Below are positions 1 to 64,000 of a DNA stretch of 64,000 bases, piece by piece. The notes beneath the pieces are model-generated. The model was not told the DNA's origin, ran no database searches, and worked only from the letters and a program-made list of their open reading frames with translations. Position 1 is the stretch's first letter; the number at the start of each line of letters is the position of its first letter. The stretch covers positions 124,001 through 188,000 of the forward strand of contig NZ_NCXM01000003.1 of NCBI RefSeq assembly GCF_002104765.1, given 5' to 3'. The stretch is from Mycolicibacterium vulneris (GTDB lineage: Bacteria; Actinomycetota; Actinomycetes; Mycobacteriales; Mycobacteriaceae). Both the position numbers and the translations under genes were made by a program.

Positions 1-1
1 G

Positions 2-580
2 CTGGGCGAGGCCGAATTCAACGAAGTGTTCCTCGACGAAGTGTTCATCCCCGACGGCGGCGTCCTCGGTGAGGTGGACGGCGGCTGGCAGGTCGCCATG
101 GGCACCTTGGCGTTCGAGCGCGTGGCCATCGCCACCGGCAGGGTGAACACCGCCGGTGCGGTCAACGATTTGATCCGCCAAATCTCAACTCGTACAACGG
201 CCCACGACAACCCACTGGGCACCGACCCGCTGGTGCGGCAACGGATCGCAGATCTGTACGGGCGCGCGCTCGTGCACTACCTGATCGGACAGCGGGTCAT
301 CACCGGAGCGGCCGGTGCCGGGCCCCCAGGCCCCGTCACCTCGATCGGGAAACTGTTCTTCTGCCCGCTGGTGGAGGACATCGCCGACTTCGGGTTGGAA
401 CTCGACGAGATGGGTGGGCAGTTCACGCTTGCCGAGAAGGGTGCCTCCGAGGCGCCAGCTGGCGACCAACGTTGGCTGCGGCTCGCCTATCAAGCCCGCG
501 GCACTGCGATCGCGGGAGGGTCGACCTTCATTCAGCGCAACATCGTCGCCGAACGCATTCTCGGCATGCCCAAAAGCTAA
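2..580 (+). CDS. Acyl-CoA dehydrogenase, C-terminal part (5' end outside window)
   Basis: The reading frame is open from the window edge, so the FAD-binding N-terminal half is missing. The visible 192 residues have the features of the C-terminal four-helix part of acyl-CoA dehydrogenases: a substrate-side segment ending GEVDGGWQVAM, and the family's last-helix signature GGSTFIQRNIVAERILGMP. These enzymes desaturate acyl-CoA at C2-C3 and pass electrons to ETF. The canonical catalytic Glu of the YEGT motif is replaced (GGST), as in several steroid-type and branched-chain FadE proteins. It lies 47 nt upstream of the CoA-transferase genes in the same direction, so it is probably in one operon with them. 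Substrate unknown. Confidence 0.85.
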   Translation: MGEAEFNEVFLDEVFIPDGGVLGEVDGGWQVAMGTLAFERVAIATGRVNTAGAVNDLIRQISTRTTAHDNPLGTDPLVRQRIADLYGRALVHYLIGQRVITGAAGAGPPGPVTSIGKLFFCPLVEDIADFGLELDEMGGQFTLAEKGASEAPAGDQRWLRLAYQARGTAIAGGSTFIQRNIVAERILGMPKS

Positions 581-627
581 GACCGACGGCCAACTTGAGT
601 GCCGCGCGAACGAGAAGGGTTGTGACG

Positions 628-1374
628 ATGGACAAAGTCGTGACAACGGCGGCGGGCGCTGTTGCCGACGTGACGGACGGGTCGTCGCTGGCCGTGGGCG
701 GGTTCGGGCTGTGCGGCATCCCTCAGGCGCTGATCGCGGCGCTGCTGGAGCTCGGAGTCCGCGATCTTGAGACGGTCTCGAACAACCTGGGCGTGGATGG
801 GATCGGCTTGGGAGTGTTGTTGGAACACAAGCGGATTCGGCGCACTATCAACTCATACGTCGGTGAGAACAAGGAATTCGCTCGGCAGTACATGGCTGGT
901 GAGCTTGAGCTGGAGCTGACCCCGCAGGGCACGCTGGCCGAGCGGCTGCGCGCCGGCGGGGCCGGGATTCCCGCCTTCTACACGTCCACAGGGGTTGGGA
1001 CGCAGGTGGCCGACGGCGGCCTGGCGTGGCGCTACCACCCCGACGGTACGGTGGCACTTGCCTCGCCGCCGAAAGAAACCCGCGAATTCGACGGGATCAC
1101 TTACGTGCTTGAGAGAGCCATCCGGACTGACTTCGCACTCGTGCACGCCTGGAAAGGCGACCGGCACGGCAACCTGGTCTATCACGCGGCGGCGGCTAAC
1201 TTTAATCCAGACTGCGCGGTAGCGGGACGGATCACCATCGCGCAAGTTGAGCATTTGGTCGAGCCCGGCGAGATTGACCCCGCCCGGGTACACACCCCCG
1301 GGATCTATGTGCAGCGGGTGGTGCATGTGCCCAACCCGGTGAAGCAGATCGAGAAGGAGACGATACGGCCATGA
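628..1374 (+). CDS. 3-oxoacid CoA-transferase, subunit A (ScoA-like)
   Basis: A 248-residue class I CoA-transferase alpha subunit. It should form a heteromer with the subunit B gene just downstream and move CoA from succinyl-CoA or another acyl-CoA to a 3-oxo or other carboxylic acid. Family features are [10 protein letters not shown] near residues 23-32, [12 protein letters not shown] near 50-61 and the glycine-rich [15 protein letters not shown]. The open frame extends to 472, but that extension overlaps the end of the upstream dehydrogenase. The ATG at 628 gives the normal N-terminus [12 protein letters not shown]. The stop codon overlaps the ATG of a 26-codon ORF at 1371 (ATGA). Context suggests CoA activation or recycling for the neighbouring dehydrogenase pathway; the exact substrate is unknown. 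Confidence 0.85.
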
Positions 1375-1451
1375 GCACGCCGGCGACGATGCAGATCGAA
1401 GCGATGGGGTGGGGGGACTTCCCGTTTGTGGGGGGGAGCGGCACCTTATGA
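1371..1451 (+). CDS. Micro-ORF bridging the two CoA-transferase subunits
   Basis: ATG at 1371 overlaps the scoA-like stop (ATGA). The ORF encodes 26 residues beginning [14 protein letters not shown], and its TGA at 1449-1451 overlaps the ATG of the subunit B gene (again ATGA). The three frames are therefore stepwise coupled. The ORF contains runs of six and seven G residues. It may be a translational-coupling leader rather than a functional peptide. Alternatively it is chance: only the two exact ATGA junctions argue for it. No homologue was recognised. Confidence 0.3.
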
Positions 1452-2089
1452 CCTGGACACGAGACGAACTGGCGGCGCGGGTCGCCGCCGAGCTCCGCGA
1501 CGGGCAGTACGTCAACCTCGGCATCGGGTTGCCCACCCTGATCCCAAGCCACATTTCCGCTGGCATCACCGTCGTCTTGCATTCGGAAAACGGAATTCTC
1601 GGTGTCGGGCCGTATCCGCGGCGCGAGGACCTCGACGCCGACCTAATCAACGCCGGCAAGGAGACCGTCACCACGCTGCCAGGGGCGTCGTTTTTCTCCT
1701 CGTCGTCCTCGTTCGGAATCATCCGCGGCGGTCACCTCGACATCGCGGTGCTCGGGGCCATGCAGGTCTCGGCCGCCGGCGACCTCGCGAACTGGACGAT
1801 CCCCGGGAAGATGATCAAGGGCATGGGCGGGGCGATGGACCTCGTGCACGGCGTGGAAAGAGTCTTCGTGATGATGGAGCACACCGCCAAGGACGGCAGC
1901 GCGAAGATCGTCGAGCACTGCACGCTGCCGCTGACCGGTAAGCGCTGTGTGAACCGTATCTTCACCGATCTCGCCGTCATCGACGTTGCCGCCGACGGTC
2001 TTCATCTGATCGAGACGGCGCCGGGGGTCAGCGTGGACGAAGTTGTCGCGAAAACCGAACCACCCCTTGCGCTTCCCGCCGTGCCGTGA
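1448..2089 (+). CDS. 3-oxoacid CoA-transferase, subunit B (ScoB-like)
   Basis: A 213-residue class I CoA-transferase beta subunit, partner of the alpha subunit encoded upstream. The catalytic glutamate that forms the glutamyl-CoA thioester is present as Glu47 in the motif SENGILG, and the GIGLP loop is at residues 25-29. Further family features are the [15 protein letters not shown] stretch and the glycine-rich [14 protein letters not shown] chose the ATG at 1448 because it starts [16 protein letters not shown] like other mycobacterial ScoB proteins; an upstream in-frame start at 1409 would add 13 atypical residues. The enzyme should be active. It is the last gene of the operon, converging on the GntR gene. 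Confidence 0.88.
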
Positions 2090-2100
2090 CGGCGGCAACA

Positions 2101-2117
2101 TCGACACCCCTTGTCGA
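2101..2117. terminator. Small hairpin between convergent genes
   Basis: Perfect inverted repeat TCGACA / TGTCGA with a 5-nt loop, 11 nt after the subunit B stop and before the convergent end of the GntR gene. There is no T-run, so it is only a candidate terminator. Confidence 0.25.
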
Positions 2118-2179
2118 CGACCAACGCCGAAGAACTTAGCGGTGGAGCGTGGGCACCTTCGGCCCGCACGGCCCATCGG

Positions 2180-2950
2180 TCAGTCGTCGACGTCGATCGC
2201 CTCACGTTTATCCACCGCCAGTGCGGCTTTGGCGTAGCTGTGCACATGGCGACGCATCCGCCGGCCAGCCGCCTCGGCGTCGCGGCTGCGGATCGCCACG
2301 GTAATCGATCGGTGCGCGCGCTGGGTGACCGCTCGCACGTCTTCGTCAACGAACGCGGGGTTCTCGGTTCCGGCGTAGATCGCCTGCGACAACGCGGTCA
2401 TGAACCCGATCAACAATTCGTTGTGACCGGCGACAGCCACCCCTACATGCCAGTCGAGATTGGCTTGCAGAAACGCCGGTAAATCAGCGTCGGGATCGGC
2501 GATGTCGTCATTGGCGCGGTCGAGCACCGCGAGGTCGTCATCGGTGCGGTTGCGCGCGGCCAGTTCAGCGCAGAACGGCTCCAATGCCTCGCGCGTCTCC
2601 ATCAGGTCAGCCAGCTTGATCCGCTGGCCGCGGATCAGCATGCTTACCGAGTTCGCCATCGATTTGCTCGTTGGGCGCTGGACGAAGGCGCCGCCGGCCC
2701 GGCCGGCCCTGACCCGGACCAGGTTCTGCACCTCCAGGATCCGTAACGCTTCTCGCACCGTGGCCCGGCTCATCTGCGTCTGCTTGACCAGCTCGCGCTC
2801 CGCAGGAAGTGCGGTCCCCTCGACTAGTTCGCCGGAAAGGATCCGCTCGCGCAGCTCACGCGCCAACACATCAGACGCCTTGGGGACATCCATCGGCTTG
2901 AACAACACGCTCGACCGTGTCGAGGCCAGAGCCGACCCGTCTGGTTCCAT
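2180..2950 (-). CDS. GntR-family (FadR/FCD subclass) transcriptional regulator
   Basis: A 256-residue regulator. Residues about 22-90 form a GntR winged helix-turn-helix, with ASDVLARELRERILSGEL, the LPAERELV wing and the recognition-helix segment MSRATVREALRIL. Residues about 105-235 are an all-helical FCD ligand domain, with conserved acid and His positions in METREALEPFCAELAARN and LDWHVGVAVAGHNE. FCD domains often bind organic acids or acyl-CoA-type ligands through a metal site. The promoter carries AGGTAAGACCT at 2982-2992, a GntR-type palindrome also found before the BadI-like operon at 6723-6735. It is therefore probably autoregulated and controls that operon. The ligand is unknown. 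Confidence 0.85.
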   Translation of the reverse strand: MEPDGSALASTRSSVLFKPMDVPKASDVLARELRERILSGELVEGTALPAERELVKQTQMSRATVREALRILEVQNLVRVRAGRAGGAFVQRPTSKSMANSVSMLIRGQRIKLADLMETREALEPFCAELAARNRTDDDLAVLDRANDDIADPDADLPAFLQANLDWHVGVAVAGHNELLIGFMTALSQAIYAGTENPAFVDEDVRAVTQRAHRSITVAIRSRDAEAAGRRMRRHVHSYAKAALAVDKREAIDVDD

Positions 2951-2981
2951 GACCGCTCCGTCCGTCTACGCTTTGGCATAA

Positions 2982-2992
2982 AGGTAAGACCT
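2982..2992. promoter_or_regulatory. Putative GntR operator upstream of gntR gene
   Basis: AGGTAAGACCT is a palindrome (AGGT / ACCT around AAG) 32 nt upstream of the GntR start codon. Its core is the reverse complement of the core of the 6723-6735 palindrome. The TNGT-N3-ACNA layout is typical of FadR/FCD regulators. Confidence 0.55.
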
Positions 2993-3115
2993 AACGTACG
3001 GTCAGTCTATTACTCGCGGCTGCCGAACGCAGCCGGCCGGGCCTGACGTCCGATGTCGCACGCGTCACATCCCATCTTCGACGGGCGTGTGCTCGGGTCG
3101 CACGTCGCGGCGGCG

Positions 3116-3574
3116 CTAGAACGCCATCCGCGCGATCAGCTCGGCCACGGCGGCTGGCTTAGCTGAGCCGTCAAGCTCGACGGTGTGCCGCACGGTCAGG
3201 TCAACCGTGGAGTCGTTGACCTGGGCGGCGGCGAGTATCTCAGAGCGGACCCGGACACGGCTACCTGCCGGCACCGGCGCGAGGAACCGCACCCGGTTGA
3301 GGCCATAGTTGATCCCCATCTTCGCGTTGTCCACGCGGTAATTATGCTTACTCAACGCCGGAATGAGGGACAGCGTTAGAAATCCGTGGGCTATCGTTGC
3401 GCCATAGGGACTTTCGCTACTCGCTCGTTCCGGATCGACATGGATCCATTGGTGGTCCCCTGTGACATCGGCGAACGCGTCAATGCGTTGTTGGTCGACG
3501 CCTGTCCAGTCGCTGACACCCAGCTCTTGACCGACGGCCCCAACAGCTTCCTCGATGGATGAAATGACTCGCAC
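3116..3574 (-). CDS. MaoC-family (R)-enoyl-CoA hydratase, HtdZ-like
   Basis: A 152-residue single hot-dog protein of the (R)-specific enoyl-CoA hydratase type (hydratase 2), similar in layout to mycobacterial HtdZ. The catalytic Asp/His pair is visible as Asp40 and His45 in the motif DHQWIHVD, followed by PYGATIAHGFLTLSL, the second family block. It starts at GTG 3572-3574. It should hydrate trans-2-enoyl-CoA to (R)-3-hydroxyacyl-CoA. Two close paralogues lie at 30844-31302 and 63797 onwards. It lies between the GntR regulator and the BadI-like operon, so a role in that pathway is plausible but not shown. Confidence 0.85.
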   Translation of the reverse strand: MRVISSIEEAVGAVGQELGVSDWTGVDQQRIDAFADVTGDHQWIHVDPERASSESPYGATIAHGFLTLSLIPALSKHNYRVDNAKMGINYGLNRVRFLAPVPAGSRVRVRSEILAAAQVNDSTVDLTVRHTVELDGSAKPAAVAELIARMAF

Positions 3575-3644
3575 TGCGCACCTTTCTGATCAAGGGTGGA
3601 TCGGACCCCCGTGACGTCCGCTCTACGCTGCGCCGACGCCATCG

Positions 3645-3842
3645 GTGCAGCGCCTTGCCTAGCCCGTTGACCGCGATTGAGCCGGATGTGCCGACTAGCA
3701 TGCCCGTGTCAATCATCGCCGCGTTGTCTATCACGAAACCTGTTACTGCAGAAGCGAATCCGGCCAGAGCAATGATCACTGCTGTGCCCATGCTCACCAA
3801 AGACACATCACACTCGGCCGCCGCAGTCGATGCTTCTGTCAT
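3645..3842 (-). pseudogene. Relic of NAD(P) transhydrogenase subunit beta (PntB)
   Basis: A 120-codon ORF starts at 3842. Only its first ~65 residues look protein-like. ASAVTGFVIDNAAMIDTG followed by MLVGTSGSI matches the PntB segment where the last membrane helix runs into the NADP-binding domain (family pattern GF..NN.ALI..G.LVG.SG.IL). After 'GLGKALHR' the similarity ends and the frame runs into Arg-rich sequence overlapping the MaoC gene. Full PntB is about 470 residues, so this is a ~13% remnant, probably left by a deletion. No pntA is nearby. Confidence 0.55.
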
Positions 3843-3856
3843 CGTTGTCCGATCAG

Positions 3857-4750
3857 CTACACCGAACGGGCGGCCTTGGCGGTTTCCGATGCCGCCTTGC
3901 TGCGCTCCCGCGCGGCCGCCCAGTCCTCGTCGGTCATTGCGGTTAGCCCGGCGAATGTGTTGGGCCCGGCCAGCCGCTGCCCACCGTCCATCGCAATGGT
4001 CTCACCGGTCAGGTAGTCGCAAGCGTCGGAGAACGCAAAGATCGTCAAGTTCGCCAGTTCGTCGATCGTGCCTGGGCGGCCCAGTGGTATTTGCTCGGAT
4101 TGAGTGGCACCGACAGCGCTCTTATCTGTGGGATTGAGCATTTCCCATGCGTACTCAGTCGGAATCGGCCCTGGCGCAAGGGCATTGAGTCGGATGCCAT
4201 ATCGGCCCCACTCGACCGCTAACGACATCGTCATCGCATGTACTGCAGCCTTTGCCATAGCCGACGGCACCACGAACGCCGAACCGCTCCATACCCATGT
4301 CGTCAAATTTGAAAGCACCGATCCGGGCACGCTCTCGGTGATCCAGCGCCGGCCGACCGCCAGCGTGGTGTTGAACGAACCGCTCATCACCGTCGAGGTC
4401 ACGGCGTCGAAAGCACGTGAGCTCAGGCTTTCCGTTGGTGCGATGAAATTCGCGGCAGCGTTGTTCAGCAAGCCGGTCAAGGCTCCGTGCCGATGCCAGA
4501 TCTCTGCCACCGCGGCGGTGACCTGGTCAAAGTCGCGGACGTTGACAGGTTGGTAATGGGCGCTGCCTGAGTGACCGGCAGAGATCTCTGCGGCGGCCTC
4601 GGCCAGCACGGATTCTCGTCGTCCCCACAGATGCACCTGCGCGCCGTGCGCGACCAGGCGGGCCGCCACTCCACGGCCCAGTCCGGTACCGCCGCCGGTG
4701 ATGAGGATGCGCTTGCCCTGCAGCACTTCAGGATCAAAGATGCGCGTCAC
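3857..4750 (-). CDS. SDR oxidoreductase of the 2,4-dienoyl-CoA reductase (DECR) type
   Basis: A 297-residue short-chain dehydrogenase. The Rossmann glycine motif TGGGTGLG is at 18-25 and NNAAANF at 96-102. The usual YxxxK is replaced by SAMAK (Ser163, Lys167) within FVVPSAMAKAAVHAM, then SLAVEWGRYGIRLN. This is the arrangement of mammalian mitochondrial 2,4-dienoyl-CoA reductase, which reduces conjugated dienoyl-CoA with NADPH. Its ATG overlaps the stop of the upstream acyl-CoA dehydrogenase (ATGA), so the two are translationally coupled. In a ring-degradation setting it could instead oxidise or reduce an alicyclic CoA ester (a BadH-like role). Family assignment is firm; reaction direction is inferred. 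Confidence 0.85.
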   Translation of the reverse strand: MTRIFDPEVLQGKRILITGGGTGLGRGVAARLVAHGAQVHLWGRRESVLAEAAAEISAGHSGSAHYQPVNVRDFDQVTAAVAEIWHRHGALTGLLNNAAANFIAPTESLSSRAFDAVTSTVMSGSFNTTLAVGRRWITESVPGSVLSNLTTWVWSGSAFVVPSAMAKAAVHAMTMSLAVEWGRYGIRLNALAPGPIPTEYAWEMLNPTDKSAVGATQSEQIPLGRPGTIDELANLTIFAFSDACDYLTGETIAMDGGQRLAGPNTFAGLTAMTDEDWAAARERSKAASETAKAARSV

Positions 4751-5874
4751 AGTCCCAGGCTCTTGCCGATGATCTCGCGCTGAATCTCGTTGGCGCCGCC
4801 GTAAATAGGGGGCGCCAACGCCTTACGCACCTGTAACTCCATTCCGAATTCCACGGCGTAGCCGTTGCCGCCCATGAGCTGCACACCCTCGAGTGCGGCC
4901 CGCTTGGCCACCTCGGTGCATTTGAGTTTGGCGATCGAGCCCTCGCGCGCGAGCTGGTCCTCCAGACCGGCGTCGATCTGCGCGGCAACCTGATAGGCGT
5001 AGGCGCGGCAGCATTCGATCTCAGCGGCCAGATCCGCCAGGCGATGACGGACCGCCTGGAAACTGCCGATGGAACGCCCGAACGCTTCGCGTTGGCGGAC
5101 ATAGGCGATGGTGTCCTCCAGCGAGCGGCGTGCGGCGCCCAGCGACATTGCCGCGATGATCAGCCGCTCCACGTTGAGTCCGCGCATCAGCCGGTGCCAA
5201 GCGTCGCCGATCTCGCCGACCACGTTGTCGACGGGAACGACGACGTCGGTGAAGAAGACGTCGTTGACGGTGTGGCCGTCCATGGTCTGGATCGCCTTGA
5301 TGTCCAGTCCGGGCGTCGCGGTGGGAAGATACAACAAGGTTAGGCCGTGGTGCTTTCCGGCATTGGGATCGGTGCGAGTGAGCACCAGCAGATGATCGGC
5401 CAAGTGCGCGGCCGTGATCCAGGTCTTCTGGCCGTTGACGACCAAGGAGTCACCGTCGCGTACCGCCCGGGTCCGCACCGCACCCAGATCGGATCCGGCA
5501 CCAGGCTCGGACAATGCGATCGCCTCGAAATGGCCGGCGCACAGGTTGCCGAGAACCTCCTTTTTCTGTGATTCGGTGCCGTGTCGCAAGTACGTTTGTG
5601 CCGCGGTCAGCCCAGTGCCGTAAGCATGGATCGGTGCCTGACCGCGTGCAGTCTCCTCGAGGAAGATGCACTCCTCGACCATCCCTGCTCCACCACCCCC
5701 GTAGTCGACGGGGACCGACACACCCAACCAGCCGAGTTCGGCCAGCCGCTGCAGCAGTTCGGGGCTGTTGGACAGACCCTTGGTCAGCTGCGCTCGCTGC
5801 TCGGCGGTGGCGCAGGTGTCGGCGCAGAATCGCTCGATCGCCGCGGCGAACTCGAGCTGCTCAACGGTGAACAT
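4747..5874 (-). CDS. Acyl-CoA dehydrogenase with isovaleryl-type catalytic base
   Basis: A 375-residue, full-length FAD-dependent acyl-CoA dehydrogenase. The FAD/substrate motif LSEPGAGSDLG is at 121-131, and MGGNGYAVEFGMELQVRKA precedes the last helix. The usual catalytic Glu of IYEGT is Gly359 (IYGGANEIQ). A glutamate is present at 236 in GLNVERLII, the position used by isovaleryl-CoA dehydrogenase. It should thus be active on branched or cyclic acyl-CoA. It lies 2 nt downstream of the BadI-like gene and overlaps the DECR-like gene by 4 nt, forming a tight operon. Analogy with cyclohexanecarboxyl-CoA dehydrogenases of ring-cleavage clusters is inference. Confidence 0.88.
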   Translation of the reverse strand: MFTVEQLEFAAAIERFCADTCATAEQRAQLTKGLSNSPELLQRLAELGWLGVSVPVDYGGGGAGMVEECIFLEETARGQAPIHAYGTGLTAAQTYLRHGTESQKKEVLGNLCAGHFEAIALSEPGAGSDLGAVRTRAVRDGDSLVVNGQKTWITAAHLADHLLVLTRTDPNAGKHHGLTLLYLPTATPGLDIKAIQTMDGHTVNDVFFTDVVVPVDNVVGEIGDAWHRLMRGLNVERLIIAAMSLGAARRSLEDTIAYVRQREAFGRSIGSFQAVRHRLADLAAEIECCRAYAYQVAAQIDAGLEDQLAREGSIAKLKCTEVAKRAALEGVQLMGGNGYAVEFGMELQVRKALAPPIYGGANEIQREIIGKSLGL

Positions 5875-5876
5875 GC

Positions 5877-6671
5877 TCAGTTGCCGCGATAGGCAGCGAA
5901 CTCGGGCACTCGCTTCTCGTTGAAAGCGGTAATGCCTTCTTGAGCTTCGGCGGTTTCGCCGAACATCTTCAGGGTCGAGTACGCCATCTGACCGACCGAC
6001 GCGAACTGTTCGGTGTCGGTGTTAAACGACTGCTTGAGAACCTTCAGTGCGGTCGGCGAAAGCGCCAGGATTTCGTCGGCCCATGCCCGCACCTCCGACT
6101 TGAGCTGATCGGCCGGCACCACCTTGTTGACCAGTCCCCACTCGGCTGCCTGCTCCGCCGAATACCTGCGGCACAAGAACCAGATCTCGCGGGCGCGCTT
6201 CTCTCCCACTATGCGCGCCAGAAAGCCGGTGCCGAAGCCGGCGTCAAACGAGCCAACCCGGGGGCCGTTCTGGCCGAATACCGCGTTGTCGGCGGCGATC
6301 GTCAGGTCGCACAGCACGTGCAATACATGGCCGCCGCCGATCGCGAACCCGTTCACCGCAGCGATGACAGGCTTCGGCACGTCGCGAATGACCCGATGCA
6401 GCGTATCCACCTCGAACAGGCCGGTCTCCGATGGTCCGTAGTCGCCGGTTTCGGCGCGCTGCTTCTGGTCACCTCCGGTACAGAAGGCTTTCTCGCCCGC
6501 CCCCGTCAGGCAGATCACCCCGACTTCCGAACTGCCCCATGCCAATTTGAAGGCCCGGATCAGCTCGTCGAGGGTGCGCGCCCGAAACGCGTTGTACCGC
6601 TCGGGCCTGTTGATCGTGATCCAGGCGAGGCCGTTGTCGACCTCGTAGGTGATGTCGGTGAATTCGGTCAT
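5877..6671 (-). CDS. BadI/MenB-like crotonase: probable alicyclic 2-oxoacyl-CoA ring-cleaving hydrolase
   Basis: A 264-residue crotonase-fold enzyme. The oxyanion motifs are GAGEKAFCTGGDQ (57-69) and GFAIGGGHVLH (108-118), with Asp143 in GSFDAGFGT. GGDQ and GSFD.G are shared by MenB and BadI, but VIRDVPKPVIA, VGEKRAREIW and SPTALKVLKQSFNTDT follow BadI (2-ketocyclohexanecarboxyl-CoA hydrolase of Rhodopseudomonas) rather than MenB. BadI opens a six-membered 2-oxo ring by retro-Dieckmann hydrolysis. It is the first gene of a three-gene operon with a dehydrogenase and a DECR-like SDR. A GntR operator 52 nt upstream suggests substrate-induced control. A divergent MenB or general enoyl-CoA hydratase is the alternative. 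Confidence 0.75.
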   Translation of the reverse strand: MTEFTDITYEVDNGLAWITINRPERYNAFRARTLDELIRAFKLAWGSSEVGVICLTGAGEKAFCTGGDQKQRAETGDYGPSETGLFEVDTLHRVIRDVPKPVIAAVNGFAIGGGHVLHVLCDLTIAADNAVFGQNGPRVGSFDAGFGTGFLARIVGEKRAREIWFLCRRYSAEQAAEWGLVNKVVPADQLKSEVRAWADEILALSPTALKVLKQSFNTDTEQFASVGQMAYSTLKMFGETAEAQEGITAFNEKRVPEFAAYRGN

Positions 6672-6722
6672 CGAGCGCCTCTCCTCGTTGAAAGCCCCGG
6701 GCCCATCTGCCCGGCCAAGTTT

Positions 6723-6735
6723 ATGGTCTTACCAT
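6723..6735. promoter_or_regulatory. Putative GntR operator of the BadI-like operon
   Basis: ATGGTCTTACCAT is a perfect palindrome (ATGGT / ACCAT around CTT), 52 nt upstream of the BadI-like ATG. It shares the GGTCTTACC core with the operator in front of the GntR gene at 2982-2992. Confidence 0.6.
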
Positions 6736-6748
6736 ATTACCAAAAGGG

Positions 6749-8635
6749 TCATCGGTCGTGGAACCCCGGGTTGCCGCGGCATGTGTCAGACCGGCGCAAA
6801 TTCCGACGCATCCGCGCCAGTTCATCGATCGACTGCTGCAGGTCCTCGAGCTCGGTGACGAGGGCTGCCCGACCATCCATGAGCACATGTCTGGCGGCTT
6901 CTGCATCGAGAAGGCCGCGGTGTCGCGCCATCTTCAAGGCGGTGGCAAACATTTCCCCCGACACCGATTCCTCGGTGATCCGGTGCTGCAGTGACCACTG
7001 CCGGGCCAGACGAAGGCACTTCGTGAGCAGTTGCTCTTTGTCGATGTCGGGAGCTGGACCGAGGTTCATTAACTCCTCGGCCACCACGCGGTAGGCGTCA
7101 ATGAACGGTCTGAGCACGAGATGGGCTACCAGCAGGTCGCTTTCATGCAAACTCCGTGCGGCCTCTTCGGTATCGAGCGGCGCGCTCGGGTCATGGCGGC
7201 GTCCGGTCATGGTCGCAAACTCATTCCACAGTTCATCGGCGAATTCAGCACGTCCGGCGAAGAAAAAATCGAATTTGAGCAGTTCGCGAACCGCTAGCGC
7301 CTTCTCCCATCCGGTGCGCTTGGTGGCTCCCGGTATCCGCACGATCGCCAGCAACGCCAGTTCGGCGATCGCTCTCATCACCAGAACATGGATCGCGCTG
7401 TTGCGGTAAACCGCAACAATCAAATGCTGGTCGCCGCCGATCCCCCACACCTTCGCCGGCCCCTCGGAGTAGCAGGTCAACACGCCGGAGCCGACCAAGG
7501 CGTGCAGCGTTTGCGACACCGTGGCGCGGTCGGTCAGGTCCGCACCCCCGGCGACGGGCCACCCCCGGGCGCGCAAGTAACGGGCCAGCGGCGCTACGGT
7601 GGCGCATACTTCGTCGAGGGTCAGGCCGCGTGCTTCGCCGAGCATCGCGACGCACACGGCGGCCGTCGCAGTTACCGGGGTGGCCTGGTTGATGCGGTGG
7701 CAGATGTCCAGCGCGATGCGTTCGACGACCTGCCGGTCGGTCAATCCGTCGGCGCGCAATGCCACCATTCGCGCATGCAACGACACCGGCGACCCGAAGT
7801 TGATGTAGATGCGTCCCAAGCGATGCCGCAGGCTGCGCGCGTAACTAAGCAGCCAGCGCGCGTTCTCCGGTTTTTTGGGAAGTCCGCGCGACTCCGCGGT
7901 CATCAGTTTGACTTCGTGCAATGGCAATTGGTCGAAGAGGATCGAGACCGGGACAGCGAGGGTCCGCTCCGACCGGACGGATTCGACCGCGTCGGTCACA
8001 TACCGCAGCAATCCATATCGCGGGGGGCGTAGTTTGCCGGTGCGTGTCCGGCCTCCTTCGATCGACCACACCAGGTTGCGACCGCTAGCCACCATCTGGC
8101 CGACGAGCGCGCGCAGGGCCAGCCGGTACACGGGCATGTCCGCCGTCGCGCGGCGCACAGGGATGAACCCGTTACGCCTGGCCAGCGTGCCCAGCGGAAA
8201 GAAGTTGAGGTTCGCACCGGCCAGCCCGAACGTCGGCGAAATGCCTTCCTGCGTAAGGCGCGGTGGGAACGAGAACTGATCCAGGTAGGAGCGGTGTGAG
8301 ATCAAAAAGATCAGGGCGTGGTCGCGGTCAAGTGCCCGCAGCTTGGCTAGCTCGTCGTCGTCGATGACGAGCTGAAAGCCACGGATCATCCATGCGGACA
8401 CCGCTTTCCAGGCGCAGACGACGGCAGGAACGTGGGTGGCCGCCATCTCGCGCACGTAGTCGGCCGCCTCGGCTCGTACGTCAGCTTCATCGCGACCCAA
8501 CTGTGATGCCAATCGCACTACGGCCCGGAGAAATCCGTCGGAATTCAGTAGAGCCTCGGCGTCGTCGGGCGCGTCAGTCGCAGCGGCCCCGGTTAAGTGC
8601 AGCAGCCGCGTTAGGCGATCCGGCAACACCGTCAT
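6749..8635 (-). CDS. plsB2: Glycerol-3-phosphate acyltransferase, PlsB2-like
   Basis: A 628-residue membrane-associated acyltransferase of the GPAT/DHAPAT family. The HX4D motif is His114-Arg-Ser-Tyr-Leu-Asp119 (ISHRSYLDQF), block II follows as LGTLARRNGFIPVRR, and block III as SIEGGRTRTGKL (EGGRTR at 193-198). It should acylate glycerol 3-phosphate at sn-1, the first step of phospholipid and triacylglycerol synthesis. An upstream in-frame ATG would add 14 residues. I prefer ATG 8633-8635, because it overlaps the stop of the HAD-PlsC gene (ATGA). The pairing with a HAD-PlsC gene matches plsB2-plsC of M. tuberculosis. Confidence 0.85.
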   Translation of the reverse strand: MTVLPDRLTRLLHLTGAAATDAPDDAEALLNSDGFLRAVVRLASQLGRDEADVRAEAADYVREMAATHVPAVVCAWKAVSAWMIRGFQLVIDDDELAKLRALDRDHALIFLISHRSYLDQFSFPPRLTQEGISPTFGLAGANLNFFPLGTLARRNGFIPVRRATADMPVYRLALRALVGQMVASGRNLVWSIEGGRTRTGKLRPPRYGLLRYVTDAVESVRSERTLAVPVSILFDQLPLHEVKLMTAESRGLPKKPENARWLLSYARSLRHRLGRIYINFGSPVSLHARMVALRADGLTDRQVVERIALDICHRINQATPVTATAAVCVAMLGEARGLTLDEVCATVAPLARYLRARGWPVAGGADLTDRATVSQTLHALVGSGVLTCYSEGPAKVWGIGGDQHLIVAVYRNSAIHVLVMRAIAELALLAIVRIPGATKRTGWEKALAVRELLKFDFFFAGRAEFADELWNEFATMTGRRHDPSAPLDTEEAARSLHESDLLVAHLVLRPFIDAYRVVAEELMNLGPAPDIDKEQLLTKCLRLARQWSLQHRITEESVSGEMFATALKMARHRGLLDAEAARHVLMDGRAALVTELEDLQQSIDELARMRRNLRRSDTCRGNPGFHDR

Positions 8636-10146
8636 CTTCGCGCCGCCACCGACGCTTTCGCGATCGCATCCGACCACTGTTTACCGGCCGCAACGCCCGG
8701 CCACTCATCAAGTGTGTCGATGTACAGCTGGCGCATGCGGGGCACCCACTCATCGAGATCGGCTTTGGTCCAGGCCGTGGTCGGAACCGCTTCGTGGACA
8801 ACAACCTCGATTGCGCCTTCCTGGGCTACTTTAGCGTTTCGCGACATGATCTCGCCGGCATTGCGGATGACGATCGGAACGATTGGCACTCCCGCGTCGC
8901 GGGCCAGGTGAAAGCCACCTTTCTTAAACTCGCCGACCCGCGGACTCAGCGACCGAGTGCCTTCCGGCGACATTGCGATCGAAATGCCCTTACGCAGCTT
9001 GTCGACCGCGGGCTCCATTGCTGAAATAGCTTTCGCCGTGTTGGAACGATCGACGAAGGCGACGTCGGCCAACGTCAGCAGTTGTCCTAGCACGGGCATC
9101 TGCTTCACCTCGGCCTTGGCTACCACGGTGAAACCCCGCTGCACGACCCTAGACGTGACCAGTGCGTCAATCAGCGTGCTCTGGTGGTTGATGAAGAACA
9201 CCGCTGGGCGATGCGTCGCGTGCTCCTGACCGGTGATTTCAATACGGATGTTCCCCAAATACCCACCGATGCGGCCGAATAGAGAGGTGGCGAGGTCGAC
9301 TGCGCCGCGACGGTCGAAGGTCAACGCCCCAGCGACGGCGCCCGCACCCACGGCCGCGCCGAAGCCGCCGTACAACGCCGTCGTCCGGGCCAGCGCCACC
9401 GGATGAAATCGGCCGCGTTTGGTCTGAAACCGCGCGACGTCCCATCCGCGCTCTGCGGCATGGCGGGCCAGCAACGGTGCCGGGTTGACAGGATGCGGGA
9501 ACCCGACCGCGTCGAGCAGGGCGACATCCTCGTCGCCGTTGGCATAGGCGTGGCTGTTTTTCAGCGAAATCCGTTGCCGTCGCGCGAATTCCTTGGCCGC
9601 GGCGGCCTTGCCTTTGCCCCATAGCGTGTGTCCGACTAGTCCGCCGGTGAGCACACCCTGCTCGGTCTCAAGCTCGGTGCATAACACGTGATCAATACCC
9701 AACTCGCGGGCCATGGGCTGTGCCTGCATCCGGGTCGCCGACGTTGCGATGACAACGGTGTGACCGCGGTTTTGATGGGCGCGGACCAGTCGCCACGCCC
9801 CGTGGAAGAGCGCCCCGGCGATTTCTTGGGCGAACAGTTGGTCGCCGAGCTCCAGCAGTTCGTCTTCAGTGCGGCCCACCCAACCACGGATCCCTTGCAC
9901 CAGTAGGTCTTCGAACTCGGCTTCGTCGAGGGGGCCTGAAAGCGCAGCACGTAGGGTGCGCACGAACTCGTCGGGTCCGAGTTCGAAATGGCGGGCGCGG
10001 TGAGCGTAGAGAGCGCCAGCTGAGTAACCCTGGATCAGAGTTCCGTCGAAGTCGAAGAAGGCCGCGACTTTCGGACCGCTGGGCCCCGCCTTGATTTGCT
10101 CGATGAGCCGGTCGACGGTGATCACCGAGGGCGTCGTACCGGCCAT
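8632..10146 (-). CDS. plsC: Bifunctional HAD-type phosphatase / 1-acylglycerol-3-phosphate acyltransferase (PlsC-like)
   Basis: A 504-residue two-domain protein. Residues 25-235 are a SerB-like HAD (IB) hydrolase, with FFDFDGTLIQGYSAG (nucleophile Asp32, acid/base Asp34), motif II SATRMQAQ and motif III NGDEDVALLDAVG. Residues ~295-490 are an LPLAT acyltransferase with NHQSTLID, FVDRSNTAKA and SPEGTRSL. The acyltransferase histidine and aspartate are separated by five residues (H321, D327) instead of the usual four; the nucleotide sequence confirms this reading. It should acylate lysophosphatidate, possibly with a phosphatase step in the same chain. First gene of a coupled operon with the plsB2-like gene. 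Confidence 0.85.
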   Translation of the reverse strand: MAGTTPSVITVDRLIEQIKAGPSGPKVAAFFDFDGTLIQGYSAGALYAHRARHFELGPDEFVRTLRAALSGPLDEAEFEDLLVQGIRGWVGRTEDELLELGDQLFAQEIAGALFHGAWRLVRAHQNRGHTVVIATSATRMQAQPMARELGIDHVLCTELETEQGVLTGGLVGHTLWGKGKAAAAKEFARRQRISLKNSHAYANGDEDVALLDAVGFPHPVNPAPLLARHAAERGWDVARFQTKRGRFHPVALARTTALYGGFGAAVGAGAVAGALTFDRRGAVDLATSLFGRIGGYLGNIRIEITGQEHATHRPAVFFINHQSTLIDALVTSRVVQRGFTVVAKAEVKQMPVLGQLLTLADVAFVDRSNTAKAISAMEPAVDKLRKGISIAMSPEGTRSLSPRVGEFKKGGFHLARDAGVPIVPIVIRNAGEIMSRNAKVAQEGAIEVVVHEAVPTTAWTKADLDEWVPRMRQLYIDTLDEWPGVAAGKQWSDAIAKASVAARR

Positions 10147-10637
10147 CTCACATCACGCATCCGCAGTTGACGCCTACACCGGGACCGCGCTGGTACCAAC
10201 TTCATCCCGGCGCAGCTGGTGGGGTCCAGCACGATTCTCACTTCACCATTCCTGTGCCGTCGCTGTCCTGATCGATCCGCCGCCCGCAAATAGACCAGGC
10301 CGCAGTGGCGGGCGACCGTGGCTAAAACCCCGACCTCGACACCACGCACCGCATGCCTGAAACGGGGAAAGGCACACCCACACGGCGCCGGGGCGGGTGG
10401 CTTGCGACCACCACCTCGGCCTGGTCGTCTCACTATGAAGACTCGACCCGGCTCCGCCAACAGTGTCGGGGCGAAATACCTCTTCTGTGGGGTGGAGAAC
10501 CGCTCGATGTGGTGACGCGGCGACGCGGATTGTTCAGCCAAACTCGCTGCACCGGGGTCAACGCGGTCGCACTCGACTTTCCTCGTCGCAGGCAGTGCTG
10601 CTTCGGGCCAATCGCCGCAGAAGAGAGAAGGCAACGG
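10147..10637. other. Non-coding/unassigned stretch
   Basis: 491 nt between the divergent plsC-like gene and the ADH relic. It should hold the plsC-plsB2 promoter. The small ORFs here have no recognisable protein features, and no clear palindrome was found. Confidence 0.5.
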
Positions 10638-10889
10638 ATGCACATCCCAGCCGCGGTGGCTCAGGAGGTCAGTACACCGTTCGCCCTTACCGAAGTCGAG
10701 CTTAAAGACCCGACACCCAATGAAGTGATGGTGCAGCTCACCGGAGTCGGCATCTGCCAGCCAGACCTACATGATCGGGGCGAGTTTTCGCTCGACAAGC
10801 TACTCACCACGACGCCGTTGGACCAGATCAACGACACGCTGGCCGCCCAGCATCGCGGAAAGGTCCTCGAGGCCGTGCTGACACCCTGA
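10638..10889 (+). pseudogene. Internally deleted zinc alcohol dehydrogenase (MDR family)
   Basis: An 83-residue frame joins the very N-terminus of a medium-chain alcohol dehydrogenase (ALTEVELKDPTPNEVMVQL, then TGVGICQPDLHDRGEF with the first zinc-ligand Cys) directly to its C-terminus (SLDKLLTTTPLDQIN, then GKVLEAVL). About 280 central residues are absent, including the Rossmann fold and structural zinc site, and no frameshift was needed. The product cannot be an active dehydrogenase. The junction is near RGEF. It may be translated, since its TGA overlaps an ATG of the next frame. Confidence 0.7.
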
Positions 10890-10909
10890 TGCGAGCTGGG
10901 ACAACAGGT

Positions 10910-11887
10910 ATGGCGAAGAACCCGCGACAATGGGTAACCGCCGTGGCCACGGTGCTGCTGGTGGGGGGCGCCGTCGCCACGGCGGCCAAGTTCGTTCGCC
11001 ACAACCGCACCACGCCCCATGCGGTGATCCCTTCGCTGGAGCTGACTCCCATTAACCGCAGCGGCGGGGGATCGCCTTTGCTGTTGCTCCACGGCATCAC
11101 CGCCATTTGGCGGGCGTGGTCACCGGTCCTGCCATCTCTGGAGCCATACCACGACGTGATTGTGCCGACGTTGCCCGGGCACGGTGGGGGTCCGCCGCTG
11201 GATCCACAAACTGAGCCTTCGGTTCAGGCGCTGGCCGACGGGATTGAAGAGGTACTCGATCGGTTGAGCCTGCCAAAGGTGCACATTGCCGGCAATTCTC
11301 TCGGCGGGTGGGTCGGAATCGAGCTCGCGCGCCGCGGCCGGGCCAGCTCGTTGGTTTTGTTTAGCCCGGCAGGAGCCTGGCGCTCGCAACGTAGTACCGA
11401 GTTGCGGGCCATCGGGATCGGGCTCTTGGTTGGTTCCGCGGCCCTGTGTACCTCCCGCGCAGACGCTATCGCGTCCAATGCGGTGCTGCGTCGAATTCTA
11501 TTGTCCCGACAGGTCGCCCATCCCGATCATGTGCCGCCGGAGGAGTTGGCGGCGTGGTTCCGGGCCATCGGTGTCGCTCCCGCGCTGGTGCCACTTCTGC
11601 GCGCGATCCCGCGCTGCCAGGTGCAACCCCTCCCGGCGGACCGCGACTACCCCGTCCGCTTGGTCTGGGGCGACCGTGACCGGGTGTTGCCGTTTAACGG
11701 TTTCGGTGAAGCGATGATCGAACGGCTACCCGGGGCGGAGTTGGTCCGCCTCCCAGGCGTCGGGCACGTCCCAATGTCCGACGACCCGACTCGAGTCGCC
11801 AAACTGATCCTGGAAGTGACCCACAGCGTCGATAATGCAACGGCGTCGACGCAAGGGGGCGATGGCGATGCCCAGCAACGACGCTGA
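10910..11887 (+). CDS. Membrane-anchored or exported alpha/beta hydrolase
   Basis: About 325 residues. The N-terminus (MAKNPRQW, then a hydrophobic Val/Ala/Leu stretch to about residue 28) looks like a signal anchor. The rest is an alpha/beta-hydrolase fold: oxyanion LLLHGITAIWRAW, nucleophile elbow GNSLGG, acid in WGDRDRVLP and His in GVGHVPM. An earlier ATG at 10889 overlaps the stop of the ADH relic and is an alternative start. It overlaps the downstream WS/DGAT gene by 26 nt, so the two are probably co-translated. Possibly an ester or lipid hydrolase linked to storage-lipid metabolism; the substrate cannot be read from sequence. Confidence 0.8.
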   Translation: MAKNPRQWVTAVATVLLVGGAVATAAKFVRHNRTTPHAVIPSLELTPINRSGGGSPLLLLHGITAIWRAWSPVLPSLEPYHDVIVPTLPGHGGGPPLDPQTEPSVQALADGIEEVLDRLSLPKVHIAGNSLGGWVGIELARRGRASSLVLFSPAGAWRSQRSTELRAIGIGLLVGSAALCTSRADAIASNAVLRRILLSRQVAHPDHVPPEELAAWFRAIGVAPALVPLLRAIPRCQVQPLPADRDYPVRLVWGDRDRVLPFNGFGEAMIERLPGAELVRLPGVGHVPMSDDPTRVAKLILEVTHSVDNATASTQGGDGDAQQRR

Positions 11888-13280
11888 CACGCTTAGCTCA
11901 TGGGGCGGCGGCCAAGACCTCAGCGCCTGGGAAGCGCTGATGTGGCGCACCGGTGGCGACTACCGCACCCGCTCGACCGGGGTGATCGTTGAGTTGCTCG
12001 ACACCGAGCCGGACTGGGATCGGCTAGTGGCCGCCCACGATCGGTTCACCCAACGGGTGCCGCGGCTGCGAGAACGCGTCGTCGAACCGACGCTGCCGCT
12101 AGTTCCACCGGCGTGGTCTCCCGATCCACATTTCGACTTGACCTATCACCTGCAACGGGTACGGCTACCGGGCGACGGGTCGATAGCCGAACTTCAGACG
12201 CTGGCGGCACAGTTCGCGGCTCGCCCGCTCGACCCCGAGCGTCCCCCGTGGGAGGCCCTGCTCGTGCTCGGCATCACCGGCGGTCAGGCCGCCTACCTTT
12301 TCAAACCGCATCACAGTCTGAGTGACGGGATTGGTCTGCTGCAATTGTTGGATCTGGCCCACGGGCACAGTCGGGAGCCCGGACCTGCCGACGATAGGCC
12401 GATACCTGAGGCTCGACGGACGGAGTCACCAGAAGGACTGCTGGTAAACCGGTTGACCGACAAGGTCGTGAGTGCGCCCGGGGACGCGTTGCGCGAAGCG
12501 TTCCACGTCGCTGGCCGATTCGCCGGCGACCCTATCGGAACTGTAACCGAAGCCGTAAAATTCGCGATGTCGCTGCGGCGCGTGTTGACATCGCCGGACG
12601 CCCCCCACTCCCCCGCGTTGACCGGTAGCGGTTCGGCTTATCGGCTGGACACCTTTGACGTGCCGTTCGCTGAGCTTAAAGCAGCGGGACGGGCCGGCGG
12701 GGGCTCAGTCAACGATGCATTCCTGGCGGGTCTGCTCGGCGGAGTACGTCGCTACCACGAAAGACTATCTCTCCCAGTTGACTTCATACCAATGGCGATA
12801 CCGGTCAGCCTTCGGACCGACAATGACCCGATGGGCGCCAATAAGTTCGCCGGTGCACGGTTCGTAGCGCCGGCGGGTGAGCCAGATCCCAAAACTCGTA
12901 TCGCCACTATCCACAAGTTCATTGCTGCCGCGCGCCTAGAGCCTGCGCTCGGATTTCTCGACCTCCTCGCGCCGGTGCTGAGCCGACTGCCGAGGATTGC
13001 GCTCACCCGCATAGCCGGCGGAATGACTGGCTTATCCGACCTACAGGCTTCTAACCTCGGCGCGATCGGCCGGTCGCTATATCTCGCAGGCGCGCGCGTA
13101 ACGCGCATCTACCCGATGGGTCCCCGACCCGGCATCCCAGCCATGATCACGATGTTGACTTACGACGGAACATGTTGCATTGCAGTCAACTTTGACGACG
13201 CCATCGCCGAACCCACAGTGTTCGCGACCTGCCTTCGTGAAGGCCTCGACGAGGTGCTCGAGTTGGCGAAGGCCAACTGA
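11862..13280 (+). CDS. WS/DGAT family acyltransferase (wax ester/triacylglycerol synthase)
   Basis: 472 residues, the normal length for mycobacterial Tgs-type enzymes. The condensation-domain active-site motif HHxxxDG is intact (His150, His151, Asp155, Gly156 in FKPHHSLSDGIGLL). The N-terminal DLSAWEALMWRTGG and central GGSVNDAFLAGLLGGVRRYHE are also typical. It joins an acyl-CoA to diacylglycerol or a long-chain alcohol at the membrane or lipid-droplet surface. The ATG at 11862 follows an AAGGGGG ribosome-binding sequence; the in-frame ATG at 11868 is possible. A second WS/DGAT lies at 54520. Confidence 0.88.
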   Translation: MAMPSNDADTLSSWGGGQDLSAWEALMWRTGGDYRTRSTGVIVELLDTEPDWDRLVAAHDRFTQRVPRLRERVVEPTLPLVPPAWSPDPHFDLTYHLQRVRLPGDGSIAELQTLAAQFAARPLDPERPPWEALLVLGITGGQAAYLFKPHHSLSDGIGLLQLLDLAHGHSREPGPADDRPIPEARRTESPEGLLVNRLTDKVVSAPGDALREAFHVAGRFAGDPIGTVTEAVKFAMSLRRVLTSPDAPHSPALTGSGSAYRLDTFDVPFAELKAAGRAGGGSVNDAFLAGLLGGVRRYHERLSLPVDFIPMAIPVSLRTDNDPMGANKFAGARFVAPAGEPDPKTRIATIHKFIAAARLEPALGFLDLLAPVLSRLPRIALTRIAGGMTGLSDLQASNLGAIGRSLYLAGARVTRIYPMGPRPGIPAMITMLTYDGTCCIAVNFDDAIAEPTVFATCLREGLDEVLELAKAN

Positions 13281-13832
13281 AATGGGAGCGTCGAGCAAGC
13301 CCGCGAACTCCTCAAAGCCGCTGAAGAACTCCTCGACACCGACGCGATCCACCCCAGGGTTGGCGACGACGGCCTCGACTGTGCGGCGAACGCATCCATC
13401 GGCGGGACGTCGCAGGCTCAACAAGTGTCTAGATGCCGGCGACGACAAGTCGAACGTTGCACGGGCCAGACAGATTGCGGCACTGCTGGTTTGATCGGAA
13501 AGTGCTCATGCCACGGCCCTAGCCCTACGGGTCGCCGAGGTCTTCTCCGTCCGTACACGTTGGGGCGGCTCCACTAGGCCCGTCCACGGCAGACCTTTTC
13601 CACCGGGCAGTCGCGAAGTTCATTTTTATGTGGTTCGAACGCATTTGTTGTTTCGCATCCATCACGGGCTATGGCTCGGTCTACGGCACGCAGGCGGCCG
13701 ACGAAGGGTTCGCCTACACATTGGTCGAAGTGAGACTCGCATCCGCGCAACTAACCGGTCCGCTACGGGGGCCGAAATGGTGCGCCGTGGCGCAGACAGT
13801 GGTCCGAGATCCCCGGTCAAATCCCCCTGTGT
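13281..13832. other. Unassigned stretch with decayed coding character
   Basis: 552 nt after the WS/DGAT gene. One plus frame (from about 13287) reads VEQARELLKAAEELLDTDAI before degenerating, and other frames are short. It looks like old coding DNA, but I recognise no family. Confidence 0.35.
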
Positions 13833-14054
13833 AACCCATTAGTCGCCCTTACCGAATGGAAAGCCTATCTCGCGCCACCGACATCCCTGAGCCAGCCGAT
13901 CGGTCTGCTCCGCGCCGACCAGAAGCACAGCCAGTCCTTGGCAATTGAGTCGACCTGCGATGTCTTCGGCATCTTCGCCGAGGGCCTTGGCATCGCCTTC
14001 GAGCGAAACCAGTTGCTAGACAGGCTCAAAGAGTATCACCGGGTGATCCCGTGA
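13833..14054 (+). pseudogene. C-terminal end of a GAF domain from a decayed regulator
   Basis: An open frame with no credible start ends at TGA 14052-14054. It contains QPIGLLRADQKHSQSL and FAEGLGIAFERNQLLDRL, the characteristic last strand and helix of GAF domains found in mycobacterial LuxR- or PucR-like regulators. The rest of the GAF domain and the DNA-binding domain are missing on both sides. Confidence 0.45.
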
Positions 14055-14092
14055 TCTACTGCCCATCACCCCTCGATGAGCGGTGAGCTGCT

Positions 14093-15199
14093 TCAGAATT
14101 TGATCAGCCCACGAATGTTGCGGCCGGCCAGCATGTCCTCGTAGCCCTCGTTGATGTCGTCGAGCGAGTATTCCTTAGTCACTAATTCGTCGAGCTTCAG
14201 CTGGCCGAGGTTGTACATCTCAAGGTAGCGGGGAATATCGTGGCGCGGATTCGATGACCCGAATAGCGCCCCATGGATGGACTTCTCGTACAGCGTCAGC
14301 TCGAACAGCGATCCACTGATGGAGAATTCGGTCGGGTGTCCGATCGCGGTGACGATAACCTTCCCGCGCTTGCCCACCAGGCTTAGCGCCTGGCCGACAT
14401 AGGCGCCCTCGGCCACGTCGGTGGTGATGACGCAAGTGTCTGCGAGCTGCCCACGGGTCCGTTCTACGACCACGCCGAGCGCCTCGTCGACCGTGGCCGC
14501 GGTGTGGGTGGCGCCGAACTCAACAGCCCTGTCGCGCTTGTAGTCGACGGGATCCACCGCGACGATATGCCGCGCACCCGCGGCTTTCGCGCCCTGGATC
14601 GCGTTGCTGCCAATCCCGCCCACCCCAAGCACGACCACGGTATCGCCGGGCCGAACCTGAGCGGTGTTGACGACACTGCCAAAACCGGTAGGCACGCAGC
14701 AGCCGACCAACGCGGCGCGATCAAGCCGAATACCGGGGTCGATTTTCACCACCGACGCGATCGGTACGACGGTGTATTCGGAAAACGTTCCCAGCAGACA
14801 CATTTGGCCGACCCCGGCACCGCGCGCGTGAAACCGATAAGTGCCGTCTAGCTGTGGACCCTGGATGATCGCGGCGCCGAGGTCGCACAGATTGGTCATG
14901 CCGCGCGCACAATACGAGCATTTCCCACATGCCGGCAGAAAGCTCAACACAACGGAGTCGCCCTCGGTGACGTCGGTGACCCCGGGGCCGACAGCGGCCA
15001 CGACACCGGCACCTTCATGTCCGCCGATGACCGGGAACGGCACCGGAATGTCGCCACTGACCAGATGGTAATCCGAGTGGCACAAACCGGATGCGGTCAG
15101 CTTGACCATGACCTCGTTGGGCCCCGGTGGGTCAAGGGTGACCTCTTCGACTTGCCACTTCTCGCCCACGCCCCACAGGACTGCGGCTTTCGTCCTCAC
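14093..15199 (-). CDS. NDMA-dependent-type zinc alcohol dehydrogenase (AdhD-like)
   Basis: A 368-residue MDR alcohol dehydrogenase. Catalytic zinc ligands are Cys40, His61-Glu62 and a Cys in GCCVPTGFG. Structural zinc ligands are Cys91, 94, 97 and 105, and the NAD motif is VLGVGGIGSNAIQ. Length and sequence follow mycobacterial AdhD and the NDMA-dependent class III-like group, whose tightly bound nicotinamide is thought to be recycled by mycofactocin rather than free NAD. It lies divergent from a P450-ferredoxin pair and near an aldehyde dehydrogenase, so it probably oxidises the alcohol made by the P450. The ADH relic at 10638 is from a related family. Confidence 0.87.
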   Translation of the reverse strand: MRTKAAVLWGVGEKWQVEEVTLDPPGPNEVMVKLTASGLCHSDYHLVSGDIPVPFPVIGGHEGAGVVAAVGPGVTDVTEGDSVVLSFLPACGKCSYCARGMTNLCDLGAAIIQGPQLDGTYRFHARGAGVGQMCLLGTFSEYTVVPIASVVKIDPGIRLDRAALVGCCVPTGFGSVVNTAQVRPGDTVVVLGVGGIGSNAIQGAKAAGARHIVAVDPVDYKRDRAVEFGATHTAATVDEALGVVVERTRGQLADTCVITTDVAEGAYVGQALSLVGKRGKVIVTAIGHPTEFSISGSLFELTLYEKSIHGALFGSSNPRHDIPRYLEMYNLGQLKLDELVTKEYSLDDINEGYEDMLAGRNIRGLIKF

Positions 15200-15504
15200 C
15201 TGACAAACCCCTCCACGTCGTCGGAATGCGCATGCGGCGAGCTCATCCGAGCCTCTCGCTCACCCGCATGACCAAGTCACCGATTGTTGTCACGCTTCAG
15301 TCATTGGGCGCATCTCCCCAACGAGGCATTTTTTGTCCCTGAATGGGACGGCTCACGATGCGGCCCTCGACGAGCACCTATCTCGGGGCACTGAAATTAG
15401 CCCGGACGAGGGATGTGCGGGCGATCACTGCGGCTTAGCGTCGTCTGGGTAAGCGGCCGAATCCTGTGTGGGTCCGGCGGTCAGGACGATGGATGGGACC
15501 GATC
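15200..15504. other. Divergent promoter region, ADH / P450
   Basis: 305 nt between divergent genes. One short inverted repeat, GTCCC / GGGAC with a TGAAT loop (15335-15349), follows a T-run. No other strong operator was seen. Confidence 0.3.
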
Positions 15505-16767
15505 ATGACAGTAACCGAGGAAGGCGTCCGAACCGACCTCAACACGTTGGCATTCTGGGCGCTGCCGCGCTCCGAACATCATCGGACCTTTGCGTGGCTT
15601 CGGGCCAACCGGCCGGTCAGCTGGAACGACGCGCCCGAGGCCATCGATCCTAACCTCGACAACGCCAAGGGATTCTGGTCGGTGGTCAAACACCGCCACA
15701 TTCAAGAAGTGTCACGCCAGCCGGAGGTCTTCAGCTCCGCCGATGGGGTGTTCATCGATGACTTCCCCCAACTGGTGGAGATGCTGTCATTCATCGTGAC
15801 CGACCCGCCGCGGCACACCGAGATGCGCAACATCGTCAGCGTCGCCTTCACCCCCCGTAACATCGGCCGGATCGTCGACCAGATCGGCGGCATCGTAGAA
15901 GAGATCATCGACAGGGTAGCCCCCCTCGGCGAGGGCGACTTTTGCCAACTGATCACCAAGGAGGTGCCCGGGCGGGTATTCGCCAACTTCATGGGCATCA
16001 AAGACCCCGAACAAATTCAATACGTAATGGACGCCGCCGAACAGTTCGCGTCCTGGAGCGACCCCGAATACGCCCACATCGGATCACCTTTGATGGTGTT
16101 CGCCGACGCCTCCCAGAAACTGGCCAACGTCGCACTGGAGCTGGCCAAGGAACGTAAGAAGCATCCGGGCGATGACCTGCTGACATGGGTGGCCCAGGCG
16201 CAATTCGAGGGCAACAAACTGTCCACCGAAGAGGTCGGAGTCTTCTTCGCATTGCTGGCGGGCGGCGCCAATGACACCACCCGGCACGCGATGGCTCACC
16301 TTGCCCTGCTGTTCCAGCACAACCCGGACCAACTCGCCTACCTGCTGGAGGACTTTGAAGGCCGTGCCGAGAACGCCGTCAACGAAGCCCTGCGTATGGA
16401 GCCGCCGCTGATGCATTTCCGCCGCACCGCCCTGCGGGATTACGAATTAGACGGAGTGACCATCAAGGAGGGCGACAAGGTGGTCTTGTGGTACATCGCC
16501 AGCAACCGGGACGAAGAGATCTTCGACCGCCCAAACACCTTCGACATCAGCCGGTCCGCCAAGCATAATCCGCATCAGGCATTCGGCGGCGGCGGCCCGC
16601 ACTACTGCCTCGGTCACGTGCTGGGCAGGGAAGTCCTAAAAGCCCAGATGCGGCAGATCTATACCCGGATGACGAATTTGGAAGTAGGAGAACCAGAGCC
16701 GTTGCTGTCAAACTTTATGAACGGCATCAAGCGGCTGCCCGTCACCTGGACACCCGAACGCCGCTGA
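15505..16767 (+). CDS. Cytochrome P450
   Basis: 420 residues. Heme-thiolate Cys368 lies in FGGGGPHYCLG. The oxygen-binding I-helix motif is AGGANDTTR (252-260) and the ExxR helix is NEALRMEPP. The sequence resembles the CYP124/CYP125/CYP142/CYP188 clade of mycobacterial P450s, which hydroxylate sterol side chains and branched lipids, but I cannot fix the family. ATG 15505 is preferred (MTVTEEGVRTDLN); upstream in-frame starts would add up to 13 residues. A 3Fe-4S ferredoxin gene follows at 67 nt and should be the electron donor. A following ALDH and the divergent ADH complete an oxidation chain. Confidence 0.88.
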   Translation: MTVTEEGVRTDLNTLAFWALPRSEHHRTFAWLRANRPVSWNDAPEAIDPNLDNAKGFWSVVKHRHIQEVSRQPEVFSSADGVFIDDFPQLVEMLSFIVTDPPRHTEMRNIVSVAFTPRNIGRIVDQIGGIVEEIIDRVAPLGEGDFCQLITKEVPGRVFANFMGIKDPEQIQYVMDAAEQFASWSDPEYAHIGSPLMVFADASQKLANVALELAKERKKHPGDDLLTWVAQAQFEGNKLSTEEVGVFFALLAGGANDTTRHAMAHLALLFQHNPDQLAYLLEDFEGRAENAVNEALRMEPPLMHFRRTALRDYELDGVTIKEGDKVVLWYIASNRDEEIFDRPNTFDISRSAKHNPHQAFGGGGPHYCLGHVLGREVLKAQMRQIYTRMTNLEVGEPEPLLSNFMNGIKRLPVTWTPERR

Positions 16768-16834
16768 TGTCGGTACGCCACCTACAGTTCAGCAGGCGAC
16801 GCGTCCTTTTCGGCGATGACACACGGGAGGCGGA

Positions 16835-17029
16835 GTGAGAATCGTAGTGAACCGCACCACGTGCACCGGAATAGGAATCTGCGAGGGCATCGATCCCGAA
16901 ATGTTCGAAGTCCAAGCCGATGGCAAGACAAAAGTGCTGAAGGGCGACCTCGAGGACGACGAGGCCGTCGAGGTCGCCCGTGATGCGGTGGAGAGGTGCC
17001 CTACCCAATCTCTTCGGATCGAGAACTGA
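16835..17029 (+). CDS. 3Fe-4S ferredoxin for the P450
   Basis: A 64-residue single-cluster ferredoxin. Cysteines at 10 and 16 (TCTGIGIC) and 55 (RCPTQ) fit the C-x5-C...CP pattern of 3Fe-4S or variable 4Fe-4S mycobacterial P450 ferredoxins, in which the fourth ligand position is non-cysteine (here Ile13). An acidic stretch GDLEDDEAVEVARDAVE precedes the last Cys, as usual. It starts at GTG 16835 behind GGGAGGCGGA. It passes electrons to the upstream P450. Confidence 0.87.
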   Translation: MRIVVNRTTCTGIGICEGIDPEMFEVQADGKTKVLKGDLEDDEAVEVARDAVERCPTQSLRIEN

Positions 17030-17059
17030 CGCGGCTGCGGTATCGCTATCTGCGCGCGA

Positions 17060-17155
17060 ATGGCCACGGTCGATGAACTCAGCGACACCAGCAAGGTCAG
17101 GCTTGACGGTCCGAAAGTCGCCACCTTCTTCGACTTCGACGTAACCCTGATCTAG
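17060..17155 (+). pseudogene. N-terminal relic of a HAD-PlsC gene
   Basis: A 31-codon ORF ends GPKVATFFDFDVTLI then TAG. It aligns with the start of the intact HAD-PlsC protein (GPKVAAFFDFDGTLIQGY). The catalytic DxDGT has become DVT and a stop follows immediately. Nothing after the stop continues the homology, so this is a truncated extra copy rather than a short gene. Confidence 0.65.
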
Positions 17156-17704
17156 GGGTTACTCACTCGGCGGGCTCGACCCCCATCGCGCCCCTGAATT
17201 CGCACGGGGATCGACGAACTCGTGTGCGCGCTGCGTGCCACCCTCGGCATCACGTGCCACCAAAGTGCGTTCAAACCACCCTTCTCCTTCGCGGACATGC
17301 CGGTGCAAGATCGGGCACTCCTTGTTGAGGTCATCGGCCGGCAGCACACCACGCGTCGATCGACAGCACCGCCTCGTCGAAATGCAGCTGCTCGGCACAG
17401 CTTGTGCCCCTCGGCGACGGAACGAAGTCAAACCTGGTGTTGTCGTTGAAAAGCGAAGCACCATGATTTGGAGGTCCCCTCCCGCAGGCGCAGTGACGCC
17501 CCGCGTGCCTGCATCCCTTTGCCGGCGAACGACATCAGCGCTATTCGGCAATGGACAACCGGCAGCTGTCCGACGGATTGATGTGGCATCTGAATTGTCC
17601 TTCAGCAAAGCCGACTCTCGACAGTGCTGACCGTGGGCGCCCATTTACCCCCAACGCGGGAGAGATGACCCCCCGTCATGGTGACGCACAAAGGAGCCCT
17701 GGCG
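17156..17704. other. Decayed coding-like stretch, unassigned
   Basis: 549 nt. On the minus strand the fragments LFNDNTRFDFVPSPRG, CAEQLHFDEAVLSIDAWC and, in another frame, ADDLNKECPILHRHVREGEG look like pieces of one protein broken by frameshifts. I do not recognise the family. No intact gene was found. Confidence 0.3.
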
Positions 17705-17794
17705 ATGGAAAATTTAAATCAGAACGCCCGCCCAATACGTCTCGCGGACAGGCCATTTAGGTCGCTCAAGGCAGTAGAAAGAAGATATCAGTGA
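17705..17794 (+). CDS. Small basic ORF, 29 codons
   Basis: ATG 17705 encodes 29 residues beginning MENLNQNARPIRLADRPF, ending RRYQ. Its TGA overlaps the GTG of the next ORF (GTGA), so the two would be translationally coupled. No family recognised. The surrounding sequence is lower in GC (AAAATTTAAATC) than its neighbours. Confidence 0.35.
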   Translation: MENLNQNARPIRLADRPFRSLKAVERRYQ

Positions 17795-17988
17795 CGACCA
17801 CTAGATCAGCCATTCTTCACGATGAGATCACCCGAGGGCCAGAACGGGACTCGCAGGTGATGTTGGAAGAACTGCTGCCCCTCCTGAAGTCAATTCGAGG
17901 TGCTCGCACCCGCAGGGACATCACAGACGAATTTCATCGGCGTCCTGATGTACTTGCCGACCAAGCTCACCATCACCTGATCGGCTGA
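17791..17988 (+). CDS. Small hypothetical protein upstream of ALDH
   Basis: A 65-residue helical, charged protein beginning MTTTRSAILHDEITRGPERD with LEELLPLLKSIRGARTRRDI. Its GTG start overlaps the stop of the 29-codon ORF, and its stop is 7 nt before the aldehyde dehydrogenase ATG. Position suggests co-expression with the dehydrogenase. No homologue recognised; it could be a truncated gene end. Confidence 0.45.
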   Translation: MTTTRSAILHDEITRGPERDSQVMLEELLPLLKSIRGARTRRDITDEFHRRPDVLADQAHHHLIG

Positions 17989-17995
17989 AATAACC

Positions 17996-19474
17996 ATGAC
18001 CACAATTGATTATCCCCAGCTTTACATCGGCGGTACGTGGGCCGCGCCTGCTGGCCACGACACCATCGAAGTCCATTCCGCGGCCACCGAAGACCGGATC
18101 GGTTCGGTACCCAGGGGCCGCGAGGCCGACATCGACGCTGCCGTCGCAGCGGCCAGGACGGCGTTCGACGCCGCCGACGGATGGGCGAGCTGGGATCCGA
18201 AGGAGCGAGCCGAGGTCCTCGAGAGGTTCGCGGTGGAATTGGAAGCTCGCGGCGCCGAAACCGCGCGGCGCGTGTCGATGCAGAACGGGATGCCGATCTG
18301 GCTCGCCCAGCAGTTCGAGGCCGGGTTTCCGCCGCTGCTGGTGCGCTACTACAGCGACCTGATGACCAGTGCCCCTTTTGAGGAATCGCGTCCCGGCATG
18401 CTCGGCGGCGCAGCGCTGGTGTCCAAACAGCCCATCGGCGTCGTCGGTGTGATCGTGCCGTGGAATGTCCCGCAAGGGATTTCGTTCCTGAAACTCGCAC
18501 CCGCGTTGGCAGCCGGCTGCTCTGTCGTGCTCAAACCGGCCGAGGAAACGGTGCTCGACGCATTCCTCATGGCCGAGGCCGCGGCCGCAGCGGGCCTACC
18601 CGAGGGTGTCCTCAACATCGTGCCCGGCGGCCGTGAAGTAGGAGCCTATCTGGTCGAGCACCCCGGCGTCGACAAGATCTCGTTCACCGGCTCCACCGCC
18701 GCGGGCCGCTGGATCGCCGAAGCCTGCGGGCGGCTGCTGCGGCCAGTGACCCTCGAACTCGGCGGCAAGTCTGCGGCAATCGTCCTCGACGATGCCGACC
18801 TAGGCGCCTCGATCGAGCAGTTCTTCGGAGTTACCCTGCTCAACAACGGCCAAATTTGCTGGCTCAACACCCGAGTGCTGGCGCCCCGTAGCCGCTACAC
18901 CGAAATCGTTGACACCATCACCGAATTGGCGCACTCACTGAAGGTGGGCGATCCTCTCGACCCCGAGGTCAAGGTCGGTCCGCTGGTGTCGAAGCAGCAC
19001 CGTGAGCGCGTCGAAGCCTACATCGCGAAAGGTCAAAGTGAAGGCGCCCGAATGACCACCGGCGGCAAACGACCGTTTGACCGTGGCTGGTTTCTCGAAC
19101 CCACCATTTTCGCCGACTTGGACAACAACGCAACAGTGTCACGCGAAGAGATCTTCGGCCCGGTCCTGTCGTTGATCCCTTACTCCGATGAAGAGGAAGC
19201 CGTGGCAATCGCCAATGACAGTGTCTACGGCCTGGGCGGATCGGTGTGGTCATCGGATCCCGAACGCGCGACCAACGTCGCCCGCCGTGTTCGGTCAGGG
19301 ACCGTCGGTGTCAATCACTACGTCAACGATCCCGTCGCCCCGTTCGGCGGCATCAAGCAAAGCGGGATGGGGCGCGAACTCGGTCCGGAGGGACTGCAGG
19401 CGTTCCAGGTATTTAAGACCATTTATTTGCCGCCACTGTCGGATGCCAGCCAACCACCGCCCACGCCGCTATAG
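17996..19474 (+). CDS. NAD(P)-dependent aldehyde dehydrogenase
   Basis: A 492-residue ALDH-superfamily enzyme. The general base is Glu254 in ELGGKS and the nucleophile Cys288 in NNGQICWLN. Coenzyme-site elements are PWNVPQ, KPAEETVLDA and FTGSTAAGR. The C-terminal PFGGIKQSGMGRELG is typical. It should oxidise an aldehyde to the carboxylic acid, most simply the product of the P450/ADH steps encoded upstream. Replacement of the usual GQ.C neighbourhood by GQICWLN is within family variation. It lies 7 nt after the small ORF and 82 nt before the reductase gene. Confidence 0.9.
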   Translation: MTTIDYPQLYIGGTWAAPAGHDTIEVHSAATEDRIGSVPRGREADIDAAVAAARTAFDAADGWASWDPKERAEVLERFAVELEARGAETARRVSMQNGMPIWLAQQFEAGFPPLLVRYYSDLMTSAPFEESRPGMLGGAALVSKQPIGVVGVIVPWNVPQGISFLKLAPALAAGCSVVLKPAEETVLDAFLMAEAAAAAGLPEGVLNIVPGGREVGAYLVEHPGVDKISFTGSTAAGRWIAEACGRLLRPVTLELGGKSAAIVLDDADLGASIEQFFGVTLLNNGQICWLNTRVLAPRSRYTEIVDTITELAHSLKVGDPLDPEVKVGPLVSKQHRERVEAYIAKGQSEGARMTTGGKRPFDRGWFLEPTIFADLDNNATVSREEIFGPVLSLIPYSDEEEAVAIANDSVYGLGGSVWSSDPERATNVARRVRSGTVGVNHYVNDPVAPFGGIKQSGMGRELGPEGLQAFQVFKTIYLPPLSDASQPPPTPL

Positions 19475-19556
19475 CACCTGGCCGACCAACACAAAGTGCA
19501 ATTCGACTGGAGTCGAACTGATTTACTGCCACCTCGCGGATCGGAGCAAGTAACCA

Positions 19557-20552
19557 ATGTCTGCGCCCGCCGCCACCACGCCCAGCGCTAACGTACATGA
19601 ATTCACGACCGAGCTGGTTGTGCGCCGCCGCTGCATACCCGCAGAAGGCGTGGTGTTGCTTGACCTTGCCCATCCGGAAAACGTAGAACTCCCGCGCTGG
19701 GGGCCGGGCGCCCATATCGACTTAATTCTCAACGACGGAATGACACGCCAATACTCGCTGTGTGGTGATCCTCGAAATTCGACGGTATGGCGCGTTGGGG
19801 TCTTACTGGATCCCAACAGTCGCGGCGGTTCACGGTACATTCACGAGCACCTCAACGAGGGGGCCTCGGTGCGCGTGCGCGGACCCCGCAACCATTTTCC
19901 GCTTATCGATTCGCCGCAGTACCGGTTCATCGCGGGAGGTATTGGCATCACCCCCATCCTCGCAATGATCGAGGCCGTGCAGCGGGCAAGCGGCGACTGG
20001 ACCCTTCTCTACGGCGGACGGACGCGGGCTTCCATGGCTTTCGCAGAAGACCTTGCCGAGCGCTACCCCGAGCGGGTGACGGTGTGGCCTCAAGATGAAC
20101 GGGGTCTTCTCGACCTGGAATCGCTTCTTAAGGACCCCGAAGACAACACCTTGGTGTACAGCTGTGGGCCCGAGCCACTGCTCGCCGCGGTCGAGCAACA
20201 CTGCGGCCACTGGCCTACAGGGACACTGCATATCGAGCGGTTCGCCGCCAAGGCACCCTCTGCCGAGCAGGTCGCTGAAGCGCTTGAGCGCTTCGAGGTG
20301 GTGTGCCAGCGTTCGGGGGTAACTTTAGAGGTGACATCGGACAAGTTGATCCTGGAAGTCCTTGAGGACGCGGGCATCCCCATTTTGGGCAGTTGCTATG
20401 AAGGCACCTGCGGTACTTGCGAAGCCAGAGTGCTGGAGGGAACCCCGGATCACCGCGACTCGGTGCTCACCGATGCTGAGAAAGCTGCCGACGACGTAAT
20501 GCTGGTCTGTGTGTCGCGCTCACGCACCGAAAGGTTGGTGCTTGACTTGTGA
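19557..20552 (+). CDS. Oxygenase reductase, phthalate-dioxygenase-reductase (VanB) type
   Basis: A 331-residue flavin reductase. The flavin motif RQYSLCGD is at 65-71, the NAD-binding GGIGITP at 127-133 and YSCGPEPLL in the C-lobe. A C-terminal plant-type [2Fe-2S] domain has Cys280, 285, 288 and 318 (SCYEGTCGTCEAR ... LVC). This domain order is that of VanB/phthalate dioxygenase reductases. It takes electrons from NADH and feeds the Rieske oxygenase, whose GTG start overlaps its stop by 4 nt. The pair is a two-component class IA-type oxygenase. Confidence 0.9.
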   Translation: MSAPAATTPSANVHEFTTELVVRRRCIPAEGVVLLDLAHPENVELPRWGPGAHIDLILNDGMTRQYSLCGDPRNSTVWRVGVLLDPNSRGGSRYIHEHLNEGASVRVRGPRNHFPLIDSPQYRFIAGGIGITPILAMIEAVQRASGDWTLLYGGRTRASMAFAEDLAERYPERVTVWPQDERGLLDLESLLKDPEDNTLVYSCGPEPLLAAVEQHCGHWPTGTLHIERFAAKAPSAEQVAEALERFEVVCQRSGVTLEVTSDKLILEVLEDAGIPILGSCYEGTCGTCEARVLEGTPDHRDSVLTDAEKAADDVMLVCVSRSRTERLVLDL

Positions 20553-21637
20553 AGCCCAACTACCCGACGAAATGTTGGTATGTTGCGGCCACCTGCGACG
20601 AGATAACTGCATCGCCACTGGGGCGCCGCCTGCTCGGCGAGGATGTCGTGCTATGGCGCGCTGCCGGTGGCGGAGTCACCGCCTTTGAAAACCGCTGCGC
20701 GCACCGGGCCTTCCCGCTATCTCACGGTAGCGTCGACGGGGATCGGCTGGTCTGCGGATACCACGGTTGTACCTACGACACCGACGGCAAGTGCGTATCC
20801 ACGCCGACCCAACCGCAGGTCCCGACTGGGATGAGCGTGCCCGTGTTCCCCGTTCTCGAGGAGCCGCCATTCGTGTGGATCTGGCTGGGTCCGCCGGCGG
20901 CCTCGGCGGGCAGCCAACCGCCAAACATGGCGTGGGTCAATGACCCGGCTTGGTCGACATTCTCAAGTGCCTGGCAAGTGAACGCTAATTACATGATGAT
21001 CCACGAACACTACCTGGACTTCAGCTACGCTCCCATCCTGCACAGGCGCGACGTACCTTCGGAAATCGCTAGCATGCCGGCCTTCAACGACGTCGAAGTC
21101 ACCGAAACTAGCGTGTCCTACAGCCGTCTTTTGCCGGATGCACAGCTAACAGACTGGGAGGCAGCCGCCACCGGACTCGACCGCAGGGTTAGGTATAAGC
21201 GGTGCGAGAGCGGCACGTTTGTCTCCCCAGCGGTCCATCGCCAGTATTGGCAGATTACAGCCGCGAATGGCGATCTCTACACCACCACCCGAACCCACGC
21301 CATCACACCCGAGACCGAAGCATCGACTCATGTGTTTATGCAGGGCTCGCGTAACTACGCGCTAGATAGTGACGCGGTGAGATCCGGTCTGAGCTCGTTT
21401 CTGGCCGAGGTTGCCCGACGTGACACCGGCATACTGGAGATGGCATCCGATCACTCGGGCTATGACGGATGGCGAGGCGGCGTGGAGTTCCAGGCGGATG
21501 CCGCTGCCTTGCGGGCCCGCCGAATCGTTGGAGTGATGCTGGCGAAGGAAGCAGGCCGGTCCGCGATGCGGCCTGCTCCCGCTCCTACCAATGGGCGGAA
21601 CTCGCTCCGCCCCGTCGACCCGTCAGTGGCTGAGTAA
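20549..21637 (+). CDS. Rieske non-heme iron oxygenase, VanA-like
   Basis: A 362-residue oxygenase subunit. Rieske ligands are Cys50/His52 and Cys69/His72 (CAHRAFPLSHG ... CGYHGCTYD). The mononuclear iron site is in MMIHEHYLDFSYAPILH. The VanA-type group mostly carries out O-demethylation or hydroxylation of aromatic acids. GTG start, coupled to the reductase by a 4-nt overlap. Substrate unknown; the P450/ADH/ALDH neighbours suggest stepwise oxidation of a hydrophobic or aromatic compound. Confidence 0.87.
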   Translation: MKPNYPTKCWYVAATCDEITASPLGRRLLGEDVVLWRAAGGGVTAFENRCAHRAFPLSHGSVDGDRLVCGYHGCTYDTDGKCVSTPTQPQVPTGMSVPVFPVLEEPPFVWIWLGPPAASAGSQPPNMAWVNDPAWSTFSSAWQVNANYMMIHEHYLDFSYAPILHRRDVPSEIASMPAFNDVEVTETSVSYSRLLPDAQLTDWEAAATGLDRRVRYKRCESGTFVSPAVHRQYWQITAANGDLYTTTRTHAITPETEASTHVFMQGSRNYALDSDAVRSGLSSFLAEVARRDTGILEMASDHSGYDGWRGGVEFQADAAALRARRIVGVMLAKEAGRSAMRPAPAPTNGRNSLRPVDPSVAE

Positions 21638-21815
21638 TTCACGGGCGACCCGGGTCGGCGATAATCGCATTCGCGGGCATTGCGGGGCGGTCAATTTGTC
21701 TCTCCGCTGACCGCGGTTAGCAGGTCGCTGCGCGCACCTTCTGCTAAAGAAGCCCGCGTGGCTGACGATGTCGGCTAGACCCAAGCTCGAGGCACACTAC
21801 GGGTCGTGCTAGCTT

Positions 21816-22721
21816 TCAAGGCTTCTCTAACCAGAGATCTCCCGCCCGCAGGGTCTCGATGATCGCGCTGAAGTCCTTGTCGCCGTTGGTGACCGCGAAT
21901 TTGGCATAGAGATCGGCGGCGTGGCTGCCCAACGGTGCGGTCGAGCCGGTCGAGTTGACCGCATCCATGGCCAGAGCGAGGTCTTTGTTCATCAGCGCGG
22001 TGGCAAACCCCGGGGTGAAGTCGTTGTTGGCCGGCGAGGACGGTACCGGTCCGGGCACCGGGCAGTTCGTGTGGACCGCCCAGCAGTTTCCGGTCGCCCC
22101 GGTGATGACGTCGAACAGTGCCTGGGCCGACAAGCCGAGTTTCTCGGCCAGCACGAACGCTTCGCCGATCGCGATCTGATGCACGGCCAGCACCATGTTG
22201 TTGCAGACTTTCGCGGCTTGGCCCGCGCCGGCGTCGCCGCAGTGAATGATCTTGCCCGCCATCGGCTCGAGCACCGAGTGAGCTCGCTGTAGTGCTGCGG
22301 CGTCGCCACCGACCATGAAGGCCAACGTTCCGGCGACCGCGCCCTTGACGCCACCGGAGACCGGCGCGTCCAGCTGGGCAAAGCCGTGCGAGCCGGCCAG
22401 CGCGTGCACCTCGCGGGCGTCGTCGACAGAAATGGTTGAGCTGTCGATGAATAACGTGCCCTCGCCGGCGGCGGGCAGGATCTCGGCGTAGCAGCGCTTC
22501 ACCAGCTCGCCGTTCGGCAGCATGGTGATCACCACGTCGGCACCGGTGGCGGCGGCCGCGCCGCTGTCCAACACCTCGACGCCGTTGGCCTTCGCGGTCT
22601 CGACGGCCGCCGGAACCGGGTCGAAGCCCCGCACCGAGTGGCCGGCGTCGACCAGGTTCTTCGACATCGGGCCGCCCATGTGGCCCAACCCCAGGAACGC
22701 AACCGTGAGAGTCTTCGTCAT
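21816..22721 (-). CDS. mmsB: 3-hydroxyisobutyrate dehydrogenase
   Basis: A 301-residue beta-hydroxyacid dehydrogenase. The N-terminal Rossmann motif is FLGLGHMGGPMSKNL, the substrate-binding loop DAPVSGGVKGA and the catalytic Lys lies in GAGQAAKVCNNM. It oxidises 3-hydroxyisobutyrate to methylmalonate semialdehyde in valine catabolism. Last gene of the mmsA-fadE9-mmsB operon, 10 nt after fadE9, the same order as Rv0753c-Rv0752c-Rv0751c in M. tuberculosis. Confidence 0.93.
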   Translation of the reverse strand: MTKTLTVAFLGLGHMGGPMSKNLVDAGHSVRGFDPVPAAVETAKANGVEVLDSGAAAATGADVVITMLPNGELVKRCYAEILPAAGEGTLFIDSSTISVDDAREVHALAGSHGFAQLDAPVSGGVKGAVAGTLAFMVGGDAAALQRAHSVLEPMAGKIIHCGDAGAGQAAKVCNNMVLAVHQIAIGEAFVLAEKLGLSAQALFDVITGATGNCWAVHTNCPVPGPVPSSPANNDFTPGFATALMNKDLALAMDAVNSTGSTAPLGSHAADLYAKFAVTNGDKDFSAIIETLRAGDLWLEKP

Positions 22722-22731
22722 CTGCCCCTAC

Positions 22732-23910
22732 CTAGGCGCTGGCGCGGACTCGGGCGGCTTCGGCCCGCCCGATGACCACCCGCATGATTTCGTTGGTGCC
22801 CTCCAGGATGCGGTGCACCCGCAGGTCGCGCACGATCTTCTCCAGACCGTACTCGCGAAGGTAGCCGTAACCTCCGTGCAGTTGCAGGGCCTTGTCGGCG
22901 ACGTCGAAGCGTGCGTCGGTGACATAGCGTTTGGCCATCGCGCACAACTCCACCTTGTCCTCGGCGCCATCGTCGAGCGCGGCGGCCGCCCTCCACAACA
23001 TCAGCCGCGACGTTTCCAGCGCGGTGGCCATGTCGGCCAGCGTGAACCGGATGGTCGGCTCGTCGAGCAGTGCCGCGCCGAACGCCTCGCGGTGCGCGAC
23101 GTAGGTTGCGGCCTTGTCGTAGGCGGCTTGTGCGCCGCCCAACGAACAGGCGGCGATGTTGATCCGGCCGCCGTTGAGGCCGTTCATCGCGATGCCGAAG
23201 CCGCCGCCCTCGCCGTCAGTGCCGCCGAGCATCGCCTCAGCCGGCACCCGCACCCCCTCGAGAATGACCTGTGCGGTCGGTTGGGCGTTCCAGCCCATCT
23301 TCTCTTCATCGGCGCCGAAACTCAGCCCCGCCGCGCCCTTTTCGATGATGAACGCCGAGATCCCGCGGGGCCCGCTCGATCCGGTGCGGGCCATCACCAC
23401 GTACACGTCCGACGCGCCGGCCCCGGAGATGAACTGCTTGACGCCGTCGAGCACGTAGTCTGCGCCTTTTTCGGGGCCCTGTTTGACCGCCTTGGTGCTC
23501 AACGCGCCGGCGTCCGAGCCGGCACCGGGCTCGGTCAGGCAGTAGCTGGCGATCGCGTCCATCGACGCCAGCCGCGGTATCCAGTCTTTGCGTTGCTCGT
23601 CGGTGCCAAACGCGTCGATCATCCACGCGCACATGTTGTGAATCGACAGGAACGCCGCGGTGGTGGGGTCGGCCATGGCGAGCTGTTCGAAGATGCGCAC
23701 CCCGTCAAGCCGGCGCAGCGCGCTGCCGCCGACATCGTCGCGACAGTAGATCGCGGCCATCCCCAGCCCGGCCGCCCCCCGCAGCTCGTCGACCGGAAAA
23801 TGTTGCGCCGCATCCCATTCCAGGGCGTACGGCGCGATCTTCTTGGCGGCGAACGCGGCGGCGGTCTCGGTGATGACCTGCTCGTCGTCGTCGAGCCCAA
23901 ACAGTGGCAT
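22732..23910 (-). CDS. fadE9: Isobutyryl-CoA-type acyl-CoA dehydrogenase
   Basis: A 392-residue FAD acyl-CoA dehydrogenase with the canonical base Glu370 in RILEGTNEIMRVV and the LTEPGAGSDAG motif. Its place between mmsA and mmsB and its sequence identify the valine-pathway enzyme, which converts isobutyryl-CoA to methacrylyl-CoA. It is 9 nt after mmsA and 10 nt before mmsB. The 728-codon frame on the opposite strand is a codon-bias shadow. Confidence 0.92.
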   Translation of the reverse strand: MPLFGLDDDEQVITETAAAFAAKKIAPYALEWDAAQHFPVDELRGAAGLGMAAIYCRDDVGGSALRRLDGVRIFEQLAMADPTTAAFLSIHNMCAWMIDAFGTDEQRKDWIPRLASMDAIASYCLTEPGAGSDAGALSTKAVKQGPEKGADYVLDGVKQFISGAGASDVYVVMARTGSSGPRGISAFIIEKGAAGLSFGADEEKMGWNAQPTAQVILEGVRVPAEAMLGGTDGEGGGFGIAMNGLNGGRINIAACSLGGAQAAYDKAATYVAHREAFGAALLDEPTIRFTLADMATALETSRLMLWRAAAALDDGAEDKVELCAMAKRYVTDARFDVADKALQLHGGYGYLREYGLEKIVRDLRVHRILEGTNEIMRVVIGRAEAARVRASA

Positions 23911-23919
23911 CTTTCTCGA

Positions 23920-25440
23920 CTACTTCATGGTCGGGATCGAGAATTCGGCACCGTCTTTGATGCCCGAGGGCCAGCGCTGGGTGACGGTCTTGACCTTGGT
24001 GTAGAACTGAATCGACGCCGGGCCGTGCTGGTTGAGATCACCGAAGCCGGAACGCTTCCAGCCGCCGAAGCTGTGGTAGGCCACCGGCACCGGGATCGGC
24101 ACGTTGACCCCGACCATGCCGACCTGAACCCGGGACACGAAGTCGCGGGCGGCGTCGCCGTCGCGGGTGAAGATCGCCACCCCGTTGCCGTATTCGTGCT
24201 CCGACGGCAACCGCAAAGCGTCTTCGTAGTCGTGCGCGCGCACGATGCACAACACCGGGCCGAAGATCTCATCGGTGTAGATCGACATGTCGGGGGTGAC
24301 ATGGTCGAACAGCGTCGGACCGATGAAAAAGCCGCCGTGCAGGTTGGCGTCACCATACGCAAACTCGTCGGTGGTGCGCTCGCGACCGTCGACCACCAGA
24401 TCGGCGCCCGCCTCGACGCCCTGGTCGATGTAGTCACGCACCCGAGCCAGTGCAGCGATGGTCACCAGCGGGCCGTAGTCGGCCTTCGGATCGAGGCTGT
24501 GCCCGACGCGGAGTTGGTTGATGCGCTCAACGAGCCTGTTGCGCAACCGGTTCGCCGTCTCCTCACCCACCGGCACCGCGACGCTGATCGCCATACACCG
24601 CTCACCGGCGCTGCCATAGCCGGCGCCGATCAGCGCGTCGACGGCCTGGTCGAGATCGGCGTCCGGAAGGACGATCATGTGGTTCTTCGCACCACCGAAG
24701 CACTGTGAGCGCTTACCGTTGGCGGCGGCGGTGGAGTAGATGTACTGCGCGATGTCGGAGCTGCCGACGAATCCGACGGCCTCGATGTCCGGGTGGTGCA
24801 GGATCGCGTCGACGGCTTCCTTGTCGCCCTGGACCACCTGGAACACCCCCGGCGGCAAGCCCGCCTCTGCGAAGAGCTCGGCAAGGCGCACCGGAACCGA
24901 CGGGTCACGCTCAGAAGGCTTGAGAATGAAGGCATTTCCGCATGCCAGCGCGGGCCCGGCCTTCCACAGCGGGATCATCGCCGGGAAGTTGAACGGGGTG
25001 ATACCCGCGACCACGCCCAGCGGCTGACGAATGGAGTAGACGTCGATACCGGTGCCGGCGCCTTCGGTGAACTCGCCCTTGAGCAGGTGCGGGATGCCGA
25101 TCGCGAACTCGATCACCTCGACACCACGCTGAATATCGCCCCGCGCATCCGGCACCGTCTTACCGTGCTCGCGTGACAGCAGTTCGGCCAACTCATCCAT
25201 ATGCTCGTAGATCGACTCGACAAACCGCATCATCACCCGCGCCCGGCGTTGGGGATTGAACGCCGCCCACTCCTTTTGCGCTTTCTTCGCCGAGGCGACC
25301 GCGGTGTCGACATCAGCCGCGGACGCGAGCAGGACCTGTGCCTGCACCTCGCCCGTGTTGGGATCGAACACATCAGCAGTCCGGATCGACGAGAGATTGC
25401 TGCGGCGGCCGTCGATGAAATGCGGAATCTGGGTGGTCAT
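23920..25440 (-). CDS. mmsA: Methylmalonate-semialdehyde dehydrogenase (CoA-acylating)
   Basis: A 506-residue ALDH-superfamily enzyme with catalytic Cys282 in GSAGERCMAIS. The usual general-base Glu is replaced by Asn in GGAKNHMIVLPDAD, which marks the CoA-acylating MMSDH class. It converts methylmalonate semialdehyde to propionyl-CoA and CO2 with CoA and NAD. First gene of the operon. A 24-nt perfect palindrome lies 31 nt upstream of its ATG, so transcription is probably controlled by a TetR-like repressor not encoded next to it. Confidence 0.94.
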   Translation of the reverse strand: MTTQIPHFIDGRRSNLSSIRTADVFDPNTGEVQAQVLLASAADVDTAVASAKKAQKEWAAFNPQRRARVMMRFVESIYEHMDELAELLSREHGKTVPDARGDIQRGVEVIEFAIGIPHLLKGEFTEGAGTGIDVYSIRQPLGVVAGITPFNFPAMIPLWKAGPALACGNAFILKPSERDPSVPVRLAELFAEAGLPPGVFQVVQGDKEAVDAILHHPDIEAVGFVGSSDIAQYIYSTAAANGKRSQCFGGAKNHMIVLPDADLDQAVDALIGAGYGSAGERCMAISVAVPVGEETANRLRNRLVERINQLRVGHSLDPKADYGPLVTIAALARVRDYIDQGVEAGADLVVDGRERTTDEFAYGDANLHGGFFIGPTLFDHVTPDMSIYTDEIFGPVLCIVRAHDYEDALRLPSEHEYGNGVAIFTRDGDAARDFVSRVQVGMVGVNVPIPVPVAYHSFGGWKRSGFGDLNQHGPASIQFYTKVKTVTQRWPSGIKDGAEFSIPTMK

Positions 25441-25470
25441 GAGTGTCCTCGGACATAGATACAGAGCATT

Positions 25471-25494
25471 GGTTACTAGGACATCCTAGTAACC
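25471..25494. promoter_or_regulatory. Palindromic operator of the mmsA operon
   Basis: Perfect inverted repeat: GGTTACTAGGA (25471-25481), CA, TCCTAGTAACC (25484-25494). It ends 31 nt from the mmsA start when read on the minus strand, a position suited to blocking a promoter. Size and symmetry suit a TetR-family dimer. Confidence 0.6.
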
Positions 25495-25801
25495 TACGGC
25501 GCGATGCCATAGACCCGATGGAGGGTATCCGGGTCATTCCTTGGAGTGATCTCGTGGTCTTTACAAGTCGAACTGCCGAGGTCGGTGCGCGGCGCTGTAG
25601 GTTCTCACGCTGCGTGGCGGGTGGTGCGCGCCCTACCTGCTGGTCTGCGAATGCCCAACAGGATGGCGGAGCCGTTTTTCTCACCTTTGTGGCGAATCCG
25701 AAGGACCGCACGATCGTGGAGTTCAGAAGGCGCAACCCACGCAGATCGGCGTCACTGCTGTTTTGTGTCCCGCGCGGCGGTCGCTTATTGCCCGGAATTT
25801 G
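25495..25801. other. Unassigned intergenic stretch
   Basis: About 307 nt between the mmsA operator and the hairpin before the secreted-protein gene. Overlapping ORFs have no protein-like features. Confidence 0.4.
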
Positions 25802-25827
25802 TTCTTACCAGCACTCGCTGGTAAGAA
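25802..25827. repeat. Perfect 26-nt inverted repeat abutting a start codon
   Basis: TTCTTACCAGC (25802-25812), loop ACTC, GCTGGTAAGAA (25817-25827), ending at the base before ATG 25828. As RNA it would form an 11-bp hairpin covering the ribosome-binding site; as DNA it is a plausible dimer operator. Confidence 0.6.
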
Positions 25828-26184
25828 ATGAACGCAACAATTGCGGCCATGGCGGTCGCGGTCATTGTCCCGTTCACAGCTATGGTCCCAGCCCACGCAG
25901 ACAGCACAGATGACGCCTTCCTGCGAGACTTAGTAAGTTCATCGTCGACGCCGAACCAATGGGCTGGCAGGAGTTTCGATCACGCCGCTGCGGTCGCCGA
26001 AGCTCACCAGGTTTGCGCGAATATTGGTACGACAGAGTCGGACTCAGCCATGATGACCGACATCATCCGCAAGTTCATCGACCCCGACGTTTCCGGCCCA
26101 TCGGTCTCACTGATCGACGTGGAGGCCGCAACGCAACTCATCAGCGCGGCGGGTAAGAACTACTGCCCCGGCAAAAAGATGTAA
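25828..26184 (+). CDS. Secreted DUF732-type small protein
   Basis: 118 residues. The N-terminal signal peptide (MNATIAAMAVAVIVPFTAM, cleavage expected after AHA in VPAHADS) is followed by a helical domain with the DUF732 layout: DDAFLRDL..., HQVCANIG and a final AAGKNYCPG with two conserved Cys. Such proteins are common and mycobacteria-specific; function unknown. An in-frame stop at 25822 fixes the start at 25828 or later (ATG 25849 possible). No classical Shine-Dalgarno is available outside the hairpin. A second small secreted gene follows 53 nt downstream. Confidence 0.75.
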   Translation: MNATIAAMAVAVIVPFTAMVPAHADSTDDAFLRDLVSSSSTPNQWAGRSFDHAAAVAEAHQVCANIGTTESDSAMMTDIIRKFIDPDVSGPSVSLIDVEAATQLISAAGKNYCPGKKM

Positions 26185-26237
26185 CGCGGCGTGCGTGCAA
26201 TGCAACCAAGCGCTCTGACGCACAAAGGAGGAAGAGA

Positions 26238-26474
26238 ATGGGTGAAGTGATGCGCGCGAGGCTGCTGGGGGCAACACTGCTGGCCGGGATCGAGCTCGGG
26301 CTCTCCGCGCCGGTGGCGCACGCAGACCCGATGACGATAGATAAGGATCCCAGCCCGTGCAACATGGTCAGGAAGTACGGCCAGCACGACGCGGTTGAGC
26401 TGATCGTGGCCTTTTACTCCGTTTCGCCGGACCGCGCGCGGGCGGAACTGGCGAGCCGCGGCTGTCTGGACTGA
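26238..26474 (+). CDS. Small secreted protein with two cysteines
   Basis: 78 residues. A signal peptide (MGEVMRARLLGATLLAGIE, then LGLSAPVAHADP with an AHA cleavage site) leaves a mature chain of about 45 residues with Cys in SPCNMV and the C-terminal GCLD, likely a disulfide. Strong ribosome-binding sequence AGGAGGAAGAG before ATG 26238. Family not recognised; it resembles short mycobacterial exported proteins. Confidence 0.7.
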   Translation: MGEVMRARLLGATLLAGIELGLSAPVAHADPMTIDKDPSPCNMVRKYGQHDAVELIVAFYSVSPDRARAELASRGCLD

Positions 26475-26729
26475 CTGACCGCTACCAAGCGAGTGCCAGT
26501 TCGACCCCAGTCAACCGTGAGAAGGCGCCCGACGAAGCGCCTGCGCCTGTCGGCCGTACGATCGGACCCTAATCAACTGCCGATACTGGTGAGTATGTCG
26601 GCTCAGGGCCAGCATCAATCAGATACGACTGGCGGAGCGCTGGGCCCGCCGATAATCCCGACTTTATGTCGAGCGAGGTCCGGCCTACGCCCGGCAGTCG
26701 TTGATGAGTTCGGCGACTATCGGGTCTAA

Positions 26730-27284
26730 CGTGCAGCGGTTGCCTTCATCAACCATGGCAAGGTACTTGGTGATGCGTTGCCAGGTTCTGCGAGTCGCCA
26801 TCCATTACTTACCAATCGTTTGGCGTCGCAGCAGGGATGGGCGGATGGTGATGACGTTGACAGGTGGTCAAGCTTCGATCCATTTTGCCGTTTCGATCAG
26901 GCGCAGGACGTGGTCGGCGCCACCGCCCTTCAACCACTTTTGGACGGTGAGGGCAGTCGGTTCCTCCTCGCTGACATGCTGATCCGCGCGGGCGTAGGCC
27001 ACCTCACTCTGGCTGACGGAGACTTTCTGAAGCCTGGCAACCTCGTTCGGCATCTCGCGGACGAAGGGACTATTGGTCTACCGAAACCATTGGCGGTCAA
27101 GGCCAAATTGGTTAAGACACTGTCTGTGGAGCCGCGACAAATCCACACAAGCGGCAAAGTCGTGACAGCAGCCGAGGCCGTCACGATGCTCGACCAGCAT
27201 GACCTGAGCTCGCCTCGATTCTCACCAGCCGCCTCTGATCGCCAGCGACGATCGCAGCTCGCAAGTGGCACAATTCACAGGTAA
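26730..27284 (+). pseudogene. Relic of a ThiF/E1-like adenylyltransferase
   Basis: An open frame following an in-frame TAA, without a good start. It contains LADMLIRAGVGHLTLADGDF and LKPGNLVRHLADEGTIG, then LPKPLAVKAKLVKTL. These match the ATP-binding region of ThiF/E1-family proteins (RAGVG.L.L.D.D.L..GNL.RH, then G..K). The glycine loop before it is eroded, and the catalytic Cys and C-terminal half are missing. Bacterial E1-like proteins with this RH motif occur in ubiquitin-like conjugation and defence operons, but no partner genes remain. Upstream 26475-26729 shows nothing recognisable. Confidence 0.5.
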
Positions 27285-27302
27285 ATGTATAACTATATAC
27301 CT
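27279..27302. promoter_or_regulatory. AT-rich imperfect palindrome upstream of OB-fold/thiolase unit
   Basis: AGGTAAAT (27279-27286), an 8-nt centre, then ATATACCT ending at 27302. The outer five bases on each side are perfectly symmetrical. It sits in the most AT-rich stretch of the region, 86 nt before the ATG at 27388. Candidate promoter/operator. Confidence 0.4.
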
Positions 27303-27387
27303 TATTATGAGCGGGTGAGTTATTCCTGGCAGAGCAGCGCCGTTCGGAGTTTGTGCGCTTGCCCCACCGAGCGCGTGGTAGACGACC

Positions 27388-28626
27388 GTGACTGATGTTG
27401 TGTCGATTGGCACTTACCTTCCGCCCTGGACGACTGGCGTGGGTAACCGCGCTCGTCGGGTCAAGGGACCTGACGAGGATGCGCTGACCATGGCGGTTGC
27501 CGCCGGTCGCGCGGCCGATCCGGCGGCCTCTGCGCAGCGCGTCGTTCTCGTCTCGCGTGACTTTCCACTGCTGGAGGGTGGCAACGGTGCTGTGCTTCTC
27601 GCCGGCCTTTCGCTGTCCGCCGACGCTGCGGTGACCGAGGTTCTCGGAGGTGCGCCGGTGGTGCTCGACCAAATAACGTCTGCCCCCGCCGGCACTCTCG
27701 TCATCGCCGCCGATGACACCGATGGCGTCGCCTCCGCCGCCGCGGTACTGACCGGAGTCGACGGTTCCGGTGCGGCGGTGAATGCAGTCGCTCGACAGAC
27801 CCGCAGCCTGCCGACGATCGCGCGCGGGCCAGACGGGGCGCGGCACGTGTACGCCGATCCGCGGTTGCAGCGCGAAGTCGGTGTGAAGTCGACGGTGGCC
27901 TTGCTGGGACTCGACGGGACACAGTCCGTGGCCGCGGTCGCGGGAGTCGCGGCAGGCCAACTCGGGGGTCGTTTCGATGCGGGCGCCGCGGCCGAAGACG
28001 CGACTGTCTCGGCGGCCGCACTGATCCGCGTCTTGGCCGCAGCCATCGAGAAGGGCACAGCAGGGTTGGTGCTGGCTGTCGAGCAGTCCAGCGTGACCGC
28101 CGCGCAACTGGAGTTGCGCGCACAACCGCCGGCGATCACCCGCGATGAGGTGACCGCTCGCGATCTGCCTCCCTTCAGGACGGCCGAGGGCATCGGCATC
28201 CCGATCTCGCTTCCTGCTTATGCGCGCGCGTTCGATCCGAAGCTGCGGTGGGAGGCCGCTGTATTCGAGGAGCGGCCCGGTATCGACTCCGCACCGCAGT
28301 TCCCGCCACGTACCCGTGTCGACGACAACGGTGTGCTCGCCGCCGATTACCGGCTCGAGCCGCTGCCGCGCACCGGCACCGTCTACACCCACACCACAGT
28401 GCGGATCCCGGTACCCGATCTGCCCGGCCCTTATTCGCTGGCTGTTGTCCAACTCGACGACAGCCCGGTACGGGTGCTGCTCAAAGTAACCGGAGTTCCG
28501 GCTGGAGAAGCCGCTATCGGTCAGCCCGGCTCGGTGGTGCTCCGCCGGCTCGCTACCCGCGCCGGAATTCCCGACTACGGCTACGCGTTCTGGCCCGGCC
28601 GCGATTCACGAGGAGCAGTGGCATGA
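27388..28626 (+). CDS. HMG-CoA-synthase-like / OB-fold (DUF35) fusion protein, cysteine-free
   Basis: 412 residues. Residues 1-~235 resemble the first half of HMG-CoA synthase/KAS III-type thiolase folds (IGTYLPPW ... RRVKGPDEDALTMAVAAGR). Residues ~255-400 are a DUF35 OB-fold (PPFRTAEGIGIPISLP, then EPLPRTGTVYTHTTVRIPV). The whole chain has no cysteine, so neither the synthase nucleophile nor the zinc ribbon can form. It is probably a structural, acyl-CoA-channelling subunit for the thiolase encoded next, whose ATG overlaps its stop (ATGA). In archaea a thiolase, an HMG-CoA synthase and a DUF35 protein form one complex, which makes this arrangement suggestive. Confidence 0.75.
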   Translation: MTDVVSIGTYLPPWTTGVGNRARRVKGPDEDALTMAVAAGRAADPAASAQRVVLVSRDFPLLEGGNGAVLLAGLSLSADAAVTEVLGGAPVVLDQITSAPAGTLVIAADDTDGVASAAAVLTGVDGSGAAVNAVARQTRSLPTIARGPDGARHVYADPRLQREVGVKSTVALLGLDGTQSVAAVAGVAAGQLGGRFDAGAAAEDATVSAAALIRVLAAAIEKGTAGLVLAVEQSSVTAAQLELRAQPPAITRDEVTARDLPPFRTAEGIGIPISLPAYARAFDPKLRWEAAVFEERPGIDSAPQFPPRTRVDDNGVLAADYRLEPLPRTGTVYTHTTVRIPVPDLPGPYSLAVVQLDDSPVRVLLKVTGVPAGEAAIGQPGSVVLRRLATRAGIPDYGYAFWPGRDSRGAVA

Positions 28627-29783
28627 GAAACGTCGCCGTCGTTGGGGCCGGAATGACCGCATTTGCAGAGCATTTCGACCTCGGGATCAAAGATCTCATC
28701 CCGATGGCCTACGCCGAGTGCGTCGCCAACGTCGACAAGGGCATCGCCAAATCCGAATTGCAGGCCGCCTGGTTCGGCGAGTTGACCACGACGGACGGCT
28801 TCCCGGCCGGCATCCTGGCCGATACCCTCGACCTCACCGGTATTCCGGTAACCCGGGTCGAAAATGCCTGCGCCACTGGCAATGACGCCGTCCGCAACGG
28901 CGTGCTGGCGATTGCGTCCGGCGCCTACGACGTGGTGCTCGTGGTGGGTGCAGACAAGGTCCGCGAGACCGCGACCAACGCCACATTCTGGGAGTGGGCC
29001 GGGCTGACCCGCGACACCGCCTGGGACTATCCTTTGGGGCTGGTCGCCCCGGCCAACTTCGCGTTGCACGTCACCCGTTACCTGCACGAGTCGCCGGCCA
29101 CCAAGGAGCACATGGCGATGGTCGCGGTGAAGAACCACTTCCACGCCCTGAAGAACCCCAAAGCCCAACTGCGCTTTGAGATCACTGTCGAGCAGGCACT
29201 GGCCGCGCCAATCATTGCTGACCCGTTCGGACTGTATGACTGTACGCCGCAAAGTGACGGTGCCGCCGCGCTGATCCTGGCCGCCGAGGACGTCGTTGAC
29301 CGTTACACCGATCGCCCGGTGTGGGTGCGCGGAGTGGGGGTGGGCATGGACCGTGTGATGCATCAGCACAAGTCGGATATGACGAGTTTCCCGCCGACTG
29401 TGCGCGCCGCCAAGGCCGCGATGAACATGGCCGGACTGACGCCCTGCGATATCGACGTCGCCGAAGTGCACGACTGCTTCACCGGCGTCGAGCTGATCAG
29501 CTACGAAGACCTGGGTTTCGCCAGCCGATTCGAGGCCTACAAACTGGTCGAGGGCCGCGAACATTACGTGGGAGGCTCCATCCCGATCAACCCCAGCGGC
29601 GGGTTGAAAGCCAAGGGGCACCCGCCGGGCGCGACCGGTGTGGCGCAGTGCTACGAACTGTTCAACCAGTTACGTGGCGAAGCCGAAAACCAGGTCGACG
29701 GGGCACGAGTGGGGTTGGCGCACAACATCGGCGGACCGACCGCGGTGTCCGCGGTCACCATCCTGTCCAGCGACAAGCGCTGA
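28623..29783 (+). CDS. Thiolase/lipid-transfer-type acetyl-CoA acetyltransferase
   Basis: 386 residues of the SCP2-thiolase-like group. The nucleophile is Cys83 in NACATGND, the distal active-site block is VAEVHDCFTGVELISYEDLG, and His333 lies in GHPPGATG. All three catalytic elements are present, so it should condense or cleave 3-oxoacyl-CoA. It is ATGA-coupled to the cysteine-free HMGS-like/OB-fold protein and probably works as a complex with it. A LLM oxidoreductase gene follows at 16 nt. Confidence 0.87.
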   Translation: MRNVAVVGAGMTAFAEHFDLGIKDLIPMAYAECVANVDKGIAKSELQAAWFGELTTTDGFPAGILADTLDLTGIPVTRVENACATGNDAVRNGVLAIASGAYDVVLVVGADKVRETATNATFWEWAGLTRDTAWDYPLGLVAPANFALHVTRYLHESPATKEHMAMVAVKNHFHALKNPKAQLRFEITVEQALAAPIIADPFGLYDCTPQSDGAAALILAAEDVVDRYTDRPVWVRGVGVGMDRVMHQHKSDMTSFPPTVRAAKAAMNMAGLTPCDIDVAEVHDCFTGVELISYEDLGFASRFEAYKLVEGREHYVGGSIPINPSGGLKAKGHPPGATGVAQCYELFNQLRGEAENQVDGARVGLAHNIGGPTAVSAVTILSSDKR

Positions 29784-29799
29784 CACCGCGGATTCGGCG

Positions 29800-30771
29800 A
29801 TGAAGGTCGGCGTGTACTTCGACATGCGCAACCCGCCCGCATGGCGCCAGGACTGGAATCGGCTCTACGGGTTCACATTGGAGATGTGCCAAGAGGCCGA
29901 GCACCTCGGCATCGACTCGGTGTGGACCAGTGAGCATCACTTATTCGAAGACGGCTACCTCACACAGCCGTTGACGATGTTGGCGGCGATGGGTGCCGTC
30001 ACCCGGAAGGTTCGGCTCGGCACCGCCGTTCTGCTTGCACCGTTGCGCTCGGCGATTCAGATCGCCGAGGAGGCGACCATCGTCGACGTGATCACCGGCG
30101 GACGGGTCGACCTCGGTCTCGGTGCGGGGTACCGCCGTCCAGAGTTCGAACTGTTCGGGGCGGACATCTCCCGGCGCTACACCACGACTGACCGTCGGGT
30201 CACGGAGTTGCGGGAGATCTTCTCTGATGCCCGGCATGTGCCTGCACCGGTCCACGGTCAGATCCCGATCTATCTGGGCTACCAGGGGCCGAAAGGGGCC
30301 AGAAGGGCCGGGAAACTCGGTGCCGGTCTGCTGAGCGCGAACGGCGCTCTGTGGCCGCACTACCGAGAGGGGCTCGTCGCGGGTGGTCACGATCCGTCGG
30401 TGGGCCGCATGAAGGGCGCCTTCTCGGGTTGGGTGACCGAGGACCCCGATGCCGACTGGCCCGTGGTGAGCGAACATCTGCGGTACCAGCTCGACTCCTA
30501 CCGGCGGTACATGGTCGAGGGCACCGACGCGCCGCTGCCCCGTCCGGTTGACCCCGACCGTATCCGCAGCGAATCCGACTTGGGCAGGGTGCTCGGGGCG
30601 TTCGTCCACAACACCCCCGAGGTTGTCGCCGCGTCAGTGCGCGCTTATGTCGACGACGCACCTGTCGAGGAGATCTTCCTGTGGTCATCCATCGCGGGAA
30701 TGCCAGAGCAGTTGGTGGCCGATCACATCCGACTGATCGCCACCAAACTCAAACCGCTCCTCGCTCAATAG
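29800..30771 (+). CDS. LLM-class (luciferase-like) flavin/F420-dependent oxidoreductase
   Basis: A 323-residue TIM-barrel enzyme of the bacterial luciferase superfamily. Conserved segments are SVWTSEHHLFEDGYL, RLGTAVLLAPLRSAIQIAEE and GRVDLGLGAGYRRPEFELFG. In mycobacteria most members use F420. It may oxidise or reduce an intermediate handled by the adjacent thiolase. Last gene of the plus-strand unit, converging on the MaoC gene 72 nt away. Confidence 0.82.
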   Translation: MKVGVYFDMRNPPAWRQDWNRLYGFTLEMCQEAEHLGIDSVWTSEHHLFEDGYLTQPLTMLAAMGAVTRKVRLGTAVLLAPLRSAIQIAEEATIVDVITGGRVDLGLGAGYRRPEFELFGADISRRYTTTDRRVTELREIFSDARHVPAPVHGQIPIYLGYQGPKGARRAGKLGAGLLSANGALWPHYREGLVAGGHDPSVGRMKGAFSGWVTEDPDADWPVVSEHLRYQLDSYRRYMVEGTDAPLPRPVDPDRIRSESDLGRVLGAFVHNTPEVVAASVRAYVDDAPVEEIFLWSSIAGMPEQLVADHIRLIATKLKPLLAQ

Positions 30772-30843
30772 GCGACGACTCCTCGGGGGCAGTGCTGTTA
30801 CGCAAAGCGGCCTGTTGCGGTCCGACCGCAACGCCGAGTTCGC

Positions 30844-31302
30844 TCAGAACACATACCGTGCGATCAGGTCGACGACTGCGGCCGGTTTGTCCGATCCGTC
30901 GATCTCGATGGTGTGGCGCACGGTCAGGTTCACGACGTTGTCGGCCGCGTTGGCGGCGTCGATCAATTCGGAGCGAACGCGGATCCGACTGTCCGCGGTG
31001 ACCGCGGCGACAAAGCGCACTTTGTTGAGCCCATAGTTGACGCCCATCTTCGCGTTCTCGACGACGTAGTTGTCCTTGCTCATCTTCGGGATCAGCGACA
31101 GCAACAGGAAGCCATGTGCAACCGTGGCGCCGTAAGGGCTGTCGGACGCTGCGCGGTCGGCATCGACGTGTATCCACTGGTGGTCTTCGGTGACGTCGGC
31201 GAAGGCGTCGATGCGCGCCTGATCGATCTCCTTCCAGTTGCTCACTCCGAGCTCGTGGCCCACCAGTCGCAGTGCATCGTCGACGGACGCGATCACCTTC
31301 AT
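30844..31302 (-). CDS. MaoC-family (R)-enoyl-CoA hydratase, HtdZ-like (second copy)
   Basis: 152 residues, highly similar along its length to the 3116-3574 protein: WKEIDQARIDAFADVTEDHQ, then WIHVDADRA with the catalytic Asp/His, and YGATVAHGFLLLSLIP. Hydration of 2-enoyl-CoA is expected. Last gene of the minus-strand CoA-transferase operon, 75 nt after the acetyl-CoA hydrolase-like gene. Convergent with the LLM gene. Confidence 0.87.
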   Translation of the reverse strand: MKVIASVDDALRLVGHELGVSNWKEIDQARIDAFADVTEDHQWIHVDADRAASDSPYGATVAHGFLLLSLIPKMSKDNYVVENAKMGVNYGLNKVRFVAAVTADSRIRVRSELIDAANAADNVVNLTVRHTIEIDGSDKPAAVVDLIARYVF

Positions 31303-31377
31303 CGGTGCTTCTCTCCTCTGTTGGGCACGCGCTCTCGCGTACCGATGGTCGGGTCCCGCCGCGGCGCCCGGAACCTG

Positions 31378-32616
31378 CTAGCGCGTGAACAGCTCGGTGA
31401 TCAGGGTGCGGCGCTGCGCCCAGTCCGCTAAACGCACATCAACGCAACCGTTTTCGGTCACGATGATGTCGACGTCGAATGCCGGGGTCGACGCTGGCCG
31501 GCTCAACTGATCCACCAGCGGTGAGCGCCCGTTGAAGGTGGACCCGACGGCGATGATGGATAGACCGCCGCGGCTCAGTCGGCCGGCCCGGCAGTAGTCG
31601 GGGTGCCCGCCGATGCCGCCGACGACCTTGTCGGCGACCCCTTCGACGTTGACCTGTCCCGTGGGGTCGATTTCGATGGCGGTGTTGACCGTGATGAGAG
31701 GCTCGCCCTGGCTGAGGCGGGTGAGGTCGTGGGTGTGCGCGACGCCCCGCAGGATGGCGCGGCCATCGGCCCAGTCGTAGAGGACGTCGCTGCCCAGCAG
31801 ATAGGTGGCCGAGGGTTCACCGACAAGCAGGCCACGCCGGTCGAGATCGACCACGGCGTCGGTGAGCAGTCCGGTGTCCAGGCGTAGCGGAACTTGTGCG
31901 CGCTGGAGCAGCGCGGTGCCCAGCTGGCCCGGCCCGTACTGTAGCCGGGCTCCCGCGGGCACGAATCTGAGCACCTCATCGGCGAGCGCGTGGTGCACCG
32001 CTTCGGGTTGCTTCTGCGGGAACTGATACGGGCCATCGCAACTGCGTCCGATGATGCGCACCTGATGGGGATTCAGCGGTGACTCGGCGCTCGCGGCCGG
32101 GGCGGTGCTGTCGATGACGGCCAGCACCGGGATGCCCGCGTCGATGAGCTCTCGCTGCCAGGACACCTCGGTGCTGAACAGGAGCTGGTCGCCGCGCTGC
32201 ACCAGCCGGGTGATCAACACGTCGGGCCGCAACGGCCCGAGCAGCAGCGCCGGCTGCGCGGCGAGGCTGGTGGGCAGGAATCGTGCTGACGGGCTGCGCA
32301 GCACGGCCCGCATTCCCCAACCGGGCATCAACGCCACCACCTCGGCGAATGCATCCGGCTCGAGGCCGTCCAAGGGCGCGGTCAGCCAACTGAGCACCAA
32401 CCGCATTGCACCGATGTCGCGTGCCGCCGCGCTCAGCGCGGCACCGAAAGCGGTGCCGTCGTCGAGTGTGCGCAGCTGGCCGACACCATCGCCGACCGCG
32501 ACCGTGAAACCAGCGCCAGGCGGTCGTGACGGGGCTAACGCGTGTAACTCTGTGCGCAGCGTCGCGGCGAAGTCGCCGCGCCCATGGGTCAGGGTCACCG
32601 CGGCGCCGCCCGACAT
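31378..32616 (-). CDS. Acetyl-CoA hydrolase/transferase-family protein lacking the catalytic Glu
   Basis: 412 residues. The C-terminal half has the acetyl-CoA hydrolase/transferase fold signatures: [35 protein letters not shown] and DIIVTENGCVDVR. Where active members read GIHTE with the catalytic glutamate before the D..VDL segment, this protein has RLDTG (residues 245-249, Gly at 249). It therefore cannot form a glutamyl-CoA in the classical way. It may be a hydrolase working by another mechanism or a binding subunit. The N-terminal half is diverged and Leu/Ala-rich. It lies 70 nt downstream of the FadA-type thiolase. Confidence 0.75.
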   Translation of the reverse strand: MSGGAAVTLTHGRGDFAATLRTELHALAPSRPPGAGFTVAVGDGVGQLRTLDDGTAFGAALSAAARDIGAMRLVLSWLTAPLDGLEPDAFAEVVALMPGWGMRAVLRSPSARFLPTSLAAQPALLLGPLRPDVLITRLVQRGDQLLFSTEVSWQRELIDAGIPVLAVIDSTAPAASAESPLNPHQVRIIGRSCDGPYQFPQKQPEAVHHALADEVLRFVPAGARLQYGPGQLGTALLQRAQVPLRLDTGLLTDAVVDLDRRGLLVGEPSATYLLGSDVLYDWADGRAILRGVAHTHDLTRLSQGEPLITVNTAIEIDPTGQVNVEGVADKVVGGIGGHPDYCRAGRLSRGGLSIIAVGSTFNGRSPLVDQLSRPASTPAFDVDIIVTENGCVDVRLADWAQRRTLITELFTR

Positions 32617-32686
32617 GGGAGTGTCTGCCTGCCGATGGTGGTCATGGACGTTCTTGTCGGATTTGTGTGCGGGGCATTGATTGCCG

Positions 32687-33877
32687 TCAGGCCACCTCGA
32701 TCACCATGGCTGCACCCATTCCGCCGCCGGCGCACATGGACAGGACGCCGATGCCGCCGCCGCGGCGGCGCAACTCATAGATCGCCGAGGTGACCATGCG
32801 GGCCCCGGTCGCGGCGATTGGGTGGCCCAGACTGATGCCCGAGCCGTAGACGTTGACGATGTCTTCATCTAGACCCAGTTCGCGGGCGCAGGCCACGGCT
32901 TGGGCGGCGAATGCCTCGTTGATCTCGAACAGTGCGACGTCCTCGATCTTTCGCCCGGCCAGTTCCAGCGCCTTGGGGATCGCCGTGATGGGCGCGCTCC
33001 CGGTGCGGTTGGGCGCCACCCCGACCGCGTTCCAGGACAGCACGTTGGCCAGGACGTCGTTGCGTGTCGTCGGCGCGACCAGTGCCACGACGGCGGCCGC
33101 GTCGTTGATGCCCGAGGAGTTGCCGGCGGTCACGGTGAAGCCCTCGATCTCGGGGTGGAGCACTTTGAGACTCGACAGCGTCTCCAGGGTGCTGCCACGA
33201 CGGGGGTGCTCGTCTTGGGCGAAGGTCGTGGTGCTGCCGTCGGCCTGCGGGACCTCGACCGGGATGATCTCCTCGACGAAGGCCCCTGCGTCGATGGCGG
33301 CGATGGCCCGCTGGTGGGAGCGCAGTGCCCACTGGTCTTGCGCTTCCCGTGAGATTCCGTATTGGACCGCGCAGTTGTGGGCCACCGTGATCGACATGTC
33401 CATTGCCGGCGCGTCCGGGGTCGGTGGGTGGGAGAGGGAGAACCACGGGCCGACCCAGTCGTCGGGGTCCTTGCCGGTGGTGAACGGCTTGCGCTTGCGC
33501 GACATCGGCGCCGTCGAGGCTGATTCGGCTCCGCCGGCCAGGATCGCCCGACCCATTCCTGCGGCGATCTGCCCGGCGGCGACCGCGATTGCGGTGAGGC
33601 TCGAGGCGCATTGGCGGTTCAGCGCGAGCCCCGGCAGTTGGGTCAATCCGAGATCGACCGCGACGTAGCGGGCGATGTCACCGCCGCCCTGCATGACCTC
33701 GGCCAGGATCAGGTCCTCGAAGTCGGTGGCGTCCATACCGGATCGATCGATGGCCGCGGCCACGACCGGCTTGGCGAGGTCCTTGGACTCGACGTTGGCC
33801 AGTGTGCCCCTGCGGGCGGTGCCGATCGGGGTGCGCGCCGCGGCGACGATGGCTGCGCGGCTGGTGGTTACGGCCAT
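32687..33877 (-). CDS. Acetyl-CoA acyltransferase (FadA-type thiolase)
   Basis: 396 residues, complete degradative thiolase. Nucleophile Cys90 in LNRQCASSL, His352 in GHPIAATGAR, and second Cys382 in SMCAGGGMG. It should release acetyl-CoA or propionyl-CoA from a 3-oxoacyl-CoA. It sits 27 nt after the thiolase-like/OB-fold pair, so the operon has both a classical thiolase and an Ltp-like one, implying two different C-C cleavages. Confidence 0.92.
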   Translation of the reverse strand: MAVTTSRAAIVAAARTPIGTARRGTLANVESKDLAKPVVAAAIDRSGMDATDFEDLILAEVMQGGGDIARYVAVDLGLTQLPGLALNRQCASSLTAIAVAAGQIAAGMGRAILAGGAESASTAPMSRKRKPFTTGKDPDDWVGPWFSLSHPPTPDAPAMDMSITVAHNCAVQYGISREAQDQWALRSHQRAIAAIDAGAFVEEIIPVEVPQADGSTTTFAQDEHPRRGSTLETLSSLKVLHPEIEGFTVTAGNSSGINDAAAVVALVAPTTRNDVLANVLSWNAVGVAPNRTGSAPITAIPKALELAGRKIEDVALFEINEAFAAQAVACARELGLDEDIVNVYGSGISLGHPIAATGARMVTSAIYELRRRGGGIGVLSMCAGGGMGAAMVIEVA

Positions 33878-33904
33878 TTTCGGACTCCCATGGTTGTGTG
33901 TGGG

Positions 33905-35053
33905 TCAGGTCGACAGGATGGTGACCGCGGCGGTGCCGGGGGCGCCGTACAGCTGCGCATATCCGACCCGCGGTGCGTCCACTTGGCGTGCGCCCGCACG
34001 TCCGCGTAGCTGGGTGACGAGTTCGTAGATTTGCCGCAATCCCGACGCGCCAACGGGTTCGCCGTTGGCCAACAGGCCGCCGTCGGTGTTGACGGGCAGG
34101 CGGCCACTGATCTCGGTCTCGCCCGCTGCGATCAGCTTTTCCTGATCACCGTCGGCGCAGAAGCCGTTCTCGGCCAGATGGATGACCTCGGAGCCGGCGT
34201 CGGTGTCCTGTAGCTGGATCACGTCGACATCCTCGGGACCGATCCCGGCTTCCTCGAAGGCAGCCCGGGCCGCGAAGACCGTCGGACTGGGCGCCGGTGT
34301 GAGTGAGATCGACGGGCTCAGCACTTCCAGCGCGCCCGCGCGCCGGGAGAACAGTTGGGACGCCCGCAGGTAGATGGGCTGTTTGGTGTACTTGTGGGCT
34401 TGGTCAGCGCGGCACAGCACTGCGGCCGCCGCACCCTCGTCGGGCCCGCAGTACATGTACTGGCGCAGTGGATAGTTCAGGATCGGCGATGCGAGGATCT
34501 CCTGTTCAGCGACCGGTTTGCGCCGCCAGGCCGTCGGGTTGGCCGCGCCGTTGCGGAAGGCCTTAGCCGCAACCCGTGCCAGGGTTTCGTGGCTGATCCC
34601 GTAGTCGTGCATGTAGCGGTTGATCTTCATTCCGAAGAAGTGGGTGGTCAAGAACAGACCCGCTTGGCCATACCAATCCGGCAGCCCAGATACCGAGGGG
34701 TGATCGGAGAACGCTCCGCGGGGATGTTTGTCGAGGCCGATCGCGATCGTCAGGTCGTGGTCTCCTACGCGGATTGCGTTGGCGGCCATGGCCAGTGACG
34801 TGCCTCCGGTGGCGCATCCGGTGAATACCGCCCGCGCGGGTATGCCGGTCATACCGAGCAGCGCGGTGATGGCCTCAGGGTTCTTGACCTCCATGCTGCC
34901 GGCGTAGAGCGCCTGGATGTCCGTCCACGCCACCCCGGCATCGACGAGTGCGTCGTACACGGCCTCTTCGCCCATCTCCAGCGCCGACTTGCCGGGATAG
35001 CGGCCGAACGGGTGTAGACCCACCCCGACGATTGCGACGTCACTTGCGGCCAT
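33905..35053 (-). CDS. Thiolase-like (SCP2/Ltp-type) protein with altered active-site His
   Basis: 382 residues. Cys80 is present in FTGCATGGTSL, but the GHP-GATG motif reads ANGEPVGASG (Glu332 for His). That is a pattern of non-classical thiolase-like lipid-transfer proteins, which may act as aldolases or need a partner. ATG 35051-35053 is chosen because the longer frame would start inside the upstream gene. The gene overlaps the 3' end of the OB-fold gene by 14 nt, pointing to a two-subunit thiolase-like/OB-fold enzyme. It should handle a branched or tertiary intermediate. Confidence 0.82.
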   Translation of the reverse strand: MAASDVAIVGVGLHPFGRYPGKSALEMGEEAVYDALVDAGVAWTDIQALYAGSMEVKNPEAITALLGMTGIPARAVFTGCATGGTSLAMAANAIRVGDHDLTIAIGLDKHPRGAFSDHPSVSGLPDWYGQAGLFLTTHFFGMKINRYMHDYGISHETLARVAAKAFRNGAANPTAWRRKPVAEQEILASPILNYPLRQYMYCGPDEGAAAAVLCRADQAHKYTKQPIYLRASQLFSRRAGALEVLSPSISLTPAPSPTVFAARAAFEEAGIGPEDVDVIQLQDTDAGSEVIHLAENGFCADGDQEKLIAAGETEISGRLPVNTDGGLLANGEPVGASGLRQIYELVTQLRGRAGARQVDAPRVGYAQLYGAPGTAAVTILST

Positions 35054-35507
35054 CGTGGTCTCCTTCTGCAGCGTCGTCACCGTCAGCCGGGGCGAAGGCG
35101 AAGATCATCGTTTGATCGCCGTCGGCGTTCGTGCCGAACGGCACGATCCGAAGCTCCATCGGCTGACCGATTCTCAGCTTCTCGGGGTCGCTCTCGGTGA
35201 GCCGGGTTTCCACCCGCAACGCTCCGGGCAGCTCGACATAGCCGATCGCGAACGGCGTGAACGTCGTCGCGTCGTCATCGCCGGCATACGGCGGCGCCGG
35301 AGGCCGGAATTGCTGGGTGGTGAACGTCCACAGCGTGCCGCGCCGCGGCAGCTCCACCGGCTCGAGCGCTTCGCGCCGGGTACCGACAATGCGGTGGGAG
35401 CGATACGGGAAGACGATCTGTCCGTCGGAGGATCGCCCGCCGATCAAAGCGGGATCCTCTGACGGCCAGGTGAACAATCCTTCAGCCAGCGGAACCTGTT
35501 GGCTCAC
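35040..35507 (-). CDS. OB-fold (DUF35) partner protein
   Basis: About 155 residues. The OB-fold runs from LPRRGTLWTFTTQQFRPP to RIGQPMELRIVPF, the usual DUF35 pattern. The zinc-ribbon cysteines of the family are missing. GTG 35505-35507 is 8 nt after GAGGA; the GTG two codons upstream (35511-35513) is an alternative. DUF35 proteins bind acyl-CoA and dock on thiolase-like enzymes, and this gene overlaps the one for such an enzyme. Confidence 0.78.
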   Translation of the reverse strand: MSQQVPLAEGLFTWPSEDPALIGGRSSDGQIVFPYRSHRIVGTRREALEPVELPRRGTLWTFTTQQFRPPAPPYAGDDDATTFTPFAIGYVELPGALRVETRLTESDPEKLRIGQPMELRIVPFGTNADGDQTMIFAFAPADGDDAAEGDHDGRK

Positions 35508-35547
35508 GGTCACTATCCTCTCGGTGTCAGTACTGTCCACGCGGCCA

Positions 35548-36510
35548 TCACCGCGACGGTGTCGGTGCGAAGAACGACAGGGGGCGTTCGACGAATTCGA
35601 ACAACACCCCGTCCGGCGAGCGCAAGAAGGCGATGTAGAGTCCGTCGATCTTGGTGCCGGGCAGCGGGCACCACACCGGATCACCTTGCACGGCAATCCA
35701 ATCCGGCAGCAAAGCCAGTGCGCCTTCTACGCTGTCCACCCGCAGCGCGCAGCGGTACAGTCCCTGGCTGTTGCCGCCGTCGGCCCTCGGGTGCCGGGCC
35801 GTGTCGGGATGCTCGACCACGGTGAGGGTGAACTGTGCGCCGTCCTCAGGCAAGCCGAGCCGCGCCACCACGCAGTCCACGGGTTCTGCGGTGCCGCCGG
35901 GGGCGAGCTGTTCGCCTGAGGCGGAGACCCGCGTGGGTCCGTCGATGACGGCGAACCCGATCTCGGTGAGGAAGGCGACGGTCGCCGCGGCGTCGATGGC
36001 TGCGATGCGGATGCCGCCGAACAGCGCCCCCTGGTGGGGGTCGGCGTCCGGGGGCGCCTGGGTGAGCTCGATCACCGCACCGTCGGGATCCAGGGCGAGC
36101 ACCGACTCGGTGCCCGAGATGAGCCCGTCGATGGGATCGGAGACCCGTACTCCGGCGGCGCGTAGGTCCGTGCTGATAGCGGCGAGATCGGTGACCGACA
36201 GCAGCGTGGAGCGGATGCCGGGTCGCACCGGATCGGTGTTGGTGTCGCGCCGCAGCGGTGGGGTGCTCCACTCGATGGCTTCCAAAGCGCAACTGCGGCG
36301 GCCCCCGCGACCGTCGTAGAGGAACGCGGTCTCGGTGTAGGTGGGGCCATCCAGGCCCATGATGCTGCCGTCGCCGGGCACCTGGGGATCGGTCCGCATC
36401 CGCGTGGTCAGTCCGAGTACGCCGCCGTAGAGCTTCTCGGTGGCCTGCACCGAGGCGCAGTTGAGGTTGACGTGCAGGAAGCGGCGGGCGAGATCCTCGG
36501 AGATCGGCAT
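35548..36510 (-). CDS. Two-domain VOC (glyoxalase/dioxygenase-like) protein
   Basis: 320 residues made of two vicinal-oxygen-chelate modules. The first is near 10-140 (FLHVNLNCASVQATEKLYG ... LALDPDGAVIELTQ), the second near 155-310 (IRIAAIDAAATVAFLTEIGF ... FLRSPDGVLFEFVE). VOC proteins use a metal for ring-cleaving dioxygenation, epimerisation or glyoxalase chemistry. A metal-ligand Glu is visible at each module end (IEL, FEF). It starts 1 nt after the CaiB-type gene stop. Reaction unknown. Confidence 0.78.
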   Translation of the reverse strand: MPISEDLARRFLHVNLNCASVQATEKLYGGVLGLTTRMRTDPQVPGDGSIMGLDGPTYTETAFLYDGRGGRRSCALEAIEWSTPPLRRDTNTDPVRPGIRSTLLSVTDLAAISTDLRAAGVRVSDPIDGLISGTESVLALDPDGAVIELTQAPPDADPHQGALFGGIRIAAIDAAATVAFLTEIGFAVIDGPTRVSASGEQLAPGGTAEPVDCVVARLGLPEDGAQFTLTVVEHPDTARHPRADGGNSQGLYRCALRVDSVEGALALLPDWIAVQGDPVWCPLPGTKIDGLYIAFLRSPDGVLFEFVERPLSFFAPTPSR

Positions 36511-36511
36511 G

Positions 36512-37732
36512 TCACAGCACCACCGAGTTGATCTTGAAGTCGATGATCTCGTCCTCGCTGAATCCCAGCTCGGCCAGCACGGCGTCGGTGTGCTCACCGT
36601 GTGCCGGCGCGCACGTGAGGTCCAGCGGTATCTCGTTGAACTGGGCGGGGCTTGCCGCCAGGGCGAACTCGTTGGCCTTGGCGTCGGTGACCCGAGGCAG
36701 GTACCCGTTGGCGATCACCTGCGGATCGCTGTGCACCTCGTGGGCGGTGCGCATGACGTCCCACACACCATCGAACCCGGCGAACGCCTTCTCCCAGTGC
36801 GCAAGGTTCTCCGACGCGAAGCTCTCCCGCAGTTCGGCGATGCACTGCTTGCGGTTGCCGAACCGCGCGGTGGCATGGGCGAAGCGCTGGTCGTCGATCA
36901 GGTCGGTGCGGCCCAGTCGGGTGCAGAAGTCCGACCAGAATCGGTCGGCCTGCAGCAGCACGAAGGCGATGAACCGGTTGTCGCGCGTCCGGTAGATGCT
37001 GGCCACCGGGTTGGGCATCTCGTCGAGGTTGAACTTGGGGATGTCCTGTCCGGTGACGCCGGCGCCGACGATGTCGGGGCCCAGCTGCCAGATTGCGGCG
37101 TTGAGCAGCGAGACGTCGACGACCGATGGCTCACGGGTGCGTTCGCGTTTCACCAGGGCTGCGGCAATACCGGCCGCGAGCGCCAGACCTCCGTAGGAGT
37201 CACCGAAGCCCGGTCGCTGAATCGGCGGATAGCAGCCGGTACCGTCGGCGTACGCATCGCCGATGCCGCCGCGCGCCCAGTACGCGGCCAGGTCGAAACC
37301 GCCCTGGGCGGTCAGGTCCCCCTTGGTGCCGTAACCATGGCCGCGGGCGTAGATGATGGTGGGGTTGCGGGCGCGGATCTGGTCGACGTCGATGCCCATC
37401 CGCTGTCGGGAGTCGGGCAGCAGGTTGGTGATGAAGACGTCGGCGGTCTCGATCAGCCTCATCAGCAGTTCAAGGCCTTCGGCGGTGGAGGTATCCAACC
37501 CGACACTGCGCTTGCCGCGGTTGGGCTGCTCGACGAAGTGGTTCACTCCCCCCGCGCCGGTGACGATCCCTGAGCTGATGAGCCCGCGCTGCGGGTCGCC
37601 TGTCTCGGGATGCTCGACCTTGATGACGTCGGCGCCCCAGTCGGCAAGCACCGCGCCGGCGGCCGGGACGAACGTCCACGCGGCCAGCTCGACCACACGG
37701 ATCCCGCTCAACACGTCAGTCATAGCGTCCAT
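36512..37732 (-). CDS. CaiB/BaiF (class III) CoA-transferase
   Basis: 406 residues of the formyl-CoA transferase/CaiB/Amacr superfamily. N-terminal IRVVELAAWTFVPAAGAVLA and ADVIKVEHPETGDP are followed by the catalytic Asp178 in RPGFGDSYGG. It should load CoA onto a carboxylic acid, or epimerise an alpha-methylacyl-CoA. First gene of the seven-gene minus operon. Two TTGAC-type boxes lie 135 and 225 nt upstream. An internal ATG at 37721-37723 is an alternative start. Confidence 0.87.
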   Translation of the reverse strand: MDAMTDVLSGIRVVELAAWTFVPAAGAVLADWGADVIKVEHPETGDPQRGLISSGIVTGAGGVNHFVEQPNRGKRSVGLDTSTAEGLELLMRLIETADVFITNLLPDSRQRMGIDVDQIRARNPTIIYARGHGYGTKGDLTAQGGFDLAAYWARGGIGDAYADGTGCYPPIQRPGFGDSYGGLALAAGIAAALVKRERTREPSVVDVSLLNAAIWQLGPDIVGAGVTGQDIPKFNLDEMPNPVASIYRTRDNRFIAFVLLQADRFWSDFCTRLGRTDLIDDQRFAHATARFGNRKQCIAELRESFASENLAHWEKAFAGFDGVWDVMRTAHEVHSDPQVIANGYLPRVTDAKANEFALAASPAQFNEIPLDLTCAPAHGEHTDAVLAELGFSEDEIIDFKINSVVL

Positions 37733-37866
37733 CGGTTCATCGGTTGAGTGCTGACGGCCGGCGTCAGTCGACTAGCAATGCGATCAGCCTGTGGATGGGG
37801 CACGAGTCCCCCATCACGTGGCGAAGCTGCGGTCAGCACACTCACCCGGGCATCGTAACCCGGTTG

Positions 37867-37882
37867 TTGACGTTTTTGTCAA
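37867..37882. promoter_or_regulatory. TTGAC-type box 1 upstream of CaiB operon
   Basis: TTGACGTTTTTGTCAA: arms TTGAC / GTCAA. Same spacing and consensus (TTGRCR-N4-YGTCAA) as the boxes at 37957, 59774 and 59796. Confidence 0.5.
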
Positions 37883-37956
37883 ATGGCGGGTCGCGACGGG
37901 CGCTAGCCTTTCGTGCGGCCAACATCTAGCCACTTCAGAGGCGCTTCAGCGGGATT

Positions 37957-37972
37957 TTGACAATAATGTCAA
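37957..37972. promoter_or_regulatory. TTGAC-type box 2 upstream of CaiB operon
   Basis: TTGACAATAATGTCAA: perfect 6-nt arms TTGACA / TGTCAA around ATAA. Centre lies 90 nt from box 1. Confidence 0.55.
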
Positions 37973-38474
37973 CCGTGGCCGAGCTGGGGTTCGATCCATT
38001 GAGGCCCGGGCGCGCAGGACCGTTGTGCCGTCCGGGTGGACGTCGTGGTGTCGGGCTGCCTCATAGCTGTGCATCGGCCCCTGGCGTCTTTCTGGTGTCT
38101 CGCTGCGCGTGGCTTGTCGTCCTTTGGGGCGACCCTGGGCGAACGCCGCCTGGACGTCAGCGGGTGGCGCGTCTTCGATGACTCGCCCAACGATGACTGC
38201 GCGGCGGCGGGCTTCGCGAGCGCGGGCGCGGTCGATGCTGTGCCGAGATCGGCGACTGGGCGAAGTCCATCGTGATGGTCTCATTGCTGAGATCGCTTGC
38301 AGGTGATCGTCATTCAGTGTCGCTCGCCGCCTCTTGGGCTGAGGAACGACCGCCGGAAAGCTGCGTGACCGAGGCTAGCGAAGGAGGTCTGCCGAGGCGC
38401 GCGGTTACCGTTGGCCCGGCTTGGCGGTGCGAGCAGAATTGCCTGCATGTTCCAGCCCAAGCCTGATTGGACTT

Positions 38475-38490
38475 TGGCAATACACTGTCA
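38475..38490. promoter_or_regulatory. TGRCAG-N4-CTGYCA box upstream of TetR gene 1
   Basis: TGGCAATACACTGTCA, 98 nt before the TetR ATG. It shares the CTGTCATA half with four other sites between 49 and 51 kb. Confidence 0.5.
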
Positions 38491-38588
38491 TAGTTGGCGT
38501 CGGAGCCTCTGCGCGGCGGGGGTGTCAAATCTGGGCCGACGCCGTGGTTGTCGCTGTCGGGACATCGGAGACAGTCGAGGAGGGGCGG

Positions 38589-39179
38589 ATGGCGCGAGGC
38601 GATCGTTCACCGCGTGACGAGCATGCTGATCGGACGCGGAATGCGCTGCTGGAGGCCGCCCTGAATCTGTTCAGCGCCAACGGGTACGACGCGACTACCA
38701 CCGATCAGATCGCCGAGAGCGCGGGCGTTTCGCCGCGGACCTTCTACCGGTACTTCCCCGGCAAGGAGTCGGTGCTGTTTTTCGGTGAGTACGACTTCAT
38801 CGACGCCGTCAGCGGGGTCTACCTCGCGCAGCCCGAGGAGCTATCCGACTTCGAGGCGCTGGCAAGCTCGTTCGCGTTGCTTGCGCCGGGGCTTAAGCGC
38901 ATTCGCAAGCGGATCGCGCAGTACCACGAAGCGGTCGCCTCGTCGCTGGTGCTGATGGGCCGGGAGCGCAGTAATCACGAGGCCAATGCCACGACAGTGG
39001 CGAAGGTGATCGCCCAACGGCGGCATCTGCCGGCACCCGACGACGAGTGCCGTTTGCTGGCGGCCGTCGGGATGCTGCTGGTCCAACGTGCCCTCGATCA
39101 ATGGTTGTCGACACCGGGTCGCGCTCTCGACGATCTGATCCGTCAGGAGTTCGCGGCGCTGCCCGCGGTATTGAAGTAG
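38589..39179 (+). CDS. TetR-family regulator, copy 1
   Basis: 196 residues. The HTH is at about 16-62 (ALLEAALNLFSANGYDATTT, then QIAESAGVSPRTFYRYFPGK), followed by an all-helical ligand domain with YDFIDAVSGVYLAQPEELSD and LLVQRALDQWLS. It is a clear paralogue of the TetR at 49626-50216: same length, aligned throughout, recognition helix SPRTFYRYFPGK against STRTFFRYFPTK. ATG 38589 follows GGAGGGGCGG. An operator-like site lies in its promoter, so autoregulation and cross-regulation with the paralogue are likely. Confidence 0.87.
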   Translation: MARGDRSPRDEHADRTRNALLEAALNLFSANGYDATTTDQIAESAGVSPRTFYRYFPGKESVLFFGEYDFIDAVSGVYLAQPEELSDFEALASSFALLAPGLKRIRKRIAQYHEAVASSLVLMGRERSNHEANATTVAKVIAQRRHLPAPDDECRLLAAVGMLLVQRALDQWLSTPGRALDDLIRQEFAALPAVLK

Positions 39180-39219
39180 CGGCCCCGCTGACCCTGACGG
39201 TCATCGGAGGGTGGGGCCG
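39180..39219 (+). terminator. Nested hairpin after TetR gene 1
   Basis: Outer stem CGGCCCC (39180-39186) / GGGGCCG (39213-39219), inner stem TGACC / GGTCA (39189-39203), starting one base after the TAG. No U-tract. The roughly 300 nt beyond it, to 39517, contain nothing recognisable. Confidence 0.45.
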
Positions 39220-39517
39220 TCGGGGCCGCGTCCGCCGGTTGCCGGCACTGGACTTGCCCTTTCAGAACGACCCGCGGTCTGTCGAGCAAAGCTCACGTGT
39301 GGCACCGCTCTGCCGGATCGTTGACTACATGTGGGGCGGGGAGTTGCGTTCCCCGCGCATCACGTGATGCTGGCGGCTTCCGCGGACGTGTGAGCTGGTG
39401 GTGTCACGGGCCCGTGGGCTGGTCCGGCTGGCGGCCACTCATGCCTCGAAAAGGGGGGTTGTTGCGGCCCGCCTGGGTCAGTGCAGTGCGCCCACAGTGC
39501 CCGGTGCCCGGTGCCGT

Positions 39518-40339
39518 TCAGCCCAGCACCGGGAAGCGGCGCTCGTCGGCCAGACTGTCCAGGGCCTGCTGCATGACGTGGCGGACATGGGCGTCGACCT
39601 GGTCGATGTCGGGGTCGGCGCCGAACTGGGCGAGGATGTCGATCGGTTCGAGGACCTGGGTGACGATCTTGGTGGGCAGGGGCACGTTGACCGGCAACAG
39701 GATGCTCAGTCCGAAGGGGAATCCGAACGAGATGGGCAAAATCTTCAGCCGCAGCTTGTCGAGCCCGAGCAACTTGGCCAGCCCTTCACCGCGCGACAGA
39801 TAGAGCTGGTTCTCCTGCCCGCCGATGGATACCGCGGGGACGATCGGCACTGCAGCGTTGAGCGCCGCCTTGACGTACCCAGTTCGGCCATTGAAGTCGA
39901 CGATGTTGGCTGACCGGGTGGATCGGTAGACGTCGTAGTCACCGCCGGGGAATACCACGACCACCCCGCCGGCACGCAGGGCCGCATCGGCGTTGTCGTG
40001 ATTGGCGCGGATGAAGCCTGTCTTGGACAAGATGTCGCCGGCCGGGCCGGTGATAAGGATGTCGTGACTGAGTGTGTAGACGGGCCGGTCGTAGCCGAAC
40101 TTGTCGTAGAAGCCGGTCGCGAACACCGGGACATCCAGCGCGAACAACCCGCCCGAGTGGTTGGACACTACCAGCGCCCCGCCAGGCGGAAAGGATTCCA
40201 GACCGCGCACCCGGGAACGGTGATAGCCCTTGATGATCGGCCGAATCCAGCCCATCACCCGCTCGGTCAGCTCAGGGTCCCACTTGGTGACCTCCGAGGA
40301 GCTGGTATCGCTCGATCCCACTTTCCCCCTTCGGTTCAT
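39518..40339 (-). CDS. Lysophospholipid/diacylglycerol acyltransferase-like protein (LPLAT, MGAT-like)
   Basis: 273 residues. The acyltransferase motif is SNHSGGLFALDVPVFATG, a later block FPGGDYDVYR replaces the usual PEGT, and IPILPAV-type strands follow (AAVPIVPAVSIGGQEN). This resembles the monoacylglycerol/DGAT2-like branch of LPLAT enzymes. Expected to be membrane-associated and to esterify a glycerolipid or sterol-like acceptor. Last gene of the ten-gene minus operon, 29 nt after the SDR. Confidence 0.78.
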   Translation of the reverse strand: MNRRGKVGSSDTSSSEVTKWDPELTERVMGWIRPIIKGYHRSRVRGLESFPPGGALVVSNHSGGLFALDVPVFATGFYDKFGYDRPVYTLSHDILITGPAGDILSKTGFIRANHDNADAALRAGGVVVVFPGGDYDVYRSTRSANIVDFNGRTGYVKAALNAAVPIVPAVSIGGQENQLYLSRGEGLAKLLGLDKLRLKILPISFGFPFGLSILLPVNVPLPTKIVTQVLEPIDILAQFGADPDIDQVDAHVRHVMQQALDSLADERRFPVLG

Positions 40340-40368
40340 TAAGCATCGTCGGGTGTGGCGCCTGCGTG

Positions 40369-41151
40369 TTATTTCGGGGTGAAGCGTTGCGCGCCGTCGA
40401 GCCGCAAGACCTCGCCGTTGGCGTAGCCGTTGGTCAGCAGGAACGTAGCCGCGTCGGCGAATTCTGCGGGGGATCCGAGCCGCTTCGGGAATGGCACGTT
40501 CGCAGTGAACTTGGCGATGGCGTCTTCGCCGACCGATTCCATGATCGGCGTCTTCATGGTTCCCGGTGCGATGGTGTTGACCCGGATGCCCACCGAACTG
40601 AGATCGCGGGCCGCGGCGATGGTCAACCCGATGACTCCGGCCTTGGCCGCGGCATAGGCGGTCTGCCCGATCTGGCCCTCATAGCCCGCGATCGACGCGG
40701 TCAGCACCAGCGCGCCCCGCTCACCATTTTCCCGGGGTTCGGCCGCGGCGATCGCGGCGGCCACCAACCGGGCCACGTTGTAGGTGCCGTTGAGGTAGAG
40801 GTCGATCGTCTTGGTGAAACCAGCCATATCCGCCGGGCTGCCGTCGCGCTGCACGATCCGTTGTGCCACACCGAAACCGCCGTGTGCCACGACCGCATAA
40901 CGCAGTTGACCGAGCTGGTTGGCCTCCTCAATCGCGCCGAGGATGCTGTCCTCGCTGGTCACGTCGGTGCTCACGAACAGCGCCCGGCCGCCCAGCTCGT
41001 CGGCTAGCGCCTTGCCCTTGTCGGCGGCGAGATCAGCGATCACCACACCTAAGCCGTCGGCGTGCAGCCGGCGAACCGTCGCCTCGCCCAGACCGCCGGC
41101 GCCGCCGCTGACGATCGCCGAGGCACCTTCGAATTGCTGCACCTTCACCAT
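40369..41151 (-). CDS. 3-hydroxyacyl-CoA dehydrogenase type II-like SDR
   Basis: 260 residues. Coenzyme motif SGGAGGLGEAT, catalytic Tyr-x3-Lys in GQTAYAAAKAGVIG, then DLSSVGIRVNTIAPGTMKTP. The layout matches HSD17B10-like 3-hydroxyacyl-CoA dehydrogenases of mycobacterial lipid and steroid pathways, which oxidise 3-hydroxyacyl-CoA with NAD. In the operon it lies 25 nt after the small coiled protein gene. Confidence 0.85.
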   Translation of the reverse strand: MVKVQQFEGASAIVSGGAGGLGEATVRRLHADGLGVVIADLAADKGKALADELGGRALFVSTDVTSEDSILGAIEEANQLGQLRYAVVAHGGFGVAQRIVQRDGSPADMAGFTKTIDLYLNGTYNVARLVAAAIAAAEPRENGERGALVLTASIAGYEGQIGQTAYAAAKAGVIGLTIAAARDLSSVGIRVNTIAPGTMKTPIMESVGEDAIAKFTANVPFPKRLGSPAEFADAATFLLTNGYANGEVLRLDGAQRFTPK

Positions 41152-41176
41152 TACTGACTCCTTGGGTTGGGACGGA

Positions 41177-41434
41177 CTAGCCGTCGAGATAGTCGTTGTA
41201 TTCGGCGCGGACTGACTCCATCGCGTTGAGGCGGCGGGCCAGCAGGGTGATCTCGGCGTCGATCTGGGCAGGATCGCCCGAGCTTGCCTTCACTTCGTCG
41301 AGCCGAGCGTGGGTGCGCTCGATCTCCTCGACGAGGCGCTCGCGGGCCTCGTCTTTGGTGAGGAGATCCTGGTCGGTCCAGTCCGACCGAGGAAGCTGCT
41401 CAACCCTCCCCACGTCGTCGCCGGCGGGGGTCAC
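41177..41434 (-). CDS. Small coiled-coil protein coupled to the amidohydrolase
   Basis: 85 residues, no cysteine, mostly helical and charged (KDEARERLVEEIERTHARLD, then AEITLLARRLNAMESVRAEY), suggesting a short coiled coil. It overlaps the amidohydrolase stop by 4 nt. No family function known to me; a subunit or chaperone of the amidohydrolase is a guess. Confidence 0.6.
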   Translation of the reverse strand: MTPAGDDVGRVEQLPRSDWTDQDLLTKDEARERLVEEIERTHARLDEVKASSGDPAQIDAEITLLARRLNAMESVRAEYNDYLDG

Positions 41435-42582
41435 GCCACCCGCGGAAAGTTGTAGAACTCACGGGCATTGAGCTCGACGATCTTGTGGGCCTCGTCGTCG
41501 GGCACGTCCTTGAGGGCCTGCGCGGCCCGGTCGCGGCTCTGCGGCCAGAACGAATCCGAGTGCGGGTAGTCACACTCCCAGGTGATCTGGTCGACACCGA
41601 TGTGGTGGCGGACCTCTACGCCGAAGTCGTCCTCGATGAAGCAGCCATGAAAGTGCTTCTTCCACAGGTAGCTCGGCGGATGGTCTTGGTTGACGTTGTT
41701 GTAGAAGCGGTGCTTGCGCCACACGCTGTCGGCGCGCTCCAGGATGTAGGGGATCCACCCGACGCCGCCCTCGCTCAGGCCGATCTTCAACTTGGGATGC
41801 CGGTACAGCGTGTGGCTGAACAACCAGTCGGTCAGTGCGGTCATCGACATGGTGCCCATCAGCGTGACGAACACGGCGAAAGGGGCATCCGGAGCAATCG
41901 GCGGCGGGAACCCGCCGGAACCGAAGTGCTGAGCCAACACCAGGCCGGTGTCCTCCATCGCCGAGAGCAGCGGGTCCCAGTGATCGGAGTGCACTGACGG
42001 CAATCCCAGCTTGTCGGGCAGGTCCGGGAAGGTCACGCATTTCGCGCCCTTAGCGGCGACGCGGTGGATCTCCTTGACGCTGGCCTCGACGTCCCAGAAC
42101 GGCAACATCGCAACCGCGACGAACCGATCGGGCGCGGTGGCGGCCCACTCGTCGAGGTGAAAGTCGTTCCACGCTGCCGAGCACAGCCGTGCTAACTCTT
42201 TGTCCTCGCCCTCGTGGAACACCGCGCCCGCGAACCGAGGAAATGACGGGAAGCAGGTCATCGCCTGCACGCCGTCGATGTCCATGTCGGCGACCCGCGC
42301 CTTGGGGTCATAGCAACCCGGGATCATGTCGTCGTAGCGCACCGGCTCGACGCCGTACTCCTCGGGCTTCTTACCCGCAACCGCGTTCAGCCCGATGTAG
42401 GGGTAGATCCGGCCCTCGTACTCCCAGACCTGACACATCGCCTTGGTGTCGGGACGCTCCCATTCGATGATCTTGGGACCCGCCTCCAAGTATTTGGTGG
42501 GCAGTCGATCACTCCAGACCGTCGGGTGCTCGATCAGGTGATCGTCGACGGAGATCAATTCCATCCAGGGCTGTAGCGGCAC
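41431..42582 (-). CDS. Amidohydrolase-2 family metal-dependent hydrolase
   Basis: 383 residues, TIM-barrel of the ACMSD/amidohydrolase-2 type. N-terminal SVDDHLIEHPTVW, a metal His in LAQHFGSGG, SEGGVGWIPYILERAD and the catalytic-Asp block WECDYPHSDSFWPQS. Members decarboxylate or hydrolyse ring-derived acids. Such genes commonly accompany Rieske/P450/FadE genes in actinobacterial terpenoid and steroid clusters. The substrate here is unknown. 65 nt after the Rieske gene. Confidence 0.83.
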   Translation of the reverse strand: MPLQPWMELISVDDHLIEHPTVWSDRLPTKYLEAGPKIIEWERPDTKAMCQVWEYEGRIYPYIGLNAVAGKKPEEYGVEPVRYDDMIPGCYDPKARVADMDIDGVQAMTCFPSFPRFAGAVFHEGEDKELARLCSAAWNDFHLDEWAATAPDRFVAVAMLPFWDVEASVKEIHRVAAKGAKCVTFPDLPDKLGLPSVHSDHWDPLLSAMEDTGLVLAQHFGSGGFPPPIAPDAPFAVFVTLMGTMSMTALTDWLFSHTLYRHPKLKIGLSEGGVGWIPYILERADSVWRKHRFYNNVNQDHPPSYLWKKHFHGCFIEDDFGVEVRHHIGVDQITWECDYPHSDSFWPQSRDRAAQALKDVPDDEAHKIVELNAREFYNFPRVA

Positions 42583-42647
42583 GGGTGCCTCCTTTGTCGG
42601 GGTGAGTAGAACAGCAGGGGAAATGCATCCGGGTTTTTCTTGCGGGT

Positions 42648-43643
42648 CTATTGGGGGGCTGTGACGACGTCAGGTTTCGGGTAGAAGCCGCGCGCCCAGT
42701 GGCGCAGCCGTTGAAAGCCCGCGGCCTCGGTCGGCGCGAGCCCCGGTTTATCTAGGTACTGCTGGTGATCCCAGATCTTGATGTCGTCGGGCAGCGCCAT
42801 TTTGGCGACCCGGAGTCGTTCGTCGTAGTTCTCACCCTCGGAGATCCAGTAGGTCGCGAAGATGTCGGACGTGGCGTCGTCGACGGGCGTTGTGCAGATC
42901 GCGATGACCCGCACACCGTCGGCGGTGTGCTCACCGTTGAAGCTGACCCCGATTCCCGACCAGCGGATCTCGATGGTGTTGTGGGTGTCGCCGGGGCGGT
43001 CGTCGCCGTTGACCCATCGCCGGCCGAACCCCACCTTGGCGTGCCAGGTCTCTTCGGTGACGTGCTCGGTGAGCACGACGGGGCTGATCGGGGTGCGGTG
43101 GACGAATTGGAAGTGGTGGGGGTCGACGCCGTTCTCCGCGACGGTCTGCGGGTGCACGTGGATTCCGGGAAACAGGGCGCGTTCCTGGCTGCCGACCGCT
43201 CGGTAGCACCGACTGCTGACGTGCTCGCCGAGGGTTTCGAGCGCGTGGGGTAGCTGCCAGAGCGGATCGCGGCGTTGCACGTCGTGCCAGAGATAGAGGC
43301 ATTCGTTGATTTCTGACACCGGCCAGGCCCGTACCCGTCGTCCCCGGTTGGGGCGTTGCTCGTAGGGGATGCGGACGTTGCGGCCGTTGCCGTCCCAGAC
43401 CCAGCCGTGGAACGGGCACTGGATCCCGTCCTCGACCACACAGCCCCCGACGGACAGATTGGCCCCGAGGTGTTGACAGTGCGCGTCGAGGACGTGGACG
43501 TCGCCGTCCAAGTCTCGGAAGGCGACTAACTCGGTCCCGAAATAGTGCAGTGGCTTCACCGCGCCGACGGCGAGATCGGAGCTCCAGCCGACCTGGAACC
43601 ATCCGGTCGGCTGCATCGTCGGCAACTCGCTCACGCAGCGCAT
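42648..43643 (-). CDS. Rieske non-heme iron oxygenase, KshA-like
   Basis: About 331 residues. The Rieske centre is HCQHLGANLSVGG ... CPFHGWVWDG (CxH-x17-CxxH), and the mononuclear iron site lies in NGVDPHHFQFVHRTPIS. The layout resembles 3-ketosteroid 9-alpha-hydroxylase oxygenase (KshA) and related terpenoid oxygenases. ATG 43641-43643 chosen; the long upstream frame is an artefact overlapping the P450 gene, and GTG 43632-43634 is an alternative. No reductase gene is adjacent, so a KshB-like reductase must come from elsewhere. Confidence 0.82.
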   Translation of the reverse strand: MRCVSELPTMQPTGWFQVGWSSDLAVGAVKPLHYFGTELVAFRDLDGDVHVLDAHCQHLGANLSVGGCVVEDGIQCPFHGWVWDGNGRNVRIPYEQRPNRGRRVRAWPVSEINECLYLWHDVQRRDPLWQLPHALETLGEHVSSRCYRAVGSQERALFPGIHVHPQTVAENGVDPHHFQFVHRTPISPVVLTEHVTEETWHAKVGFGRRWVNGDDRPGDTHNTIEIRWSGIGVSFNGEHTADGVRVIAICTTPVDDATSDIFATYWISEGENYDERLRVAKMALPDDIKIWDHQQYLDKPGLAPTEAAGFQRLRHWARGFYPKPDVVTAPQ

Positions 43644-43660
43644 CCGCCCGTCGTGTCGAT

Positions 43661-44839
43661 TCAGTGGGTTGGCAGGACGAGCGGGACGGCGTCCAGGCCC
43701 ATGGTGGCGTGTGGCCACGGCACGGTGGGCTGGGCGCCCTCGCGAAGCGCGTAGTCGGGGATGCGGTTGTGCCATTCCTCGAGGATCAGGCGCAATTCGA
43801 GGCGGGCCAGGTGCGATCCCAGGCAACGATGCGGGCCGCGGCTGAACGCGAAATGGGGTGGCTGCTTGTCGAGATGCACGGTGTCTGGGTCTGGATATTG
43901 GTGGGGGTCGCGGTTTGCGCCGCCCAGACTGATCAGGATGGTGGTGTCCTTGGCCACGGGACACCCCGCTATTTCGACGTCCTCGGTGGCAACGCGCGGC
44001 GCGAACGGAACCGGGCTGTCGACTCGGAGCTGCTCCTCGATGAAGTACGGAATCAGGGAGTAGTCAGCGGTGAGTGTATGTCGCAGTTCCGGGTCCGCGG
44101 CCAGCCTCGCAAAGGAGAACCCCAAAGCGGACGTCACGGTATCGAGGCCGGCAAGGACGAACAGGAAGCACAGCCCGAGGATCTCCGGGTCGGTGAGCCC
44201 GCCCTCATCATCGAGCGCGGTCAACTGCGAGAGCAGGTCGTCACCCGCGGGGTTGGCGCGCCGCGCCGCAATGTGCTCGTTCAGGTAGGTGTAGAGCTCG
44301 AGGGCGAGCGCCAAGACCTCCGGGGTCGGCTCGCCGCTGGCGGGGTTGGTGAACTCCAGGATCGAGTCCTTCCAGTGCACCAGGCGGTCGCGGTCTTCTA
44401 GCGGCAACCCGAACAGTGTCAGGAAGACCTGGGTAGGAAACGGGACGGCGACGTCGGCGAGAAACTCACACTCCCCCCGTTCCTTGATGGCATCGATCAA
44501 TTCGCCCGCCTGCCGCCGCAGCTCGGGTTCGCGTTCGGCCATCTTTCGCGGACTGAAAAACGGGTCCAACAGCCGTCGGAACCGGGTGTGATCGGGGGGG
44601 TCGATGGCGATCGGAACCAAAGGGACCGGGCTGCCGAGGCGGTCGAACGCCCGGGCCGAGGAAAAGAGTTCGGGTCGCTTCGCCACGAACTCGACGGCCG
44701 CAGCGCTGGTCAGCACCACCTGCTCGCGACCTTGCACGACCTCGCCGTGCTGGCGCAGCTGCTGCCACGCCAGTGTTCTGTCCCGGGTGAAAGGTAGATC
44801 GTCGACGTCGAAGGTGGCGTCGGTGCTCATGTCGGTCAT
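43661..44839 (-). CDS. Cytochrome P450
   Basis: 392 residues. Heme Cys339 in FSRGPHRCLG, I-helix AGLDTVTSALG (230-240) and ExxR in EEQLR. The family is not assigned. Its ATG overlaps the OB-fold gene stop (ATGA). No ferredoxin lies next to it, unlike the 15505 P450. It probably hydroxylates the hydrophobic substrate or a side-chain carbon before CoA activation. Confidence 0.87.
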   Translation of the reverse strand: MTDMSTDATFDVDDLPFTRDRTLAWQQLRQHGEVVQGREQVVLTSAAAVEFVAKRPELFSSARAFDRLGSPVPLVPIAIDPPDHTRFRRLLDPFFSPRKMAEREPELRRQAGELIDAIKERGECEFLADVAVPFPTQVFLTLFGLPLEDRDRLVHWKDSILEFTNPASGEPTPEVLALALELYTYLNEHIAARRANPAGDDLLSQLTALDDEGGLTDPEILGLCFLFVLAGLDTVTSALGFSFARLAADPELRHTLTADYSLIPYFIEEQLRVDSPVPFAPRVATEDVEIAGCPVAKDTTILISLGGANRDPHQYPDPDTVHLDKQPPHFAFSRGPHRCLGSHLARLELRLILEEWHNRIPDYALREGAQPTVPWPHATMGLDAVPLVLPTH

Positions 44840-45288
44840 GCTGGCGTGGTCCCGTCGTTCGCGAGCCGGATGGTGAATTCGGGTATGCGGTAACCACTGT
44901 CACCGAGGTCGACGATGCGGGCCTGCACTGGTTGGCCGATCCGCACGTCGGCGGGGTCGGCGTCGATGACCGCATTGATACGTAGGCCGGGCTGTTCGTC
45001 GAGTTCGATGAGGCCGACGACGTAGGGCGGTATGCGACCGGGCACCAGCGCTTGGCGTATCACGATGTAGCTGAAGACGGTGCCCCGTCCGCTGACTTCT
45101 TCAAAGTGCACCGGGCCGCCGGTGTATCGGCTGCGTTCCAGCGGGGGGTGGATCCACTTGCCGGTGTCGTCGCAGCGACACAGCATCAGCTTGCCGGCCT
45201 TGAGGCCTTCCCAGTACGGCGCCGAGTCCGGGTCGGGTACCGGGATCGGCGGCATCAGTAGCGGATTGGTGGCCGGGGGTGATGTCAT
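44836..45288 (-). CDS. OB-fold (DUF35) partner of the Ltp2-like aldolase
   Basis: 150 residues. YWEGLKAGKLMLCRC at the start is followed by WIHPPLERSRY and an OB-fold (GRGTVFSYIVIRQALVPGRI ... IGQPVQARIVD). Of the four zinc-ribbon Cys usual in the family, only CRC remains. It overlaps both the Ltp2-like gene and the P450 gene by 4 nt. In steroid side-chain degradation a DUF35 domain (as in ChsH2) is needed by Ltp2 to perform retro-aldol cleavage, so the same role is expected. Confidence 0.85.
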   Translation of the reverse strand: MTSPPATNPLLMPPIPVPDPDSAPYWEGLKAGKLMLCRCDDTGKWIHPPLERSRYTGGPVHFEEVSGRGTVFSYIVIRQALVPGRIPPYVVGLIELDEQPGLRINAVIDADPADVRIGQPVQARIVDLGDSGYRIPEFTIRLANDGTTPA

Positions 45289-46421
45289 GGCTTCTCCCTG
45301 CTGTAGACGTTAGCGCCGCCGAACGGGCCGCCGCCGGCAGTGACGAGAGCGAGTTGGGCGCCGTCGACCTGGCGCACACCGGCCGCGTGACGCAACTGCA
45401 GTGCGGCTTCGTAATGGTGGTTGAGGCCGTGAATGTAGCCTTCGGACAACAGGCCGCCGTGGGGGTTCACCACCACGTCACCGCCGTAGGTCGCGCGGCC
45501 GGTGGAGAAGAACTTGCCGACCTCGCCCTTCTCACAAAATCCGAACCCTTCCATGGTGGCCATCACCGTGTAGGTGAAGCAGTCGTACATGCAGGCCAGA
45601 TCCATATCCGCCGGGTTCAGCCCCGTCTTCTCCCAGATCTTGGGACCGGCTGTGCGCGAATACATTTCGGTCGGATCGCTCCACTCCGTCCAACCGGCAC
45701 CGCCTTGAGAGTTGGACGAGCCGACGAGCCACATCGGATCCTGCTTGGCGTTGCGGGCGATGTCCTCGCCCGCAATCAGGATGGCCACCGCGCCGTCGAC
45801 CTCGGAGGTGCAGTCCAGCACCCGGAACGGCTCGTTGATCCAGCGCGCCGCCAAATAGTCATCCATCGACAGCGGCTCGCGGCGTAGCGCGTGCTCATTG
45901 GGCCCGGCGTGCTTACGCTGGGTGATCGCGATCTGCCCCAGATCCTCTGAGGTGGAGCCATATTCGTGTTGGTGGCGGCGCGCCCACATGGCAAACCATT
46001 GCGGCGGTACCATGAACCCCGACGCGGTGTCGAACTGGTCATGGTGGGGCACCTGCATCGGTCCCTCGATGTGGCCGAAGCGATGTCCGGAGCGGCCGTT
46101 GAGTGAGCGGTACACCAGCACGGCCTTGCAGATCCCGGCCTCGATCACCGCGGCGGCGGTCGCGACCTGGTCGGCCACCAGATTCCCGCCGCCGAACATG
46201 GCGTTGGCCCACGCCAATTCCTCGATGCCCAGCGCCCACCCGACGAAGATCGGCTGTTCGGAGTCGTTGGCCATGAAGGTGCAGATCCCGTCGATGTCGG
46301 CAGGTGTCAGCCCGGCGTCGTCGATGGCGTCGCGGCAGGCGGCGACAGCCATCCCGCGGGTGGTGCGACCGGAGTTCTTCGAGTAAGTGGTGCGGCCGAT
46401 TCCGATGACGGCACAGGTCAT
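45285..46421 (-). CDS. Ltp2-like thiolase-fold aldolase
   Basis: 378 residues of the SCP-x/lipid-transfer thiolase-like family. The distinctive VVNPHGGLLSEGYIHGLNHH and ACMYDCFTYTVMATMEGFG resemble Ltp2/Ltp3-type retro-aldolases. A classical thiolase Cys-His-Cys set is not visible. Together with the OB-fold protein (4-nt overlap) it should split a tertiary 3-hydroxyacyl-CoA into a ketone and propionyl- or acetyl-CoA. It follows the fused acyl-CoA dehydrogenase by 21 nt. Confidence 0.83.
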   Translation of the reverse strand: MTCAVIGIGRTTYSKNSGRTTRGMAVAACRDAIDDAGLTPADIDGICTFMANDSEQPIFVGWALGIEELAWANAMFGGGNLVADQVATAAAVIEAGICKAVLVYRSLNGRSGHRFGHIEGPMQVPHHDQFDTASGFMVPPQWFAMWARRHQHEYGSTSEDLGQIAITQRKHAGPNEHALRREPLSMDDYLAARWINEPFRVLDCTSEVDGAVAILIAGEDIARNAKQDPMWLVGSSNSQGGAGWTEWSDPTEMYSRTAGPKIWEKTGLNPADMDLACMYDCFTYTVMATMEGFGFCEKGEVGKFFSTGRATYGGDVVVNPHGGLLSEGYIHGLNHHYEAALQLRHAAGVRQVDGAQLALVTAGGGPFGGANVYSREKP

Positions 46422-46442
46422 GTCATTTCTCCAGTCATCGCG

Positions 46443-48650
46443 TTACTTGGTGATCGGTGCAGGCGCCGGGTCCCTGGGCAGGCCCAAGATTCGTTCGGCG
46501 ATCAGATTTCTGACGACTTCGGAGGTGCCGCCGGCGATGGTCAGGCAGCGGCTGAACAGGTAGTCGTGCACCACCGTCCCGGCGGCCTGCCGGCCCAGCG
46601 GGTCGCCGCTGACGGCCTGGCAGCCGTCGGGTCCGGTCAACAGGGCCGGTCCAGCGATGCGCAGCGCGAGTTCGGCGACGCGCTGGGCGTGCTCGGCGCC
46701 GAAGAGTTTGGCGATGTTGCCTTCGATGCCGGGTCCGGATTCGAAGACCGCGCGCGCAGCTTGGCGCAGGTTCACCGTCGCCAGGGCGTAGGCCTCCACG
46801 AGCAGCGCCCCGACCTCGCCGGCCAGCCGGTGACCGTTGCCGCGGTGACGCGCCAACAGATCGAGCAGGTCCTCGGCGACCATGGTCACCGAGCCGCCGC
46901 CGATCGACACCCGCTCATTGCCCAGAGCCGCCATGGCCACCCGCCAGCCGTTGTTGACCTCGCCGACCACGCGATCGTCGGAGACGAACACCTCGTCGAA
47001 GAAGACCTCGTTGAAGAGGGCTTTCCCGGTGATCTCCCGCAAGGGACGGATCTCGATACCCGGTGCGGACAGGTCGATGATCATGGCTGTAATGCCCTTG
47101 TGCTTGGGCACATTCGTGTCGGTGCGCACCGTGGCCAGCCCGAGCTGGCAGTTCACCGCGTCGCTGGTCCACACCTTCTGGCCGGTGAGCGTCCACCCGC
47201 CGTCGGTGCGGACGGCCTTGGTGGACACCGCAGCCGCATCCGAGCCGGCTCCCGGTTCACTGAACAGCTGGCACCACCGCTCCTCACCCTCCAGGCTGGG
47301 CCAGATGAACCGGTCGATCTGTTCAGGGCTGCCGTGTTGCAACACCGTGGGCACCATCCACTCGCCCAGACCCAGGCTGGGGCGTTCCACGCCGCGCAGC
47401 TCCTGCTCGATGATCAGCTGCTCGATCGAGCCGGCGGCGCGGCCGTAGGGTTTGGGCCAGTGCGGCACCAGATATCCGGCGTGAGCCCACAGCTTCTGCT
47501 GCGCGGCGGGTTCGGTCTTGGCCAGCTCTGCCCGGAAGTCCCTTACCGCCTGCCGGTACTGTTCGGCTTCCGGCGGTAGGTCCAACGACGTGCCTTGGCG
47601 TGCACCGCCGATCTGCAGGGCTGCGACGTCATCGCGGAGCGCGTCCTCGCCGCCGGCGAACGCCAGCAGCACCGTTGCGCGGCGGACGTAGAGGTGGGCG
47701 TCGTGTTCCCAGGTGTAGCCGATGCCGCCGTGGATCTGGATGTTTTTCAGCGCCGCGCGTTGATAGGCGGGCAACACGTGCCCGGCCGCCATCGTCACCG
47801 CCAGCTCGGCCTCGGATGCCTTGGTGCGGGCCGCATCCCAGGTGGCGGACACGGCGAGCTCGGTGTCGACCAACATGTTGGCGCAATGGTGCTTGATCGA
47901 CTGAAAGGACCCGATCGGGCGGCCGAACTGTTCACGGGTGGCCGCATAGACGCTGGCCATCTCGGTGCACGCGGTCAGACCGCCGACGGCTTCGGCCGCG
48001 GCCAGCAGGCGCACCGTCCGGGCCGCAACGCGGGCCGCCCCGGGGAAGCTGTCCGCCACCGGCGCCGACACCAAGTTGGCCACGGTGATCGGGCGCATCA
48101 CCTGATCGACGGAGTCGCTTCGCGTTGTACTCACCGCGTCGCCCGCCTCGACGAGCACCAGATCGTCCCCGACCGGAATGAGGAACAGATCGGCGTCTCG
48201 CTCCCCGAGGGTCGCGATTGCGTCAGCCGCGACTGCCGATCCGCTCAGCGCGGCATCACTGGTGGTGCCGACCGCGGCCACGACGTCGCCGGACACCAGC
48301 TTCGGGAGCCAATGTTGTCGTTGCTCCTCGGTGCCGACCTCGGCGATGACTGCCGAGACGGCCACCGTGGGCAAAAACGGTCCCGCAATCGCGGCGCGGC
48401 CGAGTTGTTCGAGCACAATGGTCAGCTCGGGTAGTCCGAAGCCCTGACCCCCGTAGCGTTCGTCGATGTGCAAACCAAGCCAGCCGGTGGAGACGATCTC
48501 CTTCCACAGGCCGTCGTTCTGCCACCAGCGCCCGCTGTCGTCCGCGTCGAGCAGGATGCGGCGCGCGGCTGCGGTTCCGCCGCGACCGGCGACCAGTGAT
48601 TTGGCGACGTCGGCGAGTGCACCGTGGTCTTCGGTCAACGCCAAGGGCAT
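46443..48650 (-). CDS. Fused two-domain acyl-CoA dehydrogenase, FadE34-like
   Basis: 735 residues consisting of two acyl-CoA dehydrogenase units in one chain, like FadE34 (ChsE3) of the M. tuberculosis cholesterol regulon. The N-unit (1-~360) has REQFGRPIGSFQSIKHHCAN and IQIHGGIGYTWEHDAHLYVRR. The C-unit (~375-735) has the FAD motif FSEPGAGSDAA and AGGTSEVVRNLIAERILGLP. FadE34-type proteins dehydrogenate C5 side-chain steroid-CoA. It lies first among the enzymes after a small dabb-type protein. Ltp2, OB-fold, P450 and KshA-like neighbours support a steroid or diterpenoid-like substrate. Confidence 0.87.
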   Translation of the reverse strand: MPLALTEDHGALADVAKSLVAGRGGTAAARRILLDADDSGRWWQNDGLWKEIVSTGWLGLHIDERYGGQGFGLPELTIVLEQLGRAAIAGPFLPTVAVSAVIAEVGTEEQRQHWLPKLVSGDVVAAVGTTSDAALSGSAVAADAIATLGERDADLFLIPVGDDLVLVEAGDAVSTTRSDSVDQVMRPITVANLVSAPVADSFPGAARVAARTVRLLAAAEAVGGLTACTEMASVYAATREQFGRPIGSFQSIKHHCANMLVDTELAVSATWDAARTKASEAELAVTMAAGHVLPAYQRAALKNIQIHGGIGYTWEHDAHLYVRRATVLLAFAGGEDALRDDVAALQIGGARQGTSLDLPPEAEQYRQAVRDFRAELAKTEPAAQQKLWAHAGYLVPHWPKPYGRAAGSIEQLIIEQELRGVERPSLGLGEWMVPTVLQHGSPEQIDRFIWPSLEGEERWCQLFSEPGAGSDAAAVSTKAVRTDGGWTLTGQKVWTSDAVNCQLGLATVRTDTNVPKHKGITAMIIDLSAPGIEIRPLREITGKALFNEVFFDEVFVSDDRVVGEVNNGWRVAMAALGNERVSIGGGSVTMVAEDLLDLLARHRGNGHRLAGEVGALLVEAYALATVNLRQAARAVFESGPGIEGNIAKLFGAEHAQRVAELALRIAGPALLTGPDGCQAVSGDPLGRQAAGTVVHDYLFSRCLTIAGGTSEVVRNLIAERILGLPRDPAPAPITK

Positions 48651-48744
48651 GATGCGGCCTCACTCATCGGGACGAACAGCGAAAGGTCGTGAGTTCGAGC
48701 GGATCTCGCCCGCACGCGTGTCGCGTGGAACGGGGACCCAGCCG

Positions 48745-49107
48745 TCATGTCGCTACCCGGCGTTCGCCGCGGGGGGTCCAGCCGGTCAATGACACGGTGC
48801 TCAGGTCCAACGTCTCGCCCAGCGTCAACGTGCCCGCCATGACCCGCTTGAGGAACTCCGCCATGACGGCGTCGGGCTCGCGATCGAGTTCGTAGACCAC
48901 GAGATAGCGGTGCGTCGGCGGCGGTAGCTGTGCGGGCAGGTCCTCGTCCTCAGGCACCTTGACCTCGGACAGGTCATAGCGCTGGGCGGCCACGACACCG
49001 GGAACGTCGAGAACCTCCGGCACGTGCGTGGAGTCGTACCACGCATTGAATGCGTCGTCTTGACCCTCGATGGGGTTGCTCAACACAAGGAACACGTTCT
49101 CCGCCAC
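48745..49107 (-). CDS. Dimeric alpha/beta-barrel (EthD/DUF4286-like) protein
   Basis: About 120 residues. FLVLSNPIEGQDDAFNAWYD, then THVPEVLDVPGVVAAQRYDL is the recognisable ferredoxin-like dabb pattern. GTG 49105-49107 is 8 nt after AAAGG, so I prefer it to the GTG two codons upstream. Function unknown; such proteins often accompany ring-oxidation genes. It heads the minus operon, with an operator-like box 54 nt upstream. Confidence 0.75.
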   Translation of the reverse strand: MAENVFLVLSNPIEGQDDAFNAWYDSTHVPEVLDVPGVVAAQRYDLSEVKVPEDEDLPAQLPPPTHRYLVVYELDREPDAVMAEFLKRVMAGTLTLGETLDLSTVSLTGWTPRGERRVAT

Positions 49108-49160
49108 GCACACGCCTTTCGGGCCGATGGATTCGAAGCCTGGCTTCGTTAGCGAGAGTA

Positions 49161-49176
49161 TGGCAGAGGACTGTCA
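49161..49176. promoter_or_regulatory. TGRCAG-N4-CTGYCA box before the minus operon
   Basis: TGGCAGAGGACTGTCA. Symmetry extends outward to GAGTA / TAGTC, giving an almost palindromic 26-nt site. Confidence 0.6.
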
Positions 49177-49513
49177 TAGTCAATGTACGGCTGCGGGCTC
49201 GGCGTCCGATCGACAGCGACCTGCGTCGCCAACCGTCGTGCGCGCCCCGGCGCGCGTGGCCTCCCTGCGCGCGTCGATGCCAGCGCACGGCTTGCGCGAT
49301 GATGCGCGCGCTTCCCGGGATTGGTGGCGCCAAGCCGGTGAATAGCCTGTTAGGAACCGTTATTTGAATGCCTGGACCGGCCTGCATAGGGTTGCTTCGT
49401 CGCTACGCGCCGGCACGGCGCGATCACATTCTCCGATACCCCGCCCGCCGCCGGCACCGACAGCTGCGTGCAGTGCTTGTGATCCGGCTATCACCGCCAA
49501 CCGTAGAGGATTT

Positions 49514-49529
49514 TGACAGTTCACTGTCA
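49514..49529. promoter_or_regulatory. TGRCAG-N4-CTGYCA box before TetR gene 2
   Basis: TGACAGTTCACTGTCA, a perfect 6+4+6 palindrome followed by TACTGTCGG, 97 nt upstream of the TetR start. Confidence 0.6.
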
Positions 49530-49625
49530 TACTGTCGGAATAGACGAGGGCTTGCCCGTGGTGCGGGGATCCTTCGAGGCCACTGTCACCCAGACCCGCA
49601 CATCGGCTTGAGGAGGTGCGCAGCG

Positions 49626-50216
49626 ATGGTGCGCGGTGAACGCTCGCCCCGTGGCGATCACGCCGATCGGGTGCGTAGCACGCTGGTCGACGTCGCACTC
49701 GATCTCTTCAGCGCGCAGGGATACGACGCAACGACCACCGACGAGATCGCCAAGGCGGCCGGCGTGTCCACGCGAACGTTCTTCCGTTACTTCCCCACCA
49801 AGCAGTCCATCTTGTTCTTCGGAGCCTATGACTTCATCCAAGGATTCCGGGGGGTCTATCTCGCCCAACCGACGTCGGTGTCAGACCTCGACGCCATGAC
49901 CGAGTCGTTCGCGTCGCTGGCAATCGGCCTGAAACGGATCCGCCGCCGCGTCTCGCTCTATCAGAAAGCGGTCGCCACCTCTGTGGTCCTGCGCGGTCAG
50001 GAACGCCAGGACCAGGATGGCAATGCACAGATCGTCGCGATGGCGGTCGCAGAGCGCCGCGGGCTTCCGACGCCGGATGCCGCGGCGGAGGTACTCGCCG
50101 GGGTCGGGCTGCTGCTGCTCGACCGTGCCGTCAAGCGGTGGGTATCGGGCCCCGATCACACCGTCGACGACCTCGTCCGGCACGAGTTCGCCGCGTTATC
50201 GGCCGCCTTGCGCTAG
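49626..50216 (+). CDS. TetR-family regulator, copy 2
   Basis: 196 residues. HTH with TLVDVALDLFSAQGYDATTT, then EIAKAAGVSTRTFFRYFPTK, and a ligand domain aligned end to end with the TetR at 38589-39179. ATG 49626 is preceded by GAGGAGG. It is divergent from the ten-gene minus operon and upstream of the SDR-FadD-esterase-WS/DGAT operon. Boxes of one sequence type lie on both sides, so it probably represses both. An acyl-CoA ligand is likely by family analogy. Confidence 0.88.
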   Translation: MVRGERSPRGDHADRVRSTLVDVALDLFSAQGYDATTTDEIAKAAGVSTRTFFRYFPTKQSILFFGAYDFIQGFRGVYLAQPTSVSDLDAMTESFASLAIGLKRIRRRVSLYQKAVATSVVLRGQERQDQDGNAQIVAMAVAERRGLPTPDAAAEVLAGVGLLLLDRAVKRWVSGPDHTVDDLVRHEFAALSAALR

Positions 50217-50237
50217 TTTCCTCGATGCCCCGAGGCC

Positions 50238-50253
50238 TGGCAGGTGACTGCCA
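50238..50253. promoter_or_regulatory. TGRCAG-N4-CTGYCA box after TetR gene 2
   Basis: TGGCAGGTGACTGCCA, a perfect palindrome, followed by TATTGTC. It lies 22 nt after the TetR stop and 355 nt before the SDR. Confidence 0.55.
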
Positions 50254-50487
50254 TATTGTCTTATCGGCGACGCGCTGGATTCAGCGTCGATTCGTGCCGT
50301 GGCGGTACGACGCCCGGCGATGCGGGTGATCAGTGAAGAACGTCGGACTGAAGACGTTGAACTGCGGCGATAATTCCTGTTTGGACAACGTGACAGGCCC
50401 GCCGCTCGATGGTGATCGGCGTCCTCGTGTTCTCTGCGGCTACCCGTGAGATTCGGCTGAGCTCCCGAGAAGCACCGTCTTGACCTT

Positions 50488-50503
50488 TGACACTTGGCTG
50501 CCA
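50488..50503. promoter_or_regulatory. TGRCAG-N4-CTGYCA box before SDR operon
   Basis: TGACACTTGGCTGCCA followed by TACTGTCGG, as at 49514. It lies 105 nt upstream of the SDR ATG. The remaining intergenic sequence, 50254-50607, has no gene. Confidence 0.55.
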
Positions 50504-50607
50504 TACTGTCGGTATCCCGCGGCGTGGGCTGCTGACAGCTGTCCACGCGGACCTCACTCCCAGCGAGGCGACATTGCGCGGCACAAGAGCGAAAAGGGTT
50601 GACGAGC

Positions 50608-51423
50608 ATGGGTGTGTTGGACGGTCGGGTTGCTTTCATCACCGGCGCCGCGCGCGGGCAAGGACGTGCCCACGCGGTGCGGTTGGCTGCCGACGGCGCC
50701 GACATCATCGCGTTGGACATCTGTGCCGATATCGCGTCGATGGACTATCCCAACGCCACCCGGTCGGATTTGGACGAGACGGTCAAGCTGGTCGAGGGTG
50801 CCGGCCGGCGCATCGTGGCGCGTCAGGCCGATGTCCGCGACGGCGACGCGGTGGAGGCGGTCCTCGCCGACGGCCTCGCCGAATTCGGGCGCTTGGACAT
50901 CGTGATCGCCAACGCCGGCATCATCCGGCTGTCCGGTGGTGGTGACGACCGGCAGGTGTTCCGTGACATCGTCGACGTCAACCTGACTGGGGTGTGGAAC
51001 ACCGTGCATGCCGCGATCCCGACCCTGATCGAGGGCGGGCGCGGCGGATCGATCGTCATCACCAGCTCCAGCGCCGGGCTCAAAGCCACCGGCACCGACC
51101 GGACCGGCGGTCAGGCCTATTCAGCCGCCAAGCGAGGACTCGTGGGTCTGATGCAGGTGTGGGCCAACGACCTGGGGAAACATTCCATCCGGGTGAACAC
51201 CATCCACCCCACTGGGGTGGCGACCGGCATGGTCATGAACGAAGCGATGGGCAAACTGCTCGAGTCCGGGGACGTCGCGATCGAGGCGATGCAGAACGTG
51301 TTGCCGATCCCGATGCTGATGCCCGAAGACGTGGCGAACGCGGTGGCCTTCCTGGTCTCCGATGAAGCCAAGTTCATCACCGGAACGGCCTGGCCCCTTG
51401 ATGCCGGCTTTGCCGTGCGCTGA
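50608..51423 (+). CDS. Mycofactocin-type SDR oxidoreductase
   Basis: 271 residues. ITGAARGQGRAHAV is the variant glycine motif of the mycofactocin-coupled SDR subfamily, and the active site is TSSSAGLKATGTDRTGG then AYSAAKRG. Long insertions between strand 2 and helix C (ADIASMDYPNATRSDL) also fit that subfamily, whose NAD is held tightly. It should oxidise a secondary alcohol. ATG 50608 (MGVLDGR) chosen over TTG 50599. A close relative is at 56123-56944. Confidence 0.85.
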   Translation: MGVLDGRVAFITGAARGQGRAHAVRLAADGADIIALDICADIASMDYPNATRSDLDETVKLVEGAGRRIVARQADVRDGDAVEAVLADGLAEFGRLDIVIANAGIIRLSGGGDDRQVFRDIVDVNLTGVWNTVHAAIPTLIEGGRGGSIVITSSSAGLKATGTDRTGGQAYSAAKRGLVGLMQVWANDLGKHSIRVNTIHPTGVATGMVMNEAMGKLLESGDVAIEAMQNVLPIPMLMPEDVANAVAFLVSDEAKFITGTAWPLDAGFAVR

Positions 51424-51472
51424 ACGCCGCGGCTACTCACTGAGCACGGCGCGACTGTTTTGGTGGCGCGTC

Positions 51473-53092
51473 GTGACTGATCTCTACGCCCTGACAGCGA
51501 CCTTCGTCCGCGCCGGGCTTGTAACGGTCCTGCGCCCCGACAAATACCTTCGGATCCTCTCCGCGGTGCGGCGTGAAGGAATGTCGGCGACGGCGGGTTT
51601 TGCGATCGCCGCGGCGCGGTGTCCGCACCGGCCCGGTCTGATCGATGAACTCGGGACATTGAGCTGGCAAGAACTCGATCGGCGTTGCAGCGCGTTCGCG
51701 GCCGCCCTGCAAGCGCGGCGCAGCGGACCGCCGGCCACGATCGGCGTTATGTGCCGCAATCATCGTGGCTTCGTCGAAGCCGTCGTTGCGGCCAGCAGAA
51801 TCGGCGCCGACGTTCTACTGCTGAATACGTCGTTCGCGGGCCCCGCCTTGGCTGAGGTCGTGGCGCGGGAACGCGTTGAGGTGGTTGTCTTCGACGAGGA
51901 GTTCACCGAGACGGTCGAGCACGCAATGGCGGCAGACCCCGACGTGCACCGCATCGTGGCGTGGACCGATGATCCCGCCGCTCACGAGGTGACGGTCGAG
52001 AAGATGATCACCGCCTATCGCGGGCAACGCCCCTGGCCGGCGACGCGCACCGGCAAACTGATCCTGCTGACCTCCGGGACGACGGGACTCCCCAAGGGCG
52101 CCAGGCATTCCGGTGGTGGGCTCCGGGCTGTCGAGGCGATCCTGAACCGGACGCCGTGGCGCGCTGAAGAGACGACCGTCGTGGCGGCACCGATGTTTCA
52201 CGCCTGGGGTTTCGGGCAGTTGGTGCTCGCGGCGATGATGGCGTGCACCGTGGTTACGCGCCGCAAGTTCGATCCCGAGGCCACCCTGGACCTCGTCGAC
52301 CGATACCGCGCCACCGGGCTGGCCGTGGTTCCGGTGATGTTGGACCGAATCATGGACCTGCCCGACGATGTCCGCAACCGCTACAGCGGGCGCTCGCTGC
52401 GGTTCGCTGCCGCATCCGGTTCACGGATGCGGCCTGATGTGGTGATCGCCTTCATGGACCAGTTCGGCGATGTCATCTACAACAACTACAACGCCACCGA
52501 AGCCGGCATGATCGCCACCGCCACCCCGGCGGATTTACGCGCGGCGCCCGATACCGCCGGCAGACCTGCTGAGGGCACCGAAATCCGGATCCTGGACGCC
52601 GATTTCACCGAATTGCCGACCGGTGAGGTGGGCGGCATCTACGTCCGCAACTCGACGCAGTTCGACGGCTACACCTCGGGGACCACCAAGGACTTTCATC
52701 AAGGATTCATGTCCTCCGGAGACGTCGGCTACCTCGACGAGGCAGGCCGGTTGTTCGTCGTCGGGCGCGACGACGAGATGATCGTCTCCGGAGGGGAGAA
52801 CGTCTATCCGATCGAGGTGGAGCGAGCGTTGGCGCTACATCCCGCCGTGGAAGAGGTCTCGGTCATCGGTGTCGATGACGAGCAATACGGGCAACGTTTG
52901 GTCGCGTTCGTGGTGTTGGCCGAATCCGCGACAGTCACCACGGATGCACTCAAGCAGCACGTCCGCGACACCTTGGCCAACTACAAGGTGCCGCGTGAGA
53001 TCGCTGTCCTGGCAGAGCTGCCGCGCAGCAGCACCGGCAAGATCCTGCGCGCCGAACTGCAAGCGCGCGTCTCCACCACCGACAGTGGGTGA
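51473..53092 (+). CDS. Acyl-CoA synthetase (FadD, ANL superfamily)
   Basis: About 539 residues. P-loop LLTSGTTGLPKGA, YNNYNATEAG, SGDVGYLDEAG and the hinge/C-domain VVGRDDEMIVSGGENVYP, ending with the catalytic Lys in RSSTGKILRAEL. It activates a carboxylic acid to acyl-AMP then acyl-CoA. GTG 51473 starts at VTDLYALTATFVRAGL, a typical FadD2/FadD12-like N-terminus; an in-frame ATG at 51401 would overlap the SDR stop. Likely supplies the CoA ester for the dehydrogenase operon on the other strand. Confidence 0.86.
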   Translation: MTDLYALTATFVRAGLVTVLRPDKYLRILSAVRREGMSATAGFAIAAARCPHRPGLIDELGTLSWQELDRRCSAFAAALQARRSGPPATIGVMCRNHRGFVEAVVAASRIGADVLLLNTSFAGPALAEVVARERVEVVVFDEEFTETVEHAMAADPDVHRIVAWTDDPAAHEVTVEKMITAYRGQRPWPATRTGKLILLTSGTTGLPKGARHSGGGLRAVEAILNRTPWRAEETTVVAAPMFHAWGFGQLVLAAMMACTVVTRRKFDPEATLDLVDRYRATGLAVVPVMLDRIMDLPDDVRNRYSGRSLRFAAASGSRMRPDVVIAFMDQFGDVIYNNYNATEAGMIATATPADLRAAPDTAGRPAEGTEIRILDADFTELPTGEVGGIYVRNSTQFDGYTSGTTKDFHQGFMSSGDVGYLDEAGRLFVVGRDDEMIVSGGENVYPIEVERALALHPAVEEVSVIGVDDEQYGQRLVAFVVLAESATVTTDALKQHVRDTLANYKVPREIAVLAELPRSSTGKILRAELQARVSTTDSG

Positions 53093-53207
53093 ACCCGACT
53101 CTGCAGCGGACCACCCTGCGGCAACCGTCACCCCGACACAGAACGGAACCCGTGGCAACGATCGAACGACGACTGAAGAGTTCTCGGCAACGACGTGACG
53201 GCACGCC

Positions 53208-54491
53208 ATGGTGAAATATCCGTTGCCGACGGCGCCGCGACGCGACGCCGAAGGTGCCGAAATGATTTCGACCGACCGCGAGGGCACCACCCCGGGCCTG
53301 CGGTCAGTGGCCAAATGGGTCGTGCGCGCCCGCGCCACCGATTACATTGTGGCGCTGGCAACCTCGTATGGATCGATACCGATGATCGGCAGGTATTTTC
53401 AACCGTTCGGGGGCGCCGCCGCCGTGGGCGTGTGGGGGTATCGGCATGCCCCTGACTTCGTGTCCGCGGCGGTGCGGTCGCGGCTAGCGCCGGGGGCGGG
53501 CGAACTGCGCAAGCGGGAGCGCGATCAGACCAGAGAAGCCGCTGAAGCCGTCCTGGCCGACGTGACGCCCGACCGCACCTCCGTCGAGTGGCCCGCTCCC
53601 GAGCGAATTGCGCCGCTGTTCAAAGCCGGTCAGCAACGCAGAGATTATCTCTATCGACGGTCAGTCCCCTACGGCGAGAGCCCCGGCCAAGTCCTCGACG
53701 TGTGGCGGCGCCGCACCCTGCCGGCCGACCCTGCGCCGGTCCTGATCTTCGTGCCGGGCGGCGCATGGGTGTACGGCAGCCGCGTGATGCAGGGCTACGC
53801 ACTGATGTCGCATCTGGCCGAACGGGGCTGGATCTGCCTATCGATCGATTACCGGGTTGCGCCCCAGCACCGCTGGCCAAGGCACCTACTCGACGTCAAC
53901 GCCGCCGTGGCGTGGGCCCGCGCGAACGCCGACCAATTTGGCGGGGACACCGAGTTCGTCGCGATCGCAGGCTGTTCTGCCGGTGGTCACCTCTCGGCGC
54001 TGGCCGCCCTCAGCTGGGACGACCCCCGCTTTCGCGGTGACCTACCGCCGGGTGCCGAGACGTCGGTGGACGCGGTGGTGAGCATGTACGGCCGATACGA
54101 TTGGGAGGACCGCTCGACACCGGAACGCGACAAGTTCGTGGACTTCCTTGAACGTGTGGTGGTGCGGCGTCGCTACACGCGCCACCGCAACATCTTCCGT
54201 AGCGCATCGCCGATCGCGCGCGTACGGCCCGACGCGCCGCCCTTCCTCGTGGTGCATGGCACGGCCGACACCGTGATCCCGGTCTGGCAGGCGCGGGCAT
54301 TCGTCGACGCATTGCGCGCCACGTCACAAGCGGCTGTCGGCTACCTCGAGTTACCTGGCGGTCACCACGGATTCGACATGACCGACGCGACACGCACCGC
54401 CACAGCCGCAACCGTCATCGGCATCTTCCTCGACCAGGTCCGGCAAAGCCACGCCGAGCGGACAGCAAACCCGATATACAGGCACCACTGA
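53208..54491 (+). CDS. Carboxylesterase/lipase, LipC/LipQ-like alpha/beta hydrolase
   Basis: 427 residues. The oxyanion motif is VPGGAWVYGS (PGGAW in place of HGGG), the nucleophile Ser is in GCSAGGH, the acid in HGTADTVIP and the His in PGGHHGFDM. The long N-terminal part (~120 residues, with SYGSIPMIGRYFQPFG) is usual for mycobacterial LipC/LipQ, which are also encoded beside a WS/DGAT gene. It hydrolyses ester lipids, possibly storage lipids. The following WS/DGAT gene begins 28 nt downstream. Confidence 0.85.
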   Translation: MVKYPLPTAPRRDAEGAEMISTDREGTTPGLRSVAKWVVRARATDYIVALATSYGSIPMIGRYFQPFGGAAAVGVWGYRHAPDFVSAAVRSRLAPGAGELRKRERDQTREAAEAVLADVTPDRTSVEWPAPERIAPLFKAGQQRRDYLYRRSVPYGESPGQVLDVWRRRTLPADPAPVLIFVPGGAWVYGSRVMQGYALMSHLAERGWICLSIDYRVAPQHRWPRHLLDVNAAVAWARANADQFGGDTEFVAIAGCSAGGHLSALAALSWDDPRFRGDLPPGAETSVDAVVSMYGRYDWEDRSTPERDKFVDFLERVVVRRRYTRHRNIFRSASPIARVRPDAPPFLVVHGTADTVIPVWQARAFVDALRATSQAAVGYLELPGGHHGFDMTDATRTATAATVIGIFLDQVRQSHAERTANPIYRHH

Positions 54492-54519
54492 CCCTGCGAT
54501 CGCCGCGGAGGTGTGAATT

Positions 54520-55971
54520 GTGAAGCGGCTCAACGGCTGGGATGCGCTGATGTTGTACAGCGAGACACCCAACATCCACATGCATACCCTCAAAGTCGCC
54601 GTCATCGACGCCTCCAACCATCCCGGCGACTACACCTTCGAACTGTTCCAACGGACACTGGGTCGCCGCCTGCACCTCCTGGAGCCACTGCGCTATCAGC
54701 TCGTCGACATGCCCTTCAAACTGCATCGCCCGATGTGGCTGGAAAACGCGCGAATCGACCTGGACTACCACGTGCGCCGCGCCCGGGTGGCAGCACCGGG
54801 AGGCCGCCGAGAACTCGACACCCTGATCGGCGAGATCACCGCTAGCCCCCTGGACCGCACCCGTCCGCTGTGGGAGTTCCACTTCGTCGAAGGCATGGCC
54901 GACAACCGCTTCGCGGTGATCGGCAAGGTGCACCACGCCCTGGCCGACGGGGTGGCCTCCGCCAACCTGATGGCACGGGCCATCGACACCCGCAGCACCA
55001 GCCGTAGCGAACGCGACAACGACGGCGGCAGCGTCCCACCATCCACGGGTGTCCTGCTGCGCGCCGCGGCCCGCGATCACCTCGACCAGATCCGTGAACT
55101 GCCCGCCCTGATCACCAGCACCGTTAACGGAATCACCCGCGTTCGCCGTCGATCTCGCGAACGCGATCACAACGCAACCATGGCCAAAAATTTCCGTCCT
55201 CCCCCGACATTCCTCAACCACCTCGTACCACCCGGCCGAACGTTCGCCAGCGCCACGCTGTCACTGGCTGACGTCAAGGCGACCAGTAAGCACTTCGGCG
55301 TCACGATCAACGATCTCGTTCTGGCGACCGCCGCGGGGGCACTGCGAGAACTGCTGCTGCGCTACGACGGTCGCGCTGCCGAGCCGATCATCGCGTCGGT
55401 GCCGGCCAGCCTCGACACCTCACCCGACCGCATCGTCGGCAACCAACTGGGGGCGATGCTGGTGTCGCTGCCAGTACACCTCGACGACCCGGTGGAACGG
55501 GTGACGCTCAGCCACGCCGCAGCCGGGATCGCCAAGGAGAACTTCCACCTGCTGGGGCCCGCGATCATGAGCCGGTGGTCGGCCTACCTGCCGCCGCCGG
55601 TCGCGCCCCGCGCATTCGCCTGGCTGGCCCGCCACGAAGCGCAGAACATGCTGATGAACGTGCCGATCTCCAACGTGCCCGGCCCCAGGGAACGGGGAAC
55701 GATTGCTGGGGCACCGATGACAGAGATCTACTCCGTCGGACCAGTCATGAACGGCAGCGCAATGAACATGACGGTGTGGAGCTACGTCGACCAGTTCAAC
55801 ATCTCCGTGATCGCCGACGACCACACGTTTGCCGACACCCACGAGGTCACCGATGCAATGACTCGTTCCTTTGCCGAGATTCGCAGTGCTGCCGGGCTTT
55901 CCGGAGCGCTCACCGCAGTGGGTACGGCGATGGCTCATGTCACACCCGACGCTCAGCGACACCCTCGGTGA
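54520..55971 (+). CDS. WS/DGAT family acyltransferase (second copy)
   Basis: 483 residues. MKRLNGWDALMLYSETPN is the classic WS/DGAT start; HHxxxDG is intact (His138, His139, Asp143, Gly144 in KVHHALADGVA). The C-terminal NVPISNVPGPRE and GPVMNGSAMNMTVWSYVDQ are the PLWE/NVPGP-type family blocks. GTG start. It should esterify acyl-CoA to a glycerolipid or alcohol, here probably storing acyl groups made by the operon. Last gene of the SDR-FadD-esterase operon. Confidence 0.9.
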   Translation: MKRLNGWDALMLYSETPNIHMHTLKVAVIDASNHPGDYTFELFQRTLGRRLHLLEPLRYQLVDMPFKLHRPMWLENARIDLDYHVRRARVAAPGGRRELDTLIGEITASPLDRTRPLWEFHFVEGMADNRFAVIGKVHHALADGVASANLMARAIDTRSTSRSERDNDGGSVPPSTGVLLRAAARDHLDQIRELPALITSTVNGITRVRRRSRERDHNATMAKNFRPPPTFLNHLVPPGRTFASATLSLADVKATSKHFGVTINDLVLATAAGALRELLLRYDGRAAEPIIASVPASLDTSPDRIVGNQLGAMLVSLPVHLDDPVERVTLSHAAAGIAKENFHLLGPAIMSRWSAYLPPPVAPRAFAWLARHEAQNMLMNVPISNVPGPRERGTIAGAPMTEIYSVGPVMNGSAMNMTVWSYVDQFNISVIADDHTFADTHEVTDAMTRSFAEIRSAAGLSGALTAVGTAMAHVTPDAQRHPR

Positions 55972-56061
55972 ACTACCCGCTTTCCAGTGGCCTGCCGTGC
56001 TCATGGCCGGGCTCCTCGCTGAGCTGATCTGACCCTCGCGCCGAAGTGGTGCGTCCGTCGT

Positions 56062-56091
56062 CGGCACTGGGTGCCGGTGCTTAGCGCACCG
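56062..56091. terminator. Tandem hairpins between convergent genes
   Basis: CGGCAC / GTGCCG (56062-56076, 3-nt loop) followed by CGGTGC / GCACCG (56075-56091, loop TTAGC). They lie between the convergent WS/DGAT and SDR ends. Possible bidirectional terminator; no T-tract. Confidence 0.4.
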
Positions 56092-56122
56092 CCGGCCGAG
56101 TGCCCCCGGCTGCAACGCGCTA

Positions 56123-56944
56123 CTACATGGCGGTGTATCCGGCGTCGACGGGCAGGCACACCCCGGTGATGTAGCGGGCGTGGTCGCTGGCCAGCCACAC
56201 CACTGCGTTGGTGACGTCCTGTGCCTCGATGAACGGGACCGGAAGCAGGTTGGTGGCCAGCTTCGCCGCCGACGGATGCTCGGTAAACACTTGCGCCATG
56301 TGCTCGTTGACCACCATTGGAGTGAAGACCCCGGTCGGGTGCACCGTGTTGACCCGAATGCTGTGCTCGGCGTAAGAGGTAGCCGCCACCCTCATCAGGC
56401 CGACGACACCATGCTTTGACGCGGCGTAGGCGAAGGCTGCCGCGCTGCCGTCCCCACCTCGGCCCACCAGTCCCTGCGTCGAACTGGTCAGGATGATGGA
56501 GCCGCCGCGTCCTTTTCGGATCATCGAGGGCACTGAGGCTACCAGGGTGTTCCAGACCCCGAACAGGTTCGTCTCCACGATGTCTCGGTAGAGGCCCTGG
56601 TCGGTGGGGTCGGTCTTGCCCGTGGCCACCACGCCGGCGTTGGCGACCACGATGTCGATGTCCCCGAGTTCGGTGATTCCGGTCTCGGCAGCCGCTCGCA
56701 GGTCGACTAGGTCGCGGACATCTACCACCGACGTGTGAATCCGCCTGCCCCGATCACGGACGAGTTGCGCGGTCTGCTCCAGATCGTCGCGGCTGGAAAA
56801 GGAGTAGGGGATGGAATCCATATCGGCGGCGCGGTCGACCGCGATGATGTCGGCGCCTTGCTCGGCCATCGCTACCGCGTGGCTGCGGCCTTGCCCACGC
56901 GCAGCACCGGTGATCAGTGCGACTTTGTTGTCGAGCAGTCCCAT
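56123..56944 (-). CDS. Mycofactocin-type SDR oxidoreductase (second copy)
   Basis: 273 residues. ITGAARGQGRSHAV and the long helix-C insertion identify the same mycofactocin-coupled SDR group as the 50608 gene. Active-site sequence LTSSTQGLVGRGGDGS, then AYAASKHG. It should oxidise an alcohol intermediate using tightly bound NAD. It is monocistronic, with a TGRCAG-type box 90 nt upstream, suggesting control by the local TetR pair. Confidence 0.85.
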   Translation of the reverse strand: MGLLDNKVALITGAARGQGRSHAVAMAEQGADIIAVDRAADMDSIPYSFSSRDDLEQTAQLVRDRGRRIHTSVVDVRDLVDLRAAAETGITELGDIDIVVANAGVVATGKTDPTDQGLYRDIVETNLFGVWNTLVASVPSMIRKGRGGSIILTSSTQGLVGRGGDGSAAAFAYAASKHGVVGLMRVAATSYAEHSIRVNTVHPTGVFTPMVVNEHMAQVFTEHPSAAKLATNLLPVPFIEAQDVTNAVVWLASDHARYITGVCLPVDAGYTAM

Positions 56945-57033
56945 GTGTGCCCCTGTCCTAGTGTTCCGGCAGCGCGGTAGTGGCGGAGGGATCGAGTGCG
57001 CGGGCCCGCCTGGCCGCGCCCGGGAAGTCTATC

Positions 57034-57049
57034 TGACAGTGATGTGTCA
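57034..57049. promoter_or_regulatory. TGRCAG-type box upstream of the second mycofactocin-type SDR
   Basis: TGACAGTGATGTGTCA: 5 of 6 arm bases pair. It lies 90 nt before the minus-strand SDR start. Confidence 0.5.
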
Positions 57050-57221
57050 ATATTTTGTTCGCCAATGACAGAACGGCGGGCTCCGCATCGGTCAGGTTGC
57101 GGTGACCGGCGGACCCTGAACCAGGGATGTATTTCCTTGTGACAGTGCTATTGCCAACCCTCTGTTAGGCCACTGCGATACCTGTGCTCACGCCTCGAAT
57201 CACGTGCGTTATCCGATGAAG

Positions 57222-57237
57222 TGGCACGGGACTGGCA
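57222..57237. promoter_or_regulatory. Degenerate TGRCAG-type box
   Basis: TGGCACGGGACTGGCA followed by TATTTTGTC, resembling the box-plus-TA-TTGTC layout at 50238. Arms pair at 4 of 6 positions. Confidence 0.3.
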
Positions 57238-57363
57238 TATTTTGTCCCATCCCGGTCGCGAGCTGCCGCCGGATTTCGGGGAAGGACCTTGACCGCAGTT
57301 CCGCATCACCGCCGATGCCATCGTCGTGCACCTTCACGCACGGCCTTGGGGCGGGCGGCGCTG

Positions 57364-59712
57364 CTACGAGTGGGCGACGATGTCGCGGATACGTTTCTTG
57401 TCGATTTTGCCGCTGGGCAGTGCGGGCAGTTCGTCGACGATGGCCAGCCGGCGCGGCACTTTGTACCGGGCCAGGGTGTCGCGCAGGAAGTGCTGGATGC
57501 GATCCAGGGTCAGCTGCGCGCCGGGTCGCAGCACCACGACCGCGGTGACGGCTTCACCCCACCGGGGATCCGGTGTTCCGACGACCGCGCAGTCCGCGAC
57601 CTCGTCGAGGCCGCGCAGCGCGAGCTCGACCTCTGGGGAGTACACGTTTTCCCCACCGCTGATGATCACGTCCTTCTTCCGGTCGACCAGATAGAGCAGC
57701 CCGTTTTTGTCGATGCGCCCGATATCGCCGGTGTGACACCATCCGTCGCGCAACGTCGCCAGCGTGGCGGCCTGGTCGTTCCAGTAGCCGCGAAACAGTG
57801 AGTCCGACTGAACGATGATCTCGCCCGGCTGGCCGGCGGGAACGTCGAGGCCGTCATCGTCGACGATGCGTATCGACACACCGGGAAAGGGGAATCCGAC
57901 CGATCCGAGTCGGTGTGCCGCTGTGGGGTTGTCGAGGGTGTGCAGTTCCCGTGGTAGTCCCGACACGATGGCTTCGGTTTGCCCGTAGAGGTTGGTGAAC
58001 CCGGCGTTGGGCATGGTCGTCAGCGCTTGGCGCAGGGTGTGCGGCGACATCGGCGCGGCGGAATAGACGACGGTGCGCACAGCGCCGAGGGCCTCGTGGG
58101 CGCCGGGTTCGTCCAGCAGGGCTTGGAGCATCACCGGGGCCAGATGCAGCAGGGTGATGCGTTCGGATGTAACCAACCGGAGGGCTTCTGCGGTGTCGAA
58201 ATGTGCTTGGAGGACTGCGGTTCCGCCGCGAGCGTGCAGGGCGCTGATGATGGCCAAGGCGCCGAAGTGGAACATCGGCATGTTGATCAGCCCGCGGTCG
58301 TCGGAGCCGGTGCGCATCTCGACGTTGGCCGCGAAAGCGATTCGGCGCAGTTCGCGGTGTCCGAGCATGCAGCACTTCGAAGGACCCGTGGTGCCGCTGG
58401 TGAATAGCAGGCACGCAATGTCGTCGGGTCGTGCGGCGAACGGCAGCGCATCGGCGACACCCTGCGCAATGAAGGCGTCGAGCCGCGTCATTCCCGGCGG
58501 AGGGGACGTACCGAGGCAGACGATCTGCCGAACCCCGCTCAGCTGGGGCGCGAGTTTGCCCACGGTGGAAGCGAACTCGTCGTCGCAAAATATGATGGAC
58601 GGCGTGACCCTGCGCAGGGCATCGAGGATTTCGGGTGCGGACAGCCGAAAGTTGATCGTTGCCATCATGATTCCGCTGAGCTGGGTGGCGGCCAACAACT
58701 CGCCGTATTCGATGCTGTTGCGACCGAGCACGGCGATGCGGTCTTGGCGGCGCAGTCCGCTCTGGGCCATCGCCGACGCCAACTTCACGCCGCGGTCACG
58801 CAACTGGCGATGGCTGATGACACGGGATCCGAGGCGGTAGGCCGCGACGTCAGGGAAGCGTTCGGCGTTGTCGATGACGATGTCACCCATCGTCATCGCC
58901 GCACCGCCGCCGGGGCGCGCAACAGTGGCCGATGCCCGTCGCGGCGGGGTGGTCGTGCCGTTATGCGGGGGTACCGGGGCAGTGTGGGGAGGTTGCGGCC
59001 GCGGCGTCTCCTCGGCGGGTCGCGTTGATTGAGTCGTGAGTGAGTCGTTGAGGATCGCCATGATCATGCCGGCGACGGTGGTGACCATGTCGTCGTCCTC
59101 CACCGGCAGGCCTTCCGGTCGCACGAAGTACCACGCGCGGTCCAGCAGGGCCAGCACCGCTAGCCCCAGAGTGTCGGTCGACGGAGTCGGCGATGATCGG
59201 CGTGCCTGCAGCGCGAGCCCCAGCGGGGCGGCCACGTGCATCTCCATCCGACGCGCGCCCTCCCGGAACGTGTCGCTGCTCGACGACCAACTGCTCGAGG
59301 ACAGGACGAAAGCGCCGTGGACGTCCATGTAGGCGAAGTAGGCGCCCACCCATGACTTCACGTCATCCAGCGTCGGATGAGCGCCGAGCGTCTCCCACCC
59401 TCTGACCACGGTCTGGGCGTCGTGGTAGGCATTCTGACCAAGTGCGGCAAACACCTCGGCCTTGTCCTTGAAGTAGGTGTAAAAGCCGGCGCGGGAGATC
59501 CCGCACTTCTCGGTGATGTCGTTGATGCGGGTACCGGCGTAGCCGCGACTGAGGAACAGGCTGCGGGCCGCCTCCAATATTGAGTCCCGCGTCTGCATCG
59601 CGCGAGGACTCAATGGGATGTCGTTGTGCTGTTGGTCCACAGTCCCGTCGCGGTTTGGTAAGGCCCGTATCGTCGCCTGATGATACTGCACAAGGGCGGG
59701 CGACCTGGTCAT
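57364..59712 (-). CDS. TetR repressor-acyl-CoA synthetase (FadD) fusion protein
   Basis: 782 residues in one uninterrupted frame. Residues ~38-228 are a full TetR protein: HTH with ILEAARSLFLSRGYAGTRIN, then ITEKCGISRAGFYTYFKDKA, and a helical ligand domain. Residues ~229-272 are a Pro/Thr/Arg-rich linker. Residues 273-782 are a complete ANL acyl-CoA ligase: P-loop TSGTTGPSK at 438-446, YGQTE 576-580, HTGDIGRIDKNG, SGGENVYSPEVE and catalytic Lys769 in LPSGKIDKK. Both halves look functional. An ATG at 58894-58896 could start a free ligase but lacks a good Shine-Dalgarno. Tandem TTGRC boxes precede the gene. It may sense the acyl-CoA it makes. A GTG at residue 25 is an alternative start. Confidence 0.88.
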   Translation of the reverse strand: MTRSPALVQYHQATIRALPNRDGTVDQQHNDIPLSPRAMQTRDSILEAARSLFLSRGYAGTRINDITEKCGISRAGFYTYFKDKAEVFAALGQNAYHDAQTVVRGWETLGAHPTLDDVKSWVGAYFAYMDVHGAFVLSSSSWSSSSDTFREGARRMEMHVAAPLGLALQARRSSPTPSTDTLGLAVLALLDRAWYFVRPEGLPVEDDDMVTTVAGMIMAILNDSLTTQSTRPAEETPRPQPPHTAPVPPHNGTTTPPRRASATVARPGGGAAMTMGDIVIDNAERFPDVAAYRLGSRVISHRQLRDRGVKLASAMAQSGLRRQDRIAVLGRNSIEYGELLAATQLSGIMMATINFRLSAPEILDALRRVTPSIIFCDDEFASTVGKLAPQLSGVRQIVCLGTSPPPGMTRLDAFIAQGVADALPFAARPDDIACLLFTSGTTGPSKCCMLGHRELRRIAFAANVEMRTGSDDRGLINMPMFHFGALAIISALHARGGTAVLQAHFDTAEALRLVTSERITLLHLAPVMLQALLDEPGAHEALGAVRTVVYSAAPMSPHTLRQALTTMPNAGFTNLYGQTEAIVSGLPRELHTLDNPTAAHRLGSVGFPFPGVSIRIVDDDGLDVPAGQPGEIIVQSDSLFRGYWNDQAATLATLRDGWCHTGDIGRIDKNGLLYLVDRKKDVIISGGENVYSPEVELALRGLDEVADCAVVGTPDPRWGEAVTAVVVLRPGAQLTLDRIQHFLRDTLARYKVPRRLAIVDELPALPSGKIDKKRIRDIVAHS

Positions 59713-59773
59713 GCAGATCGCTGAATCCGCGCCGTCGCACGGTATCGACGCAGTTCAAGACGCATTTACGAAC

Positions 59774-59789
59774 TTGGCATTGTTGTCAA
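59774..59789. promoter_or_regulatory. TTGAC-type box A upstream of TetR-FadD
   Basis: TTGGCATTGTTGTCAA. It fits TTGRCR-N4-YGTCAA and overlaps a second symmetry, ATTGTTG-T-CAACAAT (59779-59793). Confidence 0.6.
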
Positions 59790-59795
59790 CAATAC

Positions 59796-59811
59796 TTGGC
59801 GTTTGCGTCAA
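59796..59811. promoter_or_regulatory. TTGAC-type box B upstream of TetR-FadD
   Basis: TTGGCGTTTGCGTCAA. It lies exactly 22 nt (about two helical turns) from box A in the divergent promoter region shared with the SnoaL-like gene. Confidence 0.6.
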
Positions 59812-59911
59812 GTAGCGCTAGGGTCGGGCCATGAGAAGCGGGTGTCACCCGCGTGGCGCCGCCGTGCACCTCGATCCGGTCGTGTGCCGTCGACACAATT
59901 AGGAGACCACT

Positions 59912-60334
59912 ATGGCTGACGTCGTTGCCGATACGAGCCGAGCGGAGATGGTGGCGGCTCTGCTGCGTGACTTCTCCGGTGGTGACTTCGACACCGCGAT
60001 GACGTTGTTCGCCGAGGAGATCGAGGTGCGGCTGCCGTTCCAGGATGAGCGCACCGGTTTTTGGTCTCACGTCAGGGGCAAGCGCGGTGTTCGGCAACTC
60101 TTCGAGGGGGTGGCCAAGCTGTTCGATCCGCACCCGCTACACCTCGACGAGGTGTTTTCCGCCACCGACGACAGGACTGTCGTGGCCCGCTATCACGGTG
60201 ATTTCGTGGCCCGCGACACCGGAAAGCCCTACCAGAACACCTACATCGCCGTGTTCGAGTTCGACGGCCGCCTGATCAGGTCATGGACGGAATTTCACAA
60301 CCCGATGGTGCTGGCCGAGGCGTTACGCCCCTAG
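59912..60334 (+). CDS. SnoaL/NTF2-like (ketosteroid-isomerase-fold) protein
   Basis: 140 residues with the cone-shaped NTF2 fold pattern: MVAALLRDFSGGDFDTAMTL, FAEEIEVRLPF, GKRGVRQLFEGVAKLF and a last strand IAVFEFDGRLIRSWTEFHNP. Members include ketosteroid isomerases, polyketide cyclases and limonene-epoxide-hydrolase-like enzymes. It is divergent from the TetR-FadD fusion and shares its operator region. Possibly an isomerase or hydratase for the ligase product. Confidence 0.82.
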   Translation: MADVVADTSRAEMVAALLRDFSGGDFDTAMTLFAEEIEVRLPFQDERTGFWSHVRGKRGVRQLFEGVAKLFDPHPLHLDEVFSATDDRTVVARYHGDFVARDTGKPYQNTYIAVFEFDGRLIRSWTEFHNPMVLAEALRP

Positions 60335-60342
60335 ATCAGCGC

Positions 60343-61566
60343 TCACCCTGCGCGCGCCTCGCGGGGCAACCCCAGGATCCGCTCGGCGATGATGTTGCGT
60401 TGAATCTCCGACGTGCCTGCGTAGATGGTGCCGGCCATCGCGTTGCACAGATGCACCGACAACCACGAGCTGGAATCGTTTGGCGCGCCGGCGTCATCGG
60501 CACGGAACCACCGCATGGGCATGTCACCGTCCCACGCCAGGGCATCCGTGCCCAGGATGTCGACGGCCAACCGCGTAGTGCTCTGGTGATACTCGCTCCA
60601 GTAGAGCTTGGCGACGGACGCCTCGGGCCCCAGCGACCCGTCGCGCATGTAGGCCGACAGGATCTTGTCGCCCAGCGCTTTCATCACCGCGACACCGAGA
60701 TAGGCGCGTCCGAGCCGCTCACGGGTCACCGGTTGCCGGTCAGCGCCGCGATCCTTGGCCAGCGCGAAGACGCGTTCGAGTTCATGGGCGAACAGAATCG
60801 GGTTGACCGCCGCTTCCTCGCCCCGTTCGTGGCTGAGCAGCGAATTGGCAACCGCCCAGCCGTTGTTGACCTCCCCGACGACCAGACCGGCCTCGGTCCG
60901 GGCGTCATTGAGAAAGACCTCGCAAAAGTCTTCGGTGTTGTTGAGCATCGTGATCGGCCGGACGTCGACACCAGGCTGGTCCATCGGCATCAGCAGCATG
61001 CTGATGCCCTTGGACTTCGGCGCGTCCGGGTCGGTGCGGGCCAACAGGAACATCCAGTTGGCGTTTGTCGCGTTCGAGGTCCAGATCTTCTGGCCGTCGA
61101 TGTGCCACTGGTCGCCTTCGCGTCGGGCACGGGTTCGCAGACCCGCGAGGTCTGAACCGGCCTCGGGCTCGGAGTAGCCCTGGCACCAGATGTCCTCGCC
61201 GCTGATGATGCGGGGCAGGAACCGCAGCTTCTGTTCGTGAGTTCCCCAGGCCGCCAACGTGTTCCCGAGCAGCTTCATCGACAGCGTGTCGCCCGGGCTG
61301 CCCACCGGCACCCTGGCGCGGGAGAACTCTTCGACCACCACCAGGTGGTCCAGTTTGGTCAGGCCCCGCCCGCCGTAGGCCACCGGCCACGTCACGCCGA
61401 GCATTCCGGCGTGCGCGCACAGGCGGCGCCACCGGTCGACGAACTCACGGCGCTGCGGCCCGGGCAGCGCGCCGGGACCCGACCAGTCGGCGGGGAGGTT
61501 GGCTCGAAGAAACGCCCTGACCTCATCACGGAACCCGGGCGTCTCGGCTGGTCCTGTCGCGGTCAC
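60343..61566 (-). CDS. Acyl-CoA dehydrogenase, large/alpha-type subunit
   Basis: About 407 residues. FAD/substrate block YSEPEAGSDLAGLRTRA, then GQKIWTSNATNANWMFLLAR and the terminal IYAGTSEIQRNIIAERILGLP. YEGT is YAGT, so the catalytic base lies elsewhere, as in steroid-type alpha2beta2 FadE enzymes. GTG 61564-61566 (VTATGPAETPGFRDEVRAFL) chosen over TTG 61584. It is divergent from another FadE gene 93 nt away, and the two probably form a heteromer. Confidence 0.87.
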   Translation of the reverse strand: MTATGPAETPGFRDEVRAFLRANLPADWSGPGALPGPQRREFVDRWRRLCAHAGMLGVTWPVAYGGRGLTKLDHLVVVEEFSRARVPVGSPGDTLSMKLLGNTLAAWGTHEQKLRFLPRIISGEDIWCQGYSEPEAGSDLAGLRTRARREGDQWHIDGQKIWTSNATNANWMFLLARTDPDAPKSKGISMLLMPMDQPGVDVRPITMLNNTEDFCEVFLNDARTEAGLVVGEVNNGWAVANSLLSHERGEEAAVNPILFAHELERVFALAKDRGADRQPVTRERLGRAYLGVAVMKALGDKILSAYMRDGSLGPEASVAKLYWSEYHQSTTRLAVDILGTDALAWDGDMPMRWFRADDAGAPNDSSSWLSVHLCNAMAGTIYAGTSEIQRNIIAERILGLPREARAG

Positions 61567-61616
61567 AAGGCCACCCCCGGGCAATTGCCAAGAATCATAT
61601 AGAGGATACTAATGTA

Positions 61617-61628
61617 TTCGAAATCGAA
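61617..61628. promoter_or_regulatory. Palindrome between divergent fadE genes
   Basis: TTCGAAATCGAA (TTCGA / TCGAA) in an AT-rich 40-nt stretch with ACTAAT repeats on either side. Placed to control both divergent acyl-CoA dehydrogenase genes. Confidence 0.4.
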
Positions 61629-61659
61629 CTAATATGGTGCTTTGACTGGAGGGGGCCGA

Positions 61660-62784
61660 ATGCCGTTGCTGACCGATGACGACCGGATGGAGTTCCGGAT
61701 CTGGGTCCGCGACGGCCTGCAGCAGCACGCGCCATTGGCCCGGACGCGACAACTGGCCGAGTCGGGTCGCCGCGACGACCCGATTCTGTGCGGGAGCCTC
61801 GCGGAATTGGGGGTGTTCGGACTGGCGACGCCCGAGGAGTACGGCGGCGGTGACGTCGGTGCGGCAGGGTTGGCCATTTTCCTGATGGAGGCCGGCCGGT
61901 GCCTGTTGCCCGCGCCGTATCTGTCGACCGCCGTGCTGGCGCCGACAGCGATCCGGTGGGCCGGCGCCGAGGAACACTTCGCCGATCTACTCAAAGGCAT
62001 CGTTCAGGGACAGGCGCGGGTGGCGCTGGCGTTGAGCCCGTTGGATGGCGCCGCGCCCCGCGCCACGCATGATGGACACACTTGGCGGGTCAGCGGCGCC
62101 GAACCGGCCGTGCTGGAAGCTGATGTGGCGGATTGGCTGATCGTGGCCGCCGAAACCGATACCGGGCCTGGGCTATTCGTGGTCGACGGGCACGACGCCG
62201 GGGTGTGCATCGAGGCGCTTCGCTCCGTCGATGCGACCCGGCCGGTTGCGGCTGTCACCTTCGACGCTGTACCGGCAGTCGCGCTGGGTGAGGTGGATGC
62301 CGCGGCGGCGCTGCGAGCCCGGCTGCAGGACCTCATTCGCTTGGCGATAGCCGCCGATGCGGTCGGGGGTGCTCAACGGCTGCTGGACATGTCGGTGGAC
62401 TACGCCAAGACGCGGGTTCAGTTCGGCCGACCGATCGGCTCCTTTCAGGCGATCAAGCACCGCTGCGCCGACCTGTTCGTGGCGGTGCAGGCCGCCACCG
62501 CCGCGGTGGAGGCGGCGTTCGACCACCTCGATCAGCCACAGCCGATCCCGGTGTCGGCGGCGGTGGCCGCGGTCTGCGCGCACGAGGCGAACTGGCAGGC
62601 GGTCCGGACCGCCATGCAAATCCATGGTGGGCTCGCCTTGACGTGGGAGCACGAGGTGCAGCTCTATTTGAAACGCGCGACGGCATCCCAGCACCTGTTG
62701 GGCAATCCCGACCGGGAGCTGGCCCGGCTCACCGATCTGGTGCTCGCCGAGGGCTACGACGTGGCCCAAGAGATCATCGGATGA
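61660..62784 (+). CDS. Acyl-CoA dehydrogenase, small/beta-type subunit
   Basis: 374 residues. It has the acyl-CoA dehydrogenase fold (TPEEYGGGDVGAAGLAIFL, TRVQFGRPIGSFQAIKHRCA, MQIHGGLALTWEHEVQLYLK), but the central SEPGAGSD motif is lost (ALSPLDGAAPRATHDG) and the C-terminal TSEIQ block is absent. That is the pattern of the non-FAD-motif partner in heteromeric FadE pairs of mycobacterial steroid metabolism. ATG 61660 follows GGAGGGGG. Partner most likely the divergent gene at 60343-61566. Confidence 0.85.
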   Translation: MPLLTDDDRMEFRIWVRDGLQQHAPLARTRQLAESGRRDDPILCGSLAELGVFGLATPEEYGGGDVGAAGLAIFLMEAGRCLLPAPYLSTAVLAPTAIRWAGAEEHFADLLKGIVQGQARVALALSPLDGAAPRATHDGHTWRVSGAEPAVLEADVADWLIVAAETDTGPGLFVVDGHDAGVCIEALRSVDATRPVAAVTFDAVPAVALGEVDAAAALRARLQDLIRLAIAADAVGGAQRLLDMSVDYAKTRVQFGRPIGSFQAIKHRCADLFVAVQAATAAVEAAFDHLDQPQPIPVSAAVAAVCAHEANWQAVRTAMQIHGGLALTWEHEVQLYLKRATASQHLLGNPDRELARLTDLVLAEGYDVAQEIIG

Positions 62785-62803
62785 ACCCCCGTCCAACGAC
62801 CGT

Positions 62804-62816
62804 CACCTCAGAGGTG
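62804..62816. repeat. Short palindrome between convergent genes
   Basis: CACCTC-A-GAGGTG between the ends of the FadE and GntR genes. Too tight a loop for all base pairs; possibly part of a weak terminator. Confidence 0.2.
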
Positions 62817-62828
62817 TACGCCGTCGGG

Positions 62829-63584
62829 TCAGCCGAGCATCTCCACCACCGTTTTGGCCAACGGGCGGGCGGTGTAGTGGTGCTCGATCTCGTCGAGGTG
62901 CTTGTTCCACAATTCAATCGCGGCATCGGTGTCGCGGCGTTCGATCAGCGTCACAAAATAAGCGTGCGTGCGATGCACTTCGCCGTACTCAACGCCCAAC
63001 TCACCGGGCGCCAGCGCCTCGACGTAGCGGGTCCGCGCCGGCAGCAAGAGGTGGTACAGCACCTCCACGGTGGTGCGGACCGTCTCGTTGCCGGCGAGTT
63101 CGGCGACCAGCAGGTGAAAGTTGATGTCGTGGCGGGCATACTCGGCCGGGTTCGCGATGTGCGGTGTCGCCTCGGTGATCGCCTGGCTGAGCCGGGATAC
63201 GTTCTGGCGACGTTTGTCTCGCGCGACCGCCTCGCCCAAGGGCCGTTCCAGCGCGCTACGCGCACGGTAGACATCAGCCATCGTGGTGCCGCGATATTGC
63301 AGCAGATATCCCAGATGACGCGCTGCCATGACGCCGTCGGGGGGCTTGACGCGTGCGCCGCCCAGGGCGCCGCGCCGCACGACGATCAACGCCTCGGACT
63401 CCAGGATGCGGAACGCTTCGCGCAGGGTGGGCCGGCTGACGTCGAACTGCTCCATCAATACGGCTTCGGCCGGCAGCAGCGCATCGGCCGGAAGTTCACC
63501 GGTGATGATCTGTCCGCGCAGACTGGCGGCGACCAGCTCGGCGGCCTTGGGAACCCGGACGGCACCAAAGGACGCTGCCGTCAT
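62829..63584 (-). CDS. GntR-family (FCD subclass) regulator, second
   Basis: 251 residues. N-terminal winged HTH (LVAASLRGQIITGELPADAL, LLPAEAVLMEQFDVSRPTLR, EAFRILESEALIVVRRG) and FCD domain with RSALERPLGEAVARD, HDINFHLLVAELAGNE and EVHRTHAYFVTLIERRD. Similar in plan to the 2180 GntR, but the recognition helix SRPTLREAFR differs (SRATVREALR), so a different operator is expected. It is divergent from a MaoC gene across 212 nt that contain a weak TGT-AGA-ACA element near 63652. Confidence 0.87.
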   Translation of the reverse strand: MTAASFGAVRVPKAAELVAASLRGQIITGELPADALLPAEAVLMEQFDVSRPTLREAFRILESEALIVVRRGALGGARVKPPDGVMAARHLGYLLQYRGTTMADVYRARSALERPLGEAVARDKRRQNVSRLSQAITEATPHIANPAEYARHDINFHLLVAELAGNETVRTTVEVLYHLLLPARTRYVEALAPGELGVEYGEVHRTHAYFVTLIERRDTDAAIELWNKHLDEIEHHYTARPLAKTVVEMLG

Positions 63585-63796
63585 CGTTTCCCCCTCCCGT
63601 GCGCTCTAGGTGTCGACATCGCGGCACCGGCGAGCGGTACCGCTCATCGTGTAGAACATTTTAATCCTCCAACTGTTTTATGGGATGGAGGCGCCCGGTG
63701 CACGTTCGGACCGTCACGGCCGCGCCGCCGCGCGTCCAATGACTGCACCCGCGCTGCGACATCGGTAACCCACATCAATTCAACGAAGGATGGATC

Positions 63797-64000
63797 GTGC
63801 GAAAGATAGAAGGCCCAGACGAATTGCGCGCACTGGTCGGCCAGGAGATCGGTGTCAGCGGCTGGAAGGCGGTGGATCAGGACCGCATCAACCTGTTCGC
63901 CGACGCCACCGACGACCACCAATGGATCCATGTCGACCCTGAGAAGGCCGCCCAGGGGCCCTTCGGGGCGCCGATCGCCCATGGATACCTCACCTTGTCG
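63797..64000 (+). CDS. MaoC-family hydratase, HtdZ-like (third copy), 3' end outside window
   Basis: 68 residues are visible from GTG 63797, preceded by [28 protein letters not shown], then [13 protein letters not shown] with the catalytic Asp/His, and [13 protein letters not shown] match the two other HtdZ-like genes of the window. About half the gene is present and no defect is seen. Divergent from the GntR gene, which may control it. Confidence 0.87.

Follow-up and report, generated by a model that had tools for sequence, protein, structure and literature searches.

The question raised by this locus is whether a single chain that joins a TetR repressor to an acyl-CoA ligase is a genuine protein, and whether the ligase half makes the compound that releases the repressor half. 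The window, which is the whole stretch of 64,000 nucleotides that was analysed, contains a minus-strand open frame at 57364-59712, with 782 codons from an ATG and no internal stops. The uninterrupted frame described in the earlier note, a TetR part followed by a linker and an ANL ligase, is confirmed by the ORF, by Pfam and by motifs that include Lys769. The span given there for the feature, 57364-59811, holds the frame as far as 59712, while the piece at 59774-59811 lies outside the ORF and exactly spans two predicted operators. The gene is made up as follows:

57364..59712, minus strand: TetR-ANL fusion gene; the longest ATG frame is 782 aa, and 758 aa are obtained from the likely GTG at 59640
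59047..59607, minus strand: TetR domain, residues 36-222 (Pfam TetR_N, residues 45-91, at 59440-59580)
58906..59043, minus strand: disordered linker rich in Pro, Thr and Arg, residues 224-269 (pLDDT < 50)
57781..58872, minus strand: ANL ligase large domain, residues 281-644 (Pfam AMP-binding, model, motifs)
57406..57633, minus strand: ANL ligase C-terminal domain, residues 694-769, including Lys769 (Pfam AMP-binding_C, motifs)

All three Pfam domains are well over their cut-offs: TetR_N at residues 45-91 (E = 2.5e-14, 53.2 bits against a curated cut-off of 24), AMP-binding at 281-644 (1.1e-69) and AMP-binding_C at 694-769 (2e-18). The ligase half has a complete set of what we take to be the ANL motifs, from TSGTTGPSK (438-446) through Lys769 in LPSGKIDKK. 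Its closest solved structure by score is feruloyl-CoA synthetase (8wev, 1.4e-80), and that of the TetR half, by sequence score, is Mce3R (9b7y, 1e-8). None of the best 25 of 122 NCBIfam models reached its own cut-off, and the model of the HIP-CoA synthetase FadD3 (NF005801) gave 304.6 bits where 657 are required. The ligase domain belongs to PF00501 (AMP-binding); neither the biotin ligase models nor the MftR C-terminal domain (PF17754) matched the fusion at E<=0.001. Where the fused proteins have database names, they are called acyl-CoA synthetase or AMP-binding protein, or bear a name that lists the two domains together.

In the AlphaFold2 model of the full-length protein (mean pLDDT 77.7) the ligase is confident, the TetR part consists of helices and linker residues 224-269 fall below 50. 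This model is weak in the TetR part, and a TetR-only model (pLDDT 87.3), in which the all-helical fold of the ligand domain is present, was used for that domain instead. It ranks EthR first, followed by FasR, QacR, DesT with palmitoyl-CoA, FadR and MbdR with similar scores, and, judged from this model, the TetR fold by itself names no ligand. Translation is more likely to start at the GTG at 59640 (codon 25) than at the ATG, because the surroundings of the GTG are conserved even in orthologues that have no TetR part, while the preceding 24 codons are poorly conserved.

The fused architecture is found in eight distinct proteins: that of the window, those of M. rhizamassiliense, M. numidiamassiliense and M. 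alvei, and four more, one of which (P0003, 535 aa) is a fragment. A protein search with the TetR part, which finds only relatives sharing short words and therefore covers fusions related to this one, gave eight matches among proteins of fusion length. These are the window protein's own 90%-identity cluster (P0002, representing 17 sequences), six further proteins with TetR_N and AMP-binding domains, and one double-TetR protein with no ligase. In a scan of the genus, the fusion was present in 4 of 396 genomes and the TetR part at E<=1e-40 in 46 of 396, with the best seven candidates per genome scored for the TetR and the best three for the ligase; in these as in all counts the species are related and not independent of each other. 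Two of the six further proteins are those of two of the three other fused genomes. The hosts named in the protein search are M. rhizamassiliense and M. alvei, M. numidiamassiliense came from the genome scan, and genome G020 is taken as M. alvei, since it encodes the identical protein.

The earlier note had allowed for a stop or frameshift between the domains. None was found, and uninterrupted fused frames of 794-821 codons are present in the three other genomes; the genus scan itself gave 796-821 codons for its fused loci. An assembly or frameshift artefact is ruled out by these independent genomes and by the 17 member sequences. A plasmid origin was also rejected: none of the 3164 plasmid records with a match had its best place at 60% identity or more, and neither of the two records in which a place spans 80% or more of the query was among the 60 matches listed.

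Selection was compared in three species pairs among the window, M. rhizamassiliense and M. alvei. The dN/dS ratio is 0.07-0.10 in the HTH, 0.19-0.27 in the TetR ligand domain, 0.13-0.19 in the ANL large domain and 0.14-0.23 in the ANL C-domain, and it is 0.72-1.22 in the linker (residues 226-272). At the sequence level, both domains are thus under purifying selection and the linker drifts with the frame retained; in M. numidiamassiliense the linker has 69 extra bases and the frame is intact. Of the architecture search with conserved linkers that the earlier note had proposed, the outcome is that the architecture recurs and the linker drifts. The recognition region of the fused HTH is the same as in unfused relatives in 14 of 14 aligned rows.

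The two modules are also partners where they are not fused. A close ligase is present in 46 of the 396 genus genomes and accompanies the TetR in 41 of them (Fisher 1.6e-44), leaving five genomes with the TetR alone and five with the ligase alone. Among 53 TetR places, 36 lie within 15 kb of a ligase place (four of the 36 are fusions), 10 are farther away on the same contig and 7 are on contigs with no ligase match. In 35 of the 36 close places the two are on the same strand with the TetR 5' of the ligase. Unfused pairs also occur at Frankia, Gordonia and Williamsia loci, and the genome of the window carries an additional unfused pair on a different contig (L110). To judge from this distribution, the unfused TetR-ligase partnership is old and linked.

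The promoter of the fusion gene suggests what the TetR half would bind. The aligned fused promoters contain two tandem copies of TTGAC...GCCAAG, conserved palindromes which in the window are:

59796..59811, minus strand: predicted operator 1 in the own promoter, TTGACGCAAACGCCAA (promoter alignment, motif scan)
59774..59789, minus strand: predicted operator 2 in the own promoter, TTGACAACAATGCCAA (promoter alignment, motif scan)

Upstream of the TetR genes, TTGRC-N6-GYCAA was found without mismatch in 39 of 46 regions and with one mismatch in another 4, the consensus having been fixed after viewing about eight of the regions, namely the promoters of the four fusions and some four unfused ones, so that those rows are not independent. 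The 46 regions are 69 loci minus those with no TetR match and exact duplicates, and the three misses are all from Frankia. Single-base shuffles gave 0.2% (no mismatch) and 2.8% (one mismatch). A spacer of six is seen in 43 of the 46 regions, other spacers in 0-6 of 46. TTGAC-N6-GYCAA is thus likely to be the operator of this TetR family, as read from the promoters. An Mce3R-type operator was rejected, the Mce3R operator being described as nonpalindromic (PMC11667970).

The motif is short and, genome-wide, mostly not commoner than its reversed control; it is the position of the sites that counts. The 16-base form is over control in G000 and under control in G020. The longer form CTTGRC-N6-GYCAAG is rarer than the reversed control in all six genomes checked. 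In the own genome (6.27 Mb) it has four places, and the promoters of the unfused and the fused TetR account for two of these; the fused promoters of G020, G266 and G268 do not match it. With regard to position, the own genome has 30 distinct TTGAC-N6-GYCAA sites, and the 43 kb around the fusion contain 8 of them. At six other TetR-like loci of the same genome the best match had one to two mismatches, but these loci were scanned whole rather than in the promoters, which makes the comparison uninformative.

Some of the nearby sites come in pairs in front of other genes. The relevant features of the window are:

37867..37882, plus strand: predicted operator, first of a pair, upstream of the class III CoA-transferase gene (motif scan)
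37957..37972, plus strand: predicted operator, second of the pair, 90 bp from start to start (motif scan)
36512..37732, minus strand: CoA-transferase family III gene, predicted target behind the paired operators
56123..56944, minus strand: mycofactocin-coupled SDR downstream of the fusion, syntenic in the three other fused loci fetched
59912..60334, plus strand: SnoaL-like gene, divergent from the fusion, with a promoter region common to both
60343..61584, minus strand: acyl-CoA dehydrogenase, syntenic in the three other fused loci fetched
61642..62784, plus strand: acyl-CoA dehydrogenase, syntenic in the three other fused loci fetched
62829..63584, minus strand: GntR/FCD regulator, syntenic in the three other fused loci fetched

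Sites paired at 89-90 bp were found in 4 of 297 genomes, exactly the four fused ones, with eight pairs in all and none for the reversed control; the pattern was fixed at this spacing and at GTCAA halves and is blind to pairs at 66-69 bp. The chance of such a four-of-four coincidence is about 3e-9, a value that ignores the near-identity of two of the four genomes at these sites. The sample includes M. europaeum (G062), where no paired sites were found, and excludes the TetR-less MAG G357. Three unfused loci have two sites each at a distance of 66-69 bp, and in every case one of the two carries a mismatch. In G000, G020 and G266 the paired sites are in divergent promoters, no more than about 22 kb from the fusion: enoyl-CoA hydratase/amidohydrolase, CoA-transferase/TetR and, in the own genome only, P450/MmgE-PrpD. 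The amidohydrolase promoter of M. alvei has one perfect site and, judged by eye, a second with a mismatch. The amidohydrolase of the paired promoter is 72-76% identical to an amidohydrolase that is divergent from the unfused TetR and has its own sites, so one target appears to be common to the fused and the unfused regulator. In the own promoter of the fusion the second half of both sites is GCCAA in all four fused genomes, as against GTCAA at the paired sites, where the search itself required GTCAA.

Two other TetR genes of the island were considered as users of these sites. The MftR-type TetR at 38421-39179 is an unlikely one, its relatives being present in 31 of 294 genomes and the pairs in the four fused genomes only. 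The TetR at 49368-50216, which has matches at E<=1e-50 in 3 of 61 genomes, the own genome among them, may use them. The HTH half of the fusion is very likely a local repressor on this sequence evidence, because operator-like sites are present in its own and in nearby catabolic promoters and the pairs are restricted to fused genomes.

Further evidence comes from orthologues with no TetR part. In a quick ligase tree, all fused and TetR-less proteins form one clade (SH-aLRT 100; 13 rows, with M. europaeum and MAG_CO287 each entered under two locus ids), and the TetR-less ligases of M. europaeum and MAG_CO287 group beside the fused P0007 (support 91). Their frames of 573 codons occupy the same syntenic place; the leader (GTVDQQ...ALS) and the end of the linker (...AGMTMGDIV) are preserved in them, and the TetR domain between is absent. 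The simplest reading of these sequences is an in-frame loss of the TetR part, which was probably lost in the M. europaeum lineage. The operators, retained in the four fused loci, are absent from the ligase promoter where the TetR is missing. M. europaeum has a free TetR of the same family at a distance of 25 kb; its gene and an amidohydrolase gene are divergent, and a predicted operator lies between the two.

The explanation favoured here, somewhat better than even in our judgement, is that, by way of TTGAC-N6-GYCAA operators, the TetR half keeps its own gene and the catabolic promoters close by repressed, and that the ligase half makes the releasing acyl-CoA. With no substrate, a TetR dimer would occupy the paired sites in the divergent promoters and hold them closed. 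The changed half-sites of the own promoter, GCCAA for GTCAA, may be bound more weakly, so that self-repression would be weaker and a basal supply of the ligase-repressor maintained. When the acid arrives, the attached ligase half would convert it to an acyl-CoA. The TetR pocket would then take up this compound, or a CoA ester formed further along the pathway, and the regulon would open. That the protein binds DNA, represses, acts as a ligase and has an acid as substrate is presumed. The release step is proposed by analogy with KstR2/FadD3, MbdR, BkaR beside fadD35, and MftR, so that the inducer would be either what the ligase makes or an acyl-CoA that follows it in that pathway. Confidence in the whole is slightly lowered by the genome-wide control counts and by the EthR and QacR fold ranks.

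The earlier note went further and proposed a repressor that makes its own inducer in cis. The single chain, the conserved domains and the operator-like sites agree with this proposal, and the ligase product as the TetR inducer is plausible by analogy. In its full form, which can be put forward only tentatively, the two ligase domains of a dimer would charge the acid and pass the acyl-CoA to their own or the neighbouring TetR pocket, and the regulon would read enzyme turnover at the DNA and not the free metabolite pool. Such a self-inducing repressor would be the TetR counterpart of BirA for catabolism, having arisen by one fusion of a neighbouring regulator and ligase and been undone once, in the M. 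europaeum lineage.

It is also conceivable, if rather unlikely, that both halves are functional and were joined for co-expression only, the TetR ligand being some metabolite from a source other than the attached ligase. Most genomes with these modules carry them as separate neighbouring genes, the parts are separate in M. europaeum, and the linker is long, disordered and unconstrained, all of which would suit mere co-expression. However, the nearest analogous TetR/ligase pairs (KstR2, MbdR) use acyl-CoA ligands, and eight distinct fused proteins are known. The exposed, unconstrained linker bears as well on the improbable case in which an internal start near residue 273, or cleavage of the linker, would yield a free ligase and give the fused frame little weight. 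The Met at the linker end is retained in most fused proteins, but P0005 has Leu at that position, the longest frames of unfused ligases start about eight codons earlier, no strong ribosome site is seen upstream by eye, and the frame survives indels, including the 69 extra bases of M. numidiamassiliense.

A co-repressor role of the product, in which the adenylate or acyl-CoA would tighten DNA binding and shut the genes on build-up, has its model in biotinoyl-AMP and BirA, an adenylate-forming ligase with an HTH; this is quite improbable here, as the sites precede catabolic genes and the documented related logic is release by a substrate-derived CoA ester. That the TetR part is a relic with no DNA-binding function on a working ligase, as its probable loss in the M. 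europaeum lineage might suggest, is very improbable given the HTH dN/dS of 0.07-0.10, the recognition region shared with unfused relatives in all 14 rows, and operators that are kept in the four fused loci and gone from the ligase promoter where the TetR is missing.

If the favoured explanation is correct, the product of the ligase would likely switch on nearby breakdown genes under the repressor. Finding the ligand is usually the hard part for a TetR regulator, and the fusion indicates its own likely ligand class, since it carries the enzyme that is a candidate for making the inducer. Mycobacteria have TetR regulators in abundance (PMC3920632). The locus amounts to a natural experiment, in which the same ligase occurs fused, unfused beside a TetR, or without the TetR part, and the operators follow the TetR; the effect of enzyme-repressor coupling on a metabolic switch is therefore directly testable.

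The titles and abstract beginnings among the literature matches listed contained no description of a protein that joins a TetR repressor with an acyl-CoA ligase, and the terms tried for such a fusion were absent from a survey of the TetRs of mycobacteria (PMC4482099). The statement in the earlier note that no system of this kind is described holds for a TetR-ANL protein among those matches, and is too strong for the concept, which BirA, PutA and KstR2/FadD3 already embody. Enzyme-repressors (BirA, PutA) are known, as are TetR/ligase partnerships of separate genes.

In BirA the enzyme's own adenylate is the regulatory signal; its folds are unrelated to those of TetR-ANL, and it acts in biosynthetic co-repression, not catabolic induction. 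PutA is a redox-switched flavoenzyme with another DNA-binding fold and no CoA-ester sensing. BirA is described as a bifunctional biotin protein ligase and bio repressor (PMC6391492, PMC4016012), and PutA as a catabolic enzyme that is the repressor of its own operon (PMC6978683). Like BirA, the fusion has an enzyme and a DNA-binding domain in one chain, but it has no biotin protein ligase domain and is not a member of that family.

Other comparisons are with TetR proteins. Mce3R, like the fusion an unusual multi-domain TetR protein, has two TetR domains, a nonpalindromic operator and no enzyme (PMC11667970). MftR is a mycobacterial TetR bound by long-chain acyl-CoAs (PMC8728441); its operator T-N2-GGCA-N5-TGCC-N2-A is a different motif from that of the fusion, and no enzyme is fused to it. 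MbdR is a TetR repressor that works with 3-methylbenzoyl-CoA (PMC4424350), and BkaR (Fad35R) is a TetR repressor whose gene diverges from fadD35, two palindromes being present in the region between (PMC3920632). In both, unlike in the fusion, regulator and ligase genes are separate, and the BkaR operator GTTA(N)T(N4)A(N)TAAC differs from the predicted one.

KstR2 is the TetR repressor of mycobacterial HIP catabolism, and its effector, HIP-CoA, is made by FadD3, the ANL ligase of its regulon (PMC5380842). The ligase of the window is not FadD3, as it falls below the NF005801 cut-off. The predicted operator of the fusion, TTGAC-N6-GYCAA, presumably differs from the KstR2 motif. KstR2 and FadD3 may nevertheless be regarded as the two-gene version of the same logic, which in the fusion would be contained in a single chain.

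Within 43 kb of our own genome (G000, contig C67, 161867-204870) lie three pairs of predicted TetR-family operators, TTGAC-N6-GYCAA, with a spacing of 89-90 bp within each pair. The island around them holds genes for a P450, an amidohydrolase, CoA-transferases and acyl-CoA dehydrogenases, and the three pairs look like the mark of a local regulon of this catabolic island. The same island contains two TetR genes whose C-terminal domain is of the MftR type (PF17754), with relatives at other places in the genome:

window 38421-39179, TetR gene with an MftR-type C-terminal domain
window 49368-50216, TetR gene with an MftR-type C-terminal domain

A further palindrome, TGACA-N6-TGTCA (window 57034-57049), lies upstream of the mycofactocin-coupled SDR gene that neighbors the fusion, and is present before this gene in M. 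rhizamassiliense as well (L031, the fused locus of that species, 10290-10830). It is distinct from the TetR-family operator, its half-sites being more widely separated.

In the fusion of M. numidiamassiliense, 102 bases of the linker (fused locus L032, 8729-8830) are identical to a stretch just upstream of the neighboring SDR gene. This stretch is located before the SDR gene both in M. rhizamassiliense (L031, from 10705) and in the M. numidiamassiliense locus itself. The linker shows a net gain of 69 bases with the frame kept, and the 102-base identity is the product of either local recombination or an assembly chimera.

Among plasmid sequences searched with the fusion as the query, two records had one place covering at least 80% of the query, neither of them among the 60 matches listed.

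Two ligases, the unfused paralogue in M. numidiamassiliense (L079) and the one in M. helveticum (L077), may be broken, since their single-frame matches span only residues 3-327 and 3-340, respectively, of about 510.

The 430-residue protein P0009, with 51% identity over the TetR query, appears to consist of two TetR domains in tandem, both from the family to which the TetR domain of the fusion belongs, and this family thus seems to have undergone doubling as well. A double-TetR gene of 443 amino acids is also found at the unfused pair of our own genome (L110, 10535-11866, minus strand), tail-to-tail with the ligase, and TetR matches occupy a comparable position at other mycobacterial loci (L040, L041, L042, L045, L047, L061, L064 and L083). 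The layout of the 443-residue protein resembles that of Mce3R.
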